Of a DNA stretch of 47,887 bases, positions 1 to 47,887 are shown piece after piece (the first letter of the stretch is position 1; the number at the start of each line of letters is the position of its first letter). Below the pieces are notes generated by a model that worked only from the letters and a program-made list of their open reading frames with translations, had not been told where the DNA came from and made no database searches. The stretch is taken from positions 1-47,887 of IMG/VR virus record IMGVR_UViG_3300029286_000066; one strand, given 5' to 3'. A program made the position numbers and the translations under genes. This stretch comes from a virus.

Positions 1-165
1 GTGTTTTGGCGGGAACATTAGTGGGGTATCTTAGTGCGAAATGTGAGCAAATTTTGGCCTATTATTTTGGAAGTAGCAAGGGAAGTCAGGAGAAAACGCT
101 ATTGCTATCACGAGCGGAGCCGGTGAAGTAAGTCCCGTCCAAATATTTGACGAATCTCGCCCTCA

Positions 166-345
166 TCACGAACTGGTGGGGGTTTCCTTCCTCCATTCAT
201 CCATCGTCCTCGGTGTAGTGTCCGCGCTGGCCCGCGTCTCCCATGTCCAGTAGCTGCGGCAGCAGGGGCAGTAGTAGCTTGATCCACCTGTGCAATCCAG
301 TGCAGGGTTCATAGCGTATCCGCAATTAGGGCAGAGGTTGGTCAT
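166..345 (-). CDS. Small zinc-ribbon protein (59 aa)
   Basis: Two cysteine pairs, CPNCGYA near the N-terminus and CPCCRSY around residues 28-34, are spaced as in a zinc ribbon. The rest is short and polar. The ATG lies 5-10 nt after an AGGAGGG ribosome binding site and overlaps the stop of the upstream gene (ATGA), so the two are translationally coupled. This is the last gene before the end of the window; downstream of it (positions 1-165) I see no coding region. Function unknown; zinc binding is inferred from the cysteines only. Confidence 0.6.
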   Translation of the reverse strand: MTNLCPNCGYAMNPALDCTGGSSYYCPCCRSYWTWETRASADTTPRTMDEWRKETPTSS

Positions 346-650
346 TTGGCCCTCCTTACGCTTCCCTTTTCAGTAATATGATACAGAATACCAGTCCCGA
401 TATAGCCATTGGTAAGTTTCCTGCACCGACCATTCTTGCCATTACAAGGGGAGTACTCGGTGCATTGATTTCCGCATGAGTCATTGGAGTAAACAAATTC
501 ACCCTCAGATTTGCACCACATCATCTCGCCACCTATTTCCCGCTTCATGCCCTCGACGACTACAGGTTTCCCATCATCATGAGCAACATCCTGCCACCAG
601 GAGAGGGGAAATAACATCCCTTCTTCCTCTGGGCGTCCGTATAGTTTCAT
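342..650 (-). CDS. Hypothetical cysteine-rich protein (102 aa)
   Basis: The start at 650 is chosen because a GGGAGGAAGA ribosome binding site sits directly before it; an in-frame ATG further upstream (671) lacks one. The first half is a mixed tryptophan-containing segment, and the middle has several cysteines (WCKSEG, SCGNQC, SPCNG, GRC) that could bind metal. It ends in a basic tail and its stop overlaps the next start. Between 740 and 653 there is also an open stretch in another frame ending ...KWFGWEEE, with only a poor GTG start; I do not call it. No family recognised. Confidence 0.6.
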   Translation of the reverse strand: MKLYGRPEEEGMLFPLSWWQDVAHDDGKPVVVEGMKREIGGEMMWCKSEGEFVYSNDSCGNQCTEYSPCNGKNGRCRKLTNGYIGTGILYHITEKGSVRRAK

Positions 651-714
651 TCTTCCTCCCATCCGAACCACTTAGCCACCGCCTCAAGAAGTGCACCAGA
701 GGTGGTGATGTATG

Positions 715-1122
715 CTACTGCGATTCTCCTACACACTGCATCTGATTCTGCAATGCAGACTTTAGTCCTGCATTTTCGAGGGTAGGGGCAGCAACCTTCT
801 TCTCTGCCCTATACACATACTCATCATACCCTGTGCGAGTGCGGTTCAGGTCGGATTGAAGGGAGGCGTTTTCTTTGTCTTTTCTTTGTATTTCGTCAAA
901 ATACTGTGTCTGTAGATTTTCAAATTGACGAGCAAGAATCATATTCCTTCCCGCAAGAGCAGCATTCTCCTTATCCAACTCCACGCACTTCTCAATAGCG
1001 AGCCTCAGCTCCGCCAGCGCCTTGTCCCCGTTGTCAACGGCTTCCCGATACAAATCCCAGATGTTTTTGTTTGTGTCTGGATGCCGCCATTTGTTGCTCT
1101 TAGGTGTTCCAAGTTTGTCCAT
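715..1122 (-). CDS. Coiled-coil protein (135 aa)
   Basis: After a short basic N-terminus (KSNKWRHPDTNK), residues about 25-130 are almost continuously heptad-like and rich in E, K, L, A and Q (AELRLAIEKCVELDKE, ENASLQSDLNR), which predicts a long coiled coil. Such proteins are common in phage early regions, and sequence alone gives no function. It follows the preceding gene by 3 nt, in the same operon. Confidence 0.65.
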   Translation of the reverse strand: MDKLGTPKSNKWRHPDTNKNIWDLYREAVDNGDKALAELRLAIEKCVELDKENAALAGRNMILARQFENLQTQYFDEIQRKDKENASLQSDLNRTRTGYDEYVYRAEKKVAAPTLENAGLKSALQNQMQCVGESQ

Positions 1123-1125
1123 CTC

Positions 1126-1353
1126 TCAGCCTCCTATTTTCCTGCGAAATTCATGCACATCTCTTTGTATTGCGGTCACTGTCGTTACTGCGCAAGGATA
1201 TTTGACCAATAAATTCTTAGCGCACTGCTTTGCTGAGTTCAGATCGCTGTAGAAGGAGAAGAAAGTCTTTTCACCTTCTGTTTCCTTGAACCACACCTCG
1301 AAAACCCGTTTGTATTTGAAGCATATATAACTTATTTCTGGTTTCTTCATCAT
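1126..1353 (-). CDS. Hypothetical protein (75 aa)
   Basis: The start at 1353 (or the adjacent in-frame ATG at 1350) follows AAGGAGGG. A longer reading from 1416 would run back through the structured leader and is rejected. The protein is mixed alpha/beta in appearance (ISYICFKYKRVFEVWF, then TFFSFYSDLNSAKQCAKN) and resembles short phage proteins that modify or read a bulk substrate, but I recognise no family. It is preceded by an unusually structured 179-nt spacer. Confidence 0.6.
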   Translation of the reverse strand: MMKKPEISYICFKYKRVFEVWFKETEGEKTFFSFYSDLNSAKQCAKNLLVKYPCAVTTVTAIQRDVHEFRRKIGG

Positions 1354-1366
1354 TCCCTCCTTAAAG

Positions 1367-1529
1367 TAGCCACGGTGCAGGGTTGTACGACTCTTACCCT
1401 TGCTTATCAGCCTCACCCTTTCGGGACCGTGGCTATGCTCTATGCAACCCCAGTGCGGCTATACAATGCCTGACTTAACATCCGGTCAGCCCTGCGTCAC
1501 GTCCGAGACGACACCGTTGACTGGGGTTG
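1367..1529 (-). ncRNA. Two-domain structured 5' leader RNA
   Basis: Two independent 10-bp perfect stems enclose the whole spacer. Domain 1 pairs 1520-1529 with 1445-1454 (CAACCCCAGT/ACTGGGGTTG) and contains hairpins CGTC-TCG-GACG (1500-1510) and CTGAC...GTCAG (1470-1489). Domain 2 pairs 1426-1435 with 1367-1376 (TAGCCACGGT/ACCGTGGCTA) and contains CCC-GAAA-GGG plus a GGGT...ACCC hairpin. It ends directly before the ribosome binding site of the gene at 1353 and begins right after the stop at 1533. It does not match the twister consensus found elsewhere in this window and I recognise no known class. It could be a riboswitch, another ribozyme or a protective leader. Confidence 0.5.
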
Positions 1530-1532
1530 TGC

Positions 1533-1724
1533 TTATGTGTTATCAACATCTGAATCATCTCCACCACAGAAGTAGCACTTATACATCTTTGCAACTGGAT
1601 TTCCGCAAAGACCACATTCCCTAGTCGGTATAAAATTTCTTAGCAACTCCGCTTCTCGCAACTGCCAAGCTAATCCTCCTACTTCAATTGACTTATATCC
1701 TTTTATCTTTGTGGTTCGTTTCAT
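1533..1724 (-). CDS. Small zinc-ribbon protein (63 aa)
   Basis: Two CxxC pairs, CGLCGNP and CYFCGGD near residues 37-54, define a zinc ribbon behind a basic N-terminus (MKRTTKIKGYK). The acidic tail (DDSDVDN) is typical of small phage regulators or adaptor proteins. The ATG has an AAAGGAA ribosome binding site. Function unknown. Confidence 0.55.
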   Translation of the reverse strand: MKRTTKIKGYKSIEVGGLAWQLREAELLRNFIPTRECGLCGNPVAKMYKCYFCGGDDSDVDNT

Positions 1725-1884
1725 ACAATTCCTTTATCAGTTTAATGATCCCCACCTGGCGAGATTCTGAATTCCATTAGAGAATCTCCTTATCCGCTGC
1801 GGATTTTATACATCTTTAGATGTTTCCGCTATCTCTGCCACGATAAACCAATCATCATACTACAAGTCGAGACAAGGGGTTGTT
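1725..1884 (-). other. Non-coding spacer with three hairpins
   Basis: This 160-nt spacer lacks a credible gene. On the minus strand it carries, in order, ACATC-TAAA-GATGT (1810-1823), ATCC...GGAT (1792-1804) and an 8-bp stem GAGATTCT...AGAATCTC (1761-1788), then AAAGGAA before the gene at 1724. An 11-codon reading frame (MEFRISPGGDH) lies inside the last hairpin with an AAGGAG ahead of it; I treat it as unproven. A tRNA was considered and rejected (no T-loop). Confidence 0.45.
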
Positions 1885-2055
1885 TTAATCATCTGATGCT
1901 ATTCCTTTTCCAGTTTCATAAATTAACACACAAGAAGCTTTGTGGTTAAAATCATGAATGTCTGAAATAAACAAAGTAGTTGTAGGGTGGTTACCTACAA
2001 TATCAGCGTCATCATTAAAGTCTTTAAGGATTTTAAGCAATTCTTTTTTCGTCAT
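1885..2055 (-). CDS. Hypothetical protein (56 aa)
   Basis: The start at 2055 (MTKKELLKILKDF) is preferred over a longer frame that would read into the overlapping gene with an unlikely hydrophobic N-terminus. A helical N-terminus (KELLKILKDFNDDADIV) is followed by strands and an acidic end. This pattern is common in small phage proteins of the 'KELLE.L...D.D.PV.' type. The start overlaps the end of the Nmad1-like gene by 23 nt. No function assigned. Confidence 0.55.
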   Translation of the reverse strand: MTKKELLKILKDFNDDADIVGNHPTTTLFISDIHDFNHKASCVLIYETGKGIASDD

Positions 2056-2380
2056 TGGTTTTTCCTTTTTCGTCAATAACAAGGCCCTCAAACAAAAGCA
2101 AGTAATTAATGACATCAGAAATCTTGTCATCAATCAGTGTTTCCGTAGGGAGGATCCCTTCTGCCGCATGATCGAGCATGTCTATGAGAGAAACTAAGTG
2201 TTTATTAAACATGCCGCTTAGAGCGTGAATGGGGGTTACGTTCCGAATGATTCCAGTCCGTTTAAAATTATGAAATCTATCTTCATCATTTCCATACTCC
2301 ACATTTTTGCTTTCAAGTAAATCTGCACAATGCTTTAATCTCGGATGAACAATTTTATCCATGAATTCTTGGTCTGTCAT
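2033..2380 (-). CDS. Nmad1 / DUF1599 family protein
   Basis: The sequence VEYGNDEDRFHNFKR at residues 27-41, followed by a conserved helix-helix region (SGMFNKHLVSLIDML) and KISDVINYLLLFEGLV near the end, matches the DUF1599 family, renamed Nucleotide-modification-associated domain 1. The name comes from its genomic association with modified-base systems. Its biochemical role is not established, and the fold is thought to be all-helical and related to MazG-like NTP pyrophosphohydrolases. Its presence fits the 7-deazaguanine cluster at 18-23 kb, although it lies 16 kb away. Full length for the family (115 aa). Confidence 0.75.
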   Translation of the reverse strand: MTDQEFMDKIVHPRLKHCADLLESKNVEYGNDEDRFHNFKRTGIIRNVTPIHALSGMFNKHLVSLIDMLDHAAEGILPTETLIDDKISDVINYLLLFEGLVIDEKGKTNDEKRIA

Positions 2381-2622
2381 TTAACTTCTCCTTTCAACAA
2401 AGCTATTTCTGCTTCAAGTTCTTTAATCCTTTCCCTTGCTTTATACAGAGGAGTTTGTTTTGCATTTTCACGTTCCCGATCTACACTTCTTTGAAGTCTT
2501 TTTTCATAAGATTCCGGATGATGTACTTTGCAGTAATCGTCTTTCCATTCCGGTTTTGTACACTTATGCTGATGGAAAGAACCAAATCTTCCAGAACCTG
2601 AAACCATTTCTTTACACGGCAT
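2377..2622 (-). CDS. Small zinc-binding coiled-coil protein (81 aa)
   Basis: The N-terminal half holds cysteines and histidines (MPCKEM, HQHKC, DDYCKVHHP) arranged like a small Zn finger. The second half is a basic-to-acidic coiled coil (YKARERIKELEAEIALLKGE). The start overlaps the C-half of the SbcC gene by 11 nt, so it is translationally coupled to the recombination operon. It may be an accessory to the SbcCD proteins, but that rests on position only. Confidence 0.55.
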   Translation of the reverse strand: MPCKEMVSGSGRFGSFHQHKCTKPEWKDDYCKVHHPESYEKRLQRSVDRERENAKQTPLYKARERIKELEAEIALLKGEVK

Positions 2623-3211
2623 TTATCGTTACCTCCCCTTTATTGTTTTCAATATTAAAAACTTTGTCGGAATTACTTATTATTTCTGGAATATGGGAAA
2701 CAATAATTAACTGGATTCCGAGTTTGTCAGAAATCATTTTAAGCATTTCTGAACCTTTTTCTTGCAAATCTCGGGATAGAAACTTAAAAGGTTCATCCAA
2801 AAGTAAAGATTTGCGAGAAGGTTTAAGAGCCCATGTGGCAGATCGTAATGCAAAAGAAGCAACATCTAAAGCTCCTCCTCCTGCTATAGACACAGGGCCA
2901 CCATCGTTTCCGTCTTTGCGAAAGATAAGATCCGCTTCAGTTTTGTTCCGTCTTTGTGTGAATTGCAAAATGAATTCATACGGATCAGGAAACACCGCTG
3001 CTAAAGCCATTGTTACTAGATTGCTGATGTGAAATTCAATTTGCTTCTGTGTAGTTTCAGCAACAATTTGGATGTAAGCCCGAACCTTTTGACAATCTTC
3101 CAAGTATCTTTCTTTATCTTTCAGTTTTATTTCCGTAAATGTAAGTTGCTCAATGTATAAATCATATTGGGCTTTTGCTCTTATGTATCGGTTACGGTAT
3201 TCTTTTACCAT
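2612..3211 (-). CDS. SbcC/Rad50-like ATPase, C-terminal half
   Basis: This 199-residue protein is the carboxy half of an SMC/Rad50-type ATPase. Residues 1-60 are coiled coil. A glycine-rich signature segment (AGGGALDVASFALR, about 110-123) stands where ABC signature LSGGE would be. Walker B is SLLLDEPFKFLS (about 134-145), and the switch histidine lies in IIVSHIPEI (about 169-177). It has no Walker A; that is in the separate gene at 4764-5867. The two must associate to form an ATP site, with the SbcD-like nuclease encoded between them. In T4 gp46 and SbcC the halves are one polypeptide. Confidence 0.8.
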   Translation of the reverse strand: MVKEYRNRYIRAKAQYDLYIEQLTFTEIKLKDKERYLEDCQKVRAYIQIVAETTQKQIEFHISNLVTMALAAVFPDPYEFILQFTQRRNKTEADLIFRKDGNDGGPVSIAGGGALDVASFALRSATWALKPSRKSLLLDEPFKFLSRDLQEKGSEMLKMISDKLGIQLIIVSHIPEIISNSDKVFNIENNKGEVTINAV

Positions 3212-3444
3212 TCTGCAATCTCCCTAAGAGATTTATAATCCTCTTGAATGACCATAGTGATCGTGTTTTCTTCCTTTGCCAATTTAGCAATTTCTTTCTC
3301 TACTTGTTCCATAGAAGAAAGTTTGTATGTGTTTTTTAACTGGGTTAAAGTCTCTTGTTCCCTGCCGTCAAGTTTGGCAATATTAGTCCTTGCTGAGTCT
3401 ATTCCCTTTTTTAATTCGGACAGGTCCTTTATTATCGCTTCCAC
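3205..3444 (-). CDS. Coiled-coil segment protein, probable part of split SbcC
   Basis: A 79-residue, nearly pure coiled coil (LKKGIDSARTNIAKLDG, MEQVEKEIAKLAKEE). It starts at GTG 3444 behind AAAGGAGG and ends overlapping the start of the SbcC C-half (ATGGTAA). Its composition and position suggest it supplies part of the coiled-coil arm that would normally link zinc hook and C-terminal ATPase half. It has no CxxC hook. That role is inference. Confidence 0.6.
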   Translation of the reverse strand: MEAIIKDLSELKKGIDSARTNIAKLDGREQETLTQLKNTYKLSSMEQVEKEIAKLAKEENTITMVIQEDYKSLREIAEW

Positions 3445-3658
3445 ATTTTCCTCCTTTATGCATGAGATTAGGATTTAAAAGATATTTGATGGTTACTCTA
3501 CCGTATTTGCTTTCTAACCAATCAATCAGATTTTGATAAGGTTGTCCTACAAATCTGTGAAAGATAGGGGCAGCAAATCGAATGATGTTCTTTTCATCCG
3601 CTTCTATTCTTACTGTAGCAAATGAGCAGGAGATCCAAAGACATTTCATGTCATACAA
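3383..3658 (-). CDS. Hypothetical protein within the SbcCD operon (91 aa)
   Basis: It starts at 3658 (or 3649) behind AGAAGGAG and overlaps the end of the SbcD gene. Early residues CLWISCSFATVRIEAD look beta-rich. The segment FVGQPYQNLIDWLESKYGRVTIKYL is more protein-like than the basic tail. The last 20 codons run over the ribosome binding site and start of the next gene (62-nt overlap), which is unusual and may mean the true end has been altered. No family recognised. Confidence 0.5.
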   Translation of the reverse strand: MYDMKCLWISCSFATVRIEADEKNIIRFAAPIFHRFVGQPYQNLIDWLESKYGRVTIKYLLNPNLMHKGGKCGSDNKGPVRIKKGNRLSKD

Positions 3659-4539
3659 CTCCTTCTGATTTTAACTAATTCAAGCGGGATATTATTTGCC
3701 TTTTCATATTCAATCAGATTGTCGGCAAAGTTTAATCCCATCTCCTTGTGCAGAGCAAGTCCTTCAACAAATGCTTCCAACTTCTCATTGCGTTTTTCCG
3801 TCTTTAATTTCTTTTCGATGTCAAATACCTCAGCCCAATCTTTAATCGGAATGAAATGTTTTTCATACGTTCTAGTTTCTGTATCAAAAAGGCAATAGAA
3901 AGGTTTATGTTCTATTTGGTCAATCTTGGAACGCATGAGACTTCCACAATTGATAAGATGTCTTGTTTCCGGGGTATCTGCATTTAAGACGGTGAAAGAT
4001 TTATGATTGTCCCCTGAAAAAATAGCATCAAACTTATGCTTTTGCAGGAATTGTGCGGCAAGATCATATCCTTTATCCTTTTCCCATTCTTGTTCGCAAC
4101 TGCCAACAATCATCCGATGTATAAGAAGTATATTAAAACCGGTTGTTGTTATCTTAGGAATATTTTCCTCAAAAGAAGCTCCGTAAAGATAAACATTTTC
4201 ACCAAGATGAATAGGTTTTCTTACAATGTGAAAGTCGTCAAGAGCTGTTTCTAAAGCATCAAGAGGAGTATTTCCTATATTTCTATACTTCATATCGTGC
4301 TGCCCTCGGATAGCGTAGATAGTAGCCCCTCTGAAATAGGAGCACAGTTTTCTCCAATATAAGTAGCTTAAAAAAGGAGTATCTGTAAAGTCTCCAGGCT
4401 GAAGGATGGGATATAGATCCTTAGTTGCTTTTAAGATGCTACTTATTTTGCTAAATTGCTCTGCCGGATAATTATCTATCCTACTTTCTGGTGTTTTATC
4501 TGTGCAATGAAGGTCCCCGGTCACGATTAACTGCATCAT
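3646..4539 (-). CDS. sbcD: SbcD/Mre11-like nuclease (T4 gp47 type)
   Basis: A calcineurin-like metallophosphoesterase with its motifs in order: GDLHCTD (8-14), GDFTD (about 49-53), GQHDMK (about 79-84), IHRM (about 140) and SGDNHKS (about 176). These residues bind two Mn ions and cut DNA ends. Length (297 aa) is close to T4 gp47 (about 340). The protein should pair with the split Rad50-like ATPase to process double-strand ends for recombination-dependent replication. It lies between the N-half (4764-5867) and C-half (2612-3211) of that ATPase. Confidence 0.9.
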   Translation of the reverse strand: MMQLIVTGDLHCTDKTPESRIDNYPAEQFSKISSILKATKDLYPILQPGDFTDTPFLSYLYWRKLCSYFRGATIYAIRGQHDMKYRNIGNTPLDALETALDDFHIVRKPIHLGENVYLYGASFEENIPKITTTGFNILLIHRMIVGSCEQEWEKDKGYDLAAQFLQKHKFDAIFSGDNHKSFTVLNADTPETRHLINCGSLMRSKIDQIEHKPFYCLFDTETRTYEKHFIPIKDWAEVFDIEKKLKTEKRNEKLEAFVEGLALHKEMGLNFADNLIEYEKANNIPLELVKIRRSCMT

Positions 4540-4545
4540 TTCCTC

Positions 4546-4767
4546 CTATTCTATGACAATATCAAAATCAGATCGGTATTTCTTTTCAAGCAACGCCATT
4601 CGATATAGAGTCGGGTGACGATTTTCAACGAATTCCTGGTCGGCCAACCATCCGAGGTAAGAATTTGGAACATCGGCAAGAAGTTCCCCGGAATATTTCC
4701 CAAATGGTAATTTAACATCTCTGTATTTTTTCTTAGCCTCAATAGCTTTTTCCTGTTCCGTTGTCAT
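4546..4767 (-). CDS. DUF3820-like protein
   Basis: The core DVKLPFGKYSGELLADVP, then SYLGWLADQEF, matches the short DUF3820 motif 'PFGKYKGK...LIPDSYLRWL', also found appended to exonuclease X-type proteins. The 73-residue protein overlaps the SbcC N-half stop by 4 nt. In other phages this domain occurs near DnaQ-like exonucleases. Its role is unknown; a DNA-binding accessory to end processing is a guess. Confidence 0.7.
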   Translation of the reverse strand: MTTEQEKAIEAKKKYRDVKLPFGKYSGELLADVPNSYLGWLADQEFVENRHPTLYRMALLEKKYRSDFDIVIE

Positions 4768-5867
4768 AACTCCTCCATAATGGCTGCTACTTTATTTTCA
4801 TCAATTACGGTTCCGCATGTTGGACAAATCTTTGCTTCCAATAATAAATCAGCATAAGAAATTTGCAAAGCTTCTTTCTTATCTATTTCCGTTTGTCTGG
4901 TCTTTTGAATATTTGTTAAGACCAAATAAGCAGAGGAAATCTTTTGTTTCCTTTCCCTAAGCACTTTTAAAGTTTCAATCTTTGCCTGAATCACATTGTA
5001 ATGAGGTTCTAATTCAATCCAAGCATTGTCTTCTTCTTTTGCTTCTTGGATTCGTTTGTAAGAGTTAAGGATGTTTTCCAATCCTTGTCTCTTTTGTTTC
5101 AATAAAGAAACTTCAGTAATCTTTTCCATCAATAGATTAACGGGAACTTCTAAATCAAGGAAAGGAAGCAGTCTCTGCCGCTCTGTTTTAATATTTGTGA
5201 GTGTTGATACGCATTTTGTTAGATCGTTCAAGGAAGACGCTATTCCCGACGCTACCGCTTCATTTTTTTCAATAGAAGTGATCAATTTTTCGATCTTGTC
5301 TAAGTTAGCAAACTTTTCCAGTTCTTTTTCTATACCATCTCTTTCAGATTTGAGCATAGAAATCTGACCAGTAGTTTCTCGGATTTTGCTATTGATGTTT
5401 TTAAACATGGTATCAATGATGTCTAATCCGATTAACTCATTTAACTTACGGGCTACTTCCCCCGGAGAATCTTGCAATAGAAAATAAGATTGATGTTGAG
5501 TCTGGATGTTTCCTTCAGGCAAATTCAATGCTTGTTTGATTTCTTCCGGAACATCTGTCTTGATCGCAGAGAAAGATTGATCTACTCCGTCTTTTGTCAA
5601 TAAATAAGTATTCTTTCCGTTCTCTCTTGTTAAGGCAACGGAAGCATTATCAAGAGTTATTTCAACAGCAATGTCATCTTTAGGAGAAGCATCCCAATTC
5701 TTGAAAGCATCTCCTGTAGGACGGTTAGTCATTGCCCACTGCATTGATCTCATTACAGCCGTTTTACCAGCGTCTGACTGCCCAGTAATAACATTTACCC
5801 CAGGAACAAAATCAAAATGAGATTCTTTATGGGCTTGGAAATTCAATATGTCTAAGGATTTTATCAT
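4764..5867 (-). CDS. sbcC: SbcC/Rad50-like ATPase, N-terminal half with zinc hook
   Basis: It starts with the typical Rad50 N-terminus (MIKSLDILNFQAH) and carries Walker A GQSDAGKTAVMR at about 29-40 and a Q-loop-like QSYFLLQDSPGE near 120. Then comes coiled coil with long E/K/L segments, and a zinc hook CPTCG at about 349-353, only 15 residues from the end. The chain therefore stops exactly at the hook, where a normal Rad50 would turn back; Walker B and signature motifs are in the gene at 2612-3211. The clean stop and overlap with the next gene argue that it is a natural split, not sequence damage. Confidence 0.85.
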   Translation of the reverse strand: MIKSLDILNFQAHKESHFDFVPGVNVITGQSDAGKTAVMRSMQWAMTNRPTGDAFKNWDASPKDDIAVEITLDNASVALTRENGKNTYLLTKDGVDQSFSAIKTDVPEEIKQALNLPEGNIQTQHQSYFLLQDSPGEVARKLNELIGLDIIDTMFKNINSKIRETTGQISMLKSERDGIEKELEKFANLDKIEKLITSIEKNEAVASGIASSLNDLTKCVSTLTNIKTERQRLLPFLDLEVPVNLLMEKITEVSLLKQKRQGLENILNSYKRIQEAKEEDNAWIELEPHYNVIQAKIETLKVLRERKQKISSAYLVLTNIQKTRQTEIDKKEALQISYADLLLEAKICPTCGTVIDENKVAAIMEEL

Positions 5868-6427
5868 AATGCACTCCGAATATCTGGGACATATTCAAAA
5901 AAGTTTGCTAAAGGCATGATCATACAGACAAAAACATCTGCGGATACTTGCACATAGTCACCGTAATATCCACCGAAATAAGACTTCAAAAAATCAAAAT
6001 ATTCAATTGTGAACATGATGCACGGAGTTCTTCCGTTTCTTCTGAAGATTAAGATGGGTTGTCGAAGAGTCAATTCAGCATCCCGATAACATTGTTCCCA
6101 CATCTTTTGCAATACAGGGGTTTTTTGTCGAGAATCCATGAAGTCAAGTAAGTCCCATCTTATGACACCAGTATCTGTCTTTTTACCGTAACCTGTTTTG
6201 ATTTCAATAGACCATTTTTTCATCAATGGTTCACCGATAGGATCCGAAGCAGTTATGTCCCCTCCCTGCATGACGGTGTCTTTACCTGTTTTTCTTCTTA
6301 CGGTAAATCTGCCCCCGGATGCTTGGGAACGCCAGAAAACATCATCTCTTTTACCTTCAGTCCACCATTTGGATAGGAGAACCGCGACCTCTCTCTCGAA
6401 ACCACCCCCCCGTGCTTTACTTCCCAT
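5864..6427 (-). CDS. PD-(D/E)XK-like nuclease, resolvase-like
   Basis: The start at 6427 (MGSKARGGGFERE) follows AGGAGAATAGTG; longer upstream readings lie inside the exonuclease gene. Key pattern: GFEREVAVLLSKWW (E near 11), GGDITASDP (D near 62) and WSIEIKTGYG (E-x-K near 77). This is the E...D...ExK arrangement of the PD-(D/E)XK fold as in Hjc-type Holliday-junction resolvases and penton-like restriction enzymes. It sits between the flap exonuclease and SbcC, so a recombination-intermediate nuclease is reasonable. The exact substrate cannot be read from the sequence. Confidence 0.65.
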   Translation of the reverse strand: MGSKARGGGFEREVAVLLSKWWTEGKRDDVFWRSQASGGRFTVRRKTGKDTVMQGGDITASDPIGEPLMKKWSIEIKTGYGKKTDTGVIRWDLLDFMDSRQKTPVLQKMWEQCYRDAELTLRQPILIFRRNGRTPCIMFTIEYFDFLKSYFGGYYGDYVQVSADVFVCMIMPLANFFEYVPDIRSAL

Positions 6428-7280
6428 CACTATTCTCCTTAAAAACAAATTCTTTCCACTGAGCAAGTCTGTCTTTTTCAAGAAAAGACCGGAAACCATA
6501 CTGTCCGCAGATCGTTTTGAACATGAAGAAAGACAAATCATCAGTCTTATTGAGTCGGACAATAGGAGTAGATTCAAATGGTAATCTGACTAATCTCTTA
6601 TTGAAATCAATCAACTTTTTGTTTTCCCGAATAGCTCGGTAAACTTTGCTGTTCATATTTAATTTTCTTGTCAAGTATTTGCAAGCGGTAATCTCTCCGA
6701 CACCGGGGACACCAGGAACACCATCAGAACTACATCCTCCTATTGCTTTTACTTCAGCCCATTCTTTAGGAGTAATCCGGAAGTCTTTCCAGAGATTAAA
6801 ATGGGTATAAGATTTCTTCTTTCTTGTGGAATACATGTAAACATTGTCTGAAAGAAGTTGGTACAAGTCTTCATCAGTGGAGATGATGGCAAACTGTTCA
6901 TTGGGATTATCATGAACAATACTAGCAATTACATCATCTCCTTCAAATCCGTCAATCATAAAGTTATTGGAAAATCCTAAAGAAGGAATAATATCTTCTC
7001 TGATTTCCTTGAATTGTTTGTAAGCAATGCCATCCAATTCTTTTTCTTCATCAGTTTTTTCTCGTCTACGAGCTTTCTTATAGTCGGGAAAGATTTCCAT
7101 TCTTAAAGACTTACGAGAATCCCAAACAAAAACAAATTCATTGGAGTCCATAGTCTTAGCGAGGGTGAGTATTTGTTGAAGAAAACCAAATACCACCCCC
7201 GTTTGTTTTTCTGCAAAGGATAGGTTGCCTAAACTATGCTTGCATTGATGTGCAATGGAATTAGCATCAACGAGTATCAT
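6417..7280 (-). CDS. 5'-3' exonuclease / flap endonuclease (RNase H-like, PIN/FEN)
   Basis: A 287-residue FEN-family nuclease. It opens with MILVDANSIAH (first Asp). VFVWDSRKSLRMEIFPDYKKAR holds the helical-clamp arginines. DGFEGDDVIA (about 109-118) and IISTDEDLYQLL (about 131-142) carry the metal-binding acidic clusters. GVPGVPGVGEITACKYL is the helix-hairpin-helix DNA-binding motif. It resembles T5 D15 and T4 RNase H and would remove RNA primers and flaps during lagging-strand synthesis. The polymerase here has its own 3'-5' but no 5'-3' nuclease domain, so this gene supplies it. Confidence 0.9.
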   Translation of the reverse strand: MILVDANSIAHQCKHSLGNLSFAEKQTGVVFGFLQQILTLAKTMDSNEFVFVWDSRKSLRMEIFPDYKKARRREKTDEEKELDGIAYKQFKEIREDIIPSLGFSNNFMIDGFEGDDVIASIVHDNPNEQFAIISTDEDLYQLLSDNVYMYSTRKKKSYTHFNLWKDFRITPKEWAEVKAIGGCSSDGVPGVPGVGEITACKYLTRKLNMNSKVYRAIRENKKLIDFNKRLVRLPFESTPIVRLNKTDDLSFFMFKTICGQYGFRSFLEKDRLAQWKEFVFKENSDGK

Positions 7281-7606
7281 TTTACAACTCCTAATACAGG
7301 AGGAACCGGAACATTGGGCAAGGAATTGGCAATGACAAGACCCGTTGTTGCCTGAACATAAACATCTTTGAGTTCTTTATTCAGGATTTTATACCCGAAT
7401 ACTGGAGGACGAACAAGGACCAATTCATCAGGATCACCAAGCATCGGAGAAAGTCTCATACCTTGCTGGGAAGTCTGAATAATTCTCGGATTTTTAATAA
7501 CTGTGACTTCTTTATTCAGCTTACCGATAACAAGACCTACTCCTTCAATCATTACACAAGCCAACTTGTCAGAAATTCTTTCATTAAGGATATGTCCCAT
7601 GTTCAT
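7277..7606 (-). CDS. Hypothetical protein between recA and exonuclease (109 aa)
   Basis: It overlaps both neighbours by 4 nt. The sequence is strand-rich with a repeated V/I/L-K/N pattern (ACVMIEGVGLVIGKL, EVTVIKNPRII, LVLVRPPVFGYKIL), resembling a small beta-barrel, and ends in a proline/valine-rich stretch (NVPVPPVLGVV). The fold suggests an Sm/LSM- or OB-like module, but I recognise no family. Confidence 0.6.
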   Translation of the reverse strand: MNMGHILNERISDKLACVMIEGVGLVIGKLNKEVTVIKNPRIIQTSQQGMRLSPMLGDPDELVLVRPPVFGYKILNKELKDVYVQATTGLVIANSLPNVPVPPVLGVVK

Positions 7607-8646
7607 CTCACTTTCTTTATACGGTTAAGGTTAAATTTCGATTCTGCTTCTTCCCAAAGATCAATAACTTTTTCCTTCAAATCATCTTGAAGATTATTAC
7701 TTTCAATGTATTTGATAGCAGCATTGAGGGCTTGATAAGTCTTGCCGTCAGGACAATGATATACACTAAGGTTCATCATGTCTTTGTAATACTGAAGGTT
7801 TGCTCGGATGTCATCAATGCCGTAACCAAAGATGATATAAATAGGAACTTCTCTGTAAGGATCATCTACGGTTGACTTCTTGATGTAGATGTCACTGTGT
7901 ATCCCGATTGCTTTTTTGATCTTCTTACCGTTAAAATCTTTCTCTTGGTAGATTAATTCCTTTTGAGACACCCTCAAACGAAGGGAAGAATAAAAAGCAA
8001 TTGCTTTTCCTCCTGGAGTAACTTCCCCGTAATCTCCTTGCCGAGTCTGATTTGTACAAGCAAGCAGCCAGTTGTTTTTAACAATGAGACGGGCAGTTTT
8101 ACGGAAACCGGTACTGAATTCTTTAGCACGTTTCATGCCCATTTTGTCACCCTTCGTCATTTCTAATTCAGTTGACAAAGCAGCTAAAGAGTCAGTTCCT
8201 ATGACGTTAATCAGTTTCGGATTCTTTGGTCTCCAAGATTCAATGGCTTCAAACACTTCGGTTACTGTATCAGGACGAGAGTAATCGGCAATTTCTAAGT
8301 TCATCTGGTAAATTCTTGCATACTCTTTATCAAGCCGGGCTTCTGGATCAAGAAACTTTGCATCTCCGTCTTTACTTTGGACGGAGGCACAAATTTCAGC
8401 AAGGATAGCTGTCTTTCCTGAACCTTCCCCCCCGAATATTTCCATCATGATACCACCAGGAACTCCCCCACCCCGTCTTCTCTTGCCAGAAATGGCAAGA
8501 TCAAGTAAAGTAGACCCGGTAGAAACTACCGAGTCTACTTCAATCTTACGGGTTGTGAAGGAGAAGTCCGAAGTATCAAGGTCAGCTTCAACAGCTTGTT
8601 TGACCTCTGCTACAGCTTCTTCGGTTCTCTTTCTGATGATTGGCAT
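7603..8646 (-). CDS. recA: RecA/UvsX-like recombinase
   Basis: A 347-residue RecA-fold protein with Walker A GGEGSGKT at residues 72-79, Walker B INVIGTDSLAAL (about 149-160), and a following loop where MTKGDKMGMKRAKEF replaces the L1 region. WLLACTNQTRQGDYGEVTPGGKAIAFYSS is the RecA L2/GGKA block. It forms filaments on ssDNA for strand exchange and replication restart. The neighbour (8646-9716) is the ssDNA-binding protein, which gives the T4-like pair UvsX-gp32. Length is close to bacterial RecA. Confidence 0.92.
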   Translation of the reverse strand: MPIIRKRTEEAVAEVKQAVEADLDTSDFSFTTRKIEVDSVVSTGSTLLDLAISGKRRRGGGVPGGIMMEIFGGEGSGKTAILAEICASVQSKDGDAKFLDPEARLDKEYARIYQMNLEIADYSRPDTVTEVFEAIESWRPKNPKLINVIGTDSLAALSTELEMTKGDKMGMKRAKEFSTGFRKTARLIVKNNWLLACTNQTRQGDYGEVTPGGKAIAFYSSLRLRVSQKELIYQEKDFNGKKIKKAIGIHSDIYIKKSTVDDPYREVPIYIIFGYGIDDIRANLQYYKDMMNLSVYHCPDGKTYQALNAAIKYIESNNLQDDLKEKVIDLWEEAESKFNLNRIKKVR

Positions 8647-9716
8647 TACCTTTCTCTCCTCGTAAGTTTCTTTTTCTCTGCCGGTGCCGCTGCTTTTGCT
8701 GCTGCTTCCGCTTCATCGAGTTCATCCTTTTTTGCTCGACAAGCTTTTCTTGCGACACAAGATCGGCACTCTTCGTAGGCATTGTAATCTGCACCGTAAG
8801 CTGCACCATAAGGACAGTCATCATCGGATGCTACTACAGGATCAGGGACATCTTCGGGTTCTTTTTCAACCGGTTTTTTGATTTCTTCCTTCTTGACTTC
8901 TCTTTTCGGCTCTTCTTTCTTTACTTCTTCTTTCTTCGACTCTTCTTTCGGTTTACGTTCATCTTCTTTCAAAAAAACTTCCACCTCTTTTGCTTCCCAG
9001 AACGCTAAGTAAACTTCATCATATTCAGGGATATGAATCAGTTCGTCAAGACAATGGGCACCGTCAAGTTGGTCTTCGGTAATTTCCGGACGATCTTTAA
9101 ATTCAAAAGCTGTGTATTTCAGAGTTCTTTTTGAACCAGTCTGCTGGAAATTGATCACTTTACCGTCATCAATATCGGCATAAAGAATCTCTCCTCCACC
9201 TCTCTTTTTGTGAGCAAACTCTTCAAGAGGAATTGTAAAGAGCCAATGACTTACATCAAAAATCTGCACACCTTTTGCCTCGTCACTTACGGTATCACAA
9301 CAAACGACATTGTAGATAGCTCGTTTTGTCGGGTTGAGGTCTTTCAGAGTTTCATCATCCGCTGCATCACTTTCCCTTAGTTCTGCTTGGTATTCACAAA
9401 TCGGACAACGCTTGCGGAATGTTCTGTTCAAACAGATATAGCTGTCTTCATTGACACCAACTCCTCTGTGAATGAACACCTCAAGAACAAAAGCTACTTT
9501 GCCGGGTTTCAGTTTAGGATGCTGTCCACCAGTGATGTAAGGAATGATGTAGAATTCATGAGTGTCTTCCTTCAGTTTCAAGAATTTGACACCTGCTTTT
9601 TTGTCAGGTTCGTAGATGTCCCGAAATCTACCACTGTCATTTTTACCGGCATAACTTTCATCATGCCTTTGTTTCATTTCCGATCTGTAAAGGTCTCGTC
9701 TGTCCGCTGCTTTCAT
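8646..9716 (-). CDS. gp32-like single-stranded DNA-binding protein
   Basis: A 356-residue protein. The zinc motif CPICEYQAELR (about 102-112) is followed by a conserved block with NVVCCD and GVQIFDVSHWLF, as in gp32-type SSBs of large phages. Residues about 248-290 are a highly charged K/E/P linker (KKEEVKKEEPKREVKK). The C-terminal segment has a second cysteine cluster (DDCPYGAAYGAD, ECRSCVARKAC) resembling that in the protein at 44850-45494. It protects ssDNA and organises replisome partners through the acidic linker. Overlap of 1 nt with recA indicates coupling. Confidence 0.82.
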   Translation of the reverse strand: MKAADRRDLYRSEMKQRHDESYAGKNDSGRFRDIYEPDKKAGVKFLKLKEDTHEFYIIPYITGGQHPKLKPGKVAFVLEVFIHRGVGVNEDSYICLNRTFRKRCPICEYQAELRESDAADDETLKDLNPTKRAIYNVVCCDTVSDEAKGVQIFDVSHWLFTIPLEEFAHKKRGGGEILYADIDDGKVINFQQTGSKRTLKYTAFEFKDRPEITEDQLDGAHCLDELIHIPEYDEVYLAFWEAKEVEVFLKEDERKPKEESKKEEVKKEEPKREVKKEEIKKPVEKEPEDVPDPVVASDDDCPYGAAYGADYNAYEECRSCVARKACRAKKDELDEAEAAAKAAAPAEKKKLTRRER

Positions 9717-9871
9717 GCTTTTCCTCCTTGTGTTTTCCTGATTTCTAATTCGTAAAATTCAATTTTGATTTCAAAATAGGATCGAACAATAGCCGATGTC
9801 ATCCATCTTACAAGAAAGTATAGATAAATCGGCCCTCCTATCAATAATGCCGCTACTTTCAATGTCTCCAT
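9713..9871 (-). CDS. Small membrane protein (52 aa)
   Basis: One hydrophobic segment near residues 5-21 (KVAALLIGGPIYLYFLV) is followed by basic and acidic helix (FEIKIEFYELEIRKT). Its stop overlaps the SSB start (ATGA). The RBS of the next gene (AAGGAGGAAAAGC) is inside its 3' end. It probably inserts in the inner membrane with the C-terminus in the cytoplasm. No function assigned. Confidence 0.6.
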   Translation of the reverse strand: METLKVAALLIGGPIYLYFLVRWMTSAIVRSYFEIKIEFYELEIRKTQGGKA

Positions 9872-9882
9872 AAAGTCCACCG

Positions 9883-10386
9883 TTATTCTTCTTTCCGAAT
9901 ACGTTTCAACATTCGAGGATGATTATCCATCTTCTCCCGTTGTTTTTCTTGTGAGATTTCAATAGCCATTTCATGCGGAGAATGTGTTCGAGAAGATGCT
10001 GAAAAGTAATTACCTTTGTAAAGCTCTGTAAGGATTTTCAATGCTGCTAATCTGTGGTCAAGAGCCTCTTTGCCTATTGCAAGAACATTTACACTGTTGA
10101 CAGCTTCTCCGTAAGCAAGATTGGCAGCAATCGTATCCGGGTGAAGCATAACCTGATTAGCAATCCAAGTTTCTGTAGGTTTTCCTGAAACCCCGTAAGC
10201 ATCAGGGTCTTGCCTGATTTCGTTGTCAACAGTAGCTTTTACCATAGCTAACTGATCTTTTGCATGATCTCTTTCCGACATAGCCTCTGCCCATTCTCTA
10301 CCTACTTTTTCAAACTTAGCAGGCTGTTCAAGAATTGCGGTGTCAAGATCGAGAATGTCAAGTTTTAGGTCATCTTGTAAACTCAT
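9883..10386 (-). CDS. Hypothetical helical protein (167 aa)
   Basis: The start is set at 10386 (MSLQDDLKLDILDLD) because the upstream in-frame ATG at 10404 overlaps the predicted transcription start and would contain AAAGGAG, the RBS for 10386. The protein is all-helical, with segments such as EWAEAMSERDHAKDQLAMVK, an acidic N-terminus and a basic C-terminus (RMLKRIRKEE). It resembles phage proteins encoded beside SSB genes, but I cannot name a family. Confidence 0.65.
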   Translation of the reverse strand: MSLQDDLKLDILDLDTAILEQPAKFEKVGREWAEAMSERDHAKDQLAMVKATVDNEIRQDPDAYGVSGKPTETWIANQVMLHPDTIAANLAYGEAVNSVNVLAIGKEALDHRLAALKILTELYKGNYFSASSRTHSPHEMAIEISQEKQREKMDNHPRMLKRIRKEE

Positions 10387-10408
10387 ATTATCATCTCCTT
10401 TCATATTG

Positions 10409-10417
10409 ATTATAGCA
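10409..10417 (-). promoter_or_regulatory. Extended -10 promoter
   Basis: The minus strand reads TGCTATAAT (10417-10409), a consensus -10 with the TGN extension. The -35 region has only a weak match, as expected for extended -10 promoters. It lies 23 nt upstream of the start at 10386 and would give a leader of about 15 nt. It would drive the SSB-recA-SbcCD operon independently of the clamp-loader gene. Confidence 0.65.
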
Positions 10418-10439
10418 TACTTTGTGTAAAAATCTGAGA

Positions 10440-12521
10440 CTATTTCAAGGTCAATGAAATATAAATTTGGTTTACTATCCCTGCTTTTGCATTGTAGAAG
10501 TTCGGTTCACTGAAAGTATCAATGACGGCAGACAATCTATCATCACGATCTTTGTTAAGAAGAACAGCAATCATATATCCGAGAATCATTTGTCTAAGTT
10601 TCTCCGGTTCAATTTCTGCAAGTAATTCTTTGACCAACTTCTTGACATCTTTCCAAGAAGAACCTTTCAAGATTGCTTGGCATAATTCTTTGCTGCTTGC
10701 ACTCACTAAAGTTACTGCTGAGAGTGCGGCAATTGCTCGGTCCTCGTCTTCAATATCAATAACTGAGTCTAACATCACAACTGCATTTCTGGACAACCCT
10801 TCAGACAACAAAACAATCTCTTTTAAGATTGATTCCGGGTAATCATCAAGTCCTTCTTTCTTTGTAATGCTTCTTAACAGACCCATCATCTCCATTGTTT
10901 TCAATGGTTTAGTGGCATATTGATGACACCTGCCAATAAGTGTAGGAAGCAATTGATCAGGTTCCGTTGTACAAAGAATAAAATAAACGTGATTAGGAGG
11001 ATCTTCAAGCAGTTTCAGCAAGGCGGATTGACTGTCTCTTGTTTGCCTATGGCAGTTATGCACCAACACCTCATTAGCGAAGTAAGAAGGATGACCATCA
11101 ATTTCTAAATCATAGAACTCTACATACCCTTGATTCTTTTCTGCACTGCCGATAATACTAGAGAAAGACTCGTCATTACAGTTTGGTTCATAAATCTCAA
11201 CACGGTCCACCCTAATTCGTTTAGAAGCTTTGTCTTTTTCCGATCCAGTTCTTTTCGACCAGCTATCTTGTGACTCCATCCGTCTAATTCGATTGCTATC
11301 ATAAGATCCGGATTTGCTATATCTATTTTGTAATGATGTGGAAATCCTTCTGAAGAATTTTTTCCAGTTTTTACTACATAATTGTTTTTCCATGAACTCC
11401 CTAAAGAAGTCAATAATAAAAGTTCCGGAGCACTGGGGACTGAGCCATTCCCCCCACGTCGAGGTAGCACAAGAAGAGTTCCGTTCAATCTGCGAGAAGC
11501 TATTTGTTTTTTTACCACCCCCGGTATTTGTGAGGGGTTGTTCTTTTTCATTCTTTCTGAGGAAGCTTGATTTAATTTTGCCCTTAATGAAGGCTCCATA
11601 TTGGCAAGACCTTGTCGATGTTTTTCTTTGTATTCTAAAGAATTCCTCATTTCTACTATATGAGGAAGCCGTTGTCGGTATTTGCCAACACAACTCTGGG
11701 AACAGAATCTTCCGTGCTCTTTGTGGGATACCATATATGTGAAAAGATTTCCACAATATTCGCAAGGTTTTTGACCAGTGATTCCCATTCCTTTCTCTCG
11801 ACTTTTCTTTTTGCTCGCACAAGATTTGCTGCAACAAACGGTCTTGTTTCGATTTTTGTACACAAATTCGTTTTGACATTCCGGACAAATATGTTTCATC
11901 GTATTTTATTTTCTCCTTTCTTAGATAGCTGTTGTCATACACACTATCACAAGAAAAGTCGAAAATCAAACTATTTCTTGTCAGTTCTTTTGCTTTTACC
12001 CAACCAGTATCTGTAAAAAACAAATGATCGGAAGAACAGATAGTTTCAGATTTATTGGTGATTACTTTAACTACTCTGTTTAAAGAAACCTTATTTTTAA
12101 AAATTGATTTTACTTTTTCTTTTCCGGATAGATTAAAAACAACATCCCCCGGAATTATATTTTGAATCTCTTTCTTACCAGTGGGTGTTTCCACCATAGT
12201 TCCTTTAGCAAAACATTCATCGAGGATATAGACTCTTGTATTGCCGAGTATTGGTGCATACACACAAGTTTCTGCAAGGGCTCTGACAGAATCAATACCT
12301 CTAAGATTAGACATATTCAATTCTTCCACGTTTTCACATTTCAGCATTGTTCCGATGATTCTTGCGAATGTTGTTTTACCTGTTCCTGTAGGACCACTGA
12401 ATAAGAAAGCATGAGGAAAGTCTTTCTTTCTACTAAAGATTCCTTCTAATCCATCTTTGATTGATTGATTACCAAACACATCTTCGATTTTTCCTGGTCT
12501 ATGGATTGTTTGCAGGGGCAT
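10440..12521 (-). CDS. Clamp-loader large subunit (AAA+) interrupted by an intein
   Basis: The precursor is 693 residues. Residues 1-102 and 490-693 are the exteins. Walker A is GPTGTGKT (43-50). Walker B is VYILDE, directly interrupted after its Glu (102). After splicing, DE joins to CHRQT, giving the DECH-box of gamma/tau and T4 gp44-type loaders. The C-extein has sensor-1 (YFILCTTEP), the Arg-finger-like region (LIGRCHQY) and a helical collar. The spliced protein would be about 306 residues, the size of T4 gp44 (319). No separate small loader subunit was recognised nearby. The protein loads the sliding clamp encoded at 15904-17031. Confidence 0.9.
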   Translation of the reverse strand: MPLQTIHRPGKIEDVFGNQSIKDGLEGIFSRKKDFPHAFLFSGPTGTGKTTFARIIGTMLKCENVEELNMSNLRGIDSVRALAETCVYAPILGNTRVYILDECFAKGTMVETPTGKKEIQNIIPGDVVFNLSGKEKVKSIFKNKVSLNRVVKVITNKSETICSSDHLFFTDTGWVKAKELTRNSLIFDFSCDSVYDNSYLRKEKIKYDETYLSGMSKRICVQKSKQDRLLQQILCEQKEKSRERNGNHWSKTLRILWKSFHIYGIPQRARKILFPELCWQIPTTASSYSRNEEFFRIQRKTSTRSCQYGAFIKGKIKSSFLRKNEKEQPLTNTGGGKKTNSFSQIERNSSCATSTWGEWLSPQCSGTFIIDFFREFMEKQLCSKNWKKFFRRISTSLQNRYSKSGSYDSNRIRRMESQDSWSKRTGSEKDKASKRIRVDRVEIYEPNCNDESFSSIIGSAEKNQGYVEFYDLEIDGHPSYFANEVLVHNCHRQTRDSQSALLKLLEDPPNHVYFILCTTEPDQLLPTLIGRCHQYATKPLKTMEMMGLLRSITKKEGLDDYPESILKEIVLLSEGLSRNAVVMLDSVIDIEDEDRAIAALSAVTLVSASSKELCQAILKGSSWKDVKKLVKELLAEIEPEKLRQMILGYMIAVLLNKDRDDRLSAVIDTFSEPNFYNAKAGIVNQIYISLTLK
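11055..12215 (-). mobile_element. Intein in the clamp loader, with out-of-frame endonuclease gene
   Basis: An intein of 387 codons begins with Cys (CFAKGTMVETPTGKKEI, block A) at residue 103. Block B looks like SSDHLFFTDTGWVKA. Block F is VEFYDLEIDGHPSYF and block G is VLVHN, followed by Cys (+1). The splicing domain is about 105 residues plus about 22, the size of a mini-intein. The 260 codons between (residues about 208-467) are low-complexity S/R/K-rich in this frame but open, because they encode an endonuclease in the +1 frame (11120-11899). Insertion is at the Walker B site, a known hot spot. Confidence 0.88.
11120..11899 (-). CDS. EDxHD/Vsr-like homing endonuclease nested in the intein
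   Basis: A 259-residue protein encoded out of frame inside the intein, with its own AAAGGAG 14 nt before the ATG. It has two zinc-finger-like modules (CPECQNEF...CCSKSC and CEYCGNLF...FCSQSC), a K/R-rich linker, and a C-terminal catalytic domain with FPHHYKIDIANPDLM, AIELDGWSH and RKKTKLLNELGWTVLRF. This is the arrangement of Vsr/DUF559-type nucleases, a group that includes the EDxHD homing endonuclease I-Bth0305I. It would cut intein-less clamp-loader alleles and drive homing of the whole intein. Confidence 0.82.
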   Translation of the reverse strand: MKHICPECQNEFVYKNRNKTVCCSKSCASKKKSREKGMGITGQKPCEYCGNLFTYMVSHKEHGRFCSQSCVGKYRQRLPHIVEMRNSLEYKEKHRQGLANMEPSLRAKLNQASSERMKKNNPSQIPGVVKKQIASRRLNGTLLVLPRRGGNGSVPSAPELLLLTSLGSSWKNNYVVKTGKNSSEGFPHHYKIDIANPDLMIAIELDGWSHKIAGRKELDRKKTKLLNELGWTVLRFMNQTVMTSLSLVLSAVQKRIKGM

Positions 12522-12523
12522 AT

Positions 12524-12745
12524 TTATTCTCCTTTTGTTTCAGGTTCCATTATTTTAGGTCCCCATACAGCAATGTCATAGGGTTTTGCTGCATAGACTC
12601 TTGGTCCGTTCAAACCTCGATCAAAAACACAAGTGATAAACAACATCGGAACTTCTCCGTTAATATCTACAATCAAATCATACCACTGATGACTTTTTGT
12701 AGATTTTGCAAAATACAAACCTGTTTCTTGCGGAACTTTTGACAT
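12524..12745 (-). CDS. Hypothetical protein between polymerase and clamp loader (73 aa)
   Basis: A compact strand-rich sequence (GLYFAKSTKSHQWYDLIVDING, MLFITCVFD, YDIAVWGPKI) with an acidic, lysine-containing tail. It resembles short single-domain phage proteins with a beta-sandwich, but I recognise no family. It is 2 nt from the clamp loader start and 1 nt from the polymerase stop, so it belongs to the replisome operon. Confidence 0.65.
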   Translation of the reverse strand: MSKVPQETGLYFAKSTKSHQWYDLIVDINGEVPMLFITCVFDRGLNGPRVYAAKPYDIAVWGPKIMEPETKGE

Positions 12746-12746
12746 T

Positions 12747-15281
12747 TTAATCTCCTTTGATTTCCTCCTTGGAATACCAAGACTGATCTATTTCTGTTTT
12801 TTCCCATTCAACAGGAACAGGAACATTAATCCATTCGTAATTTTCTCTTATCCTTTCTGTAGCAATTTCCGTACACAGTTTGACCACAAATTCATATTCA
12901 TCAGGAACACAATCTATGATACAGCAATCATGAATTTGTCCGATTACTTTAGATTTCATTTGCCGTTGCCTAAATTCAGCAACGATTTGTGTCAGGCTCC
13001 AAAGTAGACAATGAAAAGCTGTTCCTTGGAAAGCATAATTAACAATGGCATTTCTACCCATATAACCAGAACATCTGAAACCCGTAAGCAGTTCTACATA
13101 TCCGGTCTTTTCATATTTCTTATACCAACCCTCTTGCCATTCTTTAAACACATGAAACTTTTTCCAATATTTTTCTTCTACTTCTTTAACGTGCTGCACA
13201 AAATCAGCTTCTGCTTTTGCTTTATTTTTGATCACACCTTTGTCAAGAAGATGTTCATAAACGGTTATACCATCTCCTGTAGGCAAATCTTTGCACTCTC
13301 TCCAGATGTTTCTTCCGCAGTTTCCCCAGTAAGAACCGTACCATTCAGGGAAGATGAAACCATTCTTTGTATAGAATCTCAGGTTCTTTGTGACTTTATC
13401 GTGGAGCAGTAAAAAGATGTCTGCCGCAGTATCACGGTGCATATCTGTTGATGTGTCTTTGCAATAAGATATAAGAACAGGATCTCCTGTGTATGCACAG
13501 CCCATTTTTACTTCGATACCGGAATAGTCAAAGTCTACAATCATGTTTCCTTCAGACGGAATTATACCTGATCTTGCATATCTTTTAGCTTCCTCATTAC
13601 GAACGGGTATGTTTTGCAAATTGGGCCGATCCGATTGGCCGCGAAAAGTTTTAGGGATTACCAGTCCAAAGAAAGGATGAATGCGTTCATCATCATCTAT
13701 TTCCCGTAAGAACTGCTTCATGTAAGTACCATCTGTTTTTTTAATCTGACTTAGTTTTGTAATCTCCTTAGCAAGAGGAGTGTTCAATTTGCTCATTGTA
13801 TCAGCATCAACGGAGTTATTTCCTTTGTCTGTGACTTTCGGTGGTTTGAGTTTCATGATGTCAAAGAACATCATCCTCAAATCATCAGAAGAACCGAGAT
13901 TAGGAAGTCTGCCCGTTGCTTTGAGGAACCGTTGACATTCATCATAAGCAAGTAGTTCCTTCTTTCTTTCTTCAATCTGTTTCTCTAATTCAATATGAGA
14001 ATTTTTGTAATAAGGAACATCAACATTTACACCGTTAATCTGAACATCTCCGAGAGCTAAAGTGCCTTCTACGAATAGATCAAGACCTTTATCAAGATGA
14101 TCATCTATTAATTCTTTTTGTAGACGAAATAATCCTTTAGTTAAATAAGAATCAATTCCTCCATACAAAAGAAGCTTGTTTATCGGTGCTTGTAGCACAC
14201 GATTAAAACCTTTTTCATCGGCATCCTCAAGATACGGGCTGATCTCTTTTGCATAATCACCAACACCCCAATGAATAAAGGATTGAAACTTCAATCCTGT
14301 GTATTTAGATCGGTTGTCAATGATATGAGCTGCAAGCATTGTGTCCCAGTGCCAGTTATTCGGTTCTATTCCAAGCATTACTTTAGACCAGACATGTTCA
14401 AATTGGGCATTATGGGCTATCTTTTTAGATTTATTCAACAAAACATCTTTCCATCTTCTTTCAATCTGTCTTTGTTGAAGAGGTGTCCATATATGTTGAA
14501 GAGGAAAAGAATAAGCTCCCATCTTATTATCTACAGCAAAGGAAACGGTAGCTATTTTATGACCTTTTCTGTAAGGTTTTAATCCTGTAGTCTCATAATC
14601 AAAGAATAAGTGAGATGAAGGATGCTTTATTTCTTCTTCTAATGAATCACAAACCGCATCGTAATCTTTTAATAGGACTATTTTATCAAAGTCGGGGCTG
14701 TATTCTTTAGAGACATCTTGTTTATTCCGGATGCAATGAATGGCAAATTTTAAATCCCTTTCAAATTGAGATTGAGTTAAGGAATCCTCACTCTTCTTAA
14801 AAGCATAAGAAGGATGAAACATCGGAATAACCCAAGCATTGTTTTCATGATCAGGAATACAAAGACCTCTCCATCGAGAAGGAGAAAGATCAGAGAAACG
14901 ATTCATATAGAATGAGGAAATAGCTGCTTCCCCCATTAGCCATATGAATTTAGGTTTCAAATCTTTAATGGCTTTTTCGATATGAGGATAGCAGCAAGCT
15001 ATCTCCTCCCTTGTTGGCCCATCTTCTCTTGTTGTTCTGCACCGAACAGCATCAGTCTTCCAGAAATCCTTGTAAAGATCAATACCCATACCACTTAGAG
15101 CATCTTTGAAAAAAGAACCGATGTCTCCGTCTCCAGGGGATTCTCCGATTACTAAAGTGCTTAGACTTCCTTCTCCTTTGATTTCAGACTTAGGACGAAT
15201 CTTTGTATTAAGACCACAATCGGAACACATGTGTTCTGTTGAACGGGTAACGAAATCATCCATCGAAAAGAATCCTGACAT
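12747..15281 (-). CDS. polA: Uracil-DNA-glycosylase-like domain fused to family A DNA polymerase
   Basis: 844 residues. Residues 1-185 look like a family 4/5 UDG: CSDCGL (19-24) plus VRCRTTREDG and EIACCYP supply four cysteines for an Fe-S cluster, GESPGDGD is motif A and MFHPSYAF is motif B. Next is a DnaQ-like 3'-5' exonuclease (FFDYETTGLKPY). The polymerase domain has motif A DFDYSGIEVKMG, motif B with LRFYTKNG...WYGSYWG, and motif C QIHDCCIID. There is no 5'-3' nuclease domain; that activity comes from 6417-7280. UDG-PolA fusions are known in some large phages, from memory. Whether the UDG part is catalytic is uncertain: it may only sense uracil or bind DNA. Confidence 0.9.
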   Translation of the reverse strand: MSGFFSMDDFVTRSTEHMCSDCGLNTKIRPKSEIKGEGSLSTLVIGESPGDGDIGSFFKDALSGMGIDLYKDFWKTDAVRCRTTREDGPTREEIACCYPHIEKAIKDLKPKFIWLMGEAAISSFYMNRFSDLSPSRWRGLCIPDHENNAWVIPMFHPSYAFKKSEDSLTQSQFERDLKFAIHCIRNKQDVSKEYSPDFDKIVLLKDYDAVCDSLEEEIKHPSSHLFFDYETTGLKPYRKGHKIATVSFAVDNKMGAYSFPLQHIWTPLQQRQIERRWKDVLLNKSKKIAHNAQFEHVWSKVMLGIEPNNWHWDTMLAAHIIDNRSKYTGLKFQSFIHWGVGDYAKEISPYLEDADEKGFNRVLQAPINKLLLYGGIDSYLTKGLFRLQKELIDDHLDKGLDLFVEGTLALGDVQINGVNVDVPYYKNSHIELEKQIEERKKELLAYDECQRFLKATGRLPNLGSSDDLRMMFFDIMKLKPPKVTDKGNNSVDADTMSKLNTPLAKEITKLSQIKKTDGTYMKQFLREIDDDERIHPFFGLVIPKTFRGQSDRPNLQNIPVRNEEAKRYARSGIIPSEGNMIVDFDYSGIEVKMGCAYTGDPVLISYCKDTSTDMHRDTAADIFLLLHDKVTKNLRFYTKNGFIFPEWYGSYWGNCGRNIWRECKDLPTGDGITVYEHLLDKGVIKNKAKAEADFVQHVKEVEEKYWKKFHVFKEWQEGWYKKYEKTGYVELLTGFRCSGYMGRNAIVNYAFQGTAFHCLLWSLTQIVAEFRQRQMKSKVIGQIHDCCIIDCVPDEYEFVVKLCTEIATERIRENYEWINVPVPVEWEKTEIDQSWYSKEEIKGD

Positions 15282-15283
15282 GA

Positions 15284-15670
15284 TTACTCCTCTAAATACA
15301 GTAATGCTTCTTCAAAAGAAGGGAACACATTAACCCTGTTAAGCCAGTGAAATACGTTTTCTCGTTCTCCTACTAATATGATTAGTTTTCGATAGGCAAT
15401 GGCTACGCCTAATTCAACGTGTCTTCCTCCTCTGCCACTACGAAAAAATGAAGGGTCACTTCGGCAAATAAAAGCATCTGCCCTTATAATATCCTGCATA
15501 TCTTCTTTTGCAAATTCTTTACGTTGTAAATCATCAGAGGCATCTGCTATAATTTCATGACCTCCTTTAATCCATCTTGAAGTTACGGTATGCCCATATT
15601 CATTTAATTTCTGTTCCCATTCTCTCATTAATGGATGATCTTGGTATCGAGAAGCTAAATATATTTTCAT
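15284..15670 (-). CDS. Nucleoside 2-deoxyribosyltransferase-like protein
   Basis: The N-terminal MKIYLASRYQD and the conserved GRGGRHVELGVAIAYRK (about 84-100) match the nucleoside 2-deoxyribosyltransferase-like superfamily, whose members exchange or hydrolyse the base on deoxynucleosides. 128 residues is normal. The Glu in RHVELG is the likely catalytic residue. In a phage making a modified base it could adjust nucleotide pools or act on a modified nucleotide, but its substrate is unknown. Confidence 0.75.
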   Translation of the reverse strand: MKIYLASRYQDHPLMREWEQKLNEYGHTVTSRWIKGGHEIIADASDDLQRKEFAKEDMQDIIRADAFICRSDPSFFRSGRGGRHVELGVAIAYRKLIILVGERENVFHWLNRVNVFPSFEEALLYLEE

Positions 15671-15894
15671 GATTTCTCCTTATTTTTACGATAATCAAGA
15701 ATCATGGCAAGATTAGCAACATCTACCCAATCTTCTCGGTCTATGTTATCATAAAGTTTTTCTTTCAAACGTCTTGTGGGCATAAGCTTTTCTAAGTTCC
15801 ATCCATTATATCCATGTGTTGCTTTTTAATGAATCAACTTATTGACCATCTTTCCAAAGAATACTACTGTAGCATCCCAAAGAGTCTTATTCAT
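15667..15894 (-). pseudogene. Small gene interrupted by an in-frame TAA
   Basis: From ATG 15894, behind AAGGAGG, one frame reads 22 codons, then TAA at 15826-15828, then continues open for 52 more codons ending at 15667 with a stop overlapping the next ATG. Both parts look like one protein: VVFFGKMVNKLIH, stop, then ATHGYNGWN...EDWVDVANLAMILDY, the last a pattern common in small phage proteins. A single C-to-T change (CAA to TAA) would explain it. There is no good internal start for the second part. It is read as a recent nonsense mutation; readthrough cannot be excluded. Confidence 0.55.
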
Positions 15895-15903
15895 AAGACC
15901 TCC

Positions 15904-17031
15904 TTAGTAAGGAACATCATCGTCATAACGGTCAATAGGTTCTTCTTCCTTTATCTTTTTAAGAGAAGGTTTAGGCTTTTCTGGTTCAGCACTTGCCACT
16001 TTGCTAATCTGCATCAAAGCATGAAGAAACTCACCACTTGAAAAGAAAAGTTTATCACCTGCCCAAGAAAGAGTAGTAGATTTCTGGAGAATCTGTGAAA
16101 GAAATCTATTATTGATTCCTATATCAATTGGTTCTCCATCATATTTACACTTCAGTGTTTTCTCTACCCAACCTAAATCGTTAGCAGCTTTAACAGTTAT
16201 CTCATTATCTTCAATGCGCAGGTATGAAGCTCTCCCCGTTCTGTCAGATAGATCCGAAGCAAGCATTGTAACATTGTCAAGAGTTGCTTTAAGATCAGAT
16301 GGCAGTTCAATAGAAGAATAGTCGGAAACATTTTTAAACAGATTTTGAATCTTTTCTACAGGCAAATCTCCTTGAATGAATCCTGTGCTGAAAGTTACAC
16401 CATCTTCAGTTCTGTAATGTCCCCATTTGTTATTGATGCAGTATTCAACGACAGGGAATTTAGAAAGTTCCATCACTTCTTTGCTGAAGATATTGAAATC
16501 ACTTTCATTAATTTCGGAAGACATTGTGTATTGGCTGATTCTGTTTCCATCAGTAGCATAACATTTATCTCTAACAACGGAGACACATGCTCTTACTCCA
16601 GCACTAAGATCAGGAGAAGCAGAGAAAGCACAAAGAGAAATACCATCTACAAAGTCTTCAGGAAGAGGTCTCCATTCTTCCATTCCTGACATCATGTTAG
16701 CAATGATTTCGGGAAGATTGTTTTGATCTTCATTAATCGTAGCCATTGATGATGTAGTTGTTTTTGATCTGACCTTGATCTTGTTATCTTTCAGATCAAT
16801 AGTGATTTGTTCATCAGTGATTCCGTCAATGAGACGGAAGAACTCAATGCCTTTTACAGAGAATTCAAAATCACAAACAAAAGGAGTAGTGATAAGAATC
16901 TTATCATTGAATGTGGCTATCAGATTATCGAAAAAGATAAAGTGGGTAGCCTGTGCAACAAATTCTCTCTTTGCTAAACCGGGGTGTAACATTGATAGTC
17001 TATCTCTTAATTCGGATCTTCCTACTTTCAT
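15904..17031 (-). CDS. DNA polymerase sliding clamp (DnaN-like)
   Basis: A 375-residue protein with the three-fold repeated beta-alpha-beta pattern of a DnaN-type beta clamp. N-terminal MKVGRSELRDRLSMLHPGLA resembles the first clamp helix. The middle has VVRDKCYATDGNRISQY, the typical 'ATDG.RL' clamp motif. The C-terminus (DKLFFSSGEFLHALMQI) is followed by a disordered acidic/lysine tail. It encircles DNA and tethers the polymerase at 12747-15281. Its first 27 codons are a second, diverged copy of a 5' end that remains upstream at 17653-17742, because an endonuclease gene has entered the gene. Confidence 0.82.
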   Translation of the reverse strand: MKVGRSELRDRLSMLHPGLAKREFVAQATHFIFFDNLIATFNDKILITTPFVCDFEFSVKGIEFFRLIDGITDEQITIDLKDNKIKVRSKTTTSSMATINEDQNNLPEIIANMMSGMEEWRPLPEDFVDGISLCAFSASPDLSAGVRACVSVVRDKCYATDGNRISQYTMSSEINESDFNIFSKEVMELSKFPVVEYCINNKWGHYRTEDGVTFSTGFIQGDLPVEKIQNLFKNVSDYSSIELPSDLKATLDNVTMLASDLSDRTGRASYLRIEDNEITVKAANDLGWVEKTLKCKYDGEPIDIGINNRFLSQILQKSTTLSWAGDKLFFSSGEFLHALMQISKVASAEPEKPKPSLKKIKEEEPIDRYDDDVPY

Positions 17032-17650
17032 TAGTTCCTCCTATTTTATTTAATACAGCAAATCTCCCAAATAATTCTTTAGCTTTCTCATTGTAAGCTA
17101 AAGCCGCTTCTTCTTTTGTTGAGTAAAAACCTATATGTATTCTCACTTCTTTTCCTATTTGGGCTTTCCATTTGTTCATTTGTTTGTGAAAATACACACC
17201 TCTGTACCCAGAAGTGTTATGTTTGGGTAATTTTTTCTTCATTTGGTTTTGACTGCTTGTTATAACTTGTAAATTTTGCTTAGTATTATTTAAGGTGTTT
17301 CCGTCTATATGATCAGGAAGAATAAACATGCCAGAAGAAGATCTTCCTAATATTAGATTATGCAAAGCACCAATTTGTCTATTCCGTACATATTTTTCTT
17401 TGCTAGAAAGGCCCCATCGGTATGGGAAACACTTGTCCATATCTTCTTCATCAATGATGGCTTCTGCTACTTTTTCCATATTTTTATTATAAATAGAAAT
17501 TAAACAAATGTTTCCTTTTTTAATGTATTCATTAGGATCATATTTCGTTCTTTCTAAAGTATGCCCATGCTTTAGGATTTGTTGGTAATGTCTTCCGCAA
17601 TATCCTTTAGCAGATTGTTTTTGAGAGCAATTAAATTGTAAGCATTTCAT
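17000..17650 (-). CDS. HNH-AP2 homing endonuclease
   Basis: 216 residues. An N-terminal Zn-finger-like module (CLQFNCSQKQSAKGYCGRHY) comes first, then an HNH core with LPDHIDGNTLNNTKQNLQV (H, N and H/N positions visible). A C-terminal AP2 domain (SGYRGVYFHKQMNKWKAQI, IHIGFYSTKEEAALAYNEKA) binds DNA. This is the typical architecture of freestanding phage HNH homing endonucleases. Its last 11 codons overlap the start of the clamp gene and include its ribosome binding site. It lies exactly between the orphaned and replacement 5' ends of the clamp gene. Confidence 0.88.
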   Translation of the reverse strand: MKCLQFNCSQKQSAKGYCGRHYQQILKHGHTLERTKYDPNEYIKKGNICLISIYNKNMEKVAEAIIDEEDMDKCFPYRWGLSSKEKYVRNRQIGALHNLILGRSSSGMFILPDHIDGNTLNNTKQNLQVITSSQNQMKKKLPKHNTSGYRGVYFHKQMNKWKAQIGKEVRIHIGFYSTKEEAALAYNEKAKELFGRFAVLNKIGGTNESRKIRIKR

Positions 17651-17652
17651 AA

Positions 17653-17742
17653 TTATTTTTCCTGAGCAACAAATTCCCTTTTTGCTAGTCCTGGTTTAAG
17701 TGCTGCTAATTTGTCTCTTAGCTCCTTACGATTCACTTTCAT
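17653..17742 (-). pseudogene. Orphaned 5' end of the sliding-clamp gene
   Basis: An ORF of 29 codons behind AAGGAGAAGACTAA encodes MKVNRKELRDKLAALKPGLA and then KREFVAQEK. By my alignment the first 27 residues match the clamp N-terminus at 21 positions, while DNA identity is only about 65%, mostly through synonymous changes. The match ends exactly where the HNH gene begins. This is the original clamp 5' exon, cut off by the endonuclease insertion. It may still be translated as a 29-residue peptide. Confidence 0.8.
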
Positions 17743-17911
17743 TTAGTCTTCTCCTTACGGTTAGAATAGTGTTGCAGTCTTTGATATAATAGAATGTTAG
17801 GAGACGGTTATAACTTAAACCCATCTCCGTAATACGATCAGCCATTGCTTGTTCTTTCTCTATTTTAGCAAGCAAGGGAAAATTACCGGATAAGAATAAA
17901 TCCAAAATCAT
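17726..17911 (-). CDS. Hypothetical protein (61 aa)
   Basis: It starts with hydrophobic ILDLFLSGNFPLLAKI, then helical sequence (EQAMADRITEMGLSYNRLLTF) and a basic end. The ATG has AGAAGG 4 nt upstream. Its 3' end overlaps the orphaned clamp start by 17 nt, so the pair may have been coupled before the endonuclease entered. No family recognised. Confidence 0.5.
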   Translation of the reverse strand: MILDLFLSGNFPLLAKIEKEQAMADRITEMGLSYNRLLTFYYIKDCNTILTVRRRLNESES

Positions 17912-17960
17912 TTACCTTCTTTCTCTATTCTATTGATAGTTTAGCACACAATTTAAAAAT

Positions 17961-18830
17961 TTAGTCGAAAATATTTTGTTTATTTGCGGTCCAGGCCCAA
18001 GGATATTCGGGTTGGCTCTTTTCAAGATCGAGGAAGTAAAGCAGATTGATTACATCTCTTAATTCACCATCATTGCATACACCTTTTTGAGTTACTACTT
18101 CTACTCTCCGTTTATCTTTACGGTCTGTCCAACTCTCATTACTTTTAAGAACATACCCAGGAGTGACTTGTTTGAACAGAGTCTTTCCTATTGGGATTCC
18201 TCTTTCTTCACAATAGTTGGTGATGTATTCACGTTCCATAGGAGCTAAATTTCTAAAGTGTTCTGAATCACCAACAGCTTTAGATCGGGAAGAAACAGCT
18301 ATTGAGTATGGAGGCAAGTCGTATCGGAATATTCCATTCTTTATTCTTGGAACAAGGATAATACCGAAACGAGAGTATTGGGCCCAGCTCGTGGAATCAA
18401 CACTTGCCCAGGGAAACATATTAATGATCGAAGGTGTCGCTATACCAAATCCATGCACTTTATGTGTAGGATAAAAATCAGATTCTTTTGTGCAAATCTT
18501 TTCAAAAACTGTTCTTAGGAACGGTTCTAATGCTCTTCCTTTTGCAGATGCTAAACCTCCTACTGCAAAATAAGGATATTCCATACACATATCAAGATAT
18601 TTTAGAGGTTCATCTAAGTGATAAACAGGGATGGGATTGAGACCAGCATCTTCCATAATCTTCTGGTTCTTCCATGTTTCTTCAGCAGAGCCAATAGAAT
18701 CAAGATTTGCATAGACTTCTAATTCATCCTCATGTTCTTTGACAAACTCTATGTACTCTTTTATGTTTATGGAAGTTTTGTTTTGATGGGCACTGTAGGC
18801 ACCTGAATCTAGGAAGAGCTTTGATTTCAT
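17961..18830 (-). CDS. dpdA: DpdA-like transglycosylase inserting 7-deazaguanine into DNA
   Basis: 289 residues with the TGT/DpdA fold signature: LFLDSGAYSA (5-14, catalytic-region Asp), VYANLDSIG (about 54-62), a conserved VYHLDEPL, AVGGLAS (about 95) and HGFGIATP then DSTSWAQY. These match phage DpdA proteins, tRNA-guanine transglycosylase relatives that exchange guanine in DNA for preQ0 or preQ1. It lies in the same operon as QueC, FolE, QueE and QueD, which make that base. The DNA would gain resistance to many restriction enzymes. Zn-binding cysteines of tRNA TGT are not obvious here, as in other DpdA proteins. Confidence 0.82.
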   Translation of the reverse strand: MKSKLFLDSGAYSAHQNKTSINIKEYIEFVKEHEDELEVYANLDSIGSAEETWKNQKIMEDAGLNPIPVYHLDEPLKYLDMCMEYPYFAVGGLASAKGRALEPFLRTVFEKICTKESDFYPTHKVHGFGIATPSIINMFPWASVDSTSWAQYSRFGIILVPRIKNGIFRYDLPPYSIAVSSRSKAVGDSEHFRNLAPMEREYITNYCEERGIPIGKTLFKQVTPGYVLKSNESWTDRKDKRRVEVVTQKGVCNDGELRDVINLLYFLDLEKSQPEYPWAWTANKQNIFD

Positions 18831-19126
18831 GTACTTATCACTCCTAAGAATAACTGTGGTGTTATGCTTACGTCATCGACATAAATATCGAATCTAGGTT
18901 TTCCAAGAATGAGCTTGTGGTACATCACCCCATGTTTATCTAACCATCTTTTTGTAACAGTTCTGTCAGAAGGATAACGAGCAGTGAACAAGGTGATATG
19001 ATCACCAGCAAAATACAATTCATTAACAACATTAATCATTGGCCAGTAAGGAGTTCTATCTGCATAATTCTGCCCTTCTGTTTCAATAGTCAAAGTTCCG
19101 TCAAGGTCTATACCGTATCGTTTCAT
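18827..19126 (-). CDS. HAD-like phosphatase (small)
   Basis: DLDGTLT (7-13) is the HAD nucleophile motif, LFTARYPS (about 46) gives the threonine motif, and KLILGKPRFDIYVDDVS gives the Lys and acidic motifs. At 99 residues it is the compact cap-less type that often hydrolyses 5'-nucleotides or polynucleotide 3'/5' ends. It overlaps dpdA and queC by 4 nt, so it belongs to the modification operon. It could dephosphorylate a pathway intermediate, for example at the FolE-QueD step, but this is inferred from position only. Confidence 0.7.
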   Translation of the reverse strand: MKRYGIDLDGTLTIETEGQNYADRTPYWPMINVVNELYFAGDHITLFTARYPSDRTVTKRWLDKHGVMYHKLILGKPRFDIYVDDVSITPQLFLGVIST

Positions 19127-19791
19127 TTTAACCTCTTTATTACTTTCCCGACTTCTCGGATGATTGTTTCGTTTCGTTCCGGAATATAATGAATACCTTC
19201 TCTTGCTTTTTCTAAGTATGTCAGCATCAAATCAAGATTGTTAAAGACAGGAACATCAATGCCGTTTGCAGACAGGGCACACCAGCGTCTAAAACATGCC
19301 CCACATTTACCACATTCTTTTTCATAACTTCCAGAATAACAAGAGATAGTGGAAAGAAGCTCTTTGGCTGTGCCACCGTTATTAAGAAACCATTTAACCA
19401 CTTGCTCTTTAGTCATATCCCAGAAAGGAGATATGACTTCGATAGGTCTTCCCATCATATAGGTCATCATCATTGACCAATCAACAAAGATTTCCTTATT
19501 TTTATCATTCACCTTGTCGTCTTTAAGCCCGGCAATAACGATTGTATCCGAATAATGGTTAGCAAGTAAAGCAAGGTGAAGATTTCTGTAAGGGATATAA
19601 GCATTTTCTCCCTCTTGCCTGTCTCCTAATTTAATACTGTGTTCAATGACGGTATCTGGAATCAATCTTCGGACTACTTCAAGTTCTTTGACAGAGTAGG
19701 GAGTTCCTAGATTGAAATAGACAGTAGGTGGTCTGTCATAGTAGTGATAGGCAACGAATGAATCTAAACCGCCTGAGAATAAAAGGATCAT
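19123..19791 (-). CDS. queC: 7-cyano-7-deazaguanine synthase (QueC)
   Basis: The PP-loop ATP site SGGLDS is at residues 6-11. The C-terminal zinc site has cysteines in CYSGSYEKECGKCGAC (Cx8CxxCxxC), characteristic of QueC. It converts 7-carboxy-7-deazaguanine from QueE to preQ0 with ATP and ammonia. 222 residues is normal length. The operon holds the complete preQ0 route (FolE, QueD, QueE, QueC). The next gene downstream, after the HAD gene, is dpdA. Confidence 0.88.
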   Translation of the reverse strand: MILLFSGGLDSFVAYHYYDRPPTVYFNLGTPYSVKELEVVRRLIPDTVIEHSIKLGDRQEGENAYIPYRNLHLALLANHYSDTIVIAGLKDDKVNDKNKEIFVDWSMMMTYMMGRPIEVISPFWDMTKEQVVKWFLNNGGTAKELLSTISCYSGSYEKECGKCGACFRRWCALSANGIDVPVFNNLDLMLTYLEKAREGIHYIPERNETIIREVGKVIKRLK

Positions 19792-19792
19792 T

Positions 19793-20782
19793 TTAATCCT
19801 CCAATCCGTGAATGTAATTTCTAATAGATAGTTGACCAGATTTAATCAAATGACTATCCACATGAGTGTTCCATAAACAACCCGGACACATATCAGAAAC
19901 TTGTTTCTTCCAAATTTCTGTGAACAGTTCAAAGTGGGCAGACAAATCCCAAAGTTTAATATCAGATAAACCTTTGATATAGAAATCATCACAAGGCCTC
20001 ATAGATCCATCACAATCTACTGTGACGAAGGATGGAAACAAATCATTTGCACAATTCCAAGTAAATAAAGTGTTATCAGTGGCATCACTTTTTAATCTGT
20101 TGATGAATGGTTTACTTGCATGGCAGAGATAACCTTCTTCCTTCATGAAGTAAACTTTTTTCAGCACCTCACAAAGATCCTTTGCATCTTTAGCAGAAAA
20201 CAAAAGATTAGGATCATTACCTTTTACTTTAGAACCTGGTTGATGTCTGTCAGGATGAATGATGTCAAAGAATGTCCAGATATTATCCTCGGACATTTCT
20301 TCAATCACACTCGGAAGCATTTTATAGTTTTGCTTTGTCAGAGTCATGACTACGGCACAATCTCTGATGGGTTTGAAACGTCGGAAAGATTTGATTACTT
20401 CTAAAGCTTTTTTCGACTTAGCTTGTGAGCTACGATCATCACAAACAGCGTCGTACGACGTGGTAATTGAGCGGAGACCGTGCTCATGAAGTATTTGCAG
20501 CTTCATGTCAAGATCAGTAGTGACGCCGCTTGTAATGACAGTGGTGTGCATTCCTAATCCTTCTGCAAACTGAATGACTTCAGGAAGTTTATCGAAGTCG
20601 GCTAGCGGCTCAGCTCCATATATAGCGACCAGTTTACATCCAAGTTCTCTAAGATCCACCATTCCCTTCTTCCATTGAGTAAGAGTCGGAGTGTTGCACT
20701 CACCCGTTGCCATAGCACAATAAGAGCATTTCAAAGGACAGGTACGACTCCAGAGCAATTCGCACTTCACCAACTTCATCAT
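19793..20782 (-). CDS. Radical SAM protein of the 7-deazaguanine cluster, novel role
   Basis: A CxxxCxxC motif (residues 15-22, CPLKCSYC) binds the SAM-cleaving 4Fe-4S cluster. Then comes a GAEPL motif (for GGEP) near 55, followed by a TIM-barrel-like repeat. The C-terminus holds extra cysteines (CANDL, VDCDGSMRPCDDF, MCPGC) resembling a SPASM/twitch auxiliary cluster. It is not QueE (a separate gene has that). It sits between FolE and QueC with 4-nt overlap or 1-nt spacing, so it is part of the pathway or of a following step. Possible roles: modification of preQ0 or of the base in DNA. The ATG pair at 20782/20779 leaves the start uncertain by one codon. Confidence 0.8.
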   Translation of the reverse strand: MMKLVKCELLWSRTCPLKCSYCAMATGECNTPTLTQWKKGMVDLRELGCKLVAIYGAEPLADFDKLPEVIQFAEGLGMHTTVITSGVTTDLDMKLQILHEHGLRSITTSYDAVCDDRSSQAKSKKALEVIKSFRRFKPIRDCAVVMTLTKQNYKMLPSVIEEMSEDNIWTFFDIIHPDRHQPGSKVKGNDPNLLFSAKDAKDLCEVLKKVYFMKEEGYLCHASKPFINRLKSDATDNTLFTWNCANDLFPSFVTVDCDGSMRPCDDFYIKGLSDIKLWDLSAHFELFTEIWKKQVSDMCPGCLWNTHVDSHLIKSGQLSIRNYIHGLED

Positions 20783-21357
20783 ACACCTCTCGATAGTTTA
20801 ATCAGTTCAAGCCCTTCTTGCCGAGTAGCAAGATTATCTTTAAAACTTCCAGCTACTACAGAGGTTGTCATACCACCTCCACTTTGTTGTTTAATTCCCC
20901 GGCAAGACATGCAGGAATGTTCCGCTTTCATGATAAGCATTACTCCAAGAGGCCTGACTGTTTTTATAAAGAAATTGACAATCTCTTGGGTAAGTTTTTC
21001 TTGTAGTTGAGGACGTGCTGCAAAGTAATTGATGATACGGTTTGCTTTTGATGCTCCGATTAAATGCTTTGCAGGTATGTACATAAAGTGAGCTACACCC
21101 CGAAATGTTAGAAAATGATGGGAGCACATAGACACAAACGGTATATTGTCAAGCAGGATTATCTGATCATACTTTTCTGTGTTCGGAAAGACTGTGATTT
21201 TAGGAATGTTTGCTTCGTCGATACCGGAAAAGAACTCCTGACAGTACATCCGCGCTATCCTGTCAGGAGTATCGGTAAGATTAGGGTCAGACAAGTCCAA
21301 CCCTAATCCTTCCGATAACATACGAGTTAAGCAATCCTTTACGATTGCTTGATTCAT
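20779..21357 (-). CDS. folE: GTP cyclohydrolase I (FolE)
   Basis: MCSHHFLTFRG (about 76-86) holds the Zn-binding Cys and catalytic His. IPAKHLIGASKANRIINYFA (about 93-112) and EHSCMSCRGIKQQ (about 145-157) complete the FolE signature. 192 residues is slightly shorter than bacterial FolE (about 220) but contains all key residues. It converts GTP to dihydroneopterin triphosphate, the first step toward preQ0. Many host genomes also encode FolE, so a phage copy boosts flux. It overlaps the radical SAM gene. Confidence 0.92.
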   Translation of the reverse strand: MNQAIVKDCLTRMLSEGLGLDLSDPNLTDTPDRIARMYCQEFFSGIDEANIPKITVFPNTEKYDQIILLDNIPFVSMCSHHFLTFRGVAHFMYIPAKHLIGASKANRIINYFAARPQLQEKLTQEIVNFFIKTVRPLGVMLIMKAEHSCMSCRGIKQQSGGGMTTSVVAGSFKDNLATRQEGLELIKLSRGV

Positions 21358-21965
21358 TACTGCTTAATCAACCGGTAAACGCCGTCTTTGTTCTCAATGA
21401 GCAATTCGCGGGAGTCAATGAGATGTTTGATGTGACCTTTGACGCCGAGTTTTGAACGCCCTGATTTTGCAACGAGGTCTTCGAGAGAGATGGGAGTTCC
21501 AGGGGCAAGAAGATCATCAAGCATAGCTGCCTGGGTACCGAGCTTGTGACCGAAACATGATTTCTCCGTAGAAGCTTTCTCCTTCTTCGGCTTCGGTTCC
21601 TTCTTCGGTTTCGGTTCTTTGGCGGGTTTTTCTTTCTTCTCTTTGACAGGAGTGGGCTTCTCAGCAACCGCTTTTTCTGCTACGGGGGCAGCTTCGGCTC
21701 CTTCTTCGGCTTCCGAGAAACACTCATTGTAGAAGTCGATGATTTCATCGGGAAGGTTGTTGACCACTTCATCATCAATAGCTCTGATAGCGGTGTCAAA
21801 AGCAGCAGCCAAAGTTTCTTTAGAAACAGCAACCGTTTTGATCTTTTTTCCAGTGATGAAAGGAAGCTCAGTCTCTTCACCTTCTACTGTTGCAGTGTAG
21901 GTGGCTACGTTAAGAGCTGCGGCCATCTTCTTCAGGGCATCTACATTAATCTTGTCCAAATTCAT
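21357..21965 (-). CDS. Charged-linker protein with C-terminal winged helix
   Basis: 202 residues in three parts: an N-terminal acidic alpha/beta domain (1-100); a linker of repeated E/K/P (KEPKPKKEPKPKKE, about 125-138); and a C-terminal winged helix (residues about 150-202: AMLDDLLAPGTPISLEDLV, GRSKLGVKGHIKHLID). The wHTH probably binds DNA. It overlaps folE by 1 nt and is the first gene of that transcription unit, behind an extended -10 promoter. It could be a regulator of the modification operon or a DNA-binding accessory. I recognise no family for the first domain. Confidence 0.68.
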   Translation of the reverse strand: MNLDKINVDALKKMAAALNVATYTATVEGEETELPFITGKKIKTVAVSKETLAAAFDTAIRAIDDEVVNNLPDEIIDFYNECFSEAEEGAEAAPVAEKAVAEKPTPVKEKKEKPAKEPKPKKEPKPKKEKASTEKSCFGHKLGTQAAMLDDLLAPGTPISLEDLVAKSGRSKLGVKGHIKHLIDSRELLIENKDGVYRLIKQ

Positions 21966-22020
21966 ACTTCTTTCCTCCTTAGATTGAGTTACCTGGGAAT
22001 TATTTCCCCTGTTTGAAACA

Positions 22021-22029
22021 AGTATATCA
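22021..22029 (-). promoter_or_regulatory. Extended -10 promoter
   Basis: The minus strand reads TGATATACT at 22029-22021, an extended -10 (TG-N-TATACT). The -35 at about 22044-22049 (TAAAAT) is weak. It is followed by a GGGAA-ATAA-TTCCC hairpin and AAGGAGGAAAG before the gene at 21965. It would drive the winged-helix/FolE/QueC/DpdA genes. Confidence 0.6.
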
Positions 22030-22108
22030 TACTTTCTTAAAAAATTTTAACTTTTTTAGAAAATATTTTATAATCCCTGTAAGTTAGCAAGGTCATTGAT
22101 CTTTTCTT

Positions 22109-22804
22109 TTACGGAACTTTAATAACTTTGTGGAGCTGCACATTCAACACAAAATCTCCGATTTCTTCATACATTAACCATGATAAAAGTTTTCTTGGAG
22201 ACAATGGTTTGATAGCTGAAAATGCTGATCTTGCCGAACAGTTTGTGTGTTGTTCCAACCATTGTTTCATTGTCAAAGCATCCATTAAATCTTTTTTGTT
22301 TCTGATTGGGTATTTAATCCAATCCCATGAGGCCAATTCAGATGCTGCTTTTTTAAACAGTCTTAAGTATTCCACAGCAGAGATTTTATTTCCATAACAA
22401 TTCAAAGGTTTGTAATCCATCACAATTGTCAGATTTTGAAAGTCTGCAAAAGATTTTTGAAGGGCTATTAAAGAATTAGGAACTTTTATTGTGCCGTTAG
22501 TTTCAACAGTGACATTGAAATTGAGACTTATTAATTTAGAAATTAACAAGTCAACACCTTTCTGCAAGAAAGGTTCTCCTCCAGTGATTGTCACATTTCT
22601 TGTAGGGCAAGGAAGATCCGTTAACATATTAACTATTTCTTTTTGATTCATGTCTATGCCGTATCCTATCGCTTGTGTATCGGGAGTGTCACAAAAAGAA
22701 CATCTTAGATTGCAGCCTTGAAAACGGATGAACGTGCAGACGCTTCCTTGATGACTACCGCATACTTCTCCGTTAATACTCTGAAAGATACTATGCACCT
22801 TCAT
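22109..22804 (-). CDS. queE: 7-carboxy-7-deazaguanine synthase (QueE)
   Basis: 231 residues starting at 22804 behind AAGAGG. CNLRCSFCDTPD (about 31-42) is the QueE radical SAM motif. TITGGEPFLQ (about 72) is the SAM-binding GGEP, and VETNGT follows. QueE turns the QueD product 6-carboxytetrahydropterin into 7-carboxy-7-deazaguanine. The N-terminal SINGEVCGSHQGSVCTFIRF matches the QueE family lid. An in-frame upstream ATG at 22834 is rejected because it lies within the preceding gene. Confidence 0.9.
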   Translation of the reverse strand: MKVHSIFQSINGEVCGSHQGSVCTFIRFQGCNLRCSFCDTPDTQAIGYGIDMNQKEIVNMLTDLPCPTRNVTITGGEPFLQKGVDLLISKLISLNFNVTVETNGTIKVPNSLIALQKSFADFQNLTIVMDYKPLNCYGNKISAVEYLRLFKKAASELASWDWIKYPIRNKKDLMDALTMKQWLEQHTNCSARSAFSAIKPLSPRKLLSWLMYEEIGDFVLNVQLHKVIKVP

Positions 22805-23003
22805 ATTTTTTACCTCTTGGTTTTCTGTAAACAAATCTTATACGGTTTATGCCAAGAATATCCATAAGATCAGTTACCGTCATGCGTTCTAAGTTTTCCC
22901 ATGTGCAAAAACGACCGCTCCCCCCTGCTTTATCTACAGCCGATAAAAGAGTTTTGTGCATTTGTAAAGCTTTCTTTCTTAACTCAGGTCTTACAGTTGC
23001 CAT
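22791..23003 (-). CDS. Hypothetical protein between QueD and QueE (70 aa)
   Basis: It starts at 23003 (MATVRPELRKKALQM) behind GGGGGAGATAAT. A helical N-terminus is followed by GGSGRFCTWENLERMTVTDL and a basic C-terminus (YRKPRGKKYEG), which resembles a small DNA-binding helical protein. Its stop overlaps the queE start by 14 nt. No family recognised; its role in the base-modification route is unknown. Confidence 0.6.
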   Translation of the reverse strand: MATVRPELRKKALQMHKTLLSAVDKAGGSGRFCTWENLERMTVTDLMDILGINRIRFVYRKPRGKKYEGA

Positions 23004-23004
23004 A

Positions 23005-23382
23005 TTATCTCCCCCATTCTGCTCGCCATTCAGCATAAGATGAACTTGTTTCCCATAATCGTACTTTTTCAAGTGTGAAATCTTCGATACCAAGTAACGA
23101 ATGGGCAATGCTTTCAACCATTATTTCCGCAGTAGGATTTTCAAAACAGATATTTAAATCCCGATGATCGTAAAGATCAAGAACCTTCTGTTGTATGATC
23201 ATTTTAAGTACGGTGAAATCCATGATCATTCCTTTAGCAGGTCCCGATTGCTTGACTACTCCAGATACAGTCACTTCAAGTTTGTAAGTATGTCCGTGAA
23301 GATTCTTACATAGACCTTTGTGATTAGGCAATCGGTGAGCTGCATCAAATGTAAAGATTTTTGTTATTGATAATTTAGCCAT
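23005..23382 (-). CDS. queD: 6-carboxytetrahydropterin synthase (QueD)
   Basis: It starts at 23382 (MAKLSITKIF) behind GAAGGAGAAACAA. FDAAHRLPNHKGLC (about 12-25), then NLHGHTYKLEV (about 27-37), carry the Zn-binding histidines and catalytic Cys of the QueD/PTPS family. LYDHRDLN (about 72) and PTAEIMVE (about 83) are also conserved. It converts dihydroneopterin triphosphate from FolE to 6-carboxytetrahydropterin. 125 residues is family-normal. Confidence 0.92.
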   Translation of the reverse strand: MAKLSITKIFTFDAAHRLPNHKGLCKNLHGHTYKLEVTVSGVVKQSGPAKGMIMDFTVLKMIIQQKVLDLYDHRDLNICFENPTAEIMVESIAHSLLGIEDFTLEKVRLWETSSSYAEWRAEWGR

Positions 23383-23557
23383 TTGTTTCTCCTTCATAAT
23401 CTTGTAGTGGACACCAGTCAGGTATCTTTTCCTTATTGATGTATTTCTTTTTGCTTATCACCCTGAAGTTTTTTTCTTCACAAACATAGACATCGTTGAA
23501 TTTGTACCAACCTTGGTGAGGACAATCTCTGCATTGTTTTACTACTATATGTTTCAT
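23375..23557 (-). CDS. Small Zn-binding protein (60 aa)
   Basis: Cysteines at CRDCPHQG (residues 9-16), VCEEKN and WCPLQDY suit a zinc site. The pattern (Cys pair, aromatic/basic middle, final WCPL) is common in short early phage proteins. It is preceded by AGGAGGAATAA and its 3' end overlaps queD by 8 nt. No function assigned. Confidence 0.6.
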   Translation of the reverse strand: MKHIVVKQCRDCPHQGWYKFNDVYVCEEKNFRVISKKKYINKEKIPDWCPLQDYEGETNG

Positions 23558-23728
23558 TTATTCCTCCTTCAATAGTTGTTTATTCTTTTTGTACCAATCC
23601 CTTCGTTGTTTTCTGTTCATTTTACTTAATGATGTGATATATTTATCCGGAATCTTTTTGTAAAAATTAGATTCTGGATGCTTAGGTACTAAGATTTCCG
23701 GAATAATATCAAATGATCTTGTGTCCAT
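23558..23728 (-). CDS. Small basic protein (56 aa)
   Basis: The start at 23728 has AGGAGGAATAA upstream, and its stop is 1 nt before the next ATG. The C-terminal half is strongly basic (KMNRKQRRDWYKKNKQ), as in small nucleic-acid-binding proteins, while the N-terminal half is mixed (IIPEILVPKHPESNFY). No family recognised. Confidence 0.55.
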   Translation of the reverse strand: MDTRSFDIIPEILVPKHPESNFYKKIPDKYITSLSKMNRKQRRDWYKKNKQLLKEE

Positions 23729-23738
23729 TTATTCCTCC

Positions 23739-24125
23739 TTAAGAGTGATTTGGTTTTCTCATGTGTGAAAAACCTCTTGAACCATAATCTTCAGGAACAC
23801 CATTCATTGTGTTTTCTCTAACATTGTCACAATTGGTGCAATATTTCCAAGCAGGTTTGACAATGCCTATTACTTCATGTGTTTCTCTACACATTGGACA
23901 AGTGCAAAGAGTGGTCTTTTCACTATTGATCTTCTTTAAATCCTCTTGCTTTTTTACCGTTTGTTCTCTGTACCTTAAGCCATATTCTTTCTCTCTCTCA
24001 TATCTGGCAAGTAATCTATGTTCATCACAGCAATACCTGCTTTTGAATGTCTTAGGCATGAACATTTTATCACAAAGTCTCCAAGCACATTCTATTAAAA
24101 CAGGAATAAACTTTTTCTTTCCCAT
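23739..24125 (-). CDS. Zinc-finger protein (128 aa)
   Basis: Two to three cysteine modules: CAWRLCDKMFMPKTFKSRYC (about 13-32), CTCPMC (about 74-79) and YCTNCDN (about 94-100). The middle is basic and coiled (ERKEYGLRYREQTVKKQED-like). This looks like a phage DNA-binding or HNH-derived protein without the catalytic HNH core. It starts behind AAGGAAGGATA. No function assigned. Confidence 0.6.
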   Translation of the reverse strand: MGKKKFIPVLIECAWRLCDKMFMPKTFKSRYCCDEHRLLARYEREKEYGLRYREQTVKKQEDLKKINSEKTTLCTCPMCRETHEVIGIVKPAWKYCTNCDNVRENTMNGVPEDYGSRGFSHMRKPNHS

Positions 24126-24307
24126 TATCCTTCCTTTCGAGTTTGTAATGTTTTTTCTACGTCTTTATTGAGTTTATCCAGAACGGGCGTTTGTGATTGG
24201 TAAAGATCTTTTTTAGGATTATTATATTCTTTACAAACAAAACCAAAGAATCCTATTACCACAATCAGTACAAACATTACCCAAATAGAAATTATAATCT
24301 TAAACAT
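24125..24307 (-). CDS. Small single-span membrane protein, possible lysis accessory
   Basis: Residues 1-24 are a hydrophobic segment (KIIISIWVMFVLIVVIGFFG) with an N-in or signal-anchor form. The rest (KEYNNPKKDLYQSQTPVLDKLN...) is helical and basic. It overlaps the next gene by 1 nt and follows the transglycosylase directly. The context suggests a spanin- or holin-like partner in lysis, but no lipobox or holin pattern is visible. Confidence 0.5.
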   Translation of the reverse strand: MFKIIISIWVMFVLIVVIGFFGFVCKEYNNPKKDLYQSQTPVLDKLNKDVEKTLQTRKEG

Positions 24308-24769
24308 TTACAACTCCTTCATAACTCGTTTATGGTAGTGACGACTTCCTCCAGAATACTTTGCCAATGCGACTCGCAAATTCGGGCTGGTCCTCTGATA
24401 ATACTTCAGGATGGCAATGCCCGCCAATATATTTTTTGCCGGACAGAATAAGTCTTCTCTTGAGAAACCAGTCAGCCACTTTGCAGTAGAGGGCATGACT
24501 TGCATCAAACCAATGGCTCCTTTTGGAGATACTGCATTTGGTCGCCACCTGCTCTCCACTTGTATTATCGCCTTTACGAGGCCAGGGTTGGGATGGTTGT
24601 CTTTCACTATCTCCATAAGCTGCTGCCGACTCACGGGATTGAAGTTCTGCGATCCTGTGCTTAAACTCTTCGGTAGAAAGCAAACCAATAGGATCAAGAC
24701 GATCAGCACTGAGTATGTTCCCTTCTCTGATGATTTGTGCCTGTAAATTCCGCTTCTTATGTTCTTCAT
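24308..24769 (-). CDS. Membrane-anchored lytic transglycosylase (SLT/GH23)
   Basis: The N-terminal TM segment (SVLIVLILLVCFLPKSL, about 19-35) anchors a catalytic domain. IQVESRWRPNAVSPKGAIGLMQVMPSTA (about 69-95) contains the catalytic Glu (ES), and ILAGIAILKYY and ALAKYSGG are the other SLT motifs. It would cleave peptidoglycan during host lysis or DNA entry. It starts at 24769 behind GGGAGGAAAGAC. Another reading frame (24330-24920) stays open across it. Confidence 0.82.
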   Translation of the reverse strand: MKNIRSGIYRHKSSEKGTYSVLIVLILLVCFLPKSLSTGSQNFNPVSRQQLMEIVKDNHPNPGLVKAIIQVESRWRPNAVSPKGAIGLMQVMPSTAKWLTGFSREDLFCPAKNILAGIAILKYYQRTSPNLRVALAKYSGGSRHYHKRVMKEL

Positions 24770-24920
24770 GTCTTTCCTCCCTTATGCTCGCAAAAGAGTG
24801 GAGAGGTTTCAACCACTTCTTTAACGGGTAATAAGAACGACCCAGGCATTTAGGACATTCTTCTCCAACAAACAAAACGTCATCTTGTAAACAACAATTG
24901 GCATTATTTACCGTAATCAT
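24330..24920 (-). CDS. Cysteine-containing protein, C-terminal part overlapping the transglycosylase
   Basis: The start at 24920 overlaps the HD gene stop (ATGA), which supports real initiation. The non-overlapping first 50 residues contain CCLQDD and CPKCLGRSYYPL, a small Zn-ribbon-like module. The remaining 146 codons lie in another frame over the transglycosylase; that part is likely shadow, but no stop intervenes for 440 nt. The true end cannot be decided from sequence alone. A Zn-ribbon protein of about 50 residues or a longer dual-coded protein are both possible. Confidence 0.45.
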   Translation of the reverse strand: MITVNNANCCLQDDVLFVGEECPKCLGRSYYPLKKWLKPLHSFASIREERHEEHKKRNLQAQIIREGNILSADRLDPIGLLSTEEFKHRIAELQSRESAAAYGDSERQPSQPWPRKGDNTSGEQVATKCSISKRSHWFDASHALYCKVADWFLKRRLILSGKKYIGGHCHPEVLSEDQPEFASRIGKVFWRKSSLP

Positions 24921-25498
24921 TTTTCTGCCTCCCAGGCATCAATGAGATATGATGCGGACATATCGGCAACATGAACTAAAGCAACCAGTTTGTTTTCTTT
25001 AAAAGCTTGTCGTTGTGCAAAGCCTGTAGGATAATTGAAGTGTGTTCCAGGTTCTGATGCTCCGAGATGCCATCTGATTGCAAGAGCTTCTTGATCCGAT
25101 AACTGCATATATTTGGAAATTATGTAAAGAGATTTTTCTCCGTGACCTAACGGAAGCTGTTCTTTAACTCCCCAGACTTCTACTTCATGCCATTTACCGT
25201 CAATCTTCTTGTTCCTGATTTCTTTTACATAATAGTTTGCTTTGCAGACATCATGAAACAAGGTACAGATAGCGATTGTTTCCGGTTCAAAATTAAGATC
25301 GAATGTTTCATTCAGTTCTCTGGCAATGTCAAGAACACTGAGACTGTGATGGATTAATCCTTTCTCATAAGCACCATGAAACATCGTTGATGCTGGTGCT
25401 TGGAAGAAATCTGTTGATTCCAGATACTCCATAAACTTTTCTTTACCTGCTCTCTTGATTATCCCTGCTTCTTTATAGAAATCTTCTTTACTTCCCAT
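24917..25498 (-). CDS. HD-domain phosphohydrolase
   Basis: The HD motif is spread as in the superfamily: GLIHHSLSVLDIA (about 47-59), FHDVCKANYY (about 81-90), GHGEKSLYI (about 118) and an LVHVADMSASYL (about 171) Asp. The 193-residue length and two His-x-His-Asp clusters suit a small phosphohydrolase acting on nucleotides or signalling nucleotides. The start at 25498 has GGAGGAGGAAGAAG upstream. Substrate unknown; a dNTPase or YfbR-like role is possible. Confidence 0.78.
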   Translation of the reverse strand: MGSKEDFYKEAGIIKRAGKEKFMEYLESTDFFQAPASTMFHGAYEKGLIHHSLSVLDIARELNETFDLNFEPETIAICTLFHDVCKANYYVKEIRNKKIDGKWHEVEVWGVKEQLPLGHGEKSLYIISKYMQLSDQEALAIRWHLGASEPGTHFNYPTGFAQRQAFKENKLVALVHVADMSASYLIDAWEAEK

Positions 25499-25545
25499 CT
25501 TCTTCCTCCTCCTGAGTTTTAGACTTCTTGTTTCGTGGATGAAAT

Positions 25546-25755
25546 TTAATTTTTTTCCAATTTTTTACCAAAATCCCTCATTTCCTTGGGAAAGATAGAA
25601 ATGAGCTTATCATTGACTTTTACTGACCAATAACCTGGAGCACAGCATGAAGCAATAAAAACAATACTGTCTGGAACTCCATGTTTAGCAACAACATAGT
25701 CCCAAGCTCTTTGTGAAGCTTTATCCTGCGGTCTTTTCTTGTGCAGAGTCGGCAT
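25546..25755 (-). CDS. Hypothetical protein (69 aa)
   Basis: It starts at 25755 (MPTLHKKRPQDKASQ) with a GGAG 7 nt upstream. The protein has basic and aromatic residues and a strand-rich centre (SIVFIASCCAPGYWSVKV) with a CC pair, then a charged tail. It overlaps the neighbouring gene by 35 nt in another frame. No family recognised. Confidence 0.5.
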   Translation of the reverse strand: MPTLHKKRPQDKASQRAWDYVVAKHGVPDSIVFIASCCAPGYWSVKVNDKLISIFPKEMRDFGKKLEKN

Positions 25756-25939
25756 TCTGTTTCTCCATAGCATAAGCAGATGCAGCAATGATTTTGAGGG
25801 TGTTTATGCTTTTATTCAAAACTCTTTCGTCATCTGGTGCTACTTTTCCAATTAAAGTTTTTAAATCATCAATAACCGGAATCAATGCTTGTTTTAAAGT
25901 GCTAAAACTATCTTCGGACATTTTCTCTTTCTTGTTCAT
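25721..25939 (-). CDS. Hypothetical helical protein (72 aa)
   Basis: The start at 25939 (MNKKEKMSEDSFSTLK) has GGAGGAAGCAAAAC 8 nt upstream; the in-frame ATG at 25921 is less likely. A long amphipathic helix (TLKQALIPVIDDLKTLIGKV, then NKSINTLKIIAASAYAM) suggests a small oligomer or partner protein. It overlaps both neighbours. No family recognised. Confidence 0.5.
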   Translation of the reverse strand: MNKKEKMSEDSFSTLKQALIPVIDDLKTLIGKVAPDDERVLNKSINTLKIIAASAYAMEKQNADSAQEKTAG

Positions 25940-26342
25940 GTTTTGCTTCCTCCTTATATTCTTTTTCTTCATCGGATTCGTAATGTGGAAACAGAGTGCT
26001 TATTTGTCCTGGTGCTGCTTTAAGCAGATTAAACCAATAAGAAGTTTCTATATTGGCTAGTTTAGGATATCTCCATTTATTTTCCTCCATCCATTGAAAA
26101 AGCACATCGTTTTGCATATGTAAAGGGGCTTCTTCTAATCTTTCTTTCAGTATGGTTAAATGATGTTTTAATGGAGTTCCTTTCTTCTCTAATTCCAATT
26201 CCTTTTGCTCTTTTCTTTTTACCAATTCAAAATAATTGATTGTCATTTTTCTTTTTGCAGCTCTATCCAGATTATTTGGTAGATATTGAAAAAACCGACT
26301 ATCACATGACCAACCATTTAATACACTTGTCCAATTATTCAT
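25908..26342 (-). CDS. Hypothetical protein (144 aa)
   Basis: It starts at 26342 (MNNWTSVLNGWSCD) behind GAAGGAAAC; the upstream ATG at 26369 lies in the DnaB end. It is mostly helical with a basic centre (KRKEQKELELEKKG) and an acidic C-terminus (SDEEKEYKEEAKHEQE). It directly follows the replicative helicase gene, so a helicase-loader or partner role is thinkable, but no AAA+ motif is present. Confidence 0.55.
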   Translation of the reverse strand: MNNWTSVLNGWSCDSRFFQYLPNNLDRAAKRKMTINYFELVKRKEQKELELEKKGTPLKHHLTILKERLEEAPLHMQNDVLFQWMEENKWRYPKLANIETSYWFNLLKAAPGQISTLFPHYESDEEKEYKEEAKHEQERENVRR

Positions 26343-26353
26343 GTTTCCTTCTT

Positions 26354-29089
26354 TCATAAGTTTCTCCATATTATTTCACTGTCTAAAGCAAATTGACCAA
26401 TATCTAATTGCTGAAGTATCAAAGCCTGTTTTGCTCTATCAAAAGCTTTATACCGATGCTCAGTAACAGCAACCCGAGCTGTGCCTGCTCTTTTATCTTC
26501 AGAGGGTCGGCTAAGAGTTAATTGTACATCTACATGAGCTAATTTACCTATCCAACCCGAAGAATCTCTGTCATCAACATCTGGTTTTCCTAAACCTCCT
26601 CTATTAACCTGTCCTACTGTGAATAATGTACAATGATGTTTTTGAGCCATTGCTACTGCTTCTTTCCAAGTATCATCAATTTGCATATATGATTCTTTTT
26701 TTGAAAGAGGTTTTAAAATATCAACATAGTCAATAAGAATAATATCAGGGATGAATTCCAATTTCTGCTCTAAATTATGTAAATGGGTCTCAATATCATG
26801 CAAACTTGCGGAAAATCGAGGGTATGTTTTTATTTGTATGCCATCTCCATACATTTTTTGAATGGCATCTATTTCTTTTTTAACAATCGGTTGTTTATAT
26901 TGCCGCTTACCTATGCTTTCAAACCATGTTTCCACTTTGTAATCTTTCAATCCTTGTTCTCGGCAATATGTGCAAGGACGGTATTCCATATCTACATCAT
27001 AATGAGGAACAACACCATTTCTTTTAAGATTTATTCGGTTGGTTCTTTCTTTTCGTTCACAGGAATTGTCTTGGTTATATAAACAATCAAAAACGGGATA
27101 GGTACAAGTTTCTTCAGATTCCCTATTTCCCAGGGCTGTTAGCCTTTTAAGTAGCCTATCATTTACATATTTTTCAGACATTTCTAAGGAAACAATGAGG
27201 GATTTGAATTTTTTGAAATAGGCTTGCACTGCTACTTCTAACAGAAACCAAGAATTATGAACAATGATGTCATTAGAAATGAAATTATGATTATTTTCTA
27301 TTACTAAATCATAGGTTTCTTTTTCACCTATGCAAGTAATTTCTACAATTTCATCCCATAAAATATCATCAGTTAATAAATTTTGAAGTTTTTCATTATC
27401 AGGATAACAAACCGTAATTTGAGATAATCGTGATCGACTAATTTTTCCCTTCTTTTTAAAAGACTGTCCTACAGCATTGGATTTCCATCGTAATTCATAA
27501 GGAATTATTTCTTTAATAACTTCAAAAGGAATAGCTTCAATGTTGCTCTTAGCACATCTTTTTTTATTTAGATTTTTTATTATGTTTTCCGCCCTTTCTT
27601 GTTTTTCAAATAAAAAACCAATTTCTGATAAATATCTATTTACGTTAATAGTGTCTTGAAATTCTAATTCCCAAGAATAGAACCCTTTGAAAATATTTTT
27701 TTGTATTGCTCCTATTATTCCAAATCGTAACAAAAGATGCTGTACTTGATATACAAGTTTTTTGCTTGCTGAGGAATAACTAACGGCAATATTATTTTTA
27801 ACTTGGAAAACAGACCCGTCACAAGTGAACAAAACAGATAAAAAAACAGAAAGCATTTGGTTGTTTAATTGGAATACGAAATCCGGAATTGTTTTTTCTT
27901 TTGATAATTTTTGATGCAGCCCTAAACTTGTGATCCATTTTCTTGTGTTGGATCCCCCAACACGTCCTCTGCCTTCTTCTTCACAAATAACCCGCACAGT
28001 CATTTCCGATTCTTGCGTTATTTTGTCTCCCATCATTTTAATACAGTTTTTAAAATCTTTTTGTATTCTGCTACATTTATTAGTAAACGTATAACTACCA
28101 TTACTTCGAAAACACCCTTCTGCAATTAAATAAGCCAGTATTTTTAATCTATATTCGGGGTATCTTTTTGTTCCTAAAATAGGGTATCTTCTAGGAACTG
28201 CTATATGGTTCCCTACAAATAATTGACTTAGTGGCAACCATCCTTTAGAAGAATAAAAAGGATGATCTATGGTTACTTCTGTTTCTCGACCTGTTCGGGT
28301 TTTCACTTGATAAACCCATTTAACACCTTGTTTTACAACATCTAAAACCTTATTAAAAACAAAATTATCATGTTCATTTTTGCTCACAGTGAAATCTTTA
28401 TTTTTAATAATTGTTTCTATAGGTTTTATAGCCCCATCAGACATTGTAATTAAAGAACCTTTAATAAGGCATTTTCCGGTTTTGAAAGGAGCCGTTAGAG
28501 CCACAGTCCAACCACGTTCTATTTTACCGATTAATTCTCCTAAAGCACCATTCAATTTCAAATAATCCCGGTCATCATCAAAAAAGACATCCATTATTTT
28601 TCTTGGTTCAAAAGGAGAACAAAAACCTTCTGTTCCTATGGTTATTTTTTTATAACCGGTCATTATTTCTTCCGCTTCTTCTACTCTATCCATAACAAGA
28701 AGACTTTGCATTTTGACAGAATCAATCTCCAATGCCCGTTTCTTAAAAAACCTAAAAGCATTGTCTTGAACATAGTCAATATTGATTTCACCACTTTTTT
28801 CGTATCTTTTACTTATTTTAGACAGGTATATCCCAATAAGTTCTTTATTTTCAGGACCTAAATGTTCGGATTCTATATTATAAATATCTTCAATACATTT
28901 TCCCGGAGCTTCTTCGTATTGTTCAAAATAATCAATGCACCATGCTCCTACATATTTAGCAATGAAACTTTGGAAGCTGTCTGGAGTATATAAAGGTTTT
29001 ATTTCTGTTAAGAATTTGGTTGAAGTGATCATTCCGGTGACAATTTGTTCTTCTATCGTTGAATCTATCAAAGTGCGCTTGATTGTCAT
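26354..29089 (-). CDS. dnaB: Replicative DNA helicase (DnaB-like) with an intein
   Basis: The 911-residue precursor has an N-terminal helical domain (1-150). Walker A is split by the intein: PFKTGK (residues 201-206) joins to SWFLL after splicing. Walker B-like IILIDYVDILKP follows in the C-extein, with TVGQVNRGG (sensor) and VAVTEHRYKA near the end. A Cys-rich insertion (ETCTYP...CTYCREQ) after the P-loop is seen in some phage helicases. The spliced helicase is about 505 residues. It unwinds the fork and should pair with the primase at 30817-31707. Confidence 0.88.
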   Translation of the reverse strand: MTIKRTLIDSTIEEQIVTGMITSTKFLTEIKPLYTPDSFQSFIAKYVGAWCIDYFEQYEEAPGKCIEDIYNIESEHLGPENKELIGIYLSKISKRYEKSGEINIDYVQDNAFRFFKKRALEIDSVKMQSLLVMDRVEEAEEIMTGYKKITIGTEGFCSPFEPRKIMDVFFDDDRDYLKLNGALGELIGKIERGWTVALTAPFKTGKCLIKGSLITMSDGAIKPIETIIKNKDFTVSKNEHDNFVFNKVLDVVKQGVKWVYQVKTRTGRETEVTIDHPFYSSKGWLPLSQLFVGNHIAVPRRYPILGTKRYPEYRLKILAYLIAEGCFRSNGSYTFTNKCSRIQKDFKNCIKMMGDKITQESEMTVRVICEEEGRGRVGGSNTRKWITSLGLHQKLSKEKTIPDFVFQLNNQMLSVFLSVLFTCDGSVFQVKNNIAVSYSSASKKLVYQVQHLLLRFGIIGAIQKNIFKGFYSWELEFQDTINVNRYLSEIGFLFEKQERAENIIKNLNKKRCAKSNIEAIPFEVIKEIIPYELRWKSNAVGQSFKKKGKISRSRLSQITVCYPDNEKLQNLLTDDILWDEIVEITCIGEKETYDLVIENNHNFISNDIIVHNSWFLLEVAVQAYFKKFKSLIVSLEMSEKYVNDRLLKRLTALGNRESEETCTYPVFDCLYNQDNSCERKERTNRINLKRNGVVPHYDVDMEYRPCTYCREQGLKDYKVETWFESIGKRQYKQPIVKKEIDAIQKMYGDGIQIKTYPRFSASLHDIETHLHNLEQKLEFIPDIILIDYVDILKPLSKKESYMQIDDTWKEAVAMAQKHHCTLFTVGQVNRGGLGKPDVDDRDSSGWIGKLAHVDVQLTLSRPSEDKRAGTARVAVTEHRYKAFDRAKQALILQQLDIGQFALDSEIIWRNL
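27254..28471 (-). mobile_element. LAGLIDADG intein in dnaB P-loop
   Basis: A 406-residue intein begins at Cys 207 (CLIKGSLITMSDG, block A), with VTIDHPFYSSKGWLPLSQL as block B. LAGLIDADG motifs are ILAYLIAEGCF and VFLSVLFTCDGSVF. Block F is YDLVIENNHNFI and block G is IVHN before Ser (+1). Insertion directly after GK of the Walker A loop keeps the extein ATP site inactive until splicing, a typical site for DnaB inteins. The endonuclease is in frame, unlike that in the clamp-loader intein. Splice sites are read from motifs only. Confidence 0.88.
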
Positions 29090-29170
29090 TCTAAATCCTC
29101 TCTGTAACGTCGGGAGTAGTGTCTTCCTTCAATTTAAATCTTGTTTATGAAGAAAGACTCGTCTTAAAAT

Positions 29171-29193
29171 AGATCGTGCGGCTACCGTCAATT
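29171..29193 (-). promoter_or_regulatory. Conserved promoter-like element A (upstream of dnaB)
   Basis: The minus strand carries AATTGACGGTNGCCGCACGATCT (with N = A), which recurs at 40266-40288 (with N = C) ahead of an unrelated gene. TTGACG is a good -35, but downstream sequences at -10 spacing (TTTTAA, TAACAA) are weak. The conserved spacer (GCCGCACGATC) suggests recognition by a specific phage regulator or a modified polymerase. The leader to the dnaB ATG is about 100 nt. Confidence 0.5.
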
Positions 29194-30591
29194 TTACCGC
29201 ATTGCTTTTTCTTCTTTTAGAAACTTCGGAAATTTTGTAGTCAGAAGATTTTCCGAAGCAAGGAAGTTTATTTCAAACTTTTCTAATAAACCACCATTTC
29301 TGCTTATTTCATTATCCCAAAAATGAATCAAAGCTTTTGCAAGATATAGAACAGGATCATTTGTAATCCGGTACATGCGACAATGTTCCTCATTGATGGT
29401 TAACTTGTCTTTGTTTGTTTCCGAAAAAGCTTTTAACTTTAGACCAGAACGTATGATTACGTTCCGGTCTCTCATAGAATAACTTCCGTTTATCTTGTAA
29501 GAAAAGGTTTTTTTGTACCAATCTGTTAGCAGCTTCGTAACATTTGGCAAATCATCTTTTAATAAAAGCTTACTATTATTGGTTGTTTTAACAAGAGGTT
29601 GGGCAATGCAGATCAGGAATTCACTTTTTGTTTCTTCTATGGTAGAATACCGATTAAAAAAGAAGTTAGACAAGGTTATGCTTTCTAAATAATCCTTATT
29701 AGTCGGTAAATAGTTTATGTTTTTTCTTCTAGATTTGTGAAAATCAATGGCAGACTTAATGTCTTTTACGGAATATTTTTGATTAGTGTAAGGTTTAAAA
29801 GTTGGTTCTGTGTAGTCAGTGAACCTTGTTCCGTTCAAAACATTATTTATGTCTTTTACAGCATCTCTAAAACCTTTTGTAGATTCTTTGGGTACTTTAA
29901 AACCGAAACTTTTCCAGTAATCAATCACTTCTTGGACAGCAGAAGAAACAACAAGAGGTGGTTGTTTCTTTTCTTTTCTAAAAACAGGAACAAGGTTTGT
30001 TTTGTCTCTTTTTATTATTTCTCTCTTTGATAGGATTATTATTCTTTTTTTCGTGGGAACGAAGTTCCCACTTATCACGGAGTGACTTACACTATTTTTT
30101 TTATCTTCTATGTCTTTTATATGCTCATTCATCCGCATTAGGCTGCCTAAGTCATCCGCATTAGGCTGCCTACTTTCCTGTGCGCTATTTCTGCCTAAGT
30201 CATTTGCATTAGGCAGCCTACTTCCCTTTCTACAACAAGAAATTCTAAGATCAGATTCGTCTTTGATGTTTTTATGGATTGTTTTGTAATTAGGATTAAT
30301 TCTAATTGTCCTTGTTTTTCCATCAAAATGAATTAATTCTACATACTCTTGTTTTATTAAAGAAGAAAGAGAGGCGCTTATTGTGTTAGGAATGACATCG
30401 AGACAGGATGCCAAATAAGCATTACTTGCGGTACAGTGTTTTTTACAATGATCAAGTCCATTTATCACTGAAAATAAAAGCAGACTTGTCCTATCTAAAT
30501 TTTTATTTAGACCAACTTCTACATCTATATGAAAAAACCGCAAATAAGATTCATGTTTTTCATTTTCTTCTGATTCCATGCTGTACCTCAT
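29194..30591 (-). CDS. Replication initiator-like winged-helix protein
   Basis: A 465-residue protein. Residues 15-105 form a winged helix resembling phage replication-organiser N-domains (LLLFSVINGLDHCKKHCTAS, ISASLSSLIKQEYVEL). A low-complexity linker (about 125-155) follows, containing the peptide repeat PNA-N/D-DLG encoded by the iteron-like DNA. The C-terminal half is helical (EVIDYWKSFGFKVPKEST, FRDAVKDINNVLNG). It resembles DnaD/O-type initiators that bind the origin within their own gene and recruit helicase. It is coupled to the upstream DNA-binding gene through an ATGA overlap. The initiator role is inferred. Confidence 0.68.
   Translation of the reverse strand: MRYSMESEENEKHESYLRFFHIDVEVGLNKNLDRTSLLLFSVINGLDHCKKHCTASNAYLASCLDVIPNTISASLSSLIKQEYVELIHFDGKTRTIRINPNYKTIHKNIKDESDLRISCCRKGSRLPNANDLGRNSAQESRQPNADDLGSLMRMNEHIKDIEDKKNSVSHSVISGNFVPTKKRIIILSKREIIKRDKTNLVPVFRKEKKQPPLVVSSAVQEVIDYWKSFGFKVPKESTKGFRDAVKDINNVLNGTRFTDYTEPTFKPYTNQKYSVKDIKSAIDFHKSRRKNINYLPTNKDYLESITLSNFFFNRYSTIEETKSEFLICIAQPLVKTTNNSKLLLKDDLPNVTKLLTDWYKKTFSYKINGSYSMRDRNVIIRSGLKLKAFSETNKDKLTINEEHCRMYRITNDPVLYLAKALIHFWDNEISRNGGLLEKFEINFLASENLLTTKFPKFLKEEKAMR
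30130..30220 (-). repeat. Iteron-like direct repeats, candidate origin
   Basis: Three copies of a 20-bp sequence (CATCCGCATTAGGCTGCCTA with few changes) lie at 30130-30149, 30153-30172 and 30201-30220. A degenerate fourth at about 30178-30197 shares only CTGCCTA. Spacing is 23-25 bp, about two helical turns. Each good copy contains a perfect inverted repeat TTAGGC-T-GCCTAA, absent or altered elsewhere. Location inside an initiator-like gene parallels lambda O, whose gene contains the origin iterons. Confidence 0.55.
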
Positions 30592-30758
30592 TTCAAATCG
30601 TATTTTTCTTTTACTACTCTTCGGATTAAGTCAAGATAGGTTAAAGTTTTGTTTTCTTCAACGGACTGAATTCGGGCAAGTCTTTGTAACTGTTCTTTCC
30701 AGCCCTTTGTGATTGAAATGTTTATAGCTTCTTTAGCATCATCTAATTTAGGTCTCAT
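30588..30758 (-). CDS. Small RHH/Arc-like DNA-binding protein (56 aa)
   Basis: MRPKLDDAKEAINISITKGW, then a basic helix (EQLQRLARIQSVEENKTLTYLDLIRRVVKE), is the ribbon-helix-helix pattern of small repressor or copy-control proteins. It has its own promoter 24 nt upstream and ATGA overlap with the initiator-like gene. By analogy with phage and plasmid pairs it may auto-regulate the initiator operon; that is inference. Confidence 0.65.
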   Translation of the reverse strand: MRPKLDDAKEAINISITKGWKEQLQRLARIQSVEENKTLTYLDLIRRVVKEKYDLK

Positions 30759-30781
30759 GATTTTCTCCTTTTCTCATTATC

Positions 30782-30810
30782 TGTATAATTTATTTATTTG
30801 TCTTTGTCAA
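30782..30810 (-). promoter_or_regulatory. Sigma70-type promoter
   Basis: TTGACA (30810-30805), a 17-nt spacer and TATACA (30787-30782) match the sigma70/sigmaA consensus at 11 of 12 positions. It lies between the primase stop (30817) and the small DNA-binding gene (30758). It would start transcription of the initiator and then dnaB downstream. Confidence 0.75.
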
Positions 30811-30816
30811 GTCTTT

Positions 30817-31707
30817 TTACAGCTTCAAATCTCTCCGCAAAGCCCGAACATCAGCATCAGACATATCATCCGGGTCACCTGATGATAATTCTAAAACTTC
30901 AACAGAAGGAACAATAGCGGCAAGATCATGAGCAAGCTTGTAAGCCATTTCCGAGGCATCTGCATCATAAAGAACAAATGCTTTTTTAAGACCACGTAAT
31001 AATTGCAGTTGGGAATGGGTATATTGTTTTCCGAATGTACAAACAGCACCGTCACCAATACGCCAAACATCAAGAATACCTTCTACAATAACAGCTTTGT
31101 TCTGGATAACTGTGTCTAAATTGTATAAACAAGATTTTACATCTTTAATGGATGTTTCTGGAGCAGAGTTTTTATAGGAAATAGCAGCTTTCTTAGTAAA
31201 ATCTCTACCAACAAAAGACATGATCCTGTTATTTATGACAATAGGGATGATAATTCGATGTTTGTAATCTCCGATAGGACCGGTTACTGAAAGATCATAC
31301 TGCTTAATTACTTTTTCCGGATCATATCGTCTGCTTTCTAAGAAAGATAAAGCAGTTTCTGGGAACGTTTTTGTTGTTCCTATTGGGAATTTTACTTTTG
31401 AGGAATATTCTTTTTCTCTCGGAGTATAAGCACCTCCTTGGAAATCTTCAATTACTCGGAAGACTTCTTTGTTAGAAGTCGTTCCGTCTATTGTTTGAAT
31501 GAGTTTCCAAAGATTACCTGTTTCTCCGCAAAGATAACAGTTAAAGGTTTTTGATTTAAGATTTATCCCCAGGTGATTGCTCCTATCAAGACAGAATTGG
31601 CAATTTATTCCCACCCATCCTTGACTTACGTTTTTTCCCGATGAATAATATCTGACATTTCTACTTTGAAGATACGAGAGAACATCGAAGGTTTCTGATT
31701 TGATCAT
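30817..31707 (-). CDS. DNA primase (CHC2 zinc ribbon + TOPRIM)
   Basis: CQFCLDRSNH (about 36-45), then FNCYLCGETG (about 54-63), make the N-terminal zinc-binding domain. A TOPRIM domain follows: VIVEGILDVWR (about 206-216) with the catalytic Glu, and LYDADASE (about 249-256) with the metal-binding Asp pair. 296 residues is shorter than DnaG because the helicase-interaction domain is absent or reduced; T7-type primase-helicase fusion is also absent. It would synthesise RNA primers with the DnaB-like helicase. Confidence 0.88.
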   Translation of the reverse strand: MIKSETFDVLSYLQSRNVRYYSSGKNVSQGWVGINCQFCLDRSNHLGINLKSKTFNCYLCGETGNLWKLIQTIDGTTSNKEVFRVIEDFQGGAYTPREKEYSSKVKFPIGTTKTFPETALSFLESRRYDPEKVIKQYDLSVTGPIGDYKHRIIIPIVINNRIMSFVGRDFTKKAAISYKNSAPETSIKDVKSCLYNLDTVIQNKAVIVEGILDVWRIGDGAVCTFGKQYTHSQLQLLRGLKKAFVLYDADASEMAYKLAHDLAAIVPSVEVLELSSGDPDDMSDADVRALRRDLKL

Positions 31708-31724
31708 GGAAAACCTTTCTTAAC

Positions 31725-31772
31725 TAAAAATGAACAGAGAGTGAGGGGAGGGAAAGTCCCCGCTCTCTGTTC
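31725..31772 (-). terminator. Rho-independent terminator after the ligase gene
   Basis: A 10-bp stem GAACAGAGAG (31763-31772 on minus) with CTCTCTGTTC (31732-31741), extended inside by GGGG...CCCC, is followed by ATTTTTAG on the minus strand. It lies 47 nt after the ligase stop and just before the primase start, so it separates the ligase/helicase group from the primase group. The short T-run suggests partial termination. Confidence 0.7.
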
Positions 31773-31818
31773 ACCGACAAGAGGAAATGGAGGTAATCAA
31801 AACCTCTCGTCTAAGGGT

Positions 31819-32748
31819 CTACAAATCCCAACTATCTCGAATCCTAATAACTTTAGGCATTCTGGGAGCTTCTATACTACCATATTTTTGGTATTTGATT
31901 GTGGCTATTTTGCCAATGAAACTTTCTCTGTTGTCCCAAATCTCCTGTTTTTGTTTATCATTAAAACCTCGTCCAGCAGAAGCTTTGGATGGTTTATTCC
32001 ATCTAACAGATTGAAGCACAAACATTCCGAGAGTTCCTTTCGGATGACGATTTGCTTGGTGAGATGAACGGTGACTTAAACCTCGTGAATCAGTTATTTT
32101 CTCATTGAGGTTAGCCATTTGCTCTTCAAGACCAATAATTTCAGCATCACATTCCTCAAAAGGTTTTCGTTTGAAAATATTCATTTCTCGGAGAGTGCAT
32201 CTTCCTTCTTTGTATCTACCGTTAAGAGAACGAATCATGGCTCCCTCATATCCTTTATCAACCATCTCTTGTTCAAAAGAGATTACTTCATCAGAAGTGT
32301 GAAGGAGTCTTTGTTCTAACACTACAAGTCGGGTATTAGGGGAAATACGTTCACTGTATAGTGAGTGATAGGAATCCAACCATCTGTCTTTATAAGATAA
32401 ATCCCCCATTTTCCATAAATCAAAAGCAAATAATGTGAAGTCAGGCTCTCCATCAAATCTACGAATTGGACCTGATGTGCGGTGAAAAACGTCATCCTCT
32501 TCATTTTCTTTATAAGGTTTGCCTACAACAATCTCTCCATCAAATCCGTGATATATAGGGTTTCTAAGTGTTTCTGCAACAAAACGATTTGAAAAAGGTT
32601 TCATTGATGAAGTAAGTCCTCCGTCATCACCAACAATACATCTGAAACCATCAAGTTTAGGACTTCCTACTAAAGGAAAGAGCAATGTTTTAAGTTCTGA
32701 ATCTAAAATAGGATCAGTTGGTGCTTTCATTACACGCCTTATGGACAT
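31819..32748 (-). CDS. ATP-dependent DNA ligase
   Basis: KLDGFR (about 31-36) is the nucleotidyltransferase motif I with the AMP-accepting Lys. Motif III-like DFTLFAFDLW, motif IV YEGAMIRS and motif V-like NIFKRKPFEE follow, then a C-terminal OB-like segment ending in RIRDSW. 309 residues is short, as for small phage ligases. It seals nicks on the lagging strand. The neighbouring fragments upstream (32739-33111) look decayed. Confidence 0.85.
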   Translation of the reverse strand: MSIRRVMKAPTDPILDSELKTLLFPLVGSPKLDGFRCIVGDDGGLTSSMKPFSNRFVAETLRNPIYHGFDGEIVVGKPYKENEEDDVFHRTSGPIRRFDGEPDFTLFAFDLWKMGDLSYKDRWLDSYHSLYSERISPNTRLVVLEQRLLHTSDEVISFEQEMVDKGYEGAMIRSLNGRYKEGRCTLREMNIFKRKPFEECDAEIIGLEEQMANLNEKITDSRGLSHRSSHQANRHPKGTLGMFVLQSVRWNKPSKASAGRGFNDKQKQEIWDNRESFIGKIATIKYQKYGSIEAPRMPKVIRIRDSWDL

Positions 32749-32881
32749 GGTATCTCCTTTATATCTAAATGATCTACTTTCATTTGTGCCAGTTCTTCTT
32801 CCAGTTCTCGCACCCTCTTCTTGAGGGCACTGATCTCTGCGTCTTTTGCCCTACCACCTGATCATATGTTACGAGTGCCAT
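32739..32881 (-). pseudogene. Frameshifted small coiled-coil gene
   Basis: From ATG 32881 (MALVTYDQV) behind AAAGGAAAAT the frame soon reads poorly. From about 32845 onward the -1 frame encodes a convincing coiled coil (KDAEISALKKRVRELEEE), ending by overlap with the ligase start. A 1-nt change in the GTAGGGCAAAAG stretch is the simplest explanation. No slippery heptamer in the right phase was found, so programmed frameshifting is less likely. Confidence 0.5.
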
Positions 32882-33111
32882 ATTTTCCTTTCATATCCAA
32901 TTATTGTCGAGGTGCAGGCAAAATCTCTCACCCCAATGATCAAGTAAAAAGGATGAGACTGGTCAAAGAAGTCCACCATAATTAGTTCCTTTTTTGTAGT
33001 AGTTTTTCTAAGACCTCGACCAATACTCTGAAGAGTTGAAATTTCTGAAGTGTGTTTCAGCATGGTACATGTTTCCATGTTTTGCCTTCTTTTATGTTGA
33101 AAATTGTGCAT
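32869..33111 (-). pseudogene. Decayed duplicate of the helicase C-terminus
   Basis: This 80-residue frame contains EISTLQSIGRGLRKTTTKKE and VDFFDQSHPF, matching the C-terminal end of the adjacent helicase (EIMTLQSIGRGTRTTLTKKE, HDFFDQSHPF). After a run of Ts the frame breaks, but the other frame continues the homology (DHWGERFCLHLDNNWI, stop 32891) against the helicase's DHFGERFLIYLDNGWI. It is a partial tandem duplication with a 1-nt insertion. The helicase itself is intact. Confidence 0.72.
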
Positions 33112-33131
33112 CTATTCACCCCAATTGTTTT

Positions 33132-34511
33132 TCATATCCATCCGTTATCTAAATAAATTAGAAACCTTTCTCCAAAGTGATCCAACAAGAACGGATGTGA
33201 TTGATCGAAAAAATCATGGATAATAACTTCTTTCTTTGTGAGAGTGGTTCTGGTACCTCGACCAATACTTTGAAGAGTCATAATTTCTGACTTGCCTCCG
33301 GCAGCATTGATTACTACATTTAATTCAGGTATTGATATGCCCTCCCGCCATGTAGCTGTGGCAATGACACTTCGAATATGTCCTTCATTAAGAGCTTGTT
33401 TAGCAAGAAGTCGGTTTTCTGATTCTGTTGCTCCTTGCACAAAGACAGTATCAAGACCACAATGACGACACATAGACATAAGAAGTTCACCATGAGCAAT
33501 GTGATTTACCATAACTAAGCAACCCATATTTTTCTTGGTGTATTCTTTTATCAAATCCACAATCATTTTATTCCGATCAAGTCTTCGGACAATCCCTTGT
33601 TCATAAACATCAGGATATTTTCTCAAATCTCGGATGCGCTGAAGTTTCGGGACTTTCATGATCTTGATCTTGATTTCTGCCATGAATCCCTGTTCCATGC
33701 CTTCATTGATTGAAAATTCTCCGATAAGAGGGCCTATGAGTGCCTCCATAGCTAACTTAGCCTCGGCATCGGTGGGCAAAGTAGCTGTTAGACCAATTCT
33801 TATCGGAGCAAAGACTTTGTGAAGTATCTCGGCATATTCTCCCCTTAAAGTGCTGAGGTGGTGGCTTTCATCAGTTATTACAATATCATAGGAGGTTCCA
33901 AGATCATCAGCTAAATCTTTGAATGATTGTCTTGTAGCCACAGTCAAGAATCTGCTATCTTCTTTTCTACCATCCCCGATTATACCAACAGCTTTCTTAC
34001 CAAAGAATTTCTCAGCCTCATTAGTCGTTTGATAAAGTAAATCTTTCGTATGACACAACCACAAAACTTGGTCAACATCTTCTATAGAAGCGATAAGAGA
34101 AAGTCCTAAGAAGGTTTTTCCAGTTCCTGTTGGAGCTTTAAGGATTCCTCTTTCTGCGATAAGCACCTTGTTAATCAAATCCTGCTGAAATGGCCGAAGC
34201 TCTAATCCTTTCGGAAGAATTACTTCTTTTTTGGGAATTAAGAATTTCTCAGGAGGTGTGTAATCCACAGAAACTTTCTGCCGAGCAGCTTCTTGAAGAA
34301 CCCGAGGAATCAAACCCGTAAAGAAAATGTGACCTTTAGCAGTTCTGCTAATGATCGTAGATTTAACACCCTCCATTCTGGTTTTCTTAAATGCCCCCTG
34401 TCTATACCAGACTGTCGGAAAAGATAAGGAATTTCTGACAAGTTCAGACAGAGCAGGGGACATTATAGATTCGATCGGATCTAAAAATCGCATCCAGTAT
34501 TCAGGTTTCAT
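33132..34511 (-). CDS. UvsW-like superfamily 2 helicase
   Basis: 459 residues: an N-terminal DNA-binding region (1-110), then a helicase core with a Q-like motif (LRPFQQDLI), Walker A APTGTGKT, DEAH-variant TDESHHLS, GLTATLPT (motif III), VATATWREGISIPELNVVI (motif V) and QSIGRGTRT (motif VI). UvsW-type helicases resolve branched DNA during recombination-dependent replication. A degraded copy of its C-terminus lies next downstream. Confidence 0.87.
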   Translation of the reverse strand: MKPEYWMRFLDPIESIMSPALSELVRNSLSFPTVWYRQGAFKKTRMEGVKSTIISRTAKGHIFFTGLIPRVLQEAARQKVSVDYTPPEKFLIPKKEVILPKGLELRPFQQDLINKVLIAERGILKAPTGTGKTFLGLSLIASIEDVDQVLWLCHTKDLLYQTTNEAEKFFGKKAVGIIGDGRKEDSRFLTVATRQSFKDLADDLGTSYDIVITDESHHLSTLRGEYAEILHKVFAPIRIGLTATLPTDAEAKLAMEALIGPLIGEFSINEGMEQGFMAEIKIKIMKVPKLQRIRDLRKYPDVYEQGIVRRLDRNKMIVDLIKEYTKKNMGCLVMVNHIAHGELLMSMCRHCGLDTVFVQGATESENRLLAKQALNEGHIRSVIATATWREGISIPELNVVINAAGGKSEIMTLQSIGRGTRTTLTKKEVIIHDFFDQSHPFLLDHFGERFLIYLDNGWI

Positions 34512-34546
34512 TTTGCAACCTCTGATTGAGTTCTTTTATCACTTTC

Positions 34547-34594
34547 ATCATAACATACTTTTCAGAAATATCAGAAAGATTTTTAGGATGTCAA
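34547..34594 (-). promoter_or_regulatory. Candidate promoter(s) before helicase gene
   Basis: TTGACA at 34594-34589 has GATATT 16 nt downstream (4 of 6 at -10). Farther down, TGTTATGAT (34555-34547) is an extended -10. Either could drive the helicase gene at 34511. The TTGACA lies in the end of the upstream gene. Not decisive. Confidence 0.4.
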
Positions 34595-34915
34595 GCAAGT
34601 AGTCATTTTCCTTGTGACTTTTGCTGTTTTTCGTTCATTCCATCCTAGTCTTTCTTTCATAACTTTAAGAAGTTCTCCTTTCTTTACTTTCCCGTTTGCT
34701 GTAAACATTTCTTCTGGAAGATTAAGAATGATTTCCGCAACAGTTCTACACTCTTGAGGCATCTTCCAGAACTTATCTTTTTCAATCAACAATGATTCTG
34801 GGGTGTCTACCATTTGCAATAAAGTTTCATTGTTTTGTAATACGATATTAGAAACGTCAAGATACTGCCCCCAATGAATTTCCGCAGCTCGTTCTACGAT
34901 GTCCACTTGCTTCAT
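34583..34915 (-). CDS. Hypothetical protein (110 aa)
   Basis: A mixed acidic protein with helical segments (QVDIVERAAEIHWGQYL, TVAEIILNLPEEMF) and a basic C-terminal half (KVKKGELLKVMKERLGWNER), which looks like a small DNA-binding or structural domain. It overlaps the previous gene by 4 nt. No family recognised. Confidence 0.6.
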   Translation of the reverse strand: MKQVDIVERAAEIHWGQYLDVSNIVLQNNETLLQMVDTPESLLIEKDKFWKMPQECRTVAEIILNLPEEMFTANGKVKKGELLKVMKERLGWNERKTAKVTRKMTTCLTS

Positions 34916-35223
34916 ACAGATTGCCTCCGAATGATTGTAGGTTTTTCTCTTTTGACTTGTCTACCGATAAATCGTTTAATGTCCCAGATAATAGATTTCT
35001 GCCTGCATCTTGAACAAGTAGGATCATCTTTATCTTGCCTTGCTAGGCAGATCGGGACGCTTAATTGACATTCATTTTTGGCACAATAAAAGATGTCGGC
35101 AAGACTGAAACGGTCACAGATTTTATCCGTTCCGTTCATCATTTTAAGTGCTATCACACAAAATCTGGTACCGTTAGTTCTTATTGAGGAACATTGATAA
35201 GTGGTACAATATTTGCATTGCAT
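34912..35223 (-). CDS. Cysteine-rich zinc protein (103 aa)
   Basis: Starts MQCKYCTTYQC, then RFCVIAL, CDRF, FYCAKNEC, ICLARQ and CSRCRQ; at least five Cys pairs suggest several Zn sites. The C-terminal RQVKREKPTIIRRQS is basic. The overall look is of an RNA- or DNA-binding early protein. It overlaps the upstream gene by 1 nt. No function assigned. Confidence 0.6.
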   Translation of the reverse strand: MQCKYCTTYQCSSIRTNGTRFCVIALKMMNGTDKICDRFSLADIFYCAKNECQLSVPICLARQDKDDPTCSRCRQKSIIWDIKRFIGRQVKREKPTIIRRQSV

Positions 35224-35459
35224 TATCCAGTCCTTTCTGAATTAGCTCTTTCTTTGGATTCTTCTTCTTCCACAAGTTTGATGATTGCCATTCTTGCAAA
35301 AACATTTCTTGAACAGGACAATCGTTTTGCTTGCCGCTGCACTCTTACCGCTATTGCATAAGGTAAACGGACATAGGAAATTAAATCTTTTCCTTCTTCA
35401 ATGAATTCATCTCCGGCAATAGTTGTTTTAAAATCTCTCAGTGGACCAGTCGTCTGCAT
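35223..35459 (-). CDS. Ribbon-helix-helix-like protein (78 aa)
   Basis: LISYVRLPYAIAVRVQRQAK (about 27-46) gives a strand with alternating polar/hydrophobic residues, then an Arg/Lys-rich helix and CSRNVFARMAIIKLVEEEE. This matches RHH (CopG/Arc) regulators. It could repress the nearby promoter at 35929-35957. Inference from fold only. Confidence 0.55.
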   Translation of the reverse strand: MQTTGPLRDFKTTIAGDEFIEEGKDLISYVRLPYAIAVRVQRQAKRLSCSRNVFARMAIIKLVEEEESKERANSERTG

Positions 35460-35461
35460 TT

Positions 35462-35899
35462 TTACCTCCTTATTGTTAATTTGGGTTTACTCGGATTATC
35501 TTCCAAGTCGCCAACGGGCGCACACATGTACTTGCGTAATATCTGAACCGACTCACCTTCTATGGCATAATCAATGGCATATTCTACATAGAAGTTAGGT
35601 TTTGCTTTCAAGATTTGCTCCGCAACATGGATAATTATTTCTAAAGACCTTCCCGATGTTTCCAAGGCTTTGACCAACACTTTAGAAATGTTTTCCTTTT
35701 CATGGTGAACGGATTCATCATCGTATTGCCGGTTATTTGTAGCCCTAAGGAGACGGTTGATTTCTTCCTCATAAAGGATTTCTCCTGAATTCTGGAGTTG
35801 CCTAACCATCCTTTTTATGACCGTAGGTCTAGGTTTTACAGTTATTTTTGGTTTAAGGACCTCCTCTTCGTCGTCATCAAAAAGCGATAGGGTTTTCAA
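35462..35899 (-). CDS. Hypothetical protein (145 aa)
   Basis: An acidic N-terminus (SLFDDDEEEVLKPKI) is followed by a basic region (TVIKRMVRQLQ), helical repeats (ISKVLVKALETSGRSLEIIIHVAEQ) and a basic end (KPKLTIRR). It starts behind AGGTGATTCC. First gene after the strong promoter at 35929-35957. No family recognised. Confidence 0.6.
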   Translation of the reverse strand: MKTLSLFDDDEEEVLKPKITVKPRPTVIKRMVRQLQNSGEILYEEEINRLLRATNNRQYDDESVHHEKENISKVLVKALETSGRSLEIIIHVAEQILKAKPNFYVEYAIDYAIEGESVQILRKYMCAPVGDLEDNPSKPKLTIRR

Positions 35900-35928
35900 T
35901 TTTTGGAATCACCTCACTTTCACTGGTT

Positions 35929-35957
35929 AATATAACAATTTCTTGATTGTTTGTCAA
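35929..35957 (-). promoter_or_regulatory. Strong sigma70-type promoter
   Basis: TTGACA (35957-35952), a 17-nt spacer and TATATT (35934-35929) match the consensus at 11 of 12 positions. The leader to the start at 35899 is about 23 nt. It marks the border between the ribozyme-punctuated accessory operon (above 36 kb) and the helicase/ligase group. Confidence 0.82.
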
Positions 35958-35977
35958 GTTTTTGTTTTGGTTACTTT

Positions 35978-36205
35978 TTAGTATTCCGAGTAAGGATCAG
36001 GAACATCAACATCTATTTCCGCTTTCTTGTAAAAACGACAACCGTTACCTTTGTCAATTTCTTCAATATCCTCTTCGGTAATTTCTGCTCCTTCTACTTC
36101 ATCAATGACACATTCAGACCAGTATTCGGTAGCAGTGGTTGAACCATAAGGATGTCTTTGTGACATTTCCTTTAAATATACGCATCCAGCACATTTATCC
36201 GGCAT
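35978..36205 (-). CDS. Small acidic protein with cysteines (75 aa)
   Basis: MPDKCAGCVYLK (a CxxC) and later CVIDEVEG and GCRFYKK give four Cys. The middle is acidic (AEITEEDIEEIDKGNG), and the end is VDVPDPYSEY. It looks like a small zinc protein of the early type. It overlaps the upstream gene by 11 nt. Confidence 0.6.
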   Translation of the reverse strand: MPDKCAGCVYLKEMSQRHPYGSTTATEYWSECVIDEVEGAEITEEDIEEIDKGNGCRFYKKAEIDVDVPDPYSEY

Positions 36206-36536
36206 TTTCTTCTCCTTTCAAAAGACATGTTGAATAAAAATCAGGTTCTTTTTCTTCCAGATAACGATTGAAGAAAACCATAATTTCACAGGTTGTAGAA
36301 AATAAGGCGTCTTTACCAGCTTCTTCAAAAGTTTTTATTTGATCTTTGGTCAACATCAATTCAAGATCACCATCATTGTATTCAAAAATGATTCGGTAGT
36401 CATCATTGAAAGAAGCCATGTAAATACCTAATTCACAATCACCACTGAGGTCTTCAATTCGGCACCATCCGTGACAATTGTAAACATGATCTACCATTCT
36501 TTCCCATCCAGGATCATTTGGTGCAGTCAGTTTCAT
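36195..36536 (-). CDS. Hypothetical acidic protein (113 aa)
   Basis: Compact alpha/beta sequence with CHGWCRIEDLSGDCELGIYM (three Cys), then DYRIIFEYNDGDLELMLT and CEIMVFFNRYLEE. No family recognised. It overlaps its upstream neighbour by 1 nt, suggesting coupling. Confidence 0.6.
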   Translation of the reverse strand: MKLTAPNDPGWERMVDHVYNCHGWCRIEDLSGDCELGIYMASFNDDYRIIFEYNDGDLELMLTKDQIKTFEEAGKDALFSTTCEIMVFFNRYLEEKEPDFYSTCLLKGEENAG

Positions 36537-36739
36537 TATATTACCCTCTTCATATTGTGCCCGTCGATTTTCTTAGCCCAGTAAATCATGTCTTCCATTT
36601 TAGCAAATGCCTCTTCTTCAGTGACACCTCCCATGAAACCCGAGCAACCATTTCCTTCGTAATTGTATCCGAAATCATCTTGGTAAAGTGCATACCAATG
36701 TTTCTTTCCTCTACTTTCCCATCGAGCGATTGTTTTCAT
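36536..36739 (-). CDS. Hypothetical protein (67 aa)
   Basis: MKTIARWESRGKKHWYALYQ, then GNGCSGFMGGVTEEEAFAKM and a basic tail. The WESRGKKHW/YALYQDDFGY segment reads as beta hairpins. It lies 8 nt after the DnaJ-like zinc gene's stop. No family recognised. Confidence 0.6.
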   Translation of the reverse strand: MKTIARWESRGKKHWYALYQDDFGYNYEGNGCSGFMGGVTEEEAFAKMEDMIYWAKKIDGHNMKRVI

Positions 36740-36747
36740 TTTTTACC

Positions 36748-36960
36748 TCAATATAGTTTAGAATCTCCGAGTCTTTTCCACAAAGCTCTGGTCCATCCAG
36801 TATTATGAATAGACATCCACAGTTCACCTTTCCCTTCACAGAGATCACAATGACTTTCTTTATCTCTGGGGAAAACAGCACCAAATCCTTTGCATCTTGG
36901 GCATTGTGCTTTTTTGGCGTTTTCCACAGTTACTTTAGATTTATTAAATACCTGACTCAT
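36748..36960 (-). CDS. DnaJ-type zinc-finger protein (70 aa)
   Basis: CPRCKGFGAV and CDLCEGKGEL are two CxxCxGxG motifs as in the DnaJ cysteine-rich domain. The start at 36960 (MSQVFNKSKV) follows AAAGGAGAGAG; a longer reading would pass through the ribozyme. This small protein probably binds Zn and a partner. First gene downstream of twister element 1. Confidence 0.65.
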   Translation of the reverse strand: MSQVFNKSKVTVENAKKAQCPRCKGFGAVFPRDKESHCDLCEGKGELWMSIHNTGWTRALWKRLGDSKLY

Positions 36961-36973
36961 ACTCTCTCCTTTC

Positions 36974-37035
36974 TTTATTAGCAAGACTTGGGACTTGCTT
37001 GTAGCATTACACCGTCTTTCGACGGTGCCCTCTGC
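36974..37035 (-). ncRNA. Twister ribozyme 1
   Basis: GCAGAGGGC, the P1 hairpin ACCGTC-GAAA-GACGGT, GTAATGC, and the P4 hairpin AGCAAG-TCCCAAGT-CTTGCT, then AATAAA. GCA pairs with TGC (P2) and GGG with CCC in the P4 loop (pseudoknot). These features match the twister class, permuted so P1 is closed by a GAAA loop. Predicted cleavage between U 37009 and A 37008. The first G is the last base of the TAG stop of 37035-37208. Confidence 0.88.
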
Positions 37036-37208
37036 TATGGAAGTTTTGGTTCGTCTTTCATCAGTTCTTTCCAATAAGCATAAACAAAATCGTAATTTTT
37101 GGATAAGAACCACTCATTGTCTTTTTTTACCACATCAAGATTTTTGAAATCATAAATATGGTAATTTCCTGATGATCCTTGTCTTATTTCATATCTGTCC
37201 TTTGCCAT
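37035..37208 (-). CDS. Hypothetical protein (57 aa)
   Basis: MAKDRYEIRQGSSGNYHIYD, then a lysine-rich segment (NLDVVKKDNEWF) and FVYAYWKELMKDEPK. The start at 37208 has TAAGGAGGTGAAA upstream. The stop codon is part of twister 1. No family recognised. Confidence 0.62.
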   Translation of the reverse strand: MAKDRYEIRQGSSGNYHIYDFKNLDVVKKDNEWFLSKNYDFVYAYWKELMKDEPKLP

Positions 37209-37218
37209 TTTCACCTCC

Positions 37219-37275
37219 TTACATTATGTATTTCACACACCACCAAATTACTACCAGTATTATTAAGTTTTTCAT
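37219..37275 (-). CDS. Micro-membrane protein (18 aa)
   Basis: MKNLIILVVIWWCVKYIM is a nearly pure hydrophobic span with two Lys. GGAGGTGA directly precedes the ATG, which overlaps the RadC stop (ATGA), and the next gene's GGAGG starts right after its TAA. The tight fit on both sides supports translation. Function unknown, perhaps a membrane toxin or anchor. Confidence 0.5.
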   Translation of the reverse strand: MKNLIILVVIWWCVKYIM

Positions 37276-37727
37276 TCACCTCCGTTAAAATATAATCCCC
37301 TCCTCTCTAAAGGAAAATAGTTGGTTCCTCCGATTATGACATGATCGTGAACCAATATATCTAAAGTTTTGCAAACATCTTTGATGGTATTGGTTATTCT
37401 TATATCAGAATCAGAAGGTTTGATACAACCTGACGGATGATTGTGCACCATAATTATGGCACAAGCACCTGACAAAATGGCATGTTTGACTACTTCTCTT
37501 GGAAACACAACCGCTTGATTAACCGTTCCCGTTATTACTTGCATACAGGTTAATTTGTTTTGGGCATCAAGATACAGGATCAGCATTTTCTCAATATCCG
37601 AATCTTGTAATTTCCGAACGAAGGAAAGAAGTTCATTGGTGCATGTGATAGTTTCTCCGTTGTAAGGAAAATCCTTTTCTTTGACTCGTTCCGTTTTCAA
37701 ACTGTGGGCATACTGTGGATTTTTCAT
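37272..37727 (-). CDS. radC: RadC-like JAB domain protein
   Basis: The JAMM metal motif is HNHPSGCIKPSDSD (about 98-111) with an upstream Glu in FPREVVKHA. LDILVHDHVIIGG also matches the RadC family. 151 residues contain the JAB domain only, lacking the N-terminal HhH of full RadC. Phage and plasmid RadC proteins are frequent beside mobile genes; their activity is not known. It follows twister 2. Confidence 0.85.
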   Translation of the reverse strand: MKNPQYAHSLKTERVKEKDFPYNGETITCTNELLSFVRKLQDSDIEKMLILYLDAQNKLTCMQVITGTVNQAVVFPREVVKHAILSGACAIIMVHNHPSGCIKPSDSDIRITNTIKDVCKTLDILVHDHVIIGGTNYFPLERRGLYFNGGE

Positions 37728-37743
37728 CTCTCTTTCTCCTTTT

Positions 37744-37807
37744 CTATTTCACCGACTTGGGACGGTGATTGTGCATTACTACGGCATTTCTGCCGCAGCC
37801 CTCTGAG
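37744..37807 (-). ncRNA. Twister ribozyme 2
   Basis: TCAGAGGGC, P1 CTGCGGCA-GAAA-TGCCGTAG, TAATGC, and P4 CACCG-TCCCAAGT-CGGTG, then AAATAG. The pseudoknot GGG/CCC is kept. One P2 pair is a T-C mismatch (TCA versus TGC). Predicted cleavage between 37778 and 37777. It begins right after the TAA of 37808-37978. Confidence 0.82.
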
Positions 37808-37978
37808 TTATTCTACTTTTGTTAACCATTTTTCTGACACAAAAGACATATCTTCACCACATTCTTTACAGATAGGGATTCCTGAGCAAGCAATGTCGGA
37901 GTAGGTCACATTCTTTTGTGCAGGAACGTCACGACCTTCTTCAATACAAGCGGGACATAACCATTCTGAAACACTCAT
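37808..37978 (-). CDS. Small zinc-ribbon protein (56 aa)
   Basis: WLCPACIEEG (about 6-15), then ICKECGEDM (about 37-45), make two CxxC knuckles. A basic-to-acidic linker follows, ending VSEKWLTKVE. It starts 5 nt after the 37984 gene's stop. Function unknown. Confidence 0.65.
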   Translation of the reverse strand: MSVSEWLCPACIEEGRDVPAQKNVTYSDIACSGIPICKECGEDMSFVSEKWLTKVE

Positions 37979-37983
37979 TCCTT

Positions 37984-38562
37984 TCACTCTTTCACCTCCA
38001 ACAAGAAGATTTTTGACTTAGTGGAACAATCTTCATAGAAATCAGGTGGGAAAGAATAACCGATAAAATCACCTTTAGAATCAGCATCGACTTGACCAGG
38101 GTAGCAAGGACTGCATAAAGCACCTTTAAGAACCCATCTTGATCTTACTACCTGAGAATAGATTTCTCCGACCATAACAGAACATTCTGCCTCTTCGTCA
38201 GGTGCATATCCATATTGCAGAGATTCAAACCAATGCCAAGCTTCCTCTTTGTCGGTGACTTTCTTGAACCCGATTAACCAATCAAGTGTGTCACATTGGT
38301 CAATTTCAGGATTGATTATTTCTTCCAGAAGATTAACAGCTTTGGCAAGATTGTCTAATCCAGCTTCATCATAGATGGATGAAGACAGGATCTCATTGAT
38401 CTTTTTCAACCGTTCTCCAACATAATCTTCAAGAGCGGATTCATACGCCAGATCAATACAATCATTAAGATCATCTAAAAGATAATCAACCTTATTATTC
38501 TGAAACACCCCTGTTGTTGGAACTTCTGAATCTACGGTTGCTCCATAGTGTGTTTTAATCAT
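37984..38562 (-). CDS. Hypothetical acidic protein (192 aa)
   Basis: Rich in D/E with long helices (DYLLDDLNDCIDLAYE, LERIKKINEILSS-like) and several cysteines toward the end (ECSVMVGEIY, ALCSPCYPG, DCSTKSK). It overlaps the previous small gene by 4 nt. No family recognised. Confidence 0.6.
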   Translation of the reverse strand: MIKTHYGATVDSEVPTTGVFQNNKVDYLLDDLNDCIDLAYESALEDYVGERLKKINEILSSSIYDEAGLDNLAKAVNLLEEIINPEIDQCDTLDWLIGFKKVTDKEEAWHWFESLQYGYAPDEEAECSVMVGEIYSQVVRSRWVLKGALCSPCYPGQVDADSKGDFIGYSFPPDFYEDCSTKSKIFLLEVKE

Positions 38563-38696
38563 GACTTCACCTCCACAACATCAATGACTTCCACCCTATT
38601 GTGGTCAAGAACATCATCCCAATTCCAGTCTTTTGGATTAGAATGTTGCTGCAAATCCACATCGAATTCTAAAATTACACGGAATCTTTTTTTCAT
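38559..38696 (-). CDS. Small acidic protein (45 aa)
   Basis: MKKRFRVILEFDVDLQ, then NPKDWNWDDVLDHNRVEVID, reads as strand-turn-strand. GGAAAGAG precedes the ATG. The stop overlaps the next start (ATGA-type). It follows twister 3. No family recognised. Confidence 0.6.
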   Translation of the reverse strand: MKKRFRVILEFDVDLQQHSNPKDWNWDDVLDHNRVEVIDVVEVKS

Positions 38697-38714
38697 ACTC
38701 TCTTTCCTCCTATG

Positions 38715-38776
38715 GTTTTATTGACCAGACTGGGAACTGGTCTGTAGCATTACACCCCTTACGGGGTGTCCTCTGC
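38715..38776 (-). ncRNA. Twister ribozyme 3
   Basis: GCAGAGGAC, P1 ACACCCC-GTAA-GGGGTGT, TAATGC, and P4 GACCAG-TTCCCAGT-CTGGTC, then AATAAA. Here GGA in the first strand is matched by TCC in the loop, a compensatory change relative to GGG/CCC in elements 1 and 2. Predicted cleavage between 38752 and 38751. It begins 1 nt after the TAA of 38778-38939. Confidence 0.88.
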
Positions 38777-38777
38777 A

Positions 38778-38939
38778 TTAAAGACTGTTTGGATCATCGT
38801 CATAATCGTAGGTAGCAAGAGGATAAATATCCCAGTTCGTTTCTGGAATAACTTCCTCGACGGGAATTTTTATTGCCTCCGACATCTTCTTTTGTCCTTT
38901 CTCTGAGAGATCATCCCAAAGAATTTCTACATGCTGCAT
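38778..38939 (-). CDS. Small protein (53 aa)
   Basis: MQHVEILWDDLSEKG, then KIPVEEVIPETNWDIYP and an acidic end (YDYDDDPNS). It starts behind GGAGGTTTAAT. Acidic short proteins of this type often act as host-takeover inhibitors, but nothing specific is visible. Confidence 0.6.
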   Translation of the reverse strand: MQHVEILWDDLSEKGQKKMSEAIKIPVEEVIPETNWDIYPLATYDYDDDPNSL

Positions 38940-38943
38940 CATA

Positions 38944-39198
38944 TTAAACCTCCTTTTCTAAAGAATGATCTTCCATATTCATACCACCTATAAGTTCATA
39001 GATGGTATTACGTGATCTTGCGGTCATTTTAAGACAATCAATCCGAAGAAGACTGGAAGTGACAACTTTTGCACCTGGAAGAAATTTGGGATGATCAACA
39101 ATTGTACCAGCTAAACAGACAAAAGAGACCCTCCAACTTCTTGGGTTATTAATGATTCTCCAATCTTTGATTTTAGCCTTTTGAAGTTTCTTACTCAT
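38944..39198 (-). CDS. Hypothetical basic protein (84 aa)
   Basis: A basic N-terminus (SKKLQKAKIKDWRII), strands (SWRVSFVCLAGTIV), then KMTARSRNTIYELIGGM and an acidic tail. It overlaps the KOW-like gene by 4 nt. A short metabolic or RNA-binding protein is possible; no family recognised. Confidence 0.58.
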   Translation of the reverse strand: MSKKLQKAKIKDWRIINNPRSWRVSFVCLAGTIVDHPKFLPGAKVVTSSLLRIDCLKMTARSRNTIYELIGGMNMEDHSLEKEV

Positions 39199-39470
39199 AA
39201 ACTTAAATCCTCCTTTTTACGCCAAGATGCAGCGGGAATTTCAATGAGTAAATCTTCTTTTCTGAACCAAGCAGATTCCCAGGGTGTCTGAAAAGAATGC
39301 CACGTTTTTGCAGGCTCATCAAATTCAACCAAGATGTAGTTTTCCCACATAGTATCTTGTTTCTTGATTTCCTTTATTACACCTGTTAAACCGTTTAGAC
39401 ATTCTACTGCACCTAAAGCCCATCTTTTAGGGTCATAGATGTAGATTTTCACTCTTTGTCCGATTTCCAT
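39195..39470 (-). CDS. KOW/SH3-like small protein (91 aa)
   Basis: MEIGQRVKIYIYD, then GLTGVIKEIKKQ and YILVEFDEPAK, resemble the KOW or SH3-like barrel 'G..V.V......G..G.I......V.F'. The tail AASWRKKEDLS is basic. Such domains bind RNA, DNA or ribosomal partners. It follows its upstream gene by 8 nt. Confidence 0.6.
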   Translation of the reverse strand: MEIGQRVKIYIYDPKRWALGAVECLNGLTGVIKEIKKQDTMWENYILVEFDEPAKTWHSFQTPWESAWFRKEDLLIEIPAASWRKKEDLSL

Positions 39471-39478
39471 ATCTCACC

Positions 39479-39919
39479 TCACTTACCCGATCCTGTAAAT
39501 ACAGGATCAAGATATTCTAAGTCAGCAACCGGGATTTCAATTCCTTTAGATTTCCGATAATACGTTTTCTTTGGAGACCAAGAGTAACCAGTGGCTACAT
39601 GAATAAGTCGATATTCATGGGCATTTTTTTCGTGCATCAACAGGACAAGTTTGTTTGAAGTGATTGAACTTTCTCCGATTTTAGCAACAAAAGACGGGGA
39701 ACTGTGTTTAATGCAACCATTATAAGCAGAAGGTTCTGCTCCTTTAAAGTCCCCTAATGATTCAAAAAATCTTTGTTTAATTTGGAAAATTGTCCCTGAT
39801 CTGAAATACCTCACTTGTTCTTCAAATGCTTCTGGAAACATAATTTCCAAAGTTCTTTTCGCTGTCGTACATTTTGATGCAGCTTCCAAAACTCTTTCTT
39901 TTGAAATTGTTAATTCCAT
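39479..39919 (-). CDS. Hypothetical protein (146 aa)
   Basis: TISKERVLEAASKCTTAKRT gives an N-terminal helix-turn-helix-like part. Then comes an aromatic segment (FFESLGDFKGAEPSAYNG) and KLVLLMHEKNAHEYRLIHV strands. It may bind nucleic acid. It follows twister 4 and AAGGAGGAAAGAG. No family recognised. Confidence 0.58.
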   Translation of the reverse strand: MELTISKERVLEAASKCTTAKRTLEIMFPEAFEEQVRYFRSGTIFQIKQRFFESLGDFKGAEPSAYNGCIKHSSPSFVAKIGESSITSNKLVLLMHEKNAHEYRLIHVATGYSWSPKKTYYRKSKGIEIPVADLEYLDPVFTGSGK

Positions 39920-39940
39920 AACTCTCTTTCCTCCTTAGTA

Positions 39941-40003
39941 TTTTATTTGCCCAGACTTGGGACTGGGCTGTGCATTACACCGACTTTCGTCGGTGCCCTC
40001 TGC
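39941..40003 (-). ncRNA. Twister ribozyme 4
   Basis: GCAGAGGGC, P1 ACCGAC-GAAA-GTCGGT (flanked by C-G), GTAATGC, and P4 GCCCAG-TCCCAAGT-CTGGGC, then AAATAAAA. The pseudoknot GGG/CCC and P2 GCA/TGC are intact. Predicted cleavage between 39977 and 39976. The element starts at the base after the TAA of 40004-40213. Confidence 0.9.
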
Positions 40004-40213
40004 TTAGGTCTTTCTGTTAATGTCAGTTAGGAACTGCTGTGCTATTGGCAAAGTTTCAAAATCATCACCAAACAAGAATGAATTCTCCTTGTTGAAAAAT
40101 CCTCTAATTGAATACTTGTTATCGAAGGAATTGGGAATAATTTTAAATTCCTTAATTTTCGACAAAACCACCATATTTGTCTTGTTTCGATTCCAAATCA
40201 ACATTGTTGCCAT
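40004..40213 (-). CDS. Hypothetical protein (69 aa)
   Basis: Beta-rich: MATMLIWNRNKTNMVVLSKI, KYSIRGFFNKENSFLFGDD, then FETLPIAQQFLTDINRK. This layout recurs in short phage proteins where a single Zn-free beta sheet is capped by a helix. It starts behind AAGGGAGAAACG, with conserved element B upstream. No family recognised. Confidence 0.62.
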   Translation of the reverse strand: MATMLIWNRNKTNMVVLSKIKEFKIIPNSFDNKYSIRGFFNKENSFLFGDDFETLPIAQQFLTDINRKT

Positions 40214-40265
40214 TTCGTTTCTCCCTTCTCTTTCTTTTGTTGTGTATCTTTTATCACATTGTTAG

Positions 40266-40288
40266 AGATCGTGCGGCGACCGTCAATT
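40266..40288 (-). promoter_or_regulatory. Conserved promoter-like element B
   Basis: A second copy of the sequence found before dnaB (29171-29193), identical at 22 of 23 positions. TTGACG sits as a -35 with TAACAA about 16 nt downstream. It lies 53 nt before the gene at 40213, inside the ribozyme operon, and could be an internal start or an operator. Confidence 0.5.
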
Positions 40289-40329
40289 GTGAGCGGTTGC
40301 CGTTACAGTTTATCAAGTAGTTAAGACGA

Positions 40330-40590
40330 TTATTCAAGCATACGCCGATTTACATGAATCTGTATCTTATCCGGTAAATCATTAAAAGCAATTTTCTTAC
40401 CGAGATGTTTGCCGATAATACATTTTCCGAATTGAGAAATTCCGAGTGACGGATGTTCTGGAAGATCATTCATACTGAGACACATATACAACCGTCTATT
40501 TGGATTCTTTGGATTTGGACGATTTTCTTTGAACACTATGGTATAGCGTTCAAACCAATCTTCGGTATCATAACAACCTTTAATTTTCAT
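40330..40590 (-). CDS. Hypothetical protein (86 aa)
   Basis: The start at 40590 (MKIKGCYDTEDW) is chosen over ATG 40599, which overlaps the preceding stop. The sequence is strand-rich (RYTIVFKENRPNPK, RLYMCLSMNDLP) with a basic end (DKIQIHVNRRML). No family recognised. Confidence 0.58.
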   Translation of the reverse strand: MKIKGCYDTEDWFERYTIVFKENRPNPKNPNRRLYMCLSMNDLPEHPSLGISQFGKCIIGKHLGKKIAFNDLPDKIQIHVNRRMLE

Positions 40591-40592
40591 GA

Positions 40593-40877
40593 TCACCACC
40601 CATAGCGTTTGAATGAAAACGCTACCTTTCCCATTTTCTGCTTGTCAGGATAAGAAAGCTGTTTGAAGATTTCATAAGCTTCTTTATCATCCCCATACAT
40701 TGCCATATGATCGGCATCACAAACTATTTCAATAACATGACTTCGGGGAATAGTTTTGCCGCTGTCACAAGGAATACCAGAACATTCTAATGTATCAGAA
40801 CCTATAATATCCCAGGTTCTGTTCATCATTCTGTAAATCCTTCCTTGCATTTCTACAGGAATTTCCTTAATTTTCAT
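40593..40877 (-). CDS. Hypothetical protein (94 aa)
   Basis: MKIKEIPVEMQGRIYRMMNR, two cysteines (LECSGIPCDSG), then HVIEIVCDADHMAMYGDDKE and a basic end. It follows twister 5 and GAAAGGAGAGAGT. No family recognised; the C-terminal FKRYGW overlaps nothing. Confidence 0.6.
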   Translation of the reverse strand: MKIKEIPVEMQGRIYRMMNRTWDIIGSDTLECSGIPCDSGKTIPRSHVIEIVCDADHMAMYGDDKEAYEIFKQLSYPDKQKMGKVAFSFKRYGW

Positions 40878-40895
40878 ATACTCTCTCCTTTCTCT

Positions 40896-40960
40896 TTTTA
40901 TTATCCGGACTTGGAACCGGATTGTAGCATTACTGTGACATTTCTGTCACAGTCCTCTGC
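40896..40960 (-). ncRNA. Twister ribozyme 5
   Basis: GCAGAGGAC, P1 CTGTGACA-GAAA-TGTCACAG, TAATGC, and P4 ATCCGG-TTCCAAGT-CCGGAT, then AATAAAA. As in element 3, GGA pairs with TCC. Predicted cleavage between 40932 and 40931. It starts 1 nt after the TAA of 40962-41165. Confidence 0.9.
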
Positions 40961-40961
40961 A

Positions 40962-41165
40962 TTACTCTATGGAATTTGCCCCATCAATGAAATCGTCAAT
41001 TTCCTTTTCAAGCTCATTAAGTCGGTCATAAAGATCATCTTTTGTGATTCTGAGTTCTTCAAGAGGTTCTAATTCCTCTTTTAATTCAGCAATTTTAGTA
41101 TCCAGATTGACAATTGAATCATCCAGACGTTTCCGCATATTTTCAAAATCGGTTTGCATTGACAT
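40962..41165 (-). CDS. Coiled-coil protein (67 aa)
   Basis: The start at 41165 (MSMQTDFENMRKRLDD) follows AAGGAGGAAAAC. Almost the whole protein is coiled coil (LDDSIVNLDTKIAELKEELE, YDRLNELEKEIDDF). A short amphipathic dimer, function unknown. Confidence 0.65.
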   Translation of the reverse strand: MSMQTDFENMRKRLDDSIVNLDTKIAELKEELEPLEELRITKDDLYDRLNELEKEIDDFIDGANSIE

Positions 41166-41175
41166 GTTTTCCTCC

Positions 41176-41553
41176 TTAATCTTCATGATTGAAGTATGGT
41201 TTACCGTTCTTTTCCCAATAATAACCGTTTGGTCTGTCTGACAGATCACTGGGCTTGAGTCCAAGTTTCTCGTAATAGATGTCAGATTTTCTTGATGTTG
41301 ACACCATCACACCACCTTCCATCATGAATCTGAAATCAAGATGGTGAGCATGGTTTTCGGCAGTTAAAGCATCACGATAACCTTCAAGATAGCCAAGAAC
41401 CCAATACGGAACTTTGCCCATTTCTGCCTTTATCTTACCAAATTGTTCGTTAATGTCCGAAGAACGCAAACCACAATGTCTTGCTCTGTTGTAAAGATCA
41501 ATCAATCGGCTTACAGCTTTCCTTCTCTTTGCTAAAGCAGTGGTGATTTTCAT
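41176..41553 (-). CDS. Hypothetical protein (125 aa)
   Basis: Basic N-terminus (KITTALAKRRKAVSRLIDLYN), then MGKVPYWVLGYLEGYRDALT, HHLDFRFMMEGGVMV and an aromatic C-terminus (GYYWEKNGKPYF). It may bind nucleic acid or a host protein. It follows twister 6 and AAGGGAGAGAAAAG. No family recognised. Confidence 0.6.
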   Translation of the reverse strand: MKITTALAKRRKAVSRLIDLYNRARHCGLRSSDINEQFGKIKAEMGKVPYWVLGYLEGYRDALTAENHAHHLDFRFMMEGGVMVSTSRKSDIYYEKLGLKPSDLSDRPNGYYWEKNGKPYFNHED

Positions 41554-41573
41554 CTTTTCTCTCCCTTTCTCTT

Positions 41574-41640
41574 TTATTTATAACCAGACTGGGGACTGGT
41601 TCTGTGCATTACAGTGGGTGTTAAGCCCACTGCCCTCTGC
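41574..41640 (-). ncRNA. Twister ribozyme 6
   Basis: GCAGAGGGC, a P1 with a longer loop (AGTGGG-CTTAACA-CCCACT), GTAATGC, and P4 AACCAG-TCCCCAGT-CTGGTT, then ATAAATAAA. GGG/CCC kept. The loop shows that P1 length and tetraloop are not required. Predicted cleavage between 41611 and 41610. Its first G is the last base of the TAG of 41640-41870. Confidence 0.86.
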
Positions 41641-41870
41641 TATGAAGCATTACCCCATAATTTGAGACGGGATTGGTTATCAATTGTTACCGCATTTCCA
41701 AGAAATACAAGTTTTTTGATTTCTTCCCAGAGCATTATTCCAGCAGCCGCTTGAAGTTTATCTTGATCGGTGCAGTTAAAACAATCTCTCATGGAAATTA
41801 ATCGTGTTTCCGCATCTTTGATGCCTTGTTCACAATCTTCTAAGGTTATCATCTTTAAAGGACCTGTCAT
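41640..41870 (-). CDS. Hypothetical protein (76 aa)
   Basis: MTGPLKMITLEDCEQGIKDA, then MRDCFNCTDQDKLQAAAGIM and IKKLVFLGNAVTID. A helical protein with three Cys and no recognised family. Overlap of 1 nt with the DUF932-like gene start region indicates coupling. Confidence 0.6.
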   Translation of the reverse strand: MTGPLKMITLEDCEQGIKDAETRLISMRDCFNCTDQDKLQAAAGIMLWEEIKKLVFLGNAVTIDNQSRLKLWGNAS

Positions 41871-42775
41871 TAGATTCTCCCCCCTATTGCACGGGAATAT
41901 GTTCTTTCCATAACCCTTGCAATAACGGGTTCAAGATCAATTCGCCTCAGTTCGCTTTTGACTTCATGGGTATTCCACTGGGTAAGGATAGAATTCAGAC
42001 TCCAAAGATCAAGGGAAGAGCTATTGACGGCATTGGAAAGAAGCAGATTTGTGCCAATTTCCGGCAATGCTTCGATCTTGATCTTTTCAGCAGCCGAGAA
42101 AGGCAATTCATCCCAGATTTCATCATAAATATCTTTACTTATCTGAGTAGAAGCCCAGTTCTTCCAACTATCAACTTGTGTTCCGAAGATAGCAAGACCT
42201 CCGCTGATAGTCTCACCAAGATTGTTAAGAAAAAGGTTCTGAAGATGTCTCTTGGAAAACTGAGCCATACTCTTCCAGATACCCATACCATTGAGGCATT
42301 TTAGCTGCCATGCCCCGAACATTCCTTTGAGTTTTGTGCTAAGATCCAAAGACGAAAACACATCAACTTTCGGAATGATTGAATCAACAGCCCGAATTGC
42401 TGATGCCATATCAGGAAACCTGATTCCGATCTTCAGACGAGCACCTTCAAGATAAGTGTGAGGACACACCTGAATCTTGCCGTAATCAGTAAGCTGTCCG
42501 ACAGAATTTTCGATCATGTGGACAATGTCTTCATACCGAACAACCTTATATGAATCACTGCAAATTCCAAAAGCCATTGCACCATTTCCCGTAAAAGCTT
42601 GATCGACAATAACCTTCTTGCCTTCATAGCGTTTCTTGTCTCGTCTTCCGAAATACAACGGTTCAAGAATAGGATCAGGAAAGTAAACTTTCGGATACCT
42701 TTCTCTGACATCACGGCGTTCATTTTCGGACAATTCGTAATCTAAACCCATTTCATTCATCGCTACATTTTCCAT
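41870..42775 (-). CDS. DUF932-like protein
   Basis: 301 residues. GNGAMAFGICSDSYKVVRYED (about 62-82) resembles the DUF932 core (phage/plasmid-like protein family) around 'LG.V...Y..V....', and the region before it has YVDQAFTGNG-like residues. The C-terminal half is helical. DUF932 proteins are frequent in phages and plasmids; their biochemical role is not established. It follows twister 7. Confidence 0.65.
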   Translation of the reverse strand: MENVAMNEMGLDYELSENERRDVRERYPKVYFPDPILEPLYFGRRDKKRYEGKKVIVDQAFTGNGAMAFGICSDSYKVVRYEDIVHMIENSVGQLTDYGKIQVCPHTYLEGARLKIGIRFPDMASAIRAVDSIIPKVDVFSSLDLSTKLKGMFGAWQLKCLNGMGIWKSMAQFSKRHLQNLFLNNLGETISGGLAIFGTQVDSWKNWASTQISKDIYDEIWDELPFSAAEKIKIEALPEIGTNLLLSNAVNSSSLDLWSLNSILTQWNTHEVKSELRRIDLEPVIARVMERTYSRAIGGRI

Positions 42776-42794
42776 TCTCTTTCTTCCTCCATTT

Positions 42795-42866
42795 GTTTTA
42801 TTATGCTTAACCGGGCTTGGAACCGATTTGCAGCATTGCTACGGCATTTCTGCCGTAGTCCTCTGC
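42795..42866 (-). ncRNA. Twister ribozyme 7, variant cleavage site
   Basis: GCAGAGGAC, P1 CTACGGCA-GAAA-TGCCGTAG, CAATGC, and P4 AATCGG-TTCCAAGC-CCGGTT, then AAGCATAATAAA. GGA/TCC pseudoknot. The base before the scissile bond is C, not U as in all other copies. The predicted cleavage would be C-A between 42838 and 42837, so activity may be reduced. Its first G is the last base of the TAG of 42866-43036. Confidence 0.8.
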
Positions 42867-43036
42867 TATTCAACTTCGGTTATTTCCATGTCAACAATTT
42901 CCGCATCTTCAATAACCACACTTTCATCGGGGGAAGTAAAATAGTAATCCAATTCATTGATTACTTCATGGGCATCTTGATTTTCCATTACAACGGTCAA
43001 CCGAATATACATGTCTACATTTACTTTTTTTGGCAC
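42866..43036 (-). CDS. Small acidic protein (56 aa)
   Basis: GTG start at 43036 behind AGGAGGTTAAT; the ATG 2 nt upstream is out of frame. PKKVNVDMYIRLTVVMENQD, then NELDYYFTSPDESVVIED and an acidic end. It reads as a beta-alpha-beta module with short acidic tail. It overlaps nothing. No family recognised. Confidence 0.6.
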   Translation of the reverse strand: MPKKVNVDMYIRLTVVMENQDAHEVINELDYYFTSPDESVVIEDAEIVDMEITEVE

Positions 43037-43037
43037 A

Positions 43038-43826
43038 TTAACCTCCTATCTGGGCTGCTGCGGCAGCACCGTTATTACTGATGGGTCGAGAAAGATTCAC
43101 CCGTTGACCGTCAGCTTTTCCCGAATGGTAAGCACCTACATCTCCTTTAAGGGAAGATGTTCTTCTGGTCACGGCATTAGGAAACATCTCCTTAAAAGCT
43201 TTATCAACACCATCTTTTTTGACAACCATCAACGCTTTACAATCAGAAGGAATAAACTGTTCCCGTCTCTGATAAAGATCCACAAGACGTTCACCGATTG
43301 TTGTGACTAATCCGTAACAGTAATTCCTCTTGGCATTCTTCAGATCAACCTTTCGTTTACCACTGCTTGTGTAAGTGGGACGAACATTATCGGCAGTTAC
43401 GTTTTTCTGAGCCAAAGAATAAACTGTTCTTCGCAGATACTTGAAGAAGAACACGGCAATTTCCAGATCGTTCTTTGTTCCGACGAAACACATCTGCCAT
43501 GATCCGTAAGGAAGCGGACCATCAAAGATTTTGCAATAAGTGTTGATAACCTTGCAATCAAAAGCTTTGGCAATCATGTAAGCCAACGTAGCTTCAAAGT
43601 CCACTTTGTTTGTGTCAGAACCATCAACGGTCATCTGCACAAAAGAGTCGGTGTCTTTGTTGACATCTCTCAGGTGAGCAAAGTCGATAGCGTAGTCGGA
43701 CATTAATTTTGCTGCCATGTTAGCGGCTGCCTGTTGTTCATGAACATCACTGTTTTTTTCCGCATTGCCGAGTTCCAATAATTTCATAATCTTGCTGATA
43801 ATATTGTTCCTCAATTCTTCCGTCAT
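43038..43826 (-). CDS. DUF2786-like protein
   Basis: The start at 43826 (MTEELRNNIISKIMKLL) follows GGAGGAAAGAGAGAT. KLLELGNAEKNSDVHEQQAA (about 14-33), then AKLMSDYAID, matches the DUF2786 helix pair. The later NYCYGLVTTIGERLVDLY and a basic GKRKVDLKNAKR segment follow. Length 262 fits phage members. DUF2786 proteins occur with DNA-handling genes, but their function is unproven. Confidence 0.68.
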   Translation of the reverse strand: MTEELRNNIISKIMKLLELGNAEKNSDVHEQQAAANMAAKLMSDYAIDFAHLRDVNKDTDSFVQMTVDGSDTNKVDFEATLAYMIAKAFDCKVINTYCKIFDGPLPYGSWQMCFVGTKNDLEIAVFFFKYLRRTVYSLAQKNVTADNVRPTYTSSGKRKVDLKNAKRNYCYGLVTTIGERLVDLYQRREQFIPSDCKALMVVKKDGVDKAFKEMFPNAVTRRTSSLKGDVGAYHSGKADGQRVNLSRPISNNGAAAAAQIGG

Positions 43827-43853
43827 ATCTCTCTTTCCTCCGTAGTTTGGTTT

Positions 43854-43897
43854 GATGCTTAATCGCATCACGGGACACACAATTCCTCCAAATTGTG
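43854..43897 (-). ncRNA. Double-hairpin leader (non-twister)
   Basis: On the minus strand CACAATT-TGGAGG-AATTGTG (43878-43897) is followed by GATGC...GCATC (43854-43869), then the RBS of 43826. The flanks GGGG...CCC could extend the first stem. It has the same hairpin-hairpin-RBS layout as the ribozymes, but no GCAGAGG or TYCCMAG motif, so it is not a twister. Confidence 0.5.
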
Positions 43898-43912
43898 CAC
43901 CCCCCGATGAAA

Positions 43913-44179
43913 TTATTTTGAAGGTGTGAACAAGAAGTAGAATCTCGGCATGTGTTGGAACATGAGAGTTCCTTTCATAAGATCCGATTTTCTGACTACT
44001 ACGATAAAAGGAGCCATGAATCCTAGAACTTCAAAATCCATAGACAGTTCTTTTGTGTCCCATACTTGACCATATTCTTGTTCAAGACGGATTCTTTCAT
44101 TCTCATCGGAACTAGATTCAACCCGATTGTTGATCTTGCTGACTAATTCCCTCCTAACTGCTTCTGTTTCATCTGGCAT
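43913..44179 (-). CDS. Hypothetical protein (88 aa)
   Basis: MPDETEAVRRELVSKINNRV is helical and acidic/basic. SMDFEVLGFMAPFIVVVRKSD and GTLMFQHMPRFYFLFTPSK are strands. The C-terminus is strikingly hydrophobic. It starts behind GAAAGGAGAGAGC. No family recognised. Confidence 0.58.
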   Translation of the reverse strand: MPDETEAVRRELVSKINNRVESSSDENERIRLEQEYGQVWDTKELSMDFEVLGFMAPFIVVVRKSDLMKGTLMFQHMPRFYFLFTPSK

Positions 44180-44210
44180 AATATGCTCTCTCCTTTCTCA
44201 TTTTAAAATT

Positions 44211-44260
44211 GGGAAGTAAATTTCCCCGCAATACCTCAACGATGCTCTGTTGAGGTATTG
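44211..44260 (-). ncRNA. Double-hairpin leader (non-twister)
   Basis: A 12-bp perfect stem CAATACCTCAAC/GTTGAGGTATTG (44229-44260) with an 8-nt loop is followed by GGGAA...TTCCC (44211-44226), then the RBS of 44179. No T-run follows, so it is not a classical terminator. No twister core. Confidence 0.5.
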
Positions 44261-44268
44261 AAGCGACT

Positions 44269-44586
44269 TTATTCCCATTCAGGGCCGAGTTTGTGATTGT
44301 GCCTTAAAGATAGAACAGCATCTACCTCATTATCTGCTTCCAACAGATAAATAGCCTCAAACTCCTCAAGTTCTGAGCAGTTATCCACACCAATTGTGTG
44401 TGTAATTACTCGGTTAGTCAATCTGTTTCCTGTGTCGATACAAATGAATTGAAAATGAAGCCTTGAAGGGTTTACTTGTTCAAGGTAATTGTTTGTTCGG
44501 GCTAAAACGTAAGTATCTTTGCCGATTTTGTAATGGTCACCCATTTTCCACTTTATCCAGTTCACGTTTGTCATCTGTTCTGGCAT
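44269..44586 (-). CDS. Hypothetical protein (105 aa)
   Basis: The start at 44586 (MPEQMTNVNWIKW) follows GGAGGTGCTTT. WKMGDHYKIGKDTYVLART is a beta-rich opening, FICIDTGNRLTNRVITHTIG follows, and the end is acidic then basic (SLRHNHKLGPEWE). No family recognised. It overlaps the previous gene by 16 nt. Confidence 0.6.
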   Translation of the reverse strand: MPEQMTNVNWIKWKMGDHYKIGKDTYVLARTNNYLEQVNPSRLHFQFICIDTGNRLTNRVITHTIGVDNCSELEEFEAIYLLEADNEVDAVLSLRHNHKLGPEWE

Positions 44587-44738
44587 AAAGCACCTCCACC
44601 GTGAGCATAACGGAACATCTTCCACCAATCAGTATTACTTTGGATTTTTTGAATGGCTCGTTTCTCTGTTTCCTCATTTCGCTTACACTTGCGGCATAAG
44701 GTATTGACGACTCTCTCCTCTTTTCGGTGGTCACACAT
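44571..44738 (-). CDS. Small Zn-ribbon-like protein (55 aa)
   Basis: MCDHRKEERVVNTLCRKCKR has one C-H and one CxxC pair and a basic middle. The start at 44738 is just 2 nt from AAGGAG; a competing GTG frame (start 44734, end 44537) is less Cys-patterned but has better spacing. Choice is uncertain. Function unknown. Confidence 0.42.
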   Translation of the reverse strand: MCDHRKEERVVNTLCRKCKRNEETEKRAIQKIQSNTDWWKMFRYAHGGGALCQNR

Positions 44739-44762
44739 CTCTCCTTCTCCTTTCTCTCTAAA

Positions 44763-44832
44763 GGTTATTCCAGACTGGGGACTGGAATTGTGCATTACAA
44801 GAAGTCAGAAATTCTGACTTCTTGCCCTCTGC
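44763..44832 (-). ncRNA. Twister ribozyme 8
   Basis: GCAGAGGGC, a long P1 CAAGAAGTCAGA...TCTGACTTCTTG with almost no loop, TAATGC, and P4 TTCCAG-TCCCCAGT-CTGGAA, then TAACC (the AAUAAA is replaced). GGG/CCC kept. Predicted cleavage between 44797 and 44796. It starts 17 nt after the stop of 44850-45494. Confidence 0.85.
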
Positions 44833-44849
44833 ATTAAGGAATTTCTGAC

Positions 44850-45494
44850 TTATTCAGCAACAACCGGAGCAGCAACAACCGTCAGATAGGCAATCAACGG
44901 AAGCATCTCTGCCGTCCTGCAATACGTTCCCTTTCTGATCGCATTAAGATGGGACGCAACACGACCCTTCGAAGCTTTCAGAGCCGGAGCTTCTTCACCA
45001 CCGAAGTCAGCTTTTGCCAGTTCAACTATCATTTCAGCAACGGTCATTTCCGCTTTGATATAACCGTCAATGACAGTAGACTGAGGAGTTTTGCCGTCTT
45101 TGTTCACTCTTGCTGCTTTCGGACCCGAAGATTTTCTTGCTGCTTTCACGGGCTTACCAGGTCCTGCAAGAAACTTTGCACGGGCAACACAAGCAGCAAA
45201 AGACACCGGGAAATCCGATTCACAGGATTTGCAGTTATTTGCCGACGCATCGTAGCACGGACGATTAGAATCCCAATCAGAAGGATCCATACAGAAGTCA
45301 CCGGGCATAGCAGGCTTTTCTGCTTTCACAACGGTAACAGAAGTTTCAGTTTTCGTCTCGGCAACGGGTTCTTCCGTCTTGGCTTCGACAACGGGCGTTT
45401 CCGCAACTACCGGTTCTTCGACTTTCTTAACCGGTGTCAAGGTTTTCTTTGCAATAGCCTTTTCCGCGTTCTTCTCATTTTTCGATTTACTCAT
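44850..45494 (-). CDS. Ala/Lys/Glu-rich protein with cysteine cluster (214 aa)
   Basis: Residues 1-75 are a low-complexity K/E/V/P/A-rich linker (KKVEEPVVAETPVVEAKTEE). Residues about 78-112 hold FCMDPSDW...CYDASANNCKSCESD and SFAACVARAK, which resemble the C-terminal Cys segment of the SSB at 8646-9716. The C-terminal half is a probable wHTH (STVIDGYIKAEMTVAEMIV, GRVASHLNAIRKG). The shared Cys module suggests both bind one phage partner; that is inference. Confidence 0.62.
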   Translation of the reverse strand: MSKSKNEKNAEKAIAKKTLTPVKKVEEPVVAETPVVEAKTEEPVAETKTETSVTVVKAEKPAMPGDFCMDPSDWDSNRPCYDASANNCKSCESDFPVSFAACVARAKFLAGPGKPVKAARKSSGPKAARVNKDGKTPQSTVIDGYIKAEMTVAEMIVELAKADFGGEEAPALKASKGRVASHLNAIRKGTYCRTAEMLPLIAYLTVVAAPVVAE

Positions 45495-45527
45495 TTCCTT
45501 CTCCTTTTCTCTTTTTATTTGGTTAGT

Positions 45528-45575
45528 GAGACATAATTGTCCCTATGACGGCGTAATCATTAGATTATTCCGTCA
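45528..45575 (-). ncRNA. Double-hairpin leader (non-twister)
   Basis: TGACGG...CCGTCA (45546-45575) encloses AATC...GATT, and GGGACA-ATTA-TGTCTC (45528-45543) follows, just upstream of the RBS of 45494. Same layout as other leaders in this operon, without twister signatures. Confidence 0.45.
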
Positions 45576-45584
45576 AAGTGAAAA

Positions 45585-45738
45585 TTACATCGGTGAATAA
45601 CGATAACGCCATTTAGCATCTACACGTTCGGAAAGCTCTTGTTCGATGAATGTAAAGGGTTTTCCTGTCTTTTTCTCAACCACATTCTGAAGTTTGGTTA
45701 GGGATTTCTCTAAGGATTTGTGTCTCCGAAAGCTGTTA
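45585..45738 (-). CDS. Open frame without a start, possible +1 frameshift extension
   Basis: From about 45738 a frame reads ISNSFRRHKSLEKSLTKLQN, VVEKKTGKPFTFIEQELSER and ends RYRYSPM at 45585. It has no ATG/GTG/TTG near its beginning and overlaps the last codons of 45736-45867 in the +1 frame. TTC-TAA-C at the stop of that gene could allow +1 slippage; alternatively it starts at a non-canonical codon, or an indel separates one gene into two. Confidence 0.4.
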
Positions 45739-45867
45739 GAAATTCTGCAATCCCATATTCTTAATCATCTGTTCAAGTTCGGCTTTTTTGCTTTTCTTTG
45801 CCTCTTTCAACAACTTAGAGGTTTTTCTTGCCTTCTTCTTGTTACCCTGGAACTGTTTCCTTGTCAT
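45736..45867 (-). CDS. Small very basic protein (43 aa)
   Basis: MTRKQFQGNKKKARKTSKLL, then KEAKKSKKAELEQMIKNMG. Half the residues are K or R, so it probably binds nucleic acid. It overlaps the upstream membrane protein stop by 4 nt. It may be the N-terminal part of a longer frameshifted product (see 45585-45738). Confidence 0.55.
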   Translation of the reverse strand: MTRKQFQGNKKKARKTSKLLKEAKKSKKAELEQMIKNMGLQNF

Positions 45868-45974
45868 ATAAACCGTCCTTTCTTATACATTTTCCGAATG
45901 AGAAAATCAATTGTTTTTTCCATGATCCAATAAGCAGTCACAACCATCCCGAAAACAAGAATGAAATCAAACAT
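45864..45974 (-). CDS. Micro-membrane protein (36 aa)
   Basis: MFDFILVFGMVVTAYWIMEK is a hydrophobic span, followed by TIDFLIRKMYKKGRFI (basic, C-in). GAGGTTAGAA precedes the ATG, and it overlaps both neighbours. Small membrane proteins of this size often modulate host membrane proteins. Function unknown. Confidence 0.58.
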   Translation of the reverse strand: MFDFILVFGMVVTAYWIMEKTIDFLIRKMYKKGRFI

Positions 45975-46116
45975 TTCTAACCTCCTCACGGCAACTTTGA
46001 GCAAATTGTTTAATGAGCGTGGTTAACCGTTTATCAGCATCTTCCTTGGAAACTTTCTTTTTAAGTCTCCATTCAACTTCTCGCCATGTCCCGGCAATCT
46101 TTACTTCTTTAATCAT
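45967..46116 (-). CDS. Small basic protein (49 aa)
   Basis: MIKEVKIAGTWREVEWRLKK then KVSKEDADKRLTTLIKQFAQ. AAAAGGAGAGAGAA precedes the ATG. A beta strand plus helix mini-protein. No family recognised. It is coupled to the membrane gene by 8-nt overlap. Confidence 0.58.
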   Translation of the reverse strand: MIKEVKIAGTWREVEWRLKKKVSKEDADKRLTTLIKQFAQSCREEVRNV

Positions 46117-46145
46117 TTCTCTCTCCTTTTCCTTTTATTGGTTAA

Positions 46146-46502
46146 TCATTTCTTGAAAGTAATAACATTGTCCGTTTCCGCTTCTTCGGGAATACCATAC
46201 TTGATTCTCATTTCAGCAACAAGTTCAAGATACCGGGGATAAGAAAACACTTCAAACCCGTTGTCGGCCGCTTCCATCATACGATCTTTAAGAGCTTGAT
46301 GCTCCCGAGCAAATCCAATTATCGGACTCATTTGATCTGCAAACTCTTTGTTTTCCGGTGCATCCCAAATCTCTAAGAATTTACCATACCAATCAGTATG
46401 CTTCTTTCCATCAGAGCTTTGAAAATACATTTCTCCGGTCTTTTCATCATGACAAAAACCTTCTGGAAAAACATGATCTTTCAGAACAGTTACATTTCCC
46501 AT
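46146..46502 (-). CDS. Hypothetical protein (118 aa)
   Basis: The start at 46502 (MGNVTVLKDHVFPEGF) follows AAAGGAGAAAGAG; a longer reading would pass through the ribozyme. SSDGKKHTDWYGKFLEIWDA, FAREHQALKDRMMEAADNGF, then EMRIKYGIPEEAETDN. Helical with an acidic end. No family recognised. It follows the twister-like element 9. Confidence 0.6.
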   Translation of the reverse strand: MGNVTVLKDHVFPEGFCHDEKTGEMYFQSSDGKKHTDWYGKFLEIWDAPENKEFADQMSPIIGFAREHQALKDRMMEAADNGFEVFSYPRYLELVAEMRIKYGIPEEAETDNVITFKK

Positions 46503-46522
46503 CTCTCTTTCTCCTTTACCCG

Positions 46523-46598
46523 GTATTTGGACAGACTTTGGACTGCCCATGTGGGTTAATGTAAGTCAAGCACTACTATGCACTTACACCCATCACCA
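46523..46598 (-). ncRNA. Twister-like ribozyme 9 (divergent)
   Basis: GGTGATGG, P1 GTGTAAGT...ACTTACAT with a long loop, TAACCC, and P4 GGGCAG-TCCAAAGT-CTGTCC, then AAATAC. Here TGG in the first strand pairs with CCA in the loop, a different compensated solution for the pseudoknot. P2 is weak (GG/CC plus mismatch). It occupies the same place between stop (46610) and RBS. It is included as a probable member. Confidence 0.6.
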
Positions 46599-46609
46599 TC
46601 TCTCTTCTC

Positions 46610-46705
46610 TTAGTGATTACGATTCCGCGTGGCTTCTTTGAATACCTTACGGATGGCTCTTTTCATCTTAATTTCTTCTTTTCTCGTCCGAGGTCGCTTC
46701 TTCAT
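46610..46705 (-). CDS. Very small basic protein (31 aa)
   Basis: MKKRPRTRKEEIKMKRAIRK then VFKEATRNRNH. The start at 46705 has GGAG 7 nt upstream; ATG 46711 is an alternative (33 aa). Highly basic, a probable RNA- or DNA-binding peptide. Stop is 12 nt before the twister-like element. Confidence 0.5.
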   Translation of the reverse strand: MKKRPRTRKEEIKMKRAIRKVFKEATRNRNH

Positions 46706-46745
46706 CTTCATTCTCCATCAGGTTTATTCTTCTAATCTACTGACA

Positions 46746-47315
46746 TCATATTTCCGTTTTTTTGAGCACCAAACTGTTCATTCTTTCACGATCAGCTCCG
46801 GGAGTTTCAAACTGTTTCCCGAGAGAGAAATTATCTCTGTGATTTCCCGACCATCGAGTGTATCGTTTTACAACATCCTCGGCAGCTACTTTATTTGAAT
46901 AATTTGTAGATGCCACTTCTGAATCATTCTTTCCCGGAGCAGTATTTGCGTTCAAGATCCATTTGGATATATCTGAAGTATCTCTTCCGGTCTTTTGATT
47001 CTTCAATCTTGGACGTGTGTAAATGTCCCAATCTCTTTCATAACCTTGGATTTCTATCATATCCCGAGGCTTCAGCAAATAATCTTTTTCGTGATAACGT
47101 CCCGAGGATTCAACTGTGATTTTCATAACAGCAGTAATTCCGTCCCATATCTCAAAGAACCTTTCGGGAAGATGCTTGAATCGTCTATCACGACAAAGAT
47201 CCATTATACGGCATTTTGCTAACTCGTAGCGTTTAGCAGTCCGTAAGGGGAAATGCTCTATTCGCTTTCCCGCTCGGGTCTCTACTATTCTAAATCCATG
47301 CAATGCTATCTTCAT
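46746..47315 (-). CDS. Hypothetical protein, first gene of the operon (189 aa)
   Basis: MKIALHGFRIVETRAGKRIE is strand-rich and basic, followed by AKCRIMDLCRDRRFKHLPER, then a beta segment (VMKITVESSGRYHEKDYLL). The C-terminal third (RWSGNHRDNFSLGKQFE) is basic/aromatic. It has GGAGATAAT before the ATG and is the first gene after a 570-nt leader region. No family recognised; a nucleic-acid binding role is possible. Confidence 0.62.
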   Translation of the reverse strand: MKIALHGFRIVETRAGKRIEHFPLRTAKRYELAKCRIMDLCRDRRFKHLPERFFEIWDGITAVMKITVESSGRYHEKDYLLKPRDMIEIQGYERDWDIYTRPRLKNQKTGRDTSDISKWILNANTAPGKNDSEVASTNYSNKVAAEDVVKRYTRWSGNHRDNFSLGKQFETPGADRERMNSLVLKKTEI

Positions 47316-47887
47316 ATTATCTCCATTTTCTGATAAAATGATTCCCGAGAGTTATAAGAACCTCTCGGGAATCAAGTGAAAGATCGTAATAAAATTATTA
47401 CGATCCAAAAGAGAAAAGAAAGAGAGTAAACCTTAAGGCCATCACGATTAGCTAAGCAACATGCTTCTCTTCTGAGACATCCATTTGGCGTATGGCGTTT
47501 CAAGCTCTGTTCTTATTGAGACTCTCCACGAAAAGGAATAACTGAGAACATTAACAATATTGTAAACTTGTCCCACTCGGCAGTAATTTTCTTTTCTGCC
47601 CTCGAGGCTTCTGACTCTTAGTGCGTGTTCCTTAAGGATTTTCGACTTATTGTTTCCGCTCGGCGCTTTTCTCGTTTTTAAATACGCGCTTTACAATCTT
47701 GCGTTCCCGGGGAAACATTACTGTCATTGATAAAAGCCGGGCTTTATATCAATCTATGTCAAAAAACATCTTCGTAGTCGCTGCTACGCTGTCCCAAGAG
47801 GACGGAAGTTTTGTCTCACAAACTCCGAATTTCTCTGTAATATCGAGAGCAGAAATTCGGGGTTCACTATGTTTTTTCAGTTTAATC
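47316..47887 (-). other. Long gene-free leader with multiple hairpins
   Basis: No reading frame over 12 codons with an RBS is visible. Minus-strand hairpins: CCGAATTTCT/AGAAATTCGG (47825-47860), CGTAG-CAGCGA-CTACG near 47780, AAAGC-CCG-GCTTT (47733-47745), GGCAG...CTGCC near 47600, GATCGTAAT...ATTACGATC (47382-47405), and a 12-bp stem GATTCCCGAGAG/CTCTCGGGAATC (47340-47373) followed by ATTTTAT. TTGACA at 47762-47757 lacks a good -10. It looks like a structured RNA or attenuator leader; it may continue beyond the window. Confidence 0.5.

Follow-up and report, generated by a model that had tools for sequence, protein, structure and literature searches.

We found that a 387-aa intein in a phage clamp-loader gene is very probably a mobile element in which a separate gene, over-printed in the +1 frame, encodes the homing endonuclease. 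The gene lies in a stretch of viral DNA of 47,887 nucleotides (IMG/VR record IMGVR_UViG_3300029286_000066), hereafter the window. Over-printing is an old, conserved design of a mobile element and not a one-off accident, because about 160 other viral and bacterial sequences have the same double-written layout. The initial annotation of this locus understated the finding, since the arrangement is common to a large family.

The minus-strand gene at 12521..10440 encodes a 693-aa gamma/tau-like clamp loader. Its N-extein (residues 1-102; 12216..12521, minus) includes Walker A and ends with ...YILDE, its C-extein (10440..11054, minus) begins with CHRQT, and the intein (11055..12215, minus) is inserted between them at DE^CH of Walker B. 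In frame with both exteins, the intein carries a nucleophile at position 1 (C1, in CFAKGT...), the block B histidine (His64), and a C-terminal His386-Asn387 (...VLVHN), followed by a nucleophile at +1 (Cys+1). Pfam matched Intein_splicing on the host frame (E 6.8e-10), and C1, His64, and Asn387 were invariant across 59 aligned inteins. Structure prediction gave a HINT fold, to which the gp41-1 intein was the nearest solved structure. In the AlphaFold model, residues 1-80 and 331-387 showed pLDDT values of 92-98, and the middle mostly 37-73. The N-terminal splicing domain (residues 1-88; 11952..12215, minus; pLDDT about 97 over 1-80) was confidently modeled as a HINT fold, as was the C-terminal splicing domain (residues 331-387; 11055..11225, minus; pLDDT 92-98). 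The intervening loop (residues 89-330; 11226..11951, minus) was mostly of low confidence, and the endonuclease gene overlaps it from 11899 on. The limits of the intein and its splicing blocks at both ends were correctly placed in the initial annotation, which had considered splicing possible in principle; judged from these sequence features, splicing of the clamp loader is plausible. Elsewhere on the minus strand, the window encodes a Family A DNA polymerase with an N-terminal uracil-DNA-glycosylase-like domain (12747..15281) and a radical SAM protein (19793..20782).

The nested gene (11120..11899, minus) encodes a 259-aa EDxHD/Vsr-like (DUF559) homing endonuclease with zinc fingers and an RMKxNNP motif. 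A Shine-Dalgarno sequence, AAGGAG (11913..11918, minus), is located 13 nt before the ATG, a spacing longer than usual. On the nested frame, Pfam detected a weak zf-FCS finger and DUF559 (E 4.2e-11), a domain whose genes earlier work placed in the EDxHD family (PMC9403480). The catalytic pattern E-x-D-x-x-x-H ... D was present as E204, D206, H210, and D219. The AlphaFold model was confident (mean pLDDT 92) and matched 3hrl and the homing endonuclease I-Bth0305I (3r3p), the latter with a sequence E of 3.7e-4, a TM of 0.70, and a Foldseek probability of 1.00 but an E of 0.02; we took the nuclease to have the catalytic fold of I-Bth0305I. No PHROGs family matched the whole nuclease. Taken together, the two AlphaFold models indicate that one stretch of DNA is read as a folded enzyme in the nuclease frame and as a mostly disordered loop in the intein frame.

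We counted stop codons in the frames overlapping the nested gene. The intein frame contained none, whereas 19.5 were expected from within-gene synonymous shuffling, and none of 2,000 shuffles gave so low a number; the third frame contained 27. The earlier description of a nested +1-frame endonuclease, apparently with its own start, under an open intein frame from which selection has removed stops was therefore upheld.

A tblastn search of phages returned 40 records, all from Vibrio, Pseudomonas, or Corynebacterium phages, and in each of the eight representatives examined, an unbroken helicase coding sequence holds an intein, with the homologous nuclease in its +1 frame. We then scanned IMG/VR and GTDB genomes with a nuclease profile, blind to frame. 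An alignment query was required to recover relatives in viral contigs, where the nuclease of the studied locus alone found none; a plasmid search returned distant DUF559 genes only. After removal of identical copies, the set comprised 193 loci, 166 with intein blocks (both blocks in 164, the C-terminal block only in two) and 27 without. All 166 intein loci had the nuclease in the same +1 phase, and the intein frame was stop-free in 163; these loci are related, so that counts across the family are not independent. Summed over the 166 loci, the intein frame had 14 stops, where synonymous shuffles predict about 1,500; the other forward phase had 2,696. The stops fell in L054, L205, and L290. L054 has a single TGA (L054:3057) in an otherwise open intein frame, read as GTT|GAG in the nuclease frame, which may be a sequencing error or early decay. 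The five strong nuclease matches lacking the intein had 22, 9, 7, 28, and 31 stops in the corresponding phase, close to the expected numbers; an open frame thus accompanies the intein, not the nuclease. Ordinary DUF559 genes (L104-L125) were used as controls.

Restriction to one phase can probably be explained by the genetic code together with these stop counts. Each intein codon consists of nuclease codon positions 3-1-2. The intein frame can acquire a stop only where AA, AG, or GA follows a nuclease codon with T in third position. Since NNT can always be replaced by the synonymous NNC, such stops are always avoidable and any protein can be written; this makes the shared DNA possible. The other forward phase cannot avoid a TGA wherever the codon after Met begins with A. 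Met precedes I, M, T, N, or K in 152 of the 166 nucleases, often within the conserved RMKxNNPM motif.

Distances between inteins correlated with those between nucleases (Mantel r 0.616, permutation maximum 0.146, n=163), and the two therefore travel together. This co-inheritance and the constant phase indicate an old, family-wide architecture and contradict a recent invasion of a mini-intein by a freestanding gene here, as had been proposed. Mini-inteins without the insert do exist (see below), and at the origin of the family an endonuclease gene may have entered one.

In every tabulated locus, the intein interrupts the Walker B/DExH motif at DE^CH or directly follows its DEAH; clamp loaders and helicases of the ResIII/DEAD or SNF2 type serve as hosts. 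The window also encodes a ResIII/DEAD helicase (33132..34511, minus), a type that hosts this intein family elsewhere, in which Pfam detected no intein. Near-identical helicases of Vibrio phages showed a patchy distribution of the intein, with three states at one site: empty (e.g., 1.024.O), mini-intein (K459 and L128; about 150 aa), and nested (1.194.O). Relatives with the intein but without the insert, as sought by the initial annotation, were thus found as identical-site mini-inteins in Vibrio phages (L126-L128), although the Vibrio-phage mini-intein is a diverged allele and not simply the nested intein minus its insert. In L126 and L127, the N-terminal part of the helicase has a further intein in Walker A (GAGK^CHRKGT and GGGK^CHRKGT, respectively) beside the DE^CH mini-intein. 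A 200-aa intein with only a C-terminal nuclease remnant (L103:2627-3266) possibly represents decay towards a mini-intein. An intein-free clamp-loader homologue occurs in Edwardsiella phage ZHS (L009).

We evaluated translation-start signals at the top-ranking candidate start of each locus, which in most cases lay shortly before the first zinc finger. Shine-Dalgarno-like pairing at nested starts had a mean energy of -6.94, compared with -5.38 (sd 0.26) for best-of-m control ATGs, and AGGA/GGAG/GAGG cores were present at 69% of nested starts and 18% of controls. Several Vibrio and Pseudomonas phages form the Shine-Dalgarno sequence (GACGAGG) from the codons of the intein's own DEV motif. Start signals were weak in some relatives, and both open reading frames overlap on one mRNA, as expected if programmed ribosomal frameshifting fused the N-terminal intein half to an endonuclease with no start of its own. 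However, the enrichment of Shine-Dalgarno-like sites and starts immediately before the first zinc finger argues against frameshifting, as do a nested frame open only 6 nt upstream of the ATG at the studied locus and a sole Rfam frameshift-element match of 31 bits against a threshold of 88 bits. We consider frameshifting improbable and an independent start for the over-printed gene far better supported.

The overlap of the two genes is more than a free loop. At 11192..11212 (minus), endonuclease residues 230-236 (GWTVLRF) are encoded over the intein strand VDRVEI (from residue 336). Across the family, nuclease GWxVLRF overlaps the intein strand V[DE][SR]VE[IV], which precedes block F. The Gly codon of GWxVLRF was GGG, giving intein Val, in 130 of 147 nested genes, whereas the control RGGNG glycines of these genes had it in 132/408 (Fisher 9e-34) and genes lacking the intein in 3/27 (2e-15 against nested genes). 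The adjacent Val codon was purine-ended in 129/138 nested genes and 9/26 without the intein. Kinship inflates these P values, although the family is very divergent. The endonuclease C-terminus is truly double-coded with the C-terminal splicing domain. Compared with stop-free synonymous permutations, loops were slightly poorer in hydrophobic residues (mean z -0.59, se 0.10) and carried less positive charge (z -1.28, se 0.15); ordinary genes scored close to 0. We do not treat this as main evidence, since the difference is small, the control was conditioned differently on stops, and the double-coded C-terminus may contribute.

Three loci depart from the nested arrangement. L290 has the same frames, but eight stops interrupt its intein frame where it overlaps the nuclease; DEVFVD* closes the N half, and in the C half an ATG, without a clear preceding Shine-Dalgarno sequence, stands immediately before FKRVESVEIYES. 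It is a split-intein ("fractured gene") version of the same element. In L236 and L239, the nuclease is freestanding and lies directly upstream of a helicase that lacks this intein; the helicase frame of L239 is interrupted near the insertion site. All three fall inside the nested radiation in a midpoint-rooted tree with weak deep support, which suggests that they derive from the nested state. Over-printed inteins may form a large and ancient class, specialized on viral ATPases at Walker B/DExH and held together by double coding, that has given rise to some split inteins and to some freestanding EDxHD endonucleases beside helicases. On this view, once a nested gene starts independently, loss of the open intein frame would leave a split intein of the kind seen in L290. 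We offer this broader view tentatively, as somewhat short of probable.

L290 shows that a split arrangement occurs in the family, and the studied intein might likewise not splice in cis, with the nested gene as sole functional product or the intein acting as split halves, and the open frame a relic. A relic frame would gather stops, whereas 163 of 166 are open with the splicing residues kept, and intein residues in the overlap are selected at nuclease-silent positions. This makes loss of cis-splicing slightly less credible even than frameshifting.

We compared substitution at the three nuclease codon positions. Related pairs differed 899/726/1783 times at positions 1/2/3, and the L003/L005 pair 3/0/32 times. 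Nuclease position 3 is intein position 1, and the loop thus changes freely while the nuclease is conserved. Remnants of the nuclease do occur in the family (e.g., L103), and a degenerate, non-functional endonuclease frame would leave in effect a large mini-intein. With change strongest at the silent third position, catalytic E, D, H, and D invariant in 69 sequences, and the confident model described above, we regard such degeneration as very unlikely. Introns commonly carry endonuclease open reading frames, but no Rfam intron matched in 10400..12600 even at E 1 and the flanking sequence codes for a HINT fold whose catalytic residues are conserved, so that a self-splicing RNA intron is scarcely conceivable.

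The preferred reading, an intein with an over-printed gene, leads to a model in which splicing, separate translation of the nuclease, cutting, and homing are each inferred. Ribosomes starting at the clamp-loader ATG would translate the entire intein frame. The HINT domain would fold from the two ends of the intein, leaving the middle as a disordered loop, and self-excision would restore Walker B (DE-CH). Other ribosomes would initiate at the nested Shine-Dalgarno/ATG and release a free EDxHD (Vsr-like) endonuclease. This enzyme presumably cuts intein-free Walker B/DExH alleles, and repair would copy the intein in.

An intein and its homing endonuclease can thus be two proteins from one DNA stretch, separately expressible and evolvable yet physically inseparable. 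The family provides more than 160 natural cases in which a folded enzyme and a splicing protein overlap at length on the same strand. It also offers a simple reason for its single phase and perhaps a path to split inteins, which are in wide use as tools. Annotation misses the over-printed nucleases; in the phage records listed, the nuclease match sits under one annotated host protein.

Among the papers compared with our finding, only PMC11855218 is close; other work on related subjects includes Dassa et al. 2009, Gorbalenya 1998 (Non-canonical inteins), and Gosselin 2025. PMC11855218 describes out-of-frame HNH endonucleases in phage methylases, the ShiLan domain and the Pacc40 insertion, and cites, for overlapping frames, a 2025 preprint by Gosselin et al. 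on actinobacteriophage inteins with non-canonical architecture (bioRxiv 2025.01.02.630785); going by that citation, the preprint may overlap with our finding. Priority for over-printed inteins is uncertain because out-of-frame endonucleases have been published and the preprint is cited for overlapping frames. As in our locus, the ShiLan and Pacc40 endonucleases lie concealed in a second frame of a host gene that stays uninterrupted and yields an in-frame product with little structure, but they have no splicing domain, are HNH and not EDxHD, and lack a recognisable Shine-Dalgarno sequence (PMC11855218). We rejected a ShiLan-type HNH insertion here, as a splicing domain is present and the nuclease is EDxHD.

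Classical inteins with LAGLIDADG or HNH endonucleases likewise have a HINT domain with the endonuclease at the usual insertion point, but they encode it in the intein's own frame. The same phage offers this contrast in a DnaB-like helicase (26354..29089, minus), whose intein, the second in this phage and a classical one, has an in-frame LAGLIDADG domain. We searched for relatives with the nuclease continuous with the intein frame and found none among the 166 loci, all of them +1, and this class was rejected for the studied intein. I-Bth0305I (PDB 3r3p), the EDxHD homing endonuclease of a phage intron, shares the catalytic fold of the nested nuclease, but an intron encodes the former and an intein the latter.

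Dassa et al. 2009 (NAR gkp095) reportedly described fractured genes, in which a free-standing endonuclease, often of the EDxHD type, separates the two halves of a split intein. The studied locus resembles them in having an EDxHD-type endonuclease with its own start between intein halves, and its nearest HINT structure is that of gp41-1, an intein that we take to come from a fractured gene. The uvsW genes of S16 and PM2, fractured genes with another kind of nuclease, have 17 and 22 stops between the halves. In contrast, the intein frame here is continuous and stop-free, with halves that do not lie in separate open reading frames, and we rejected assignment of the locus to the fractured-gene class.
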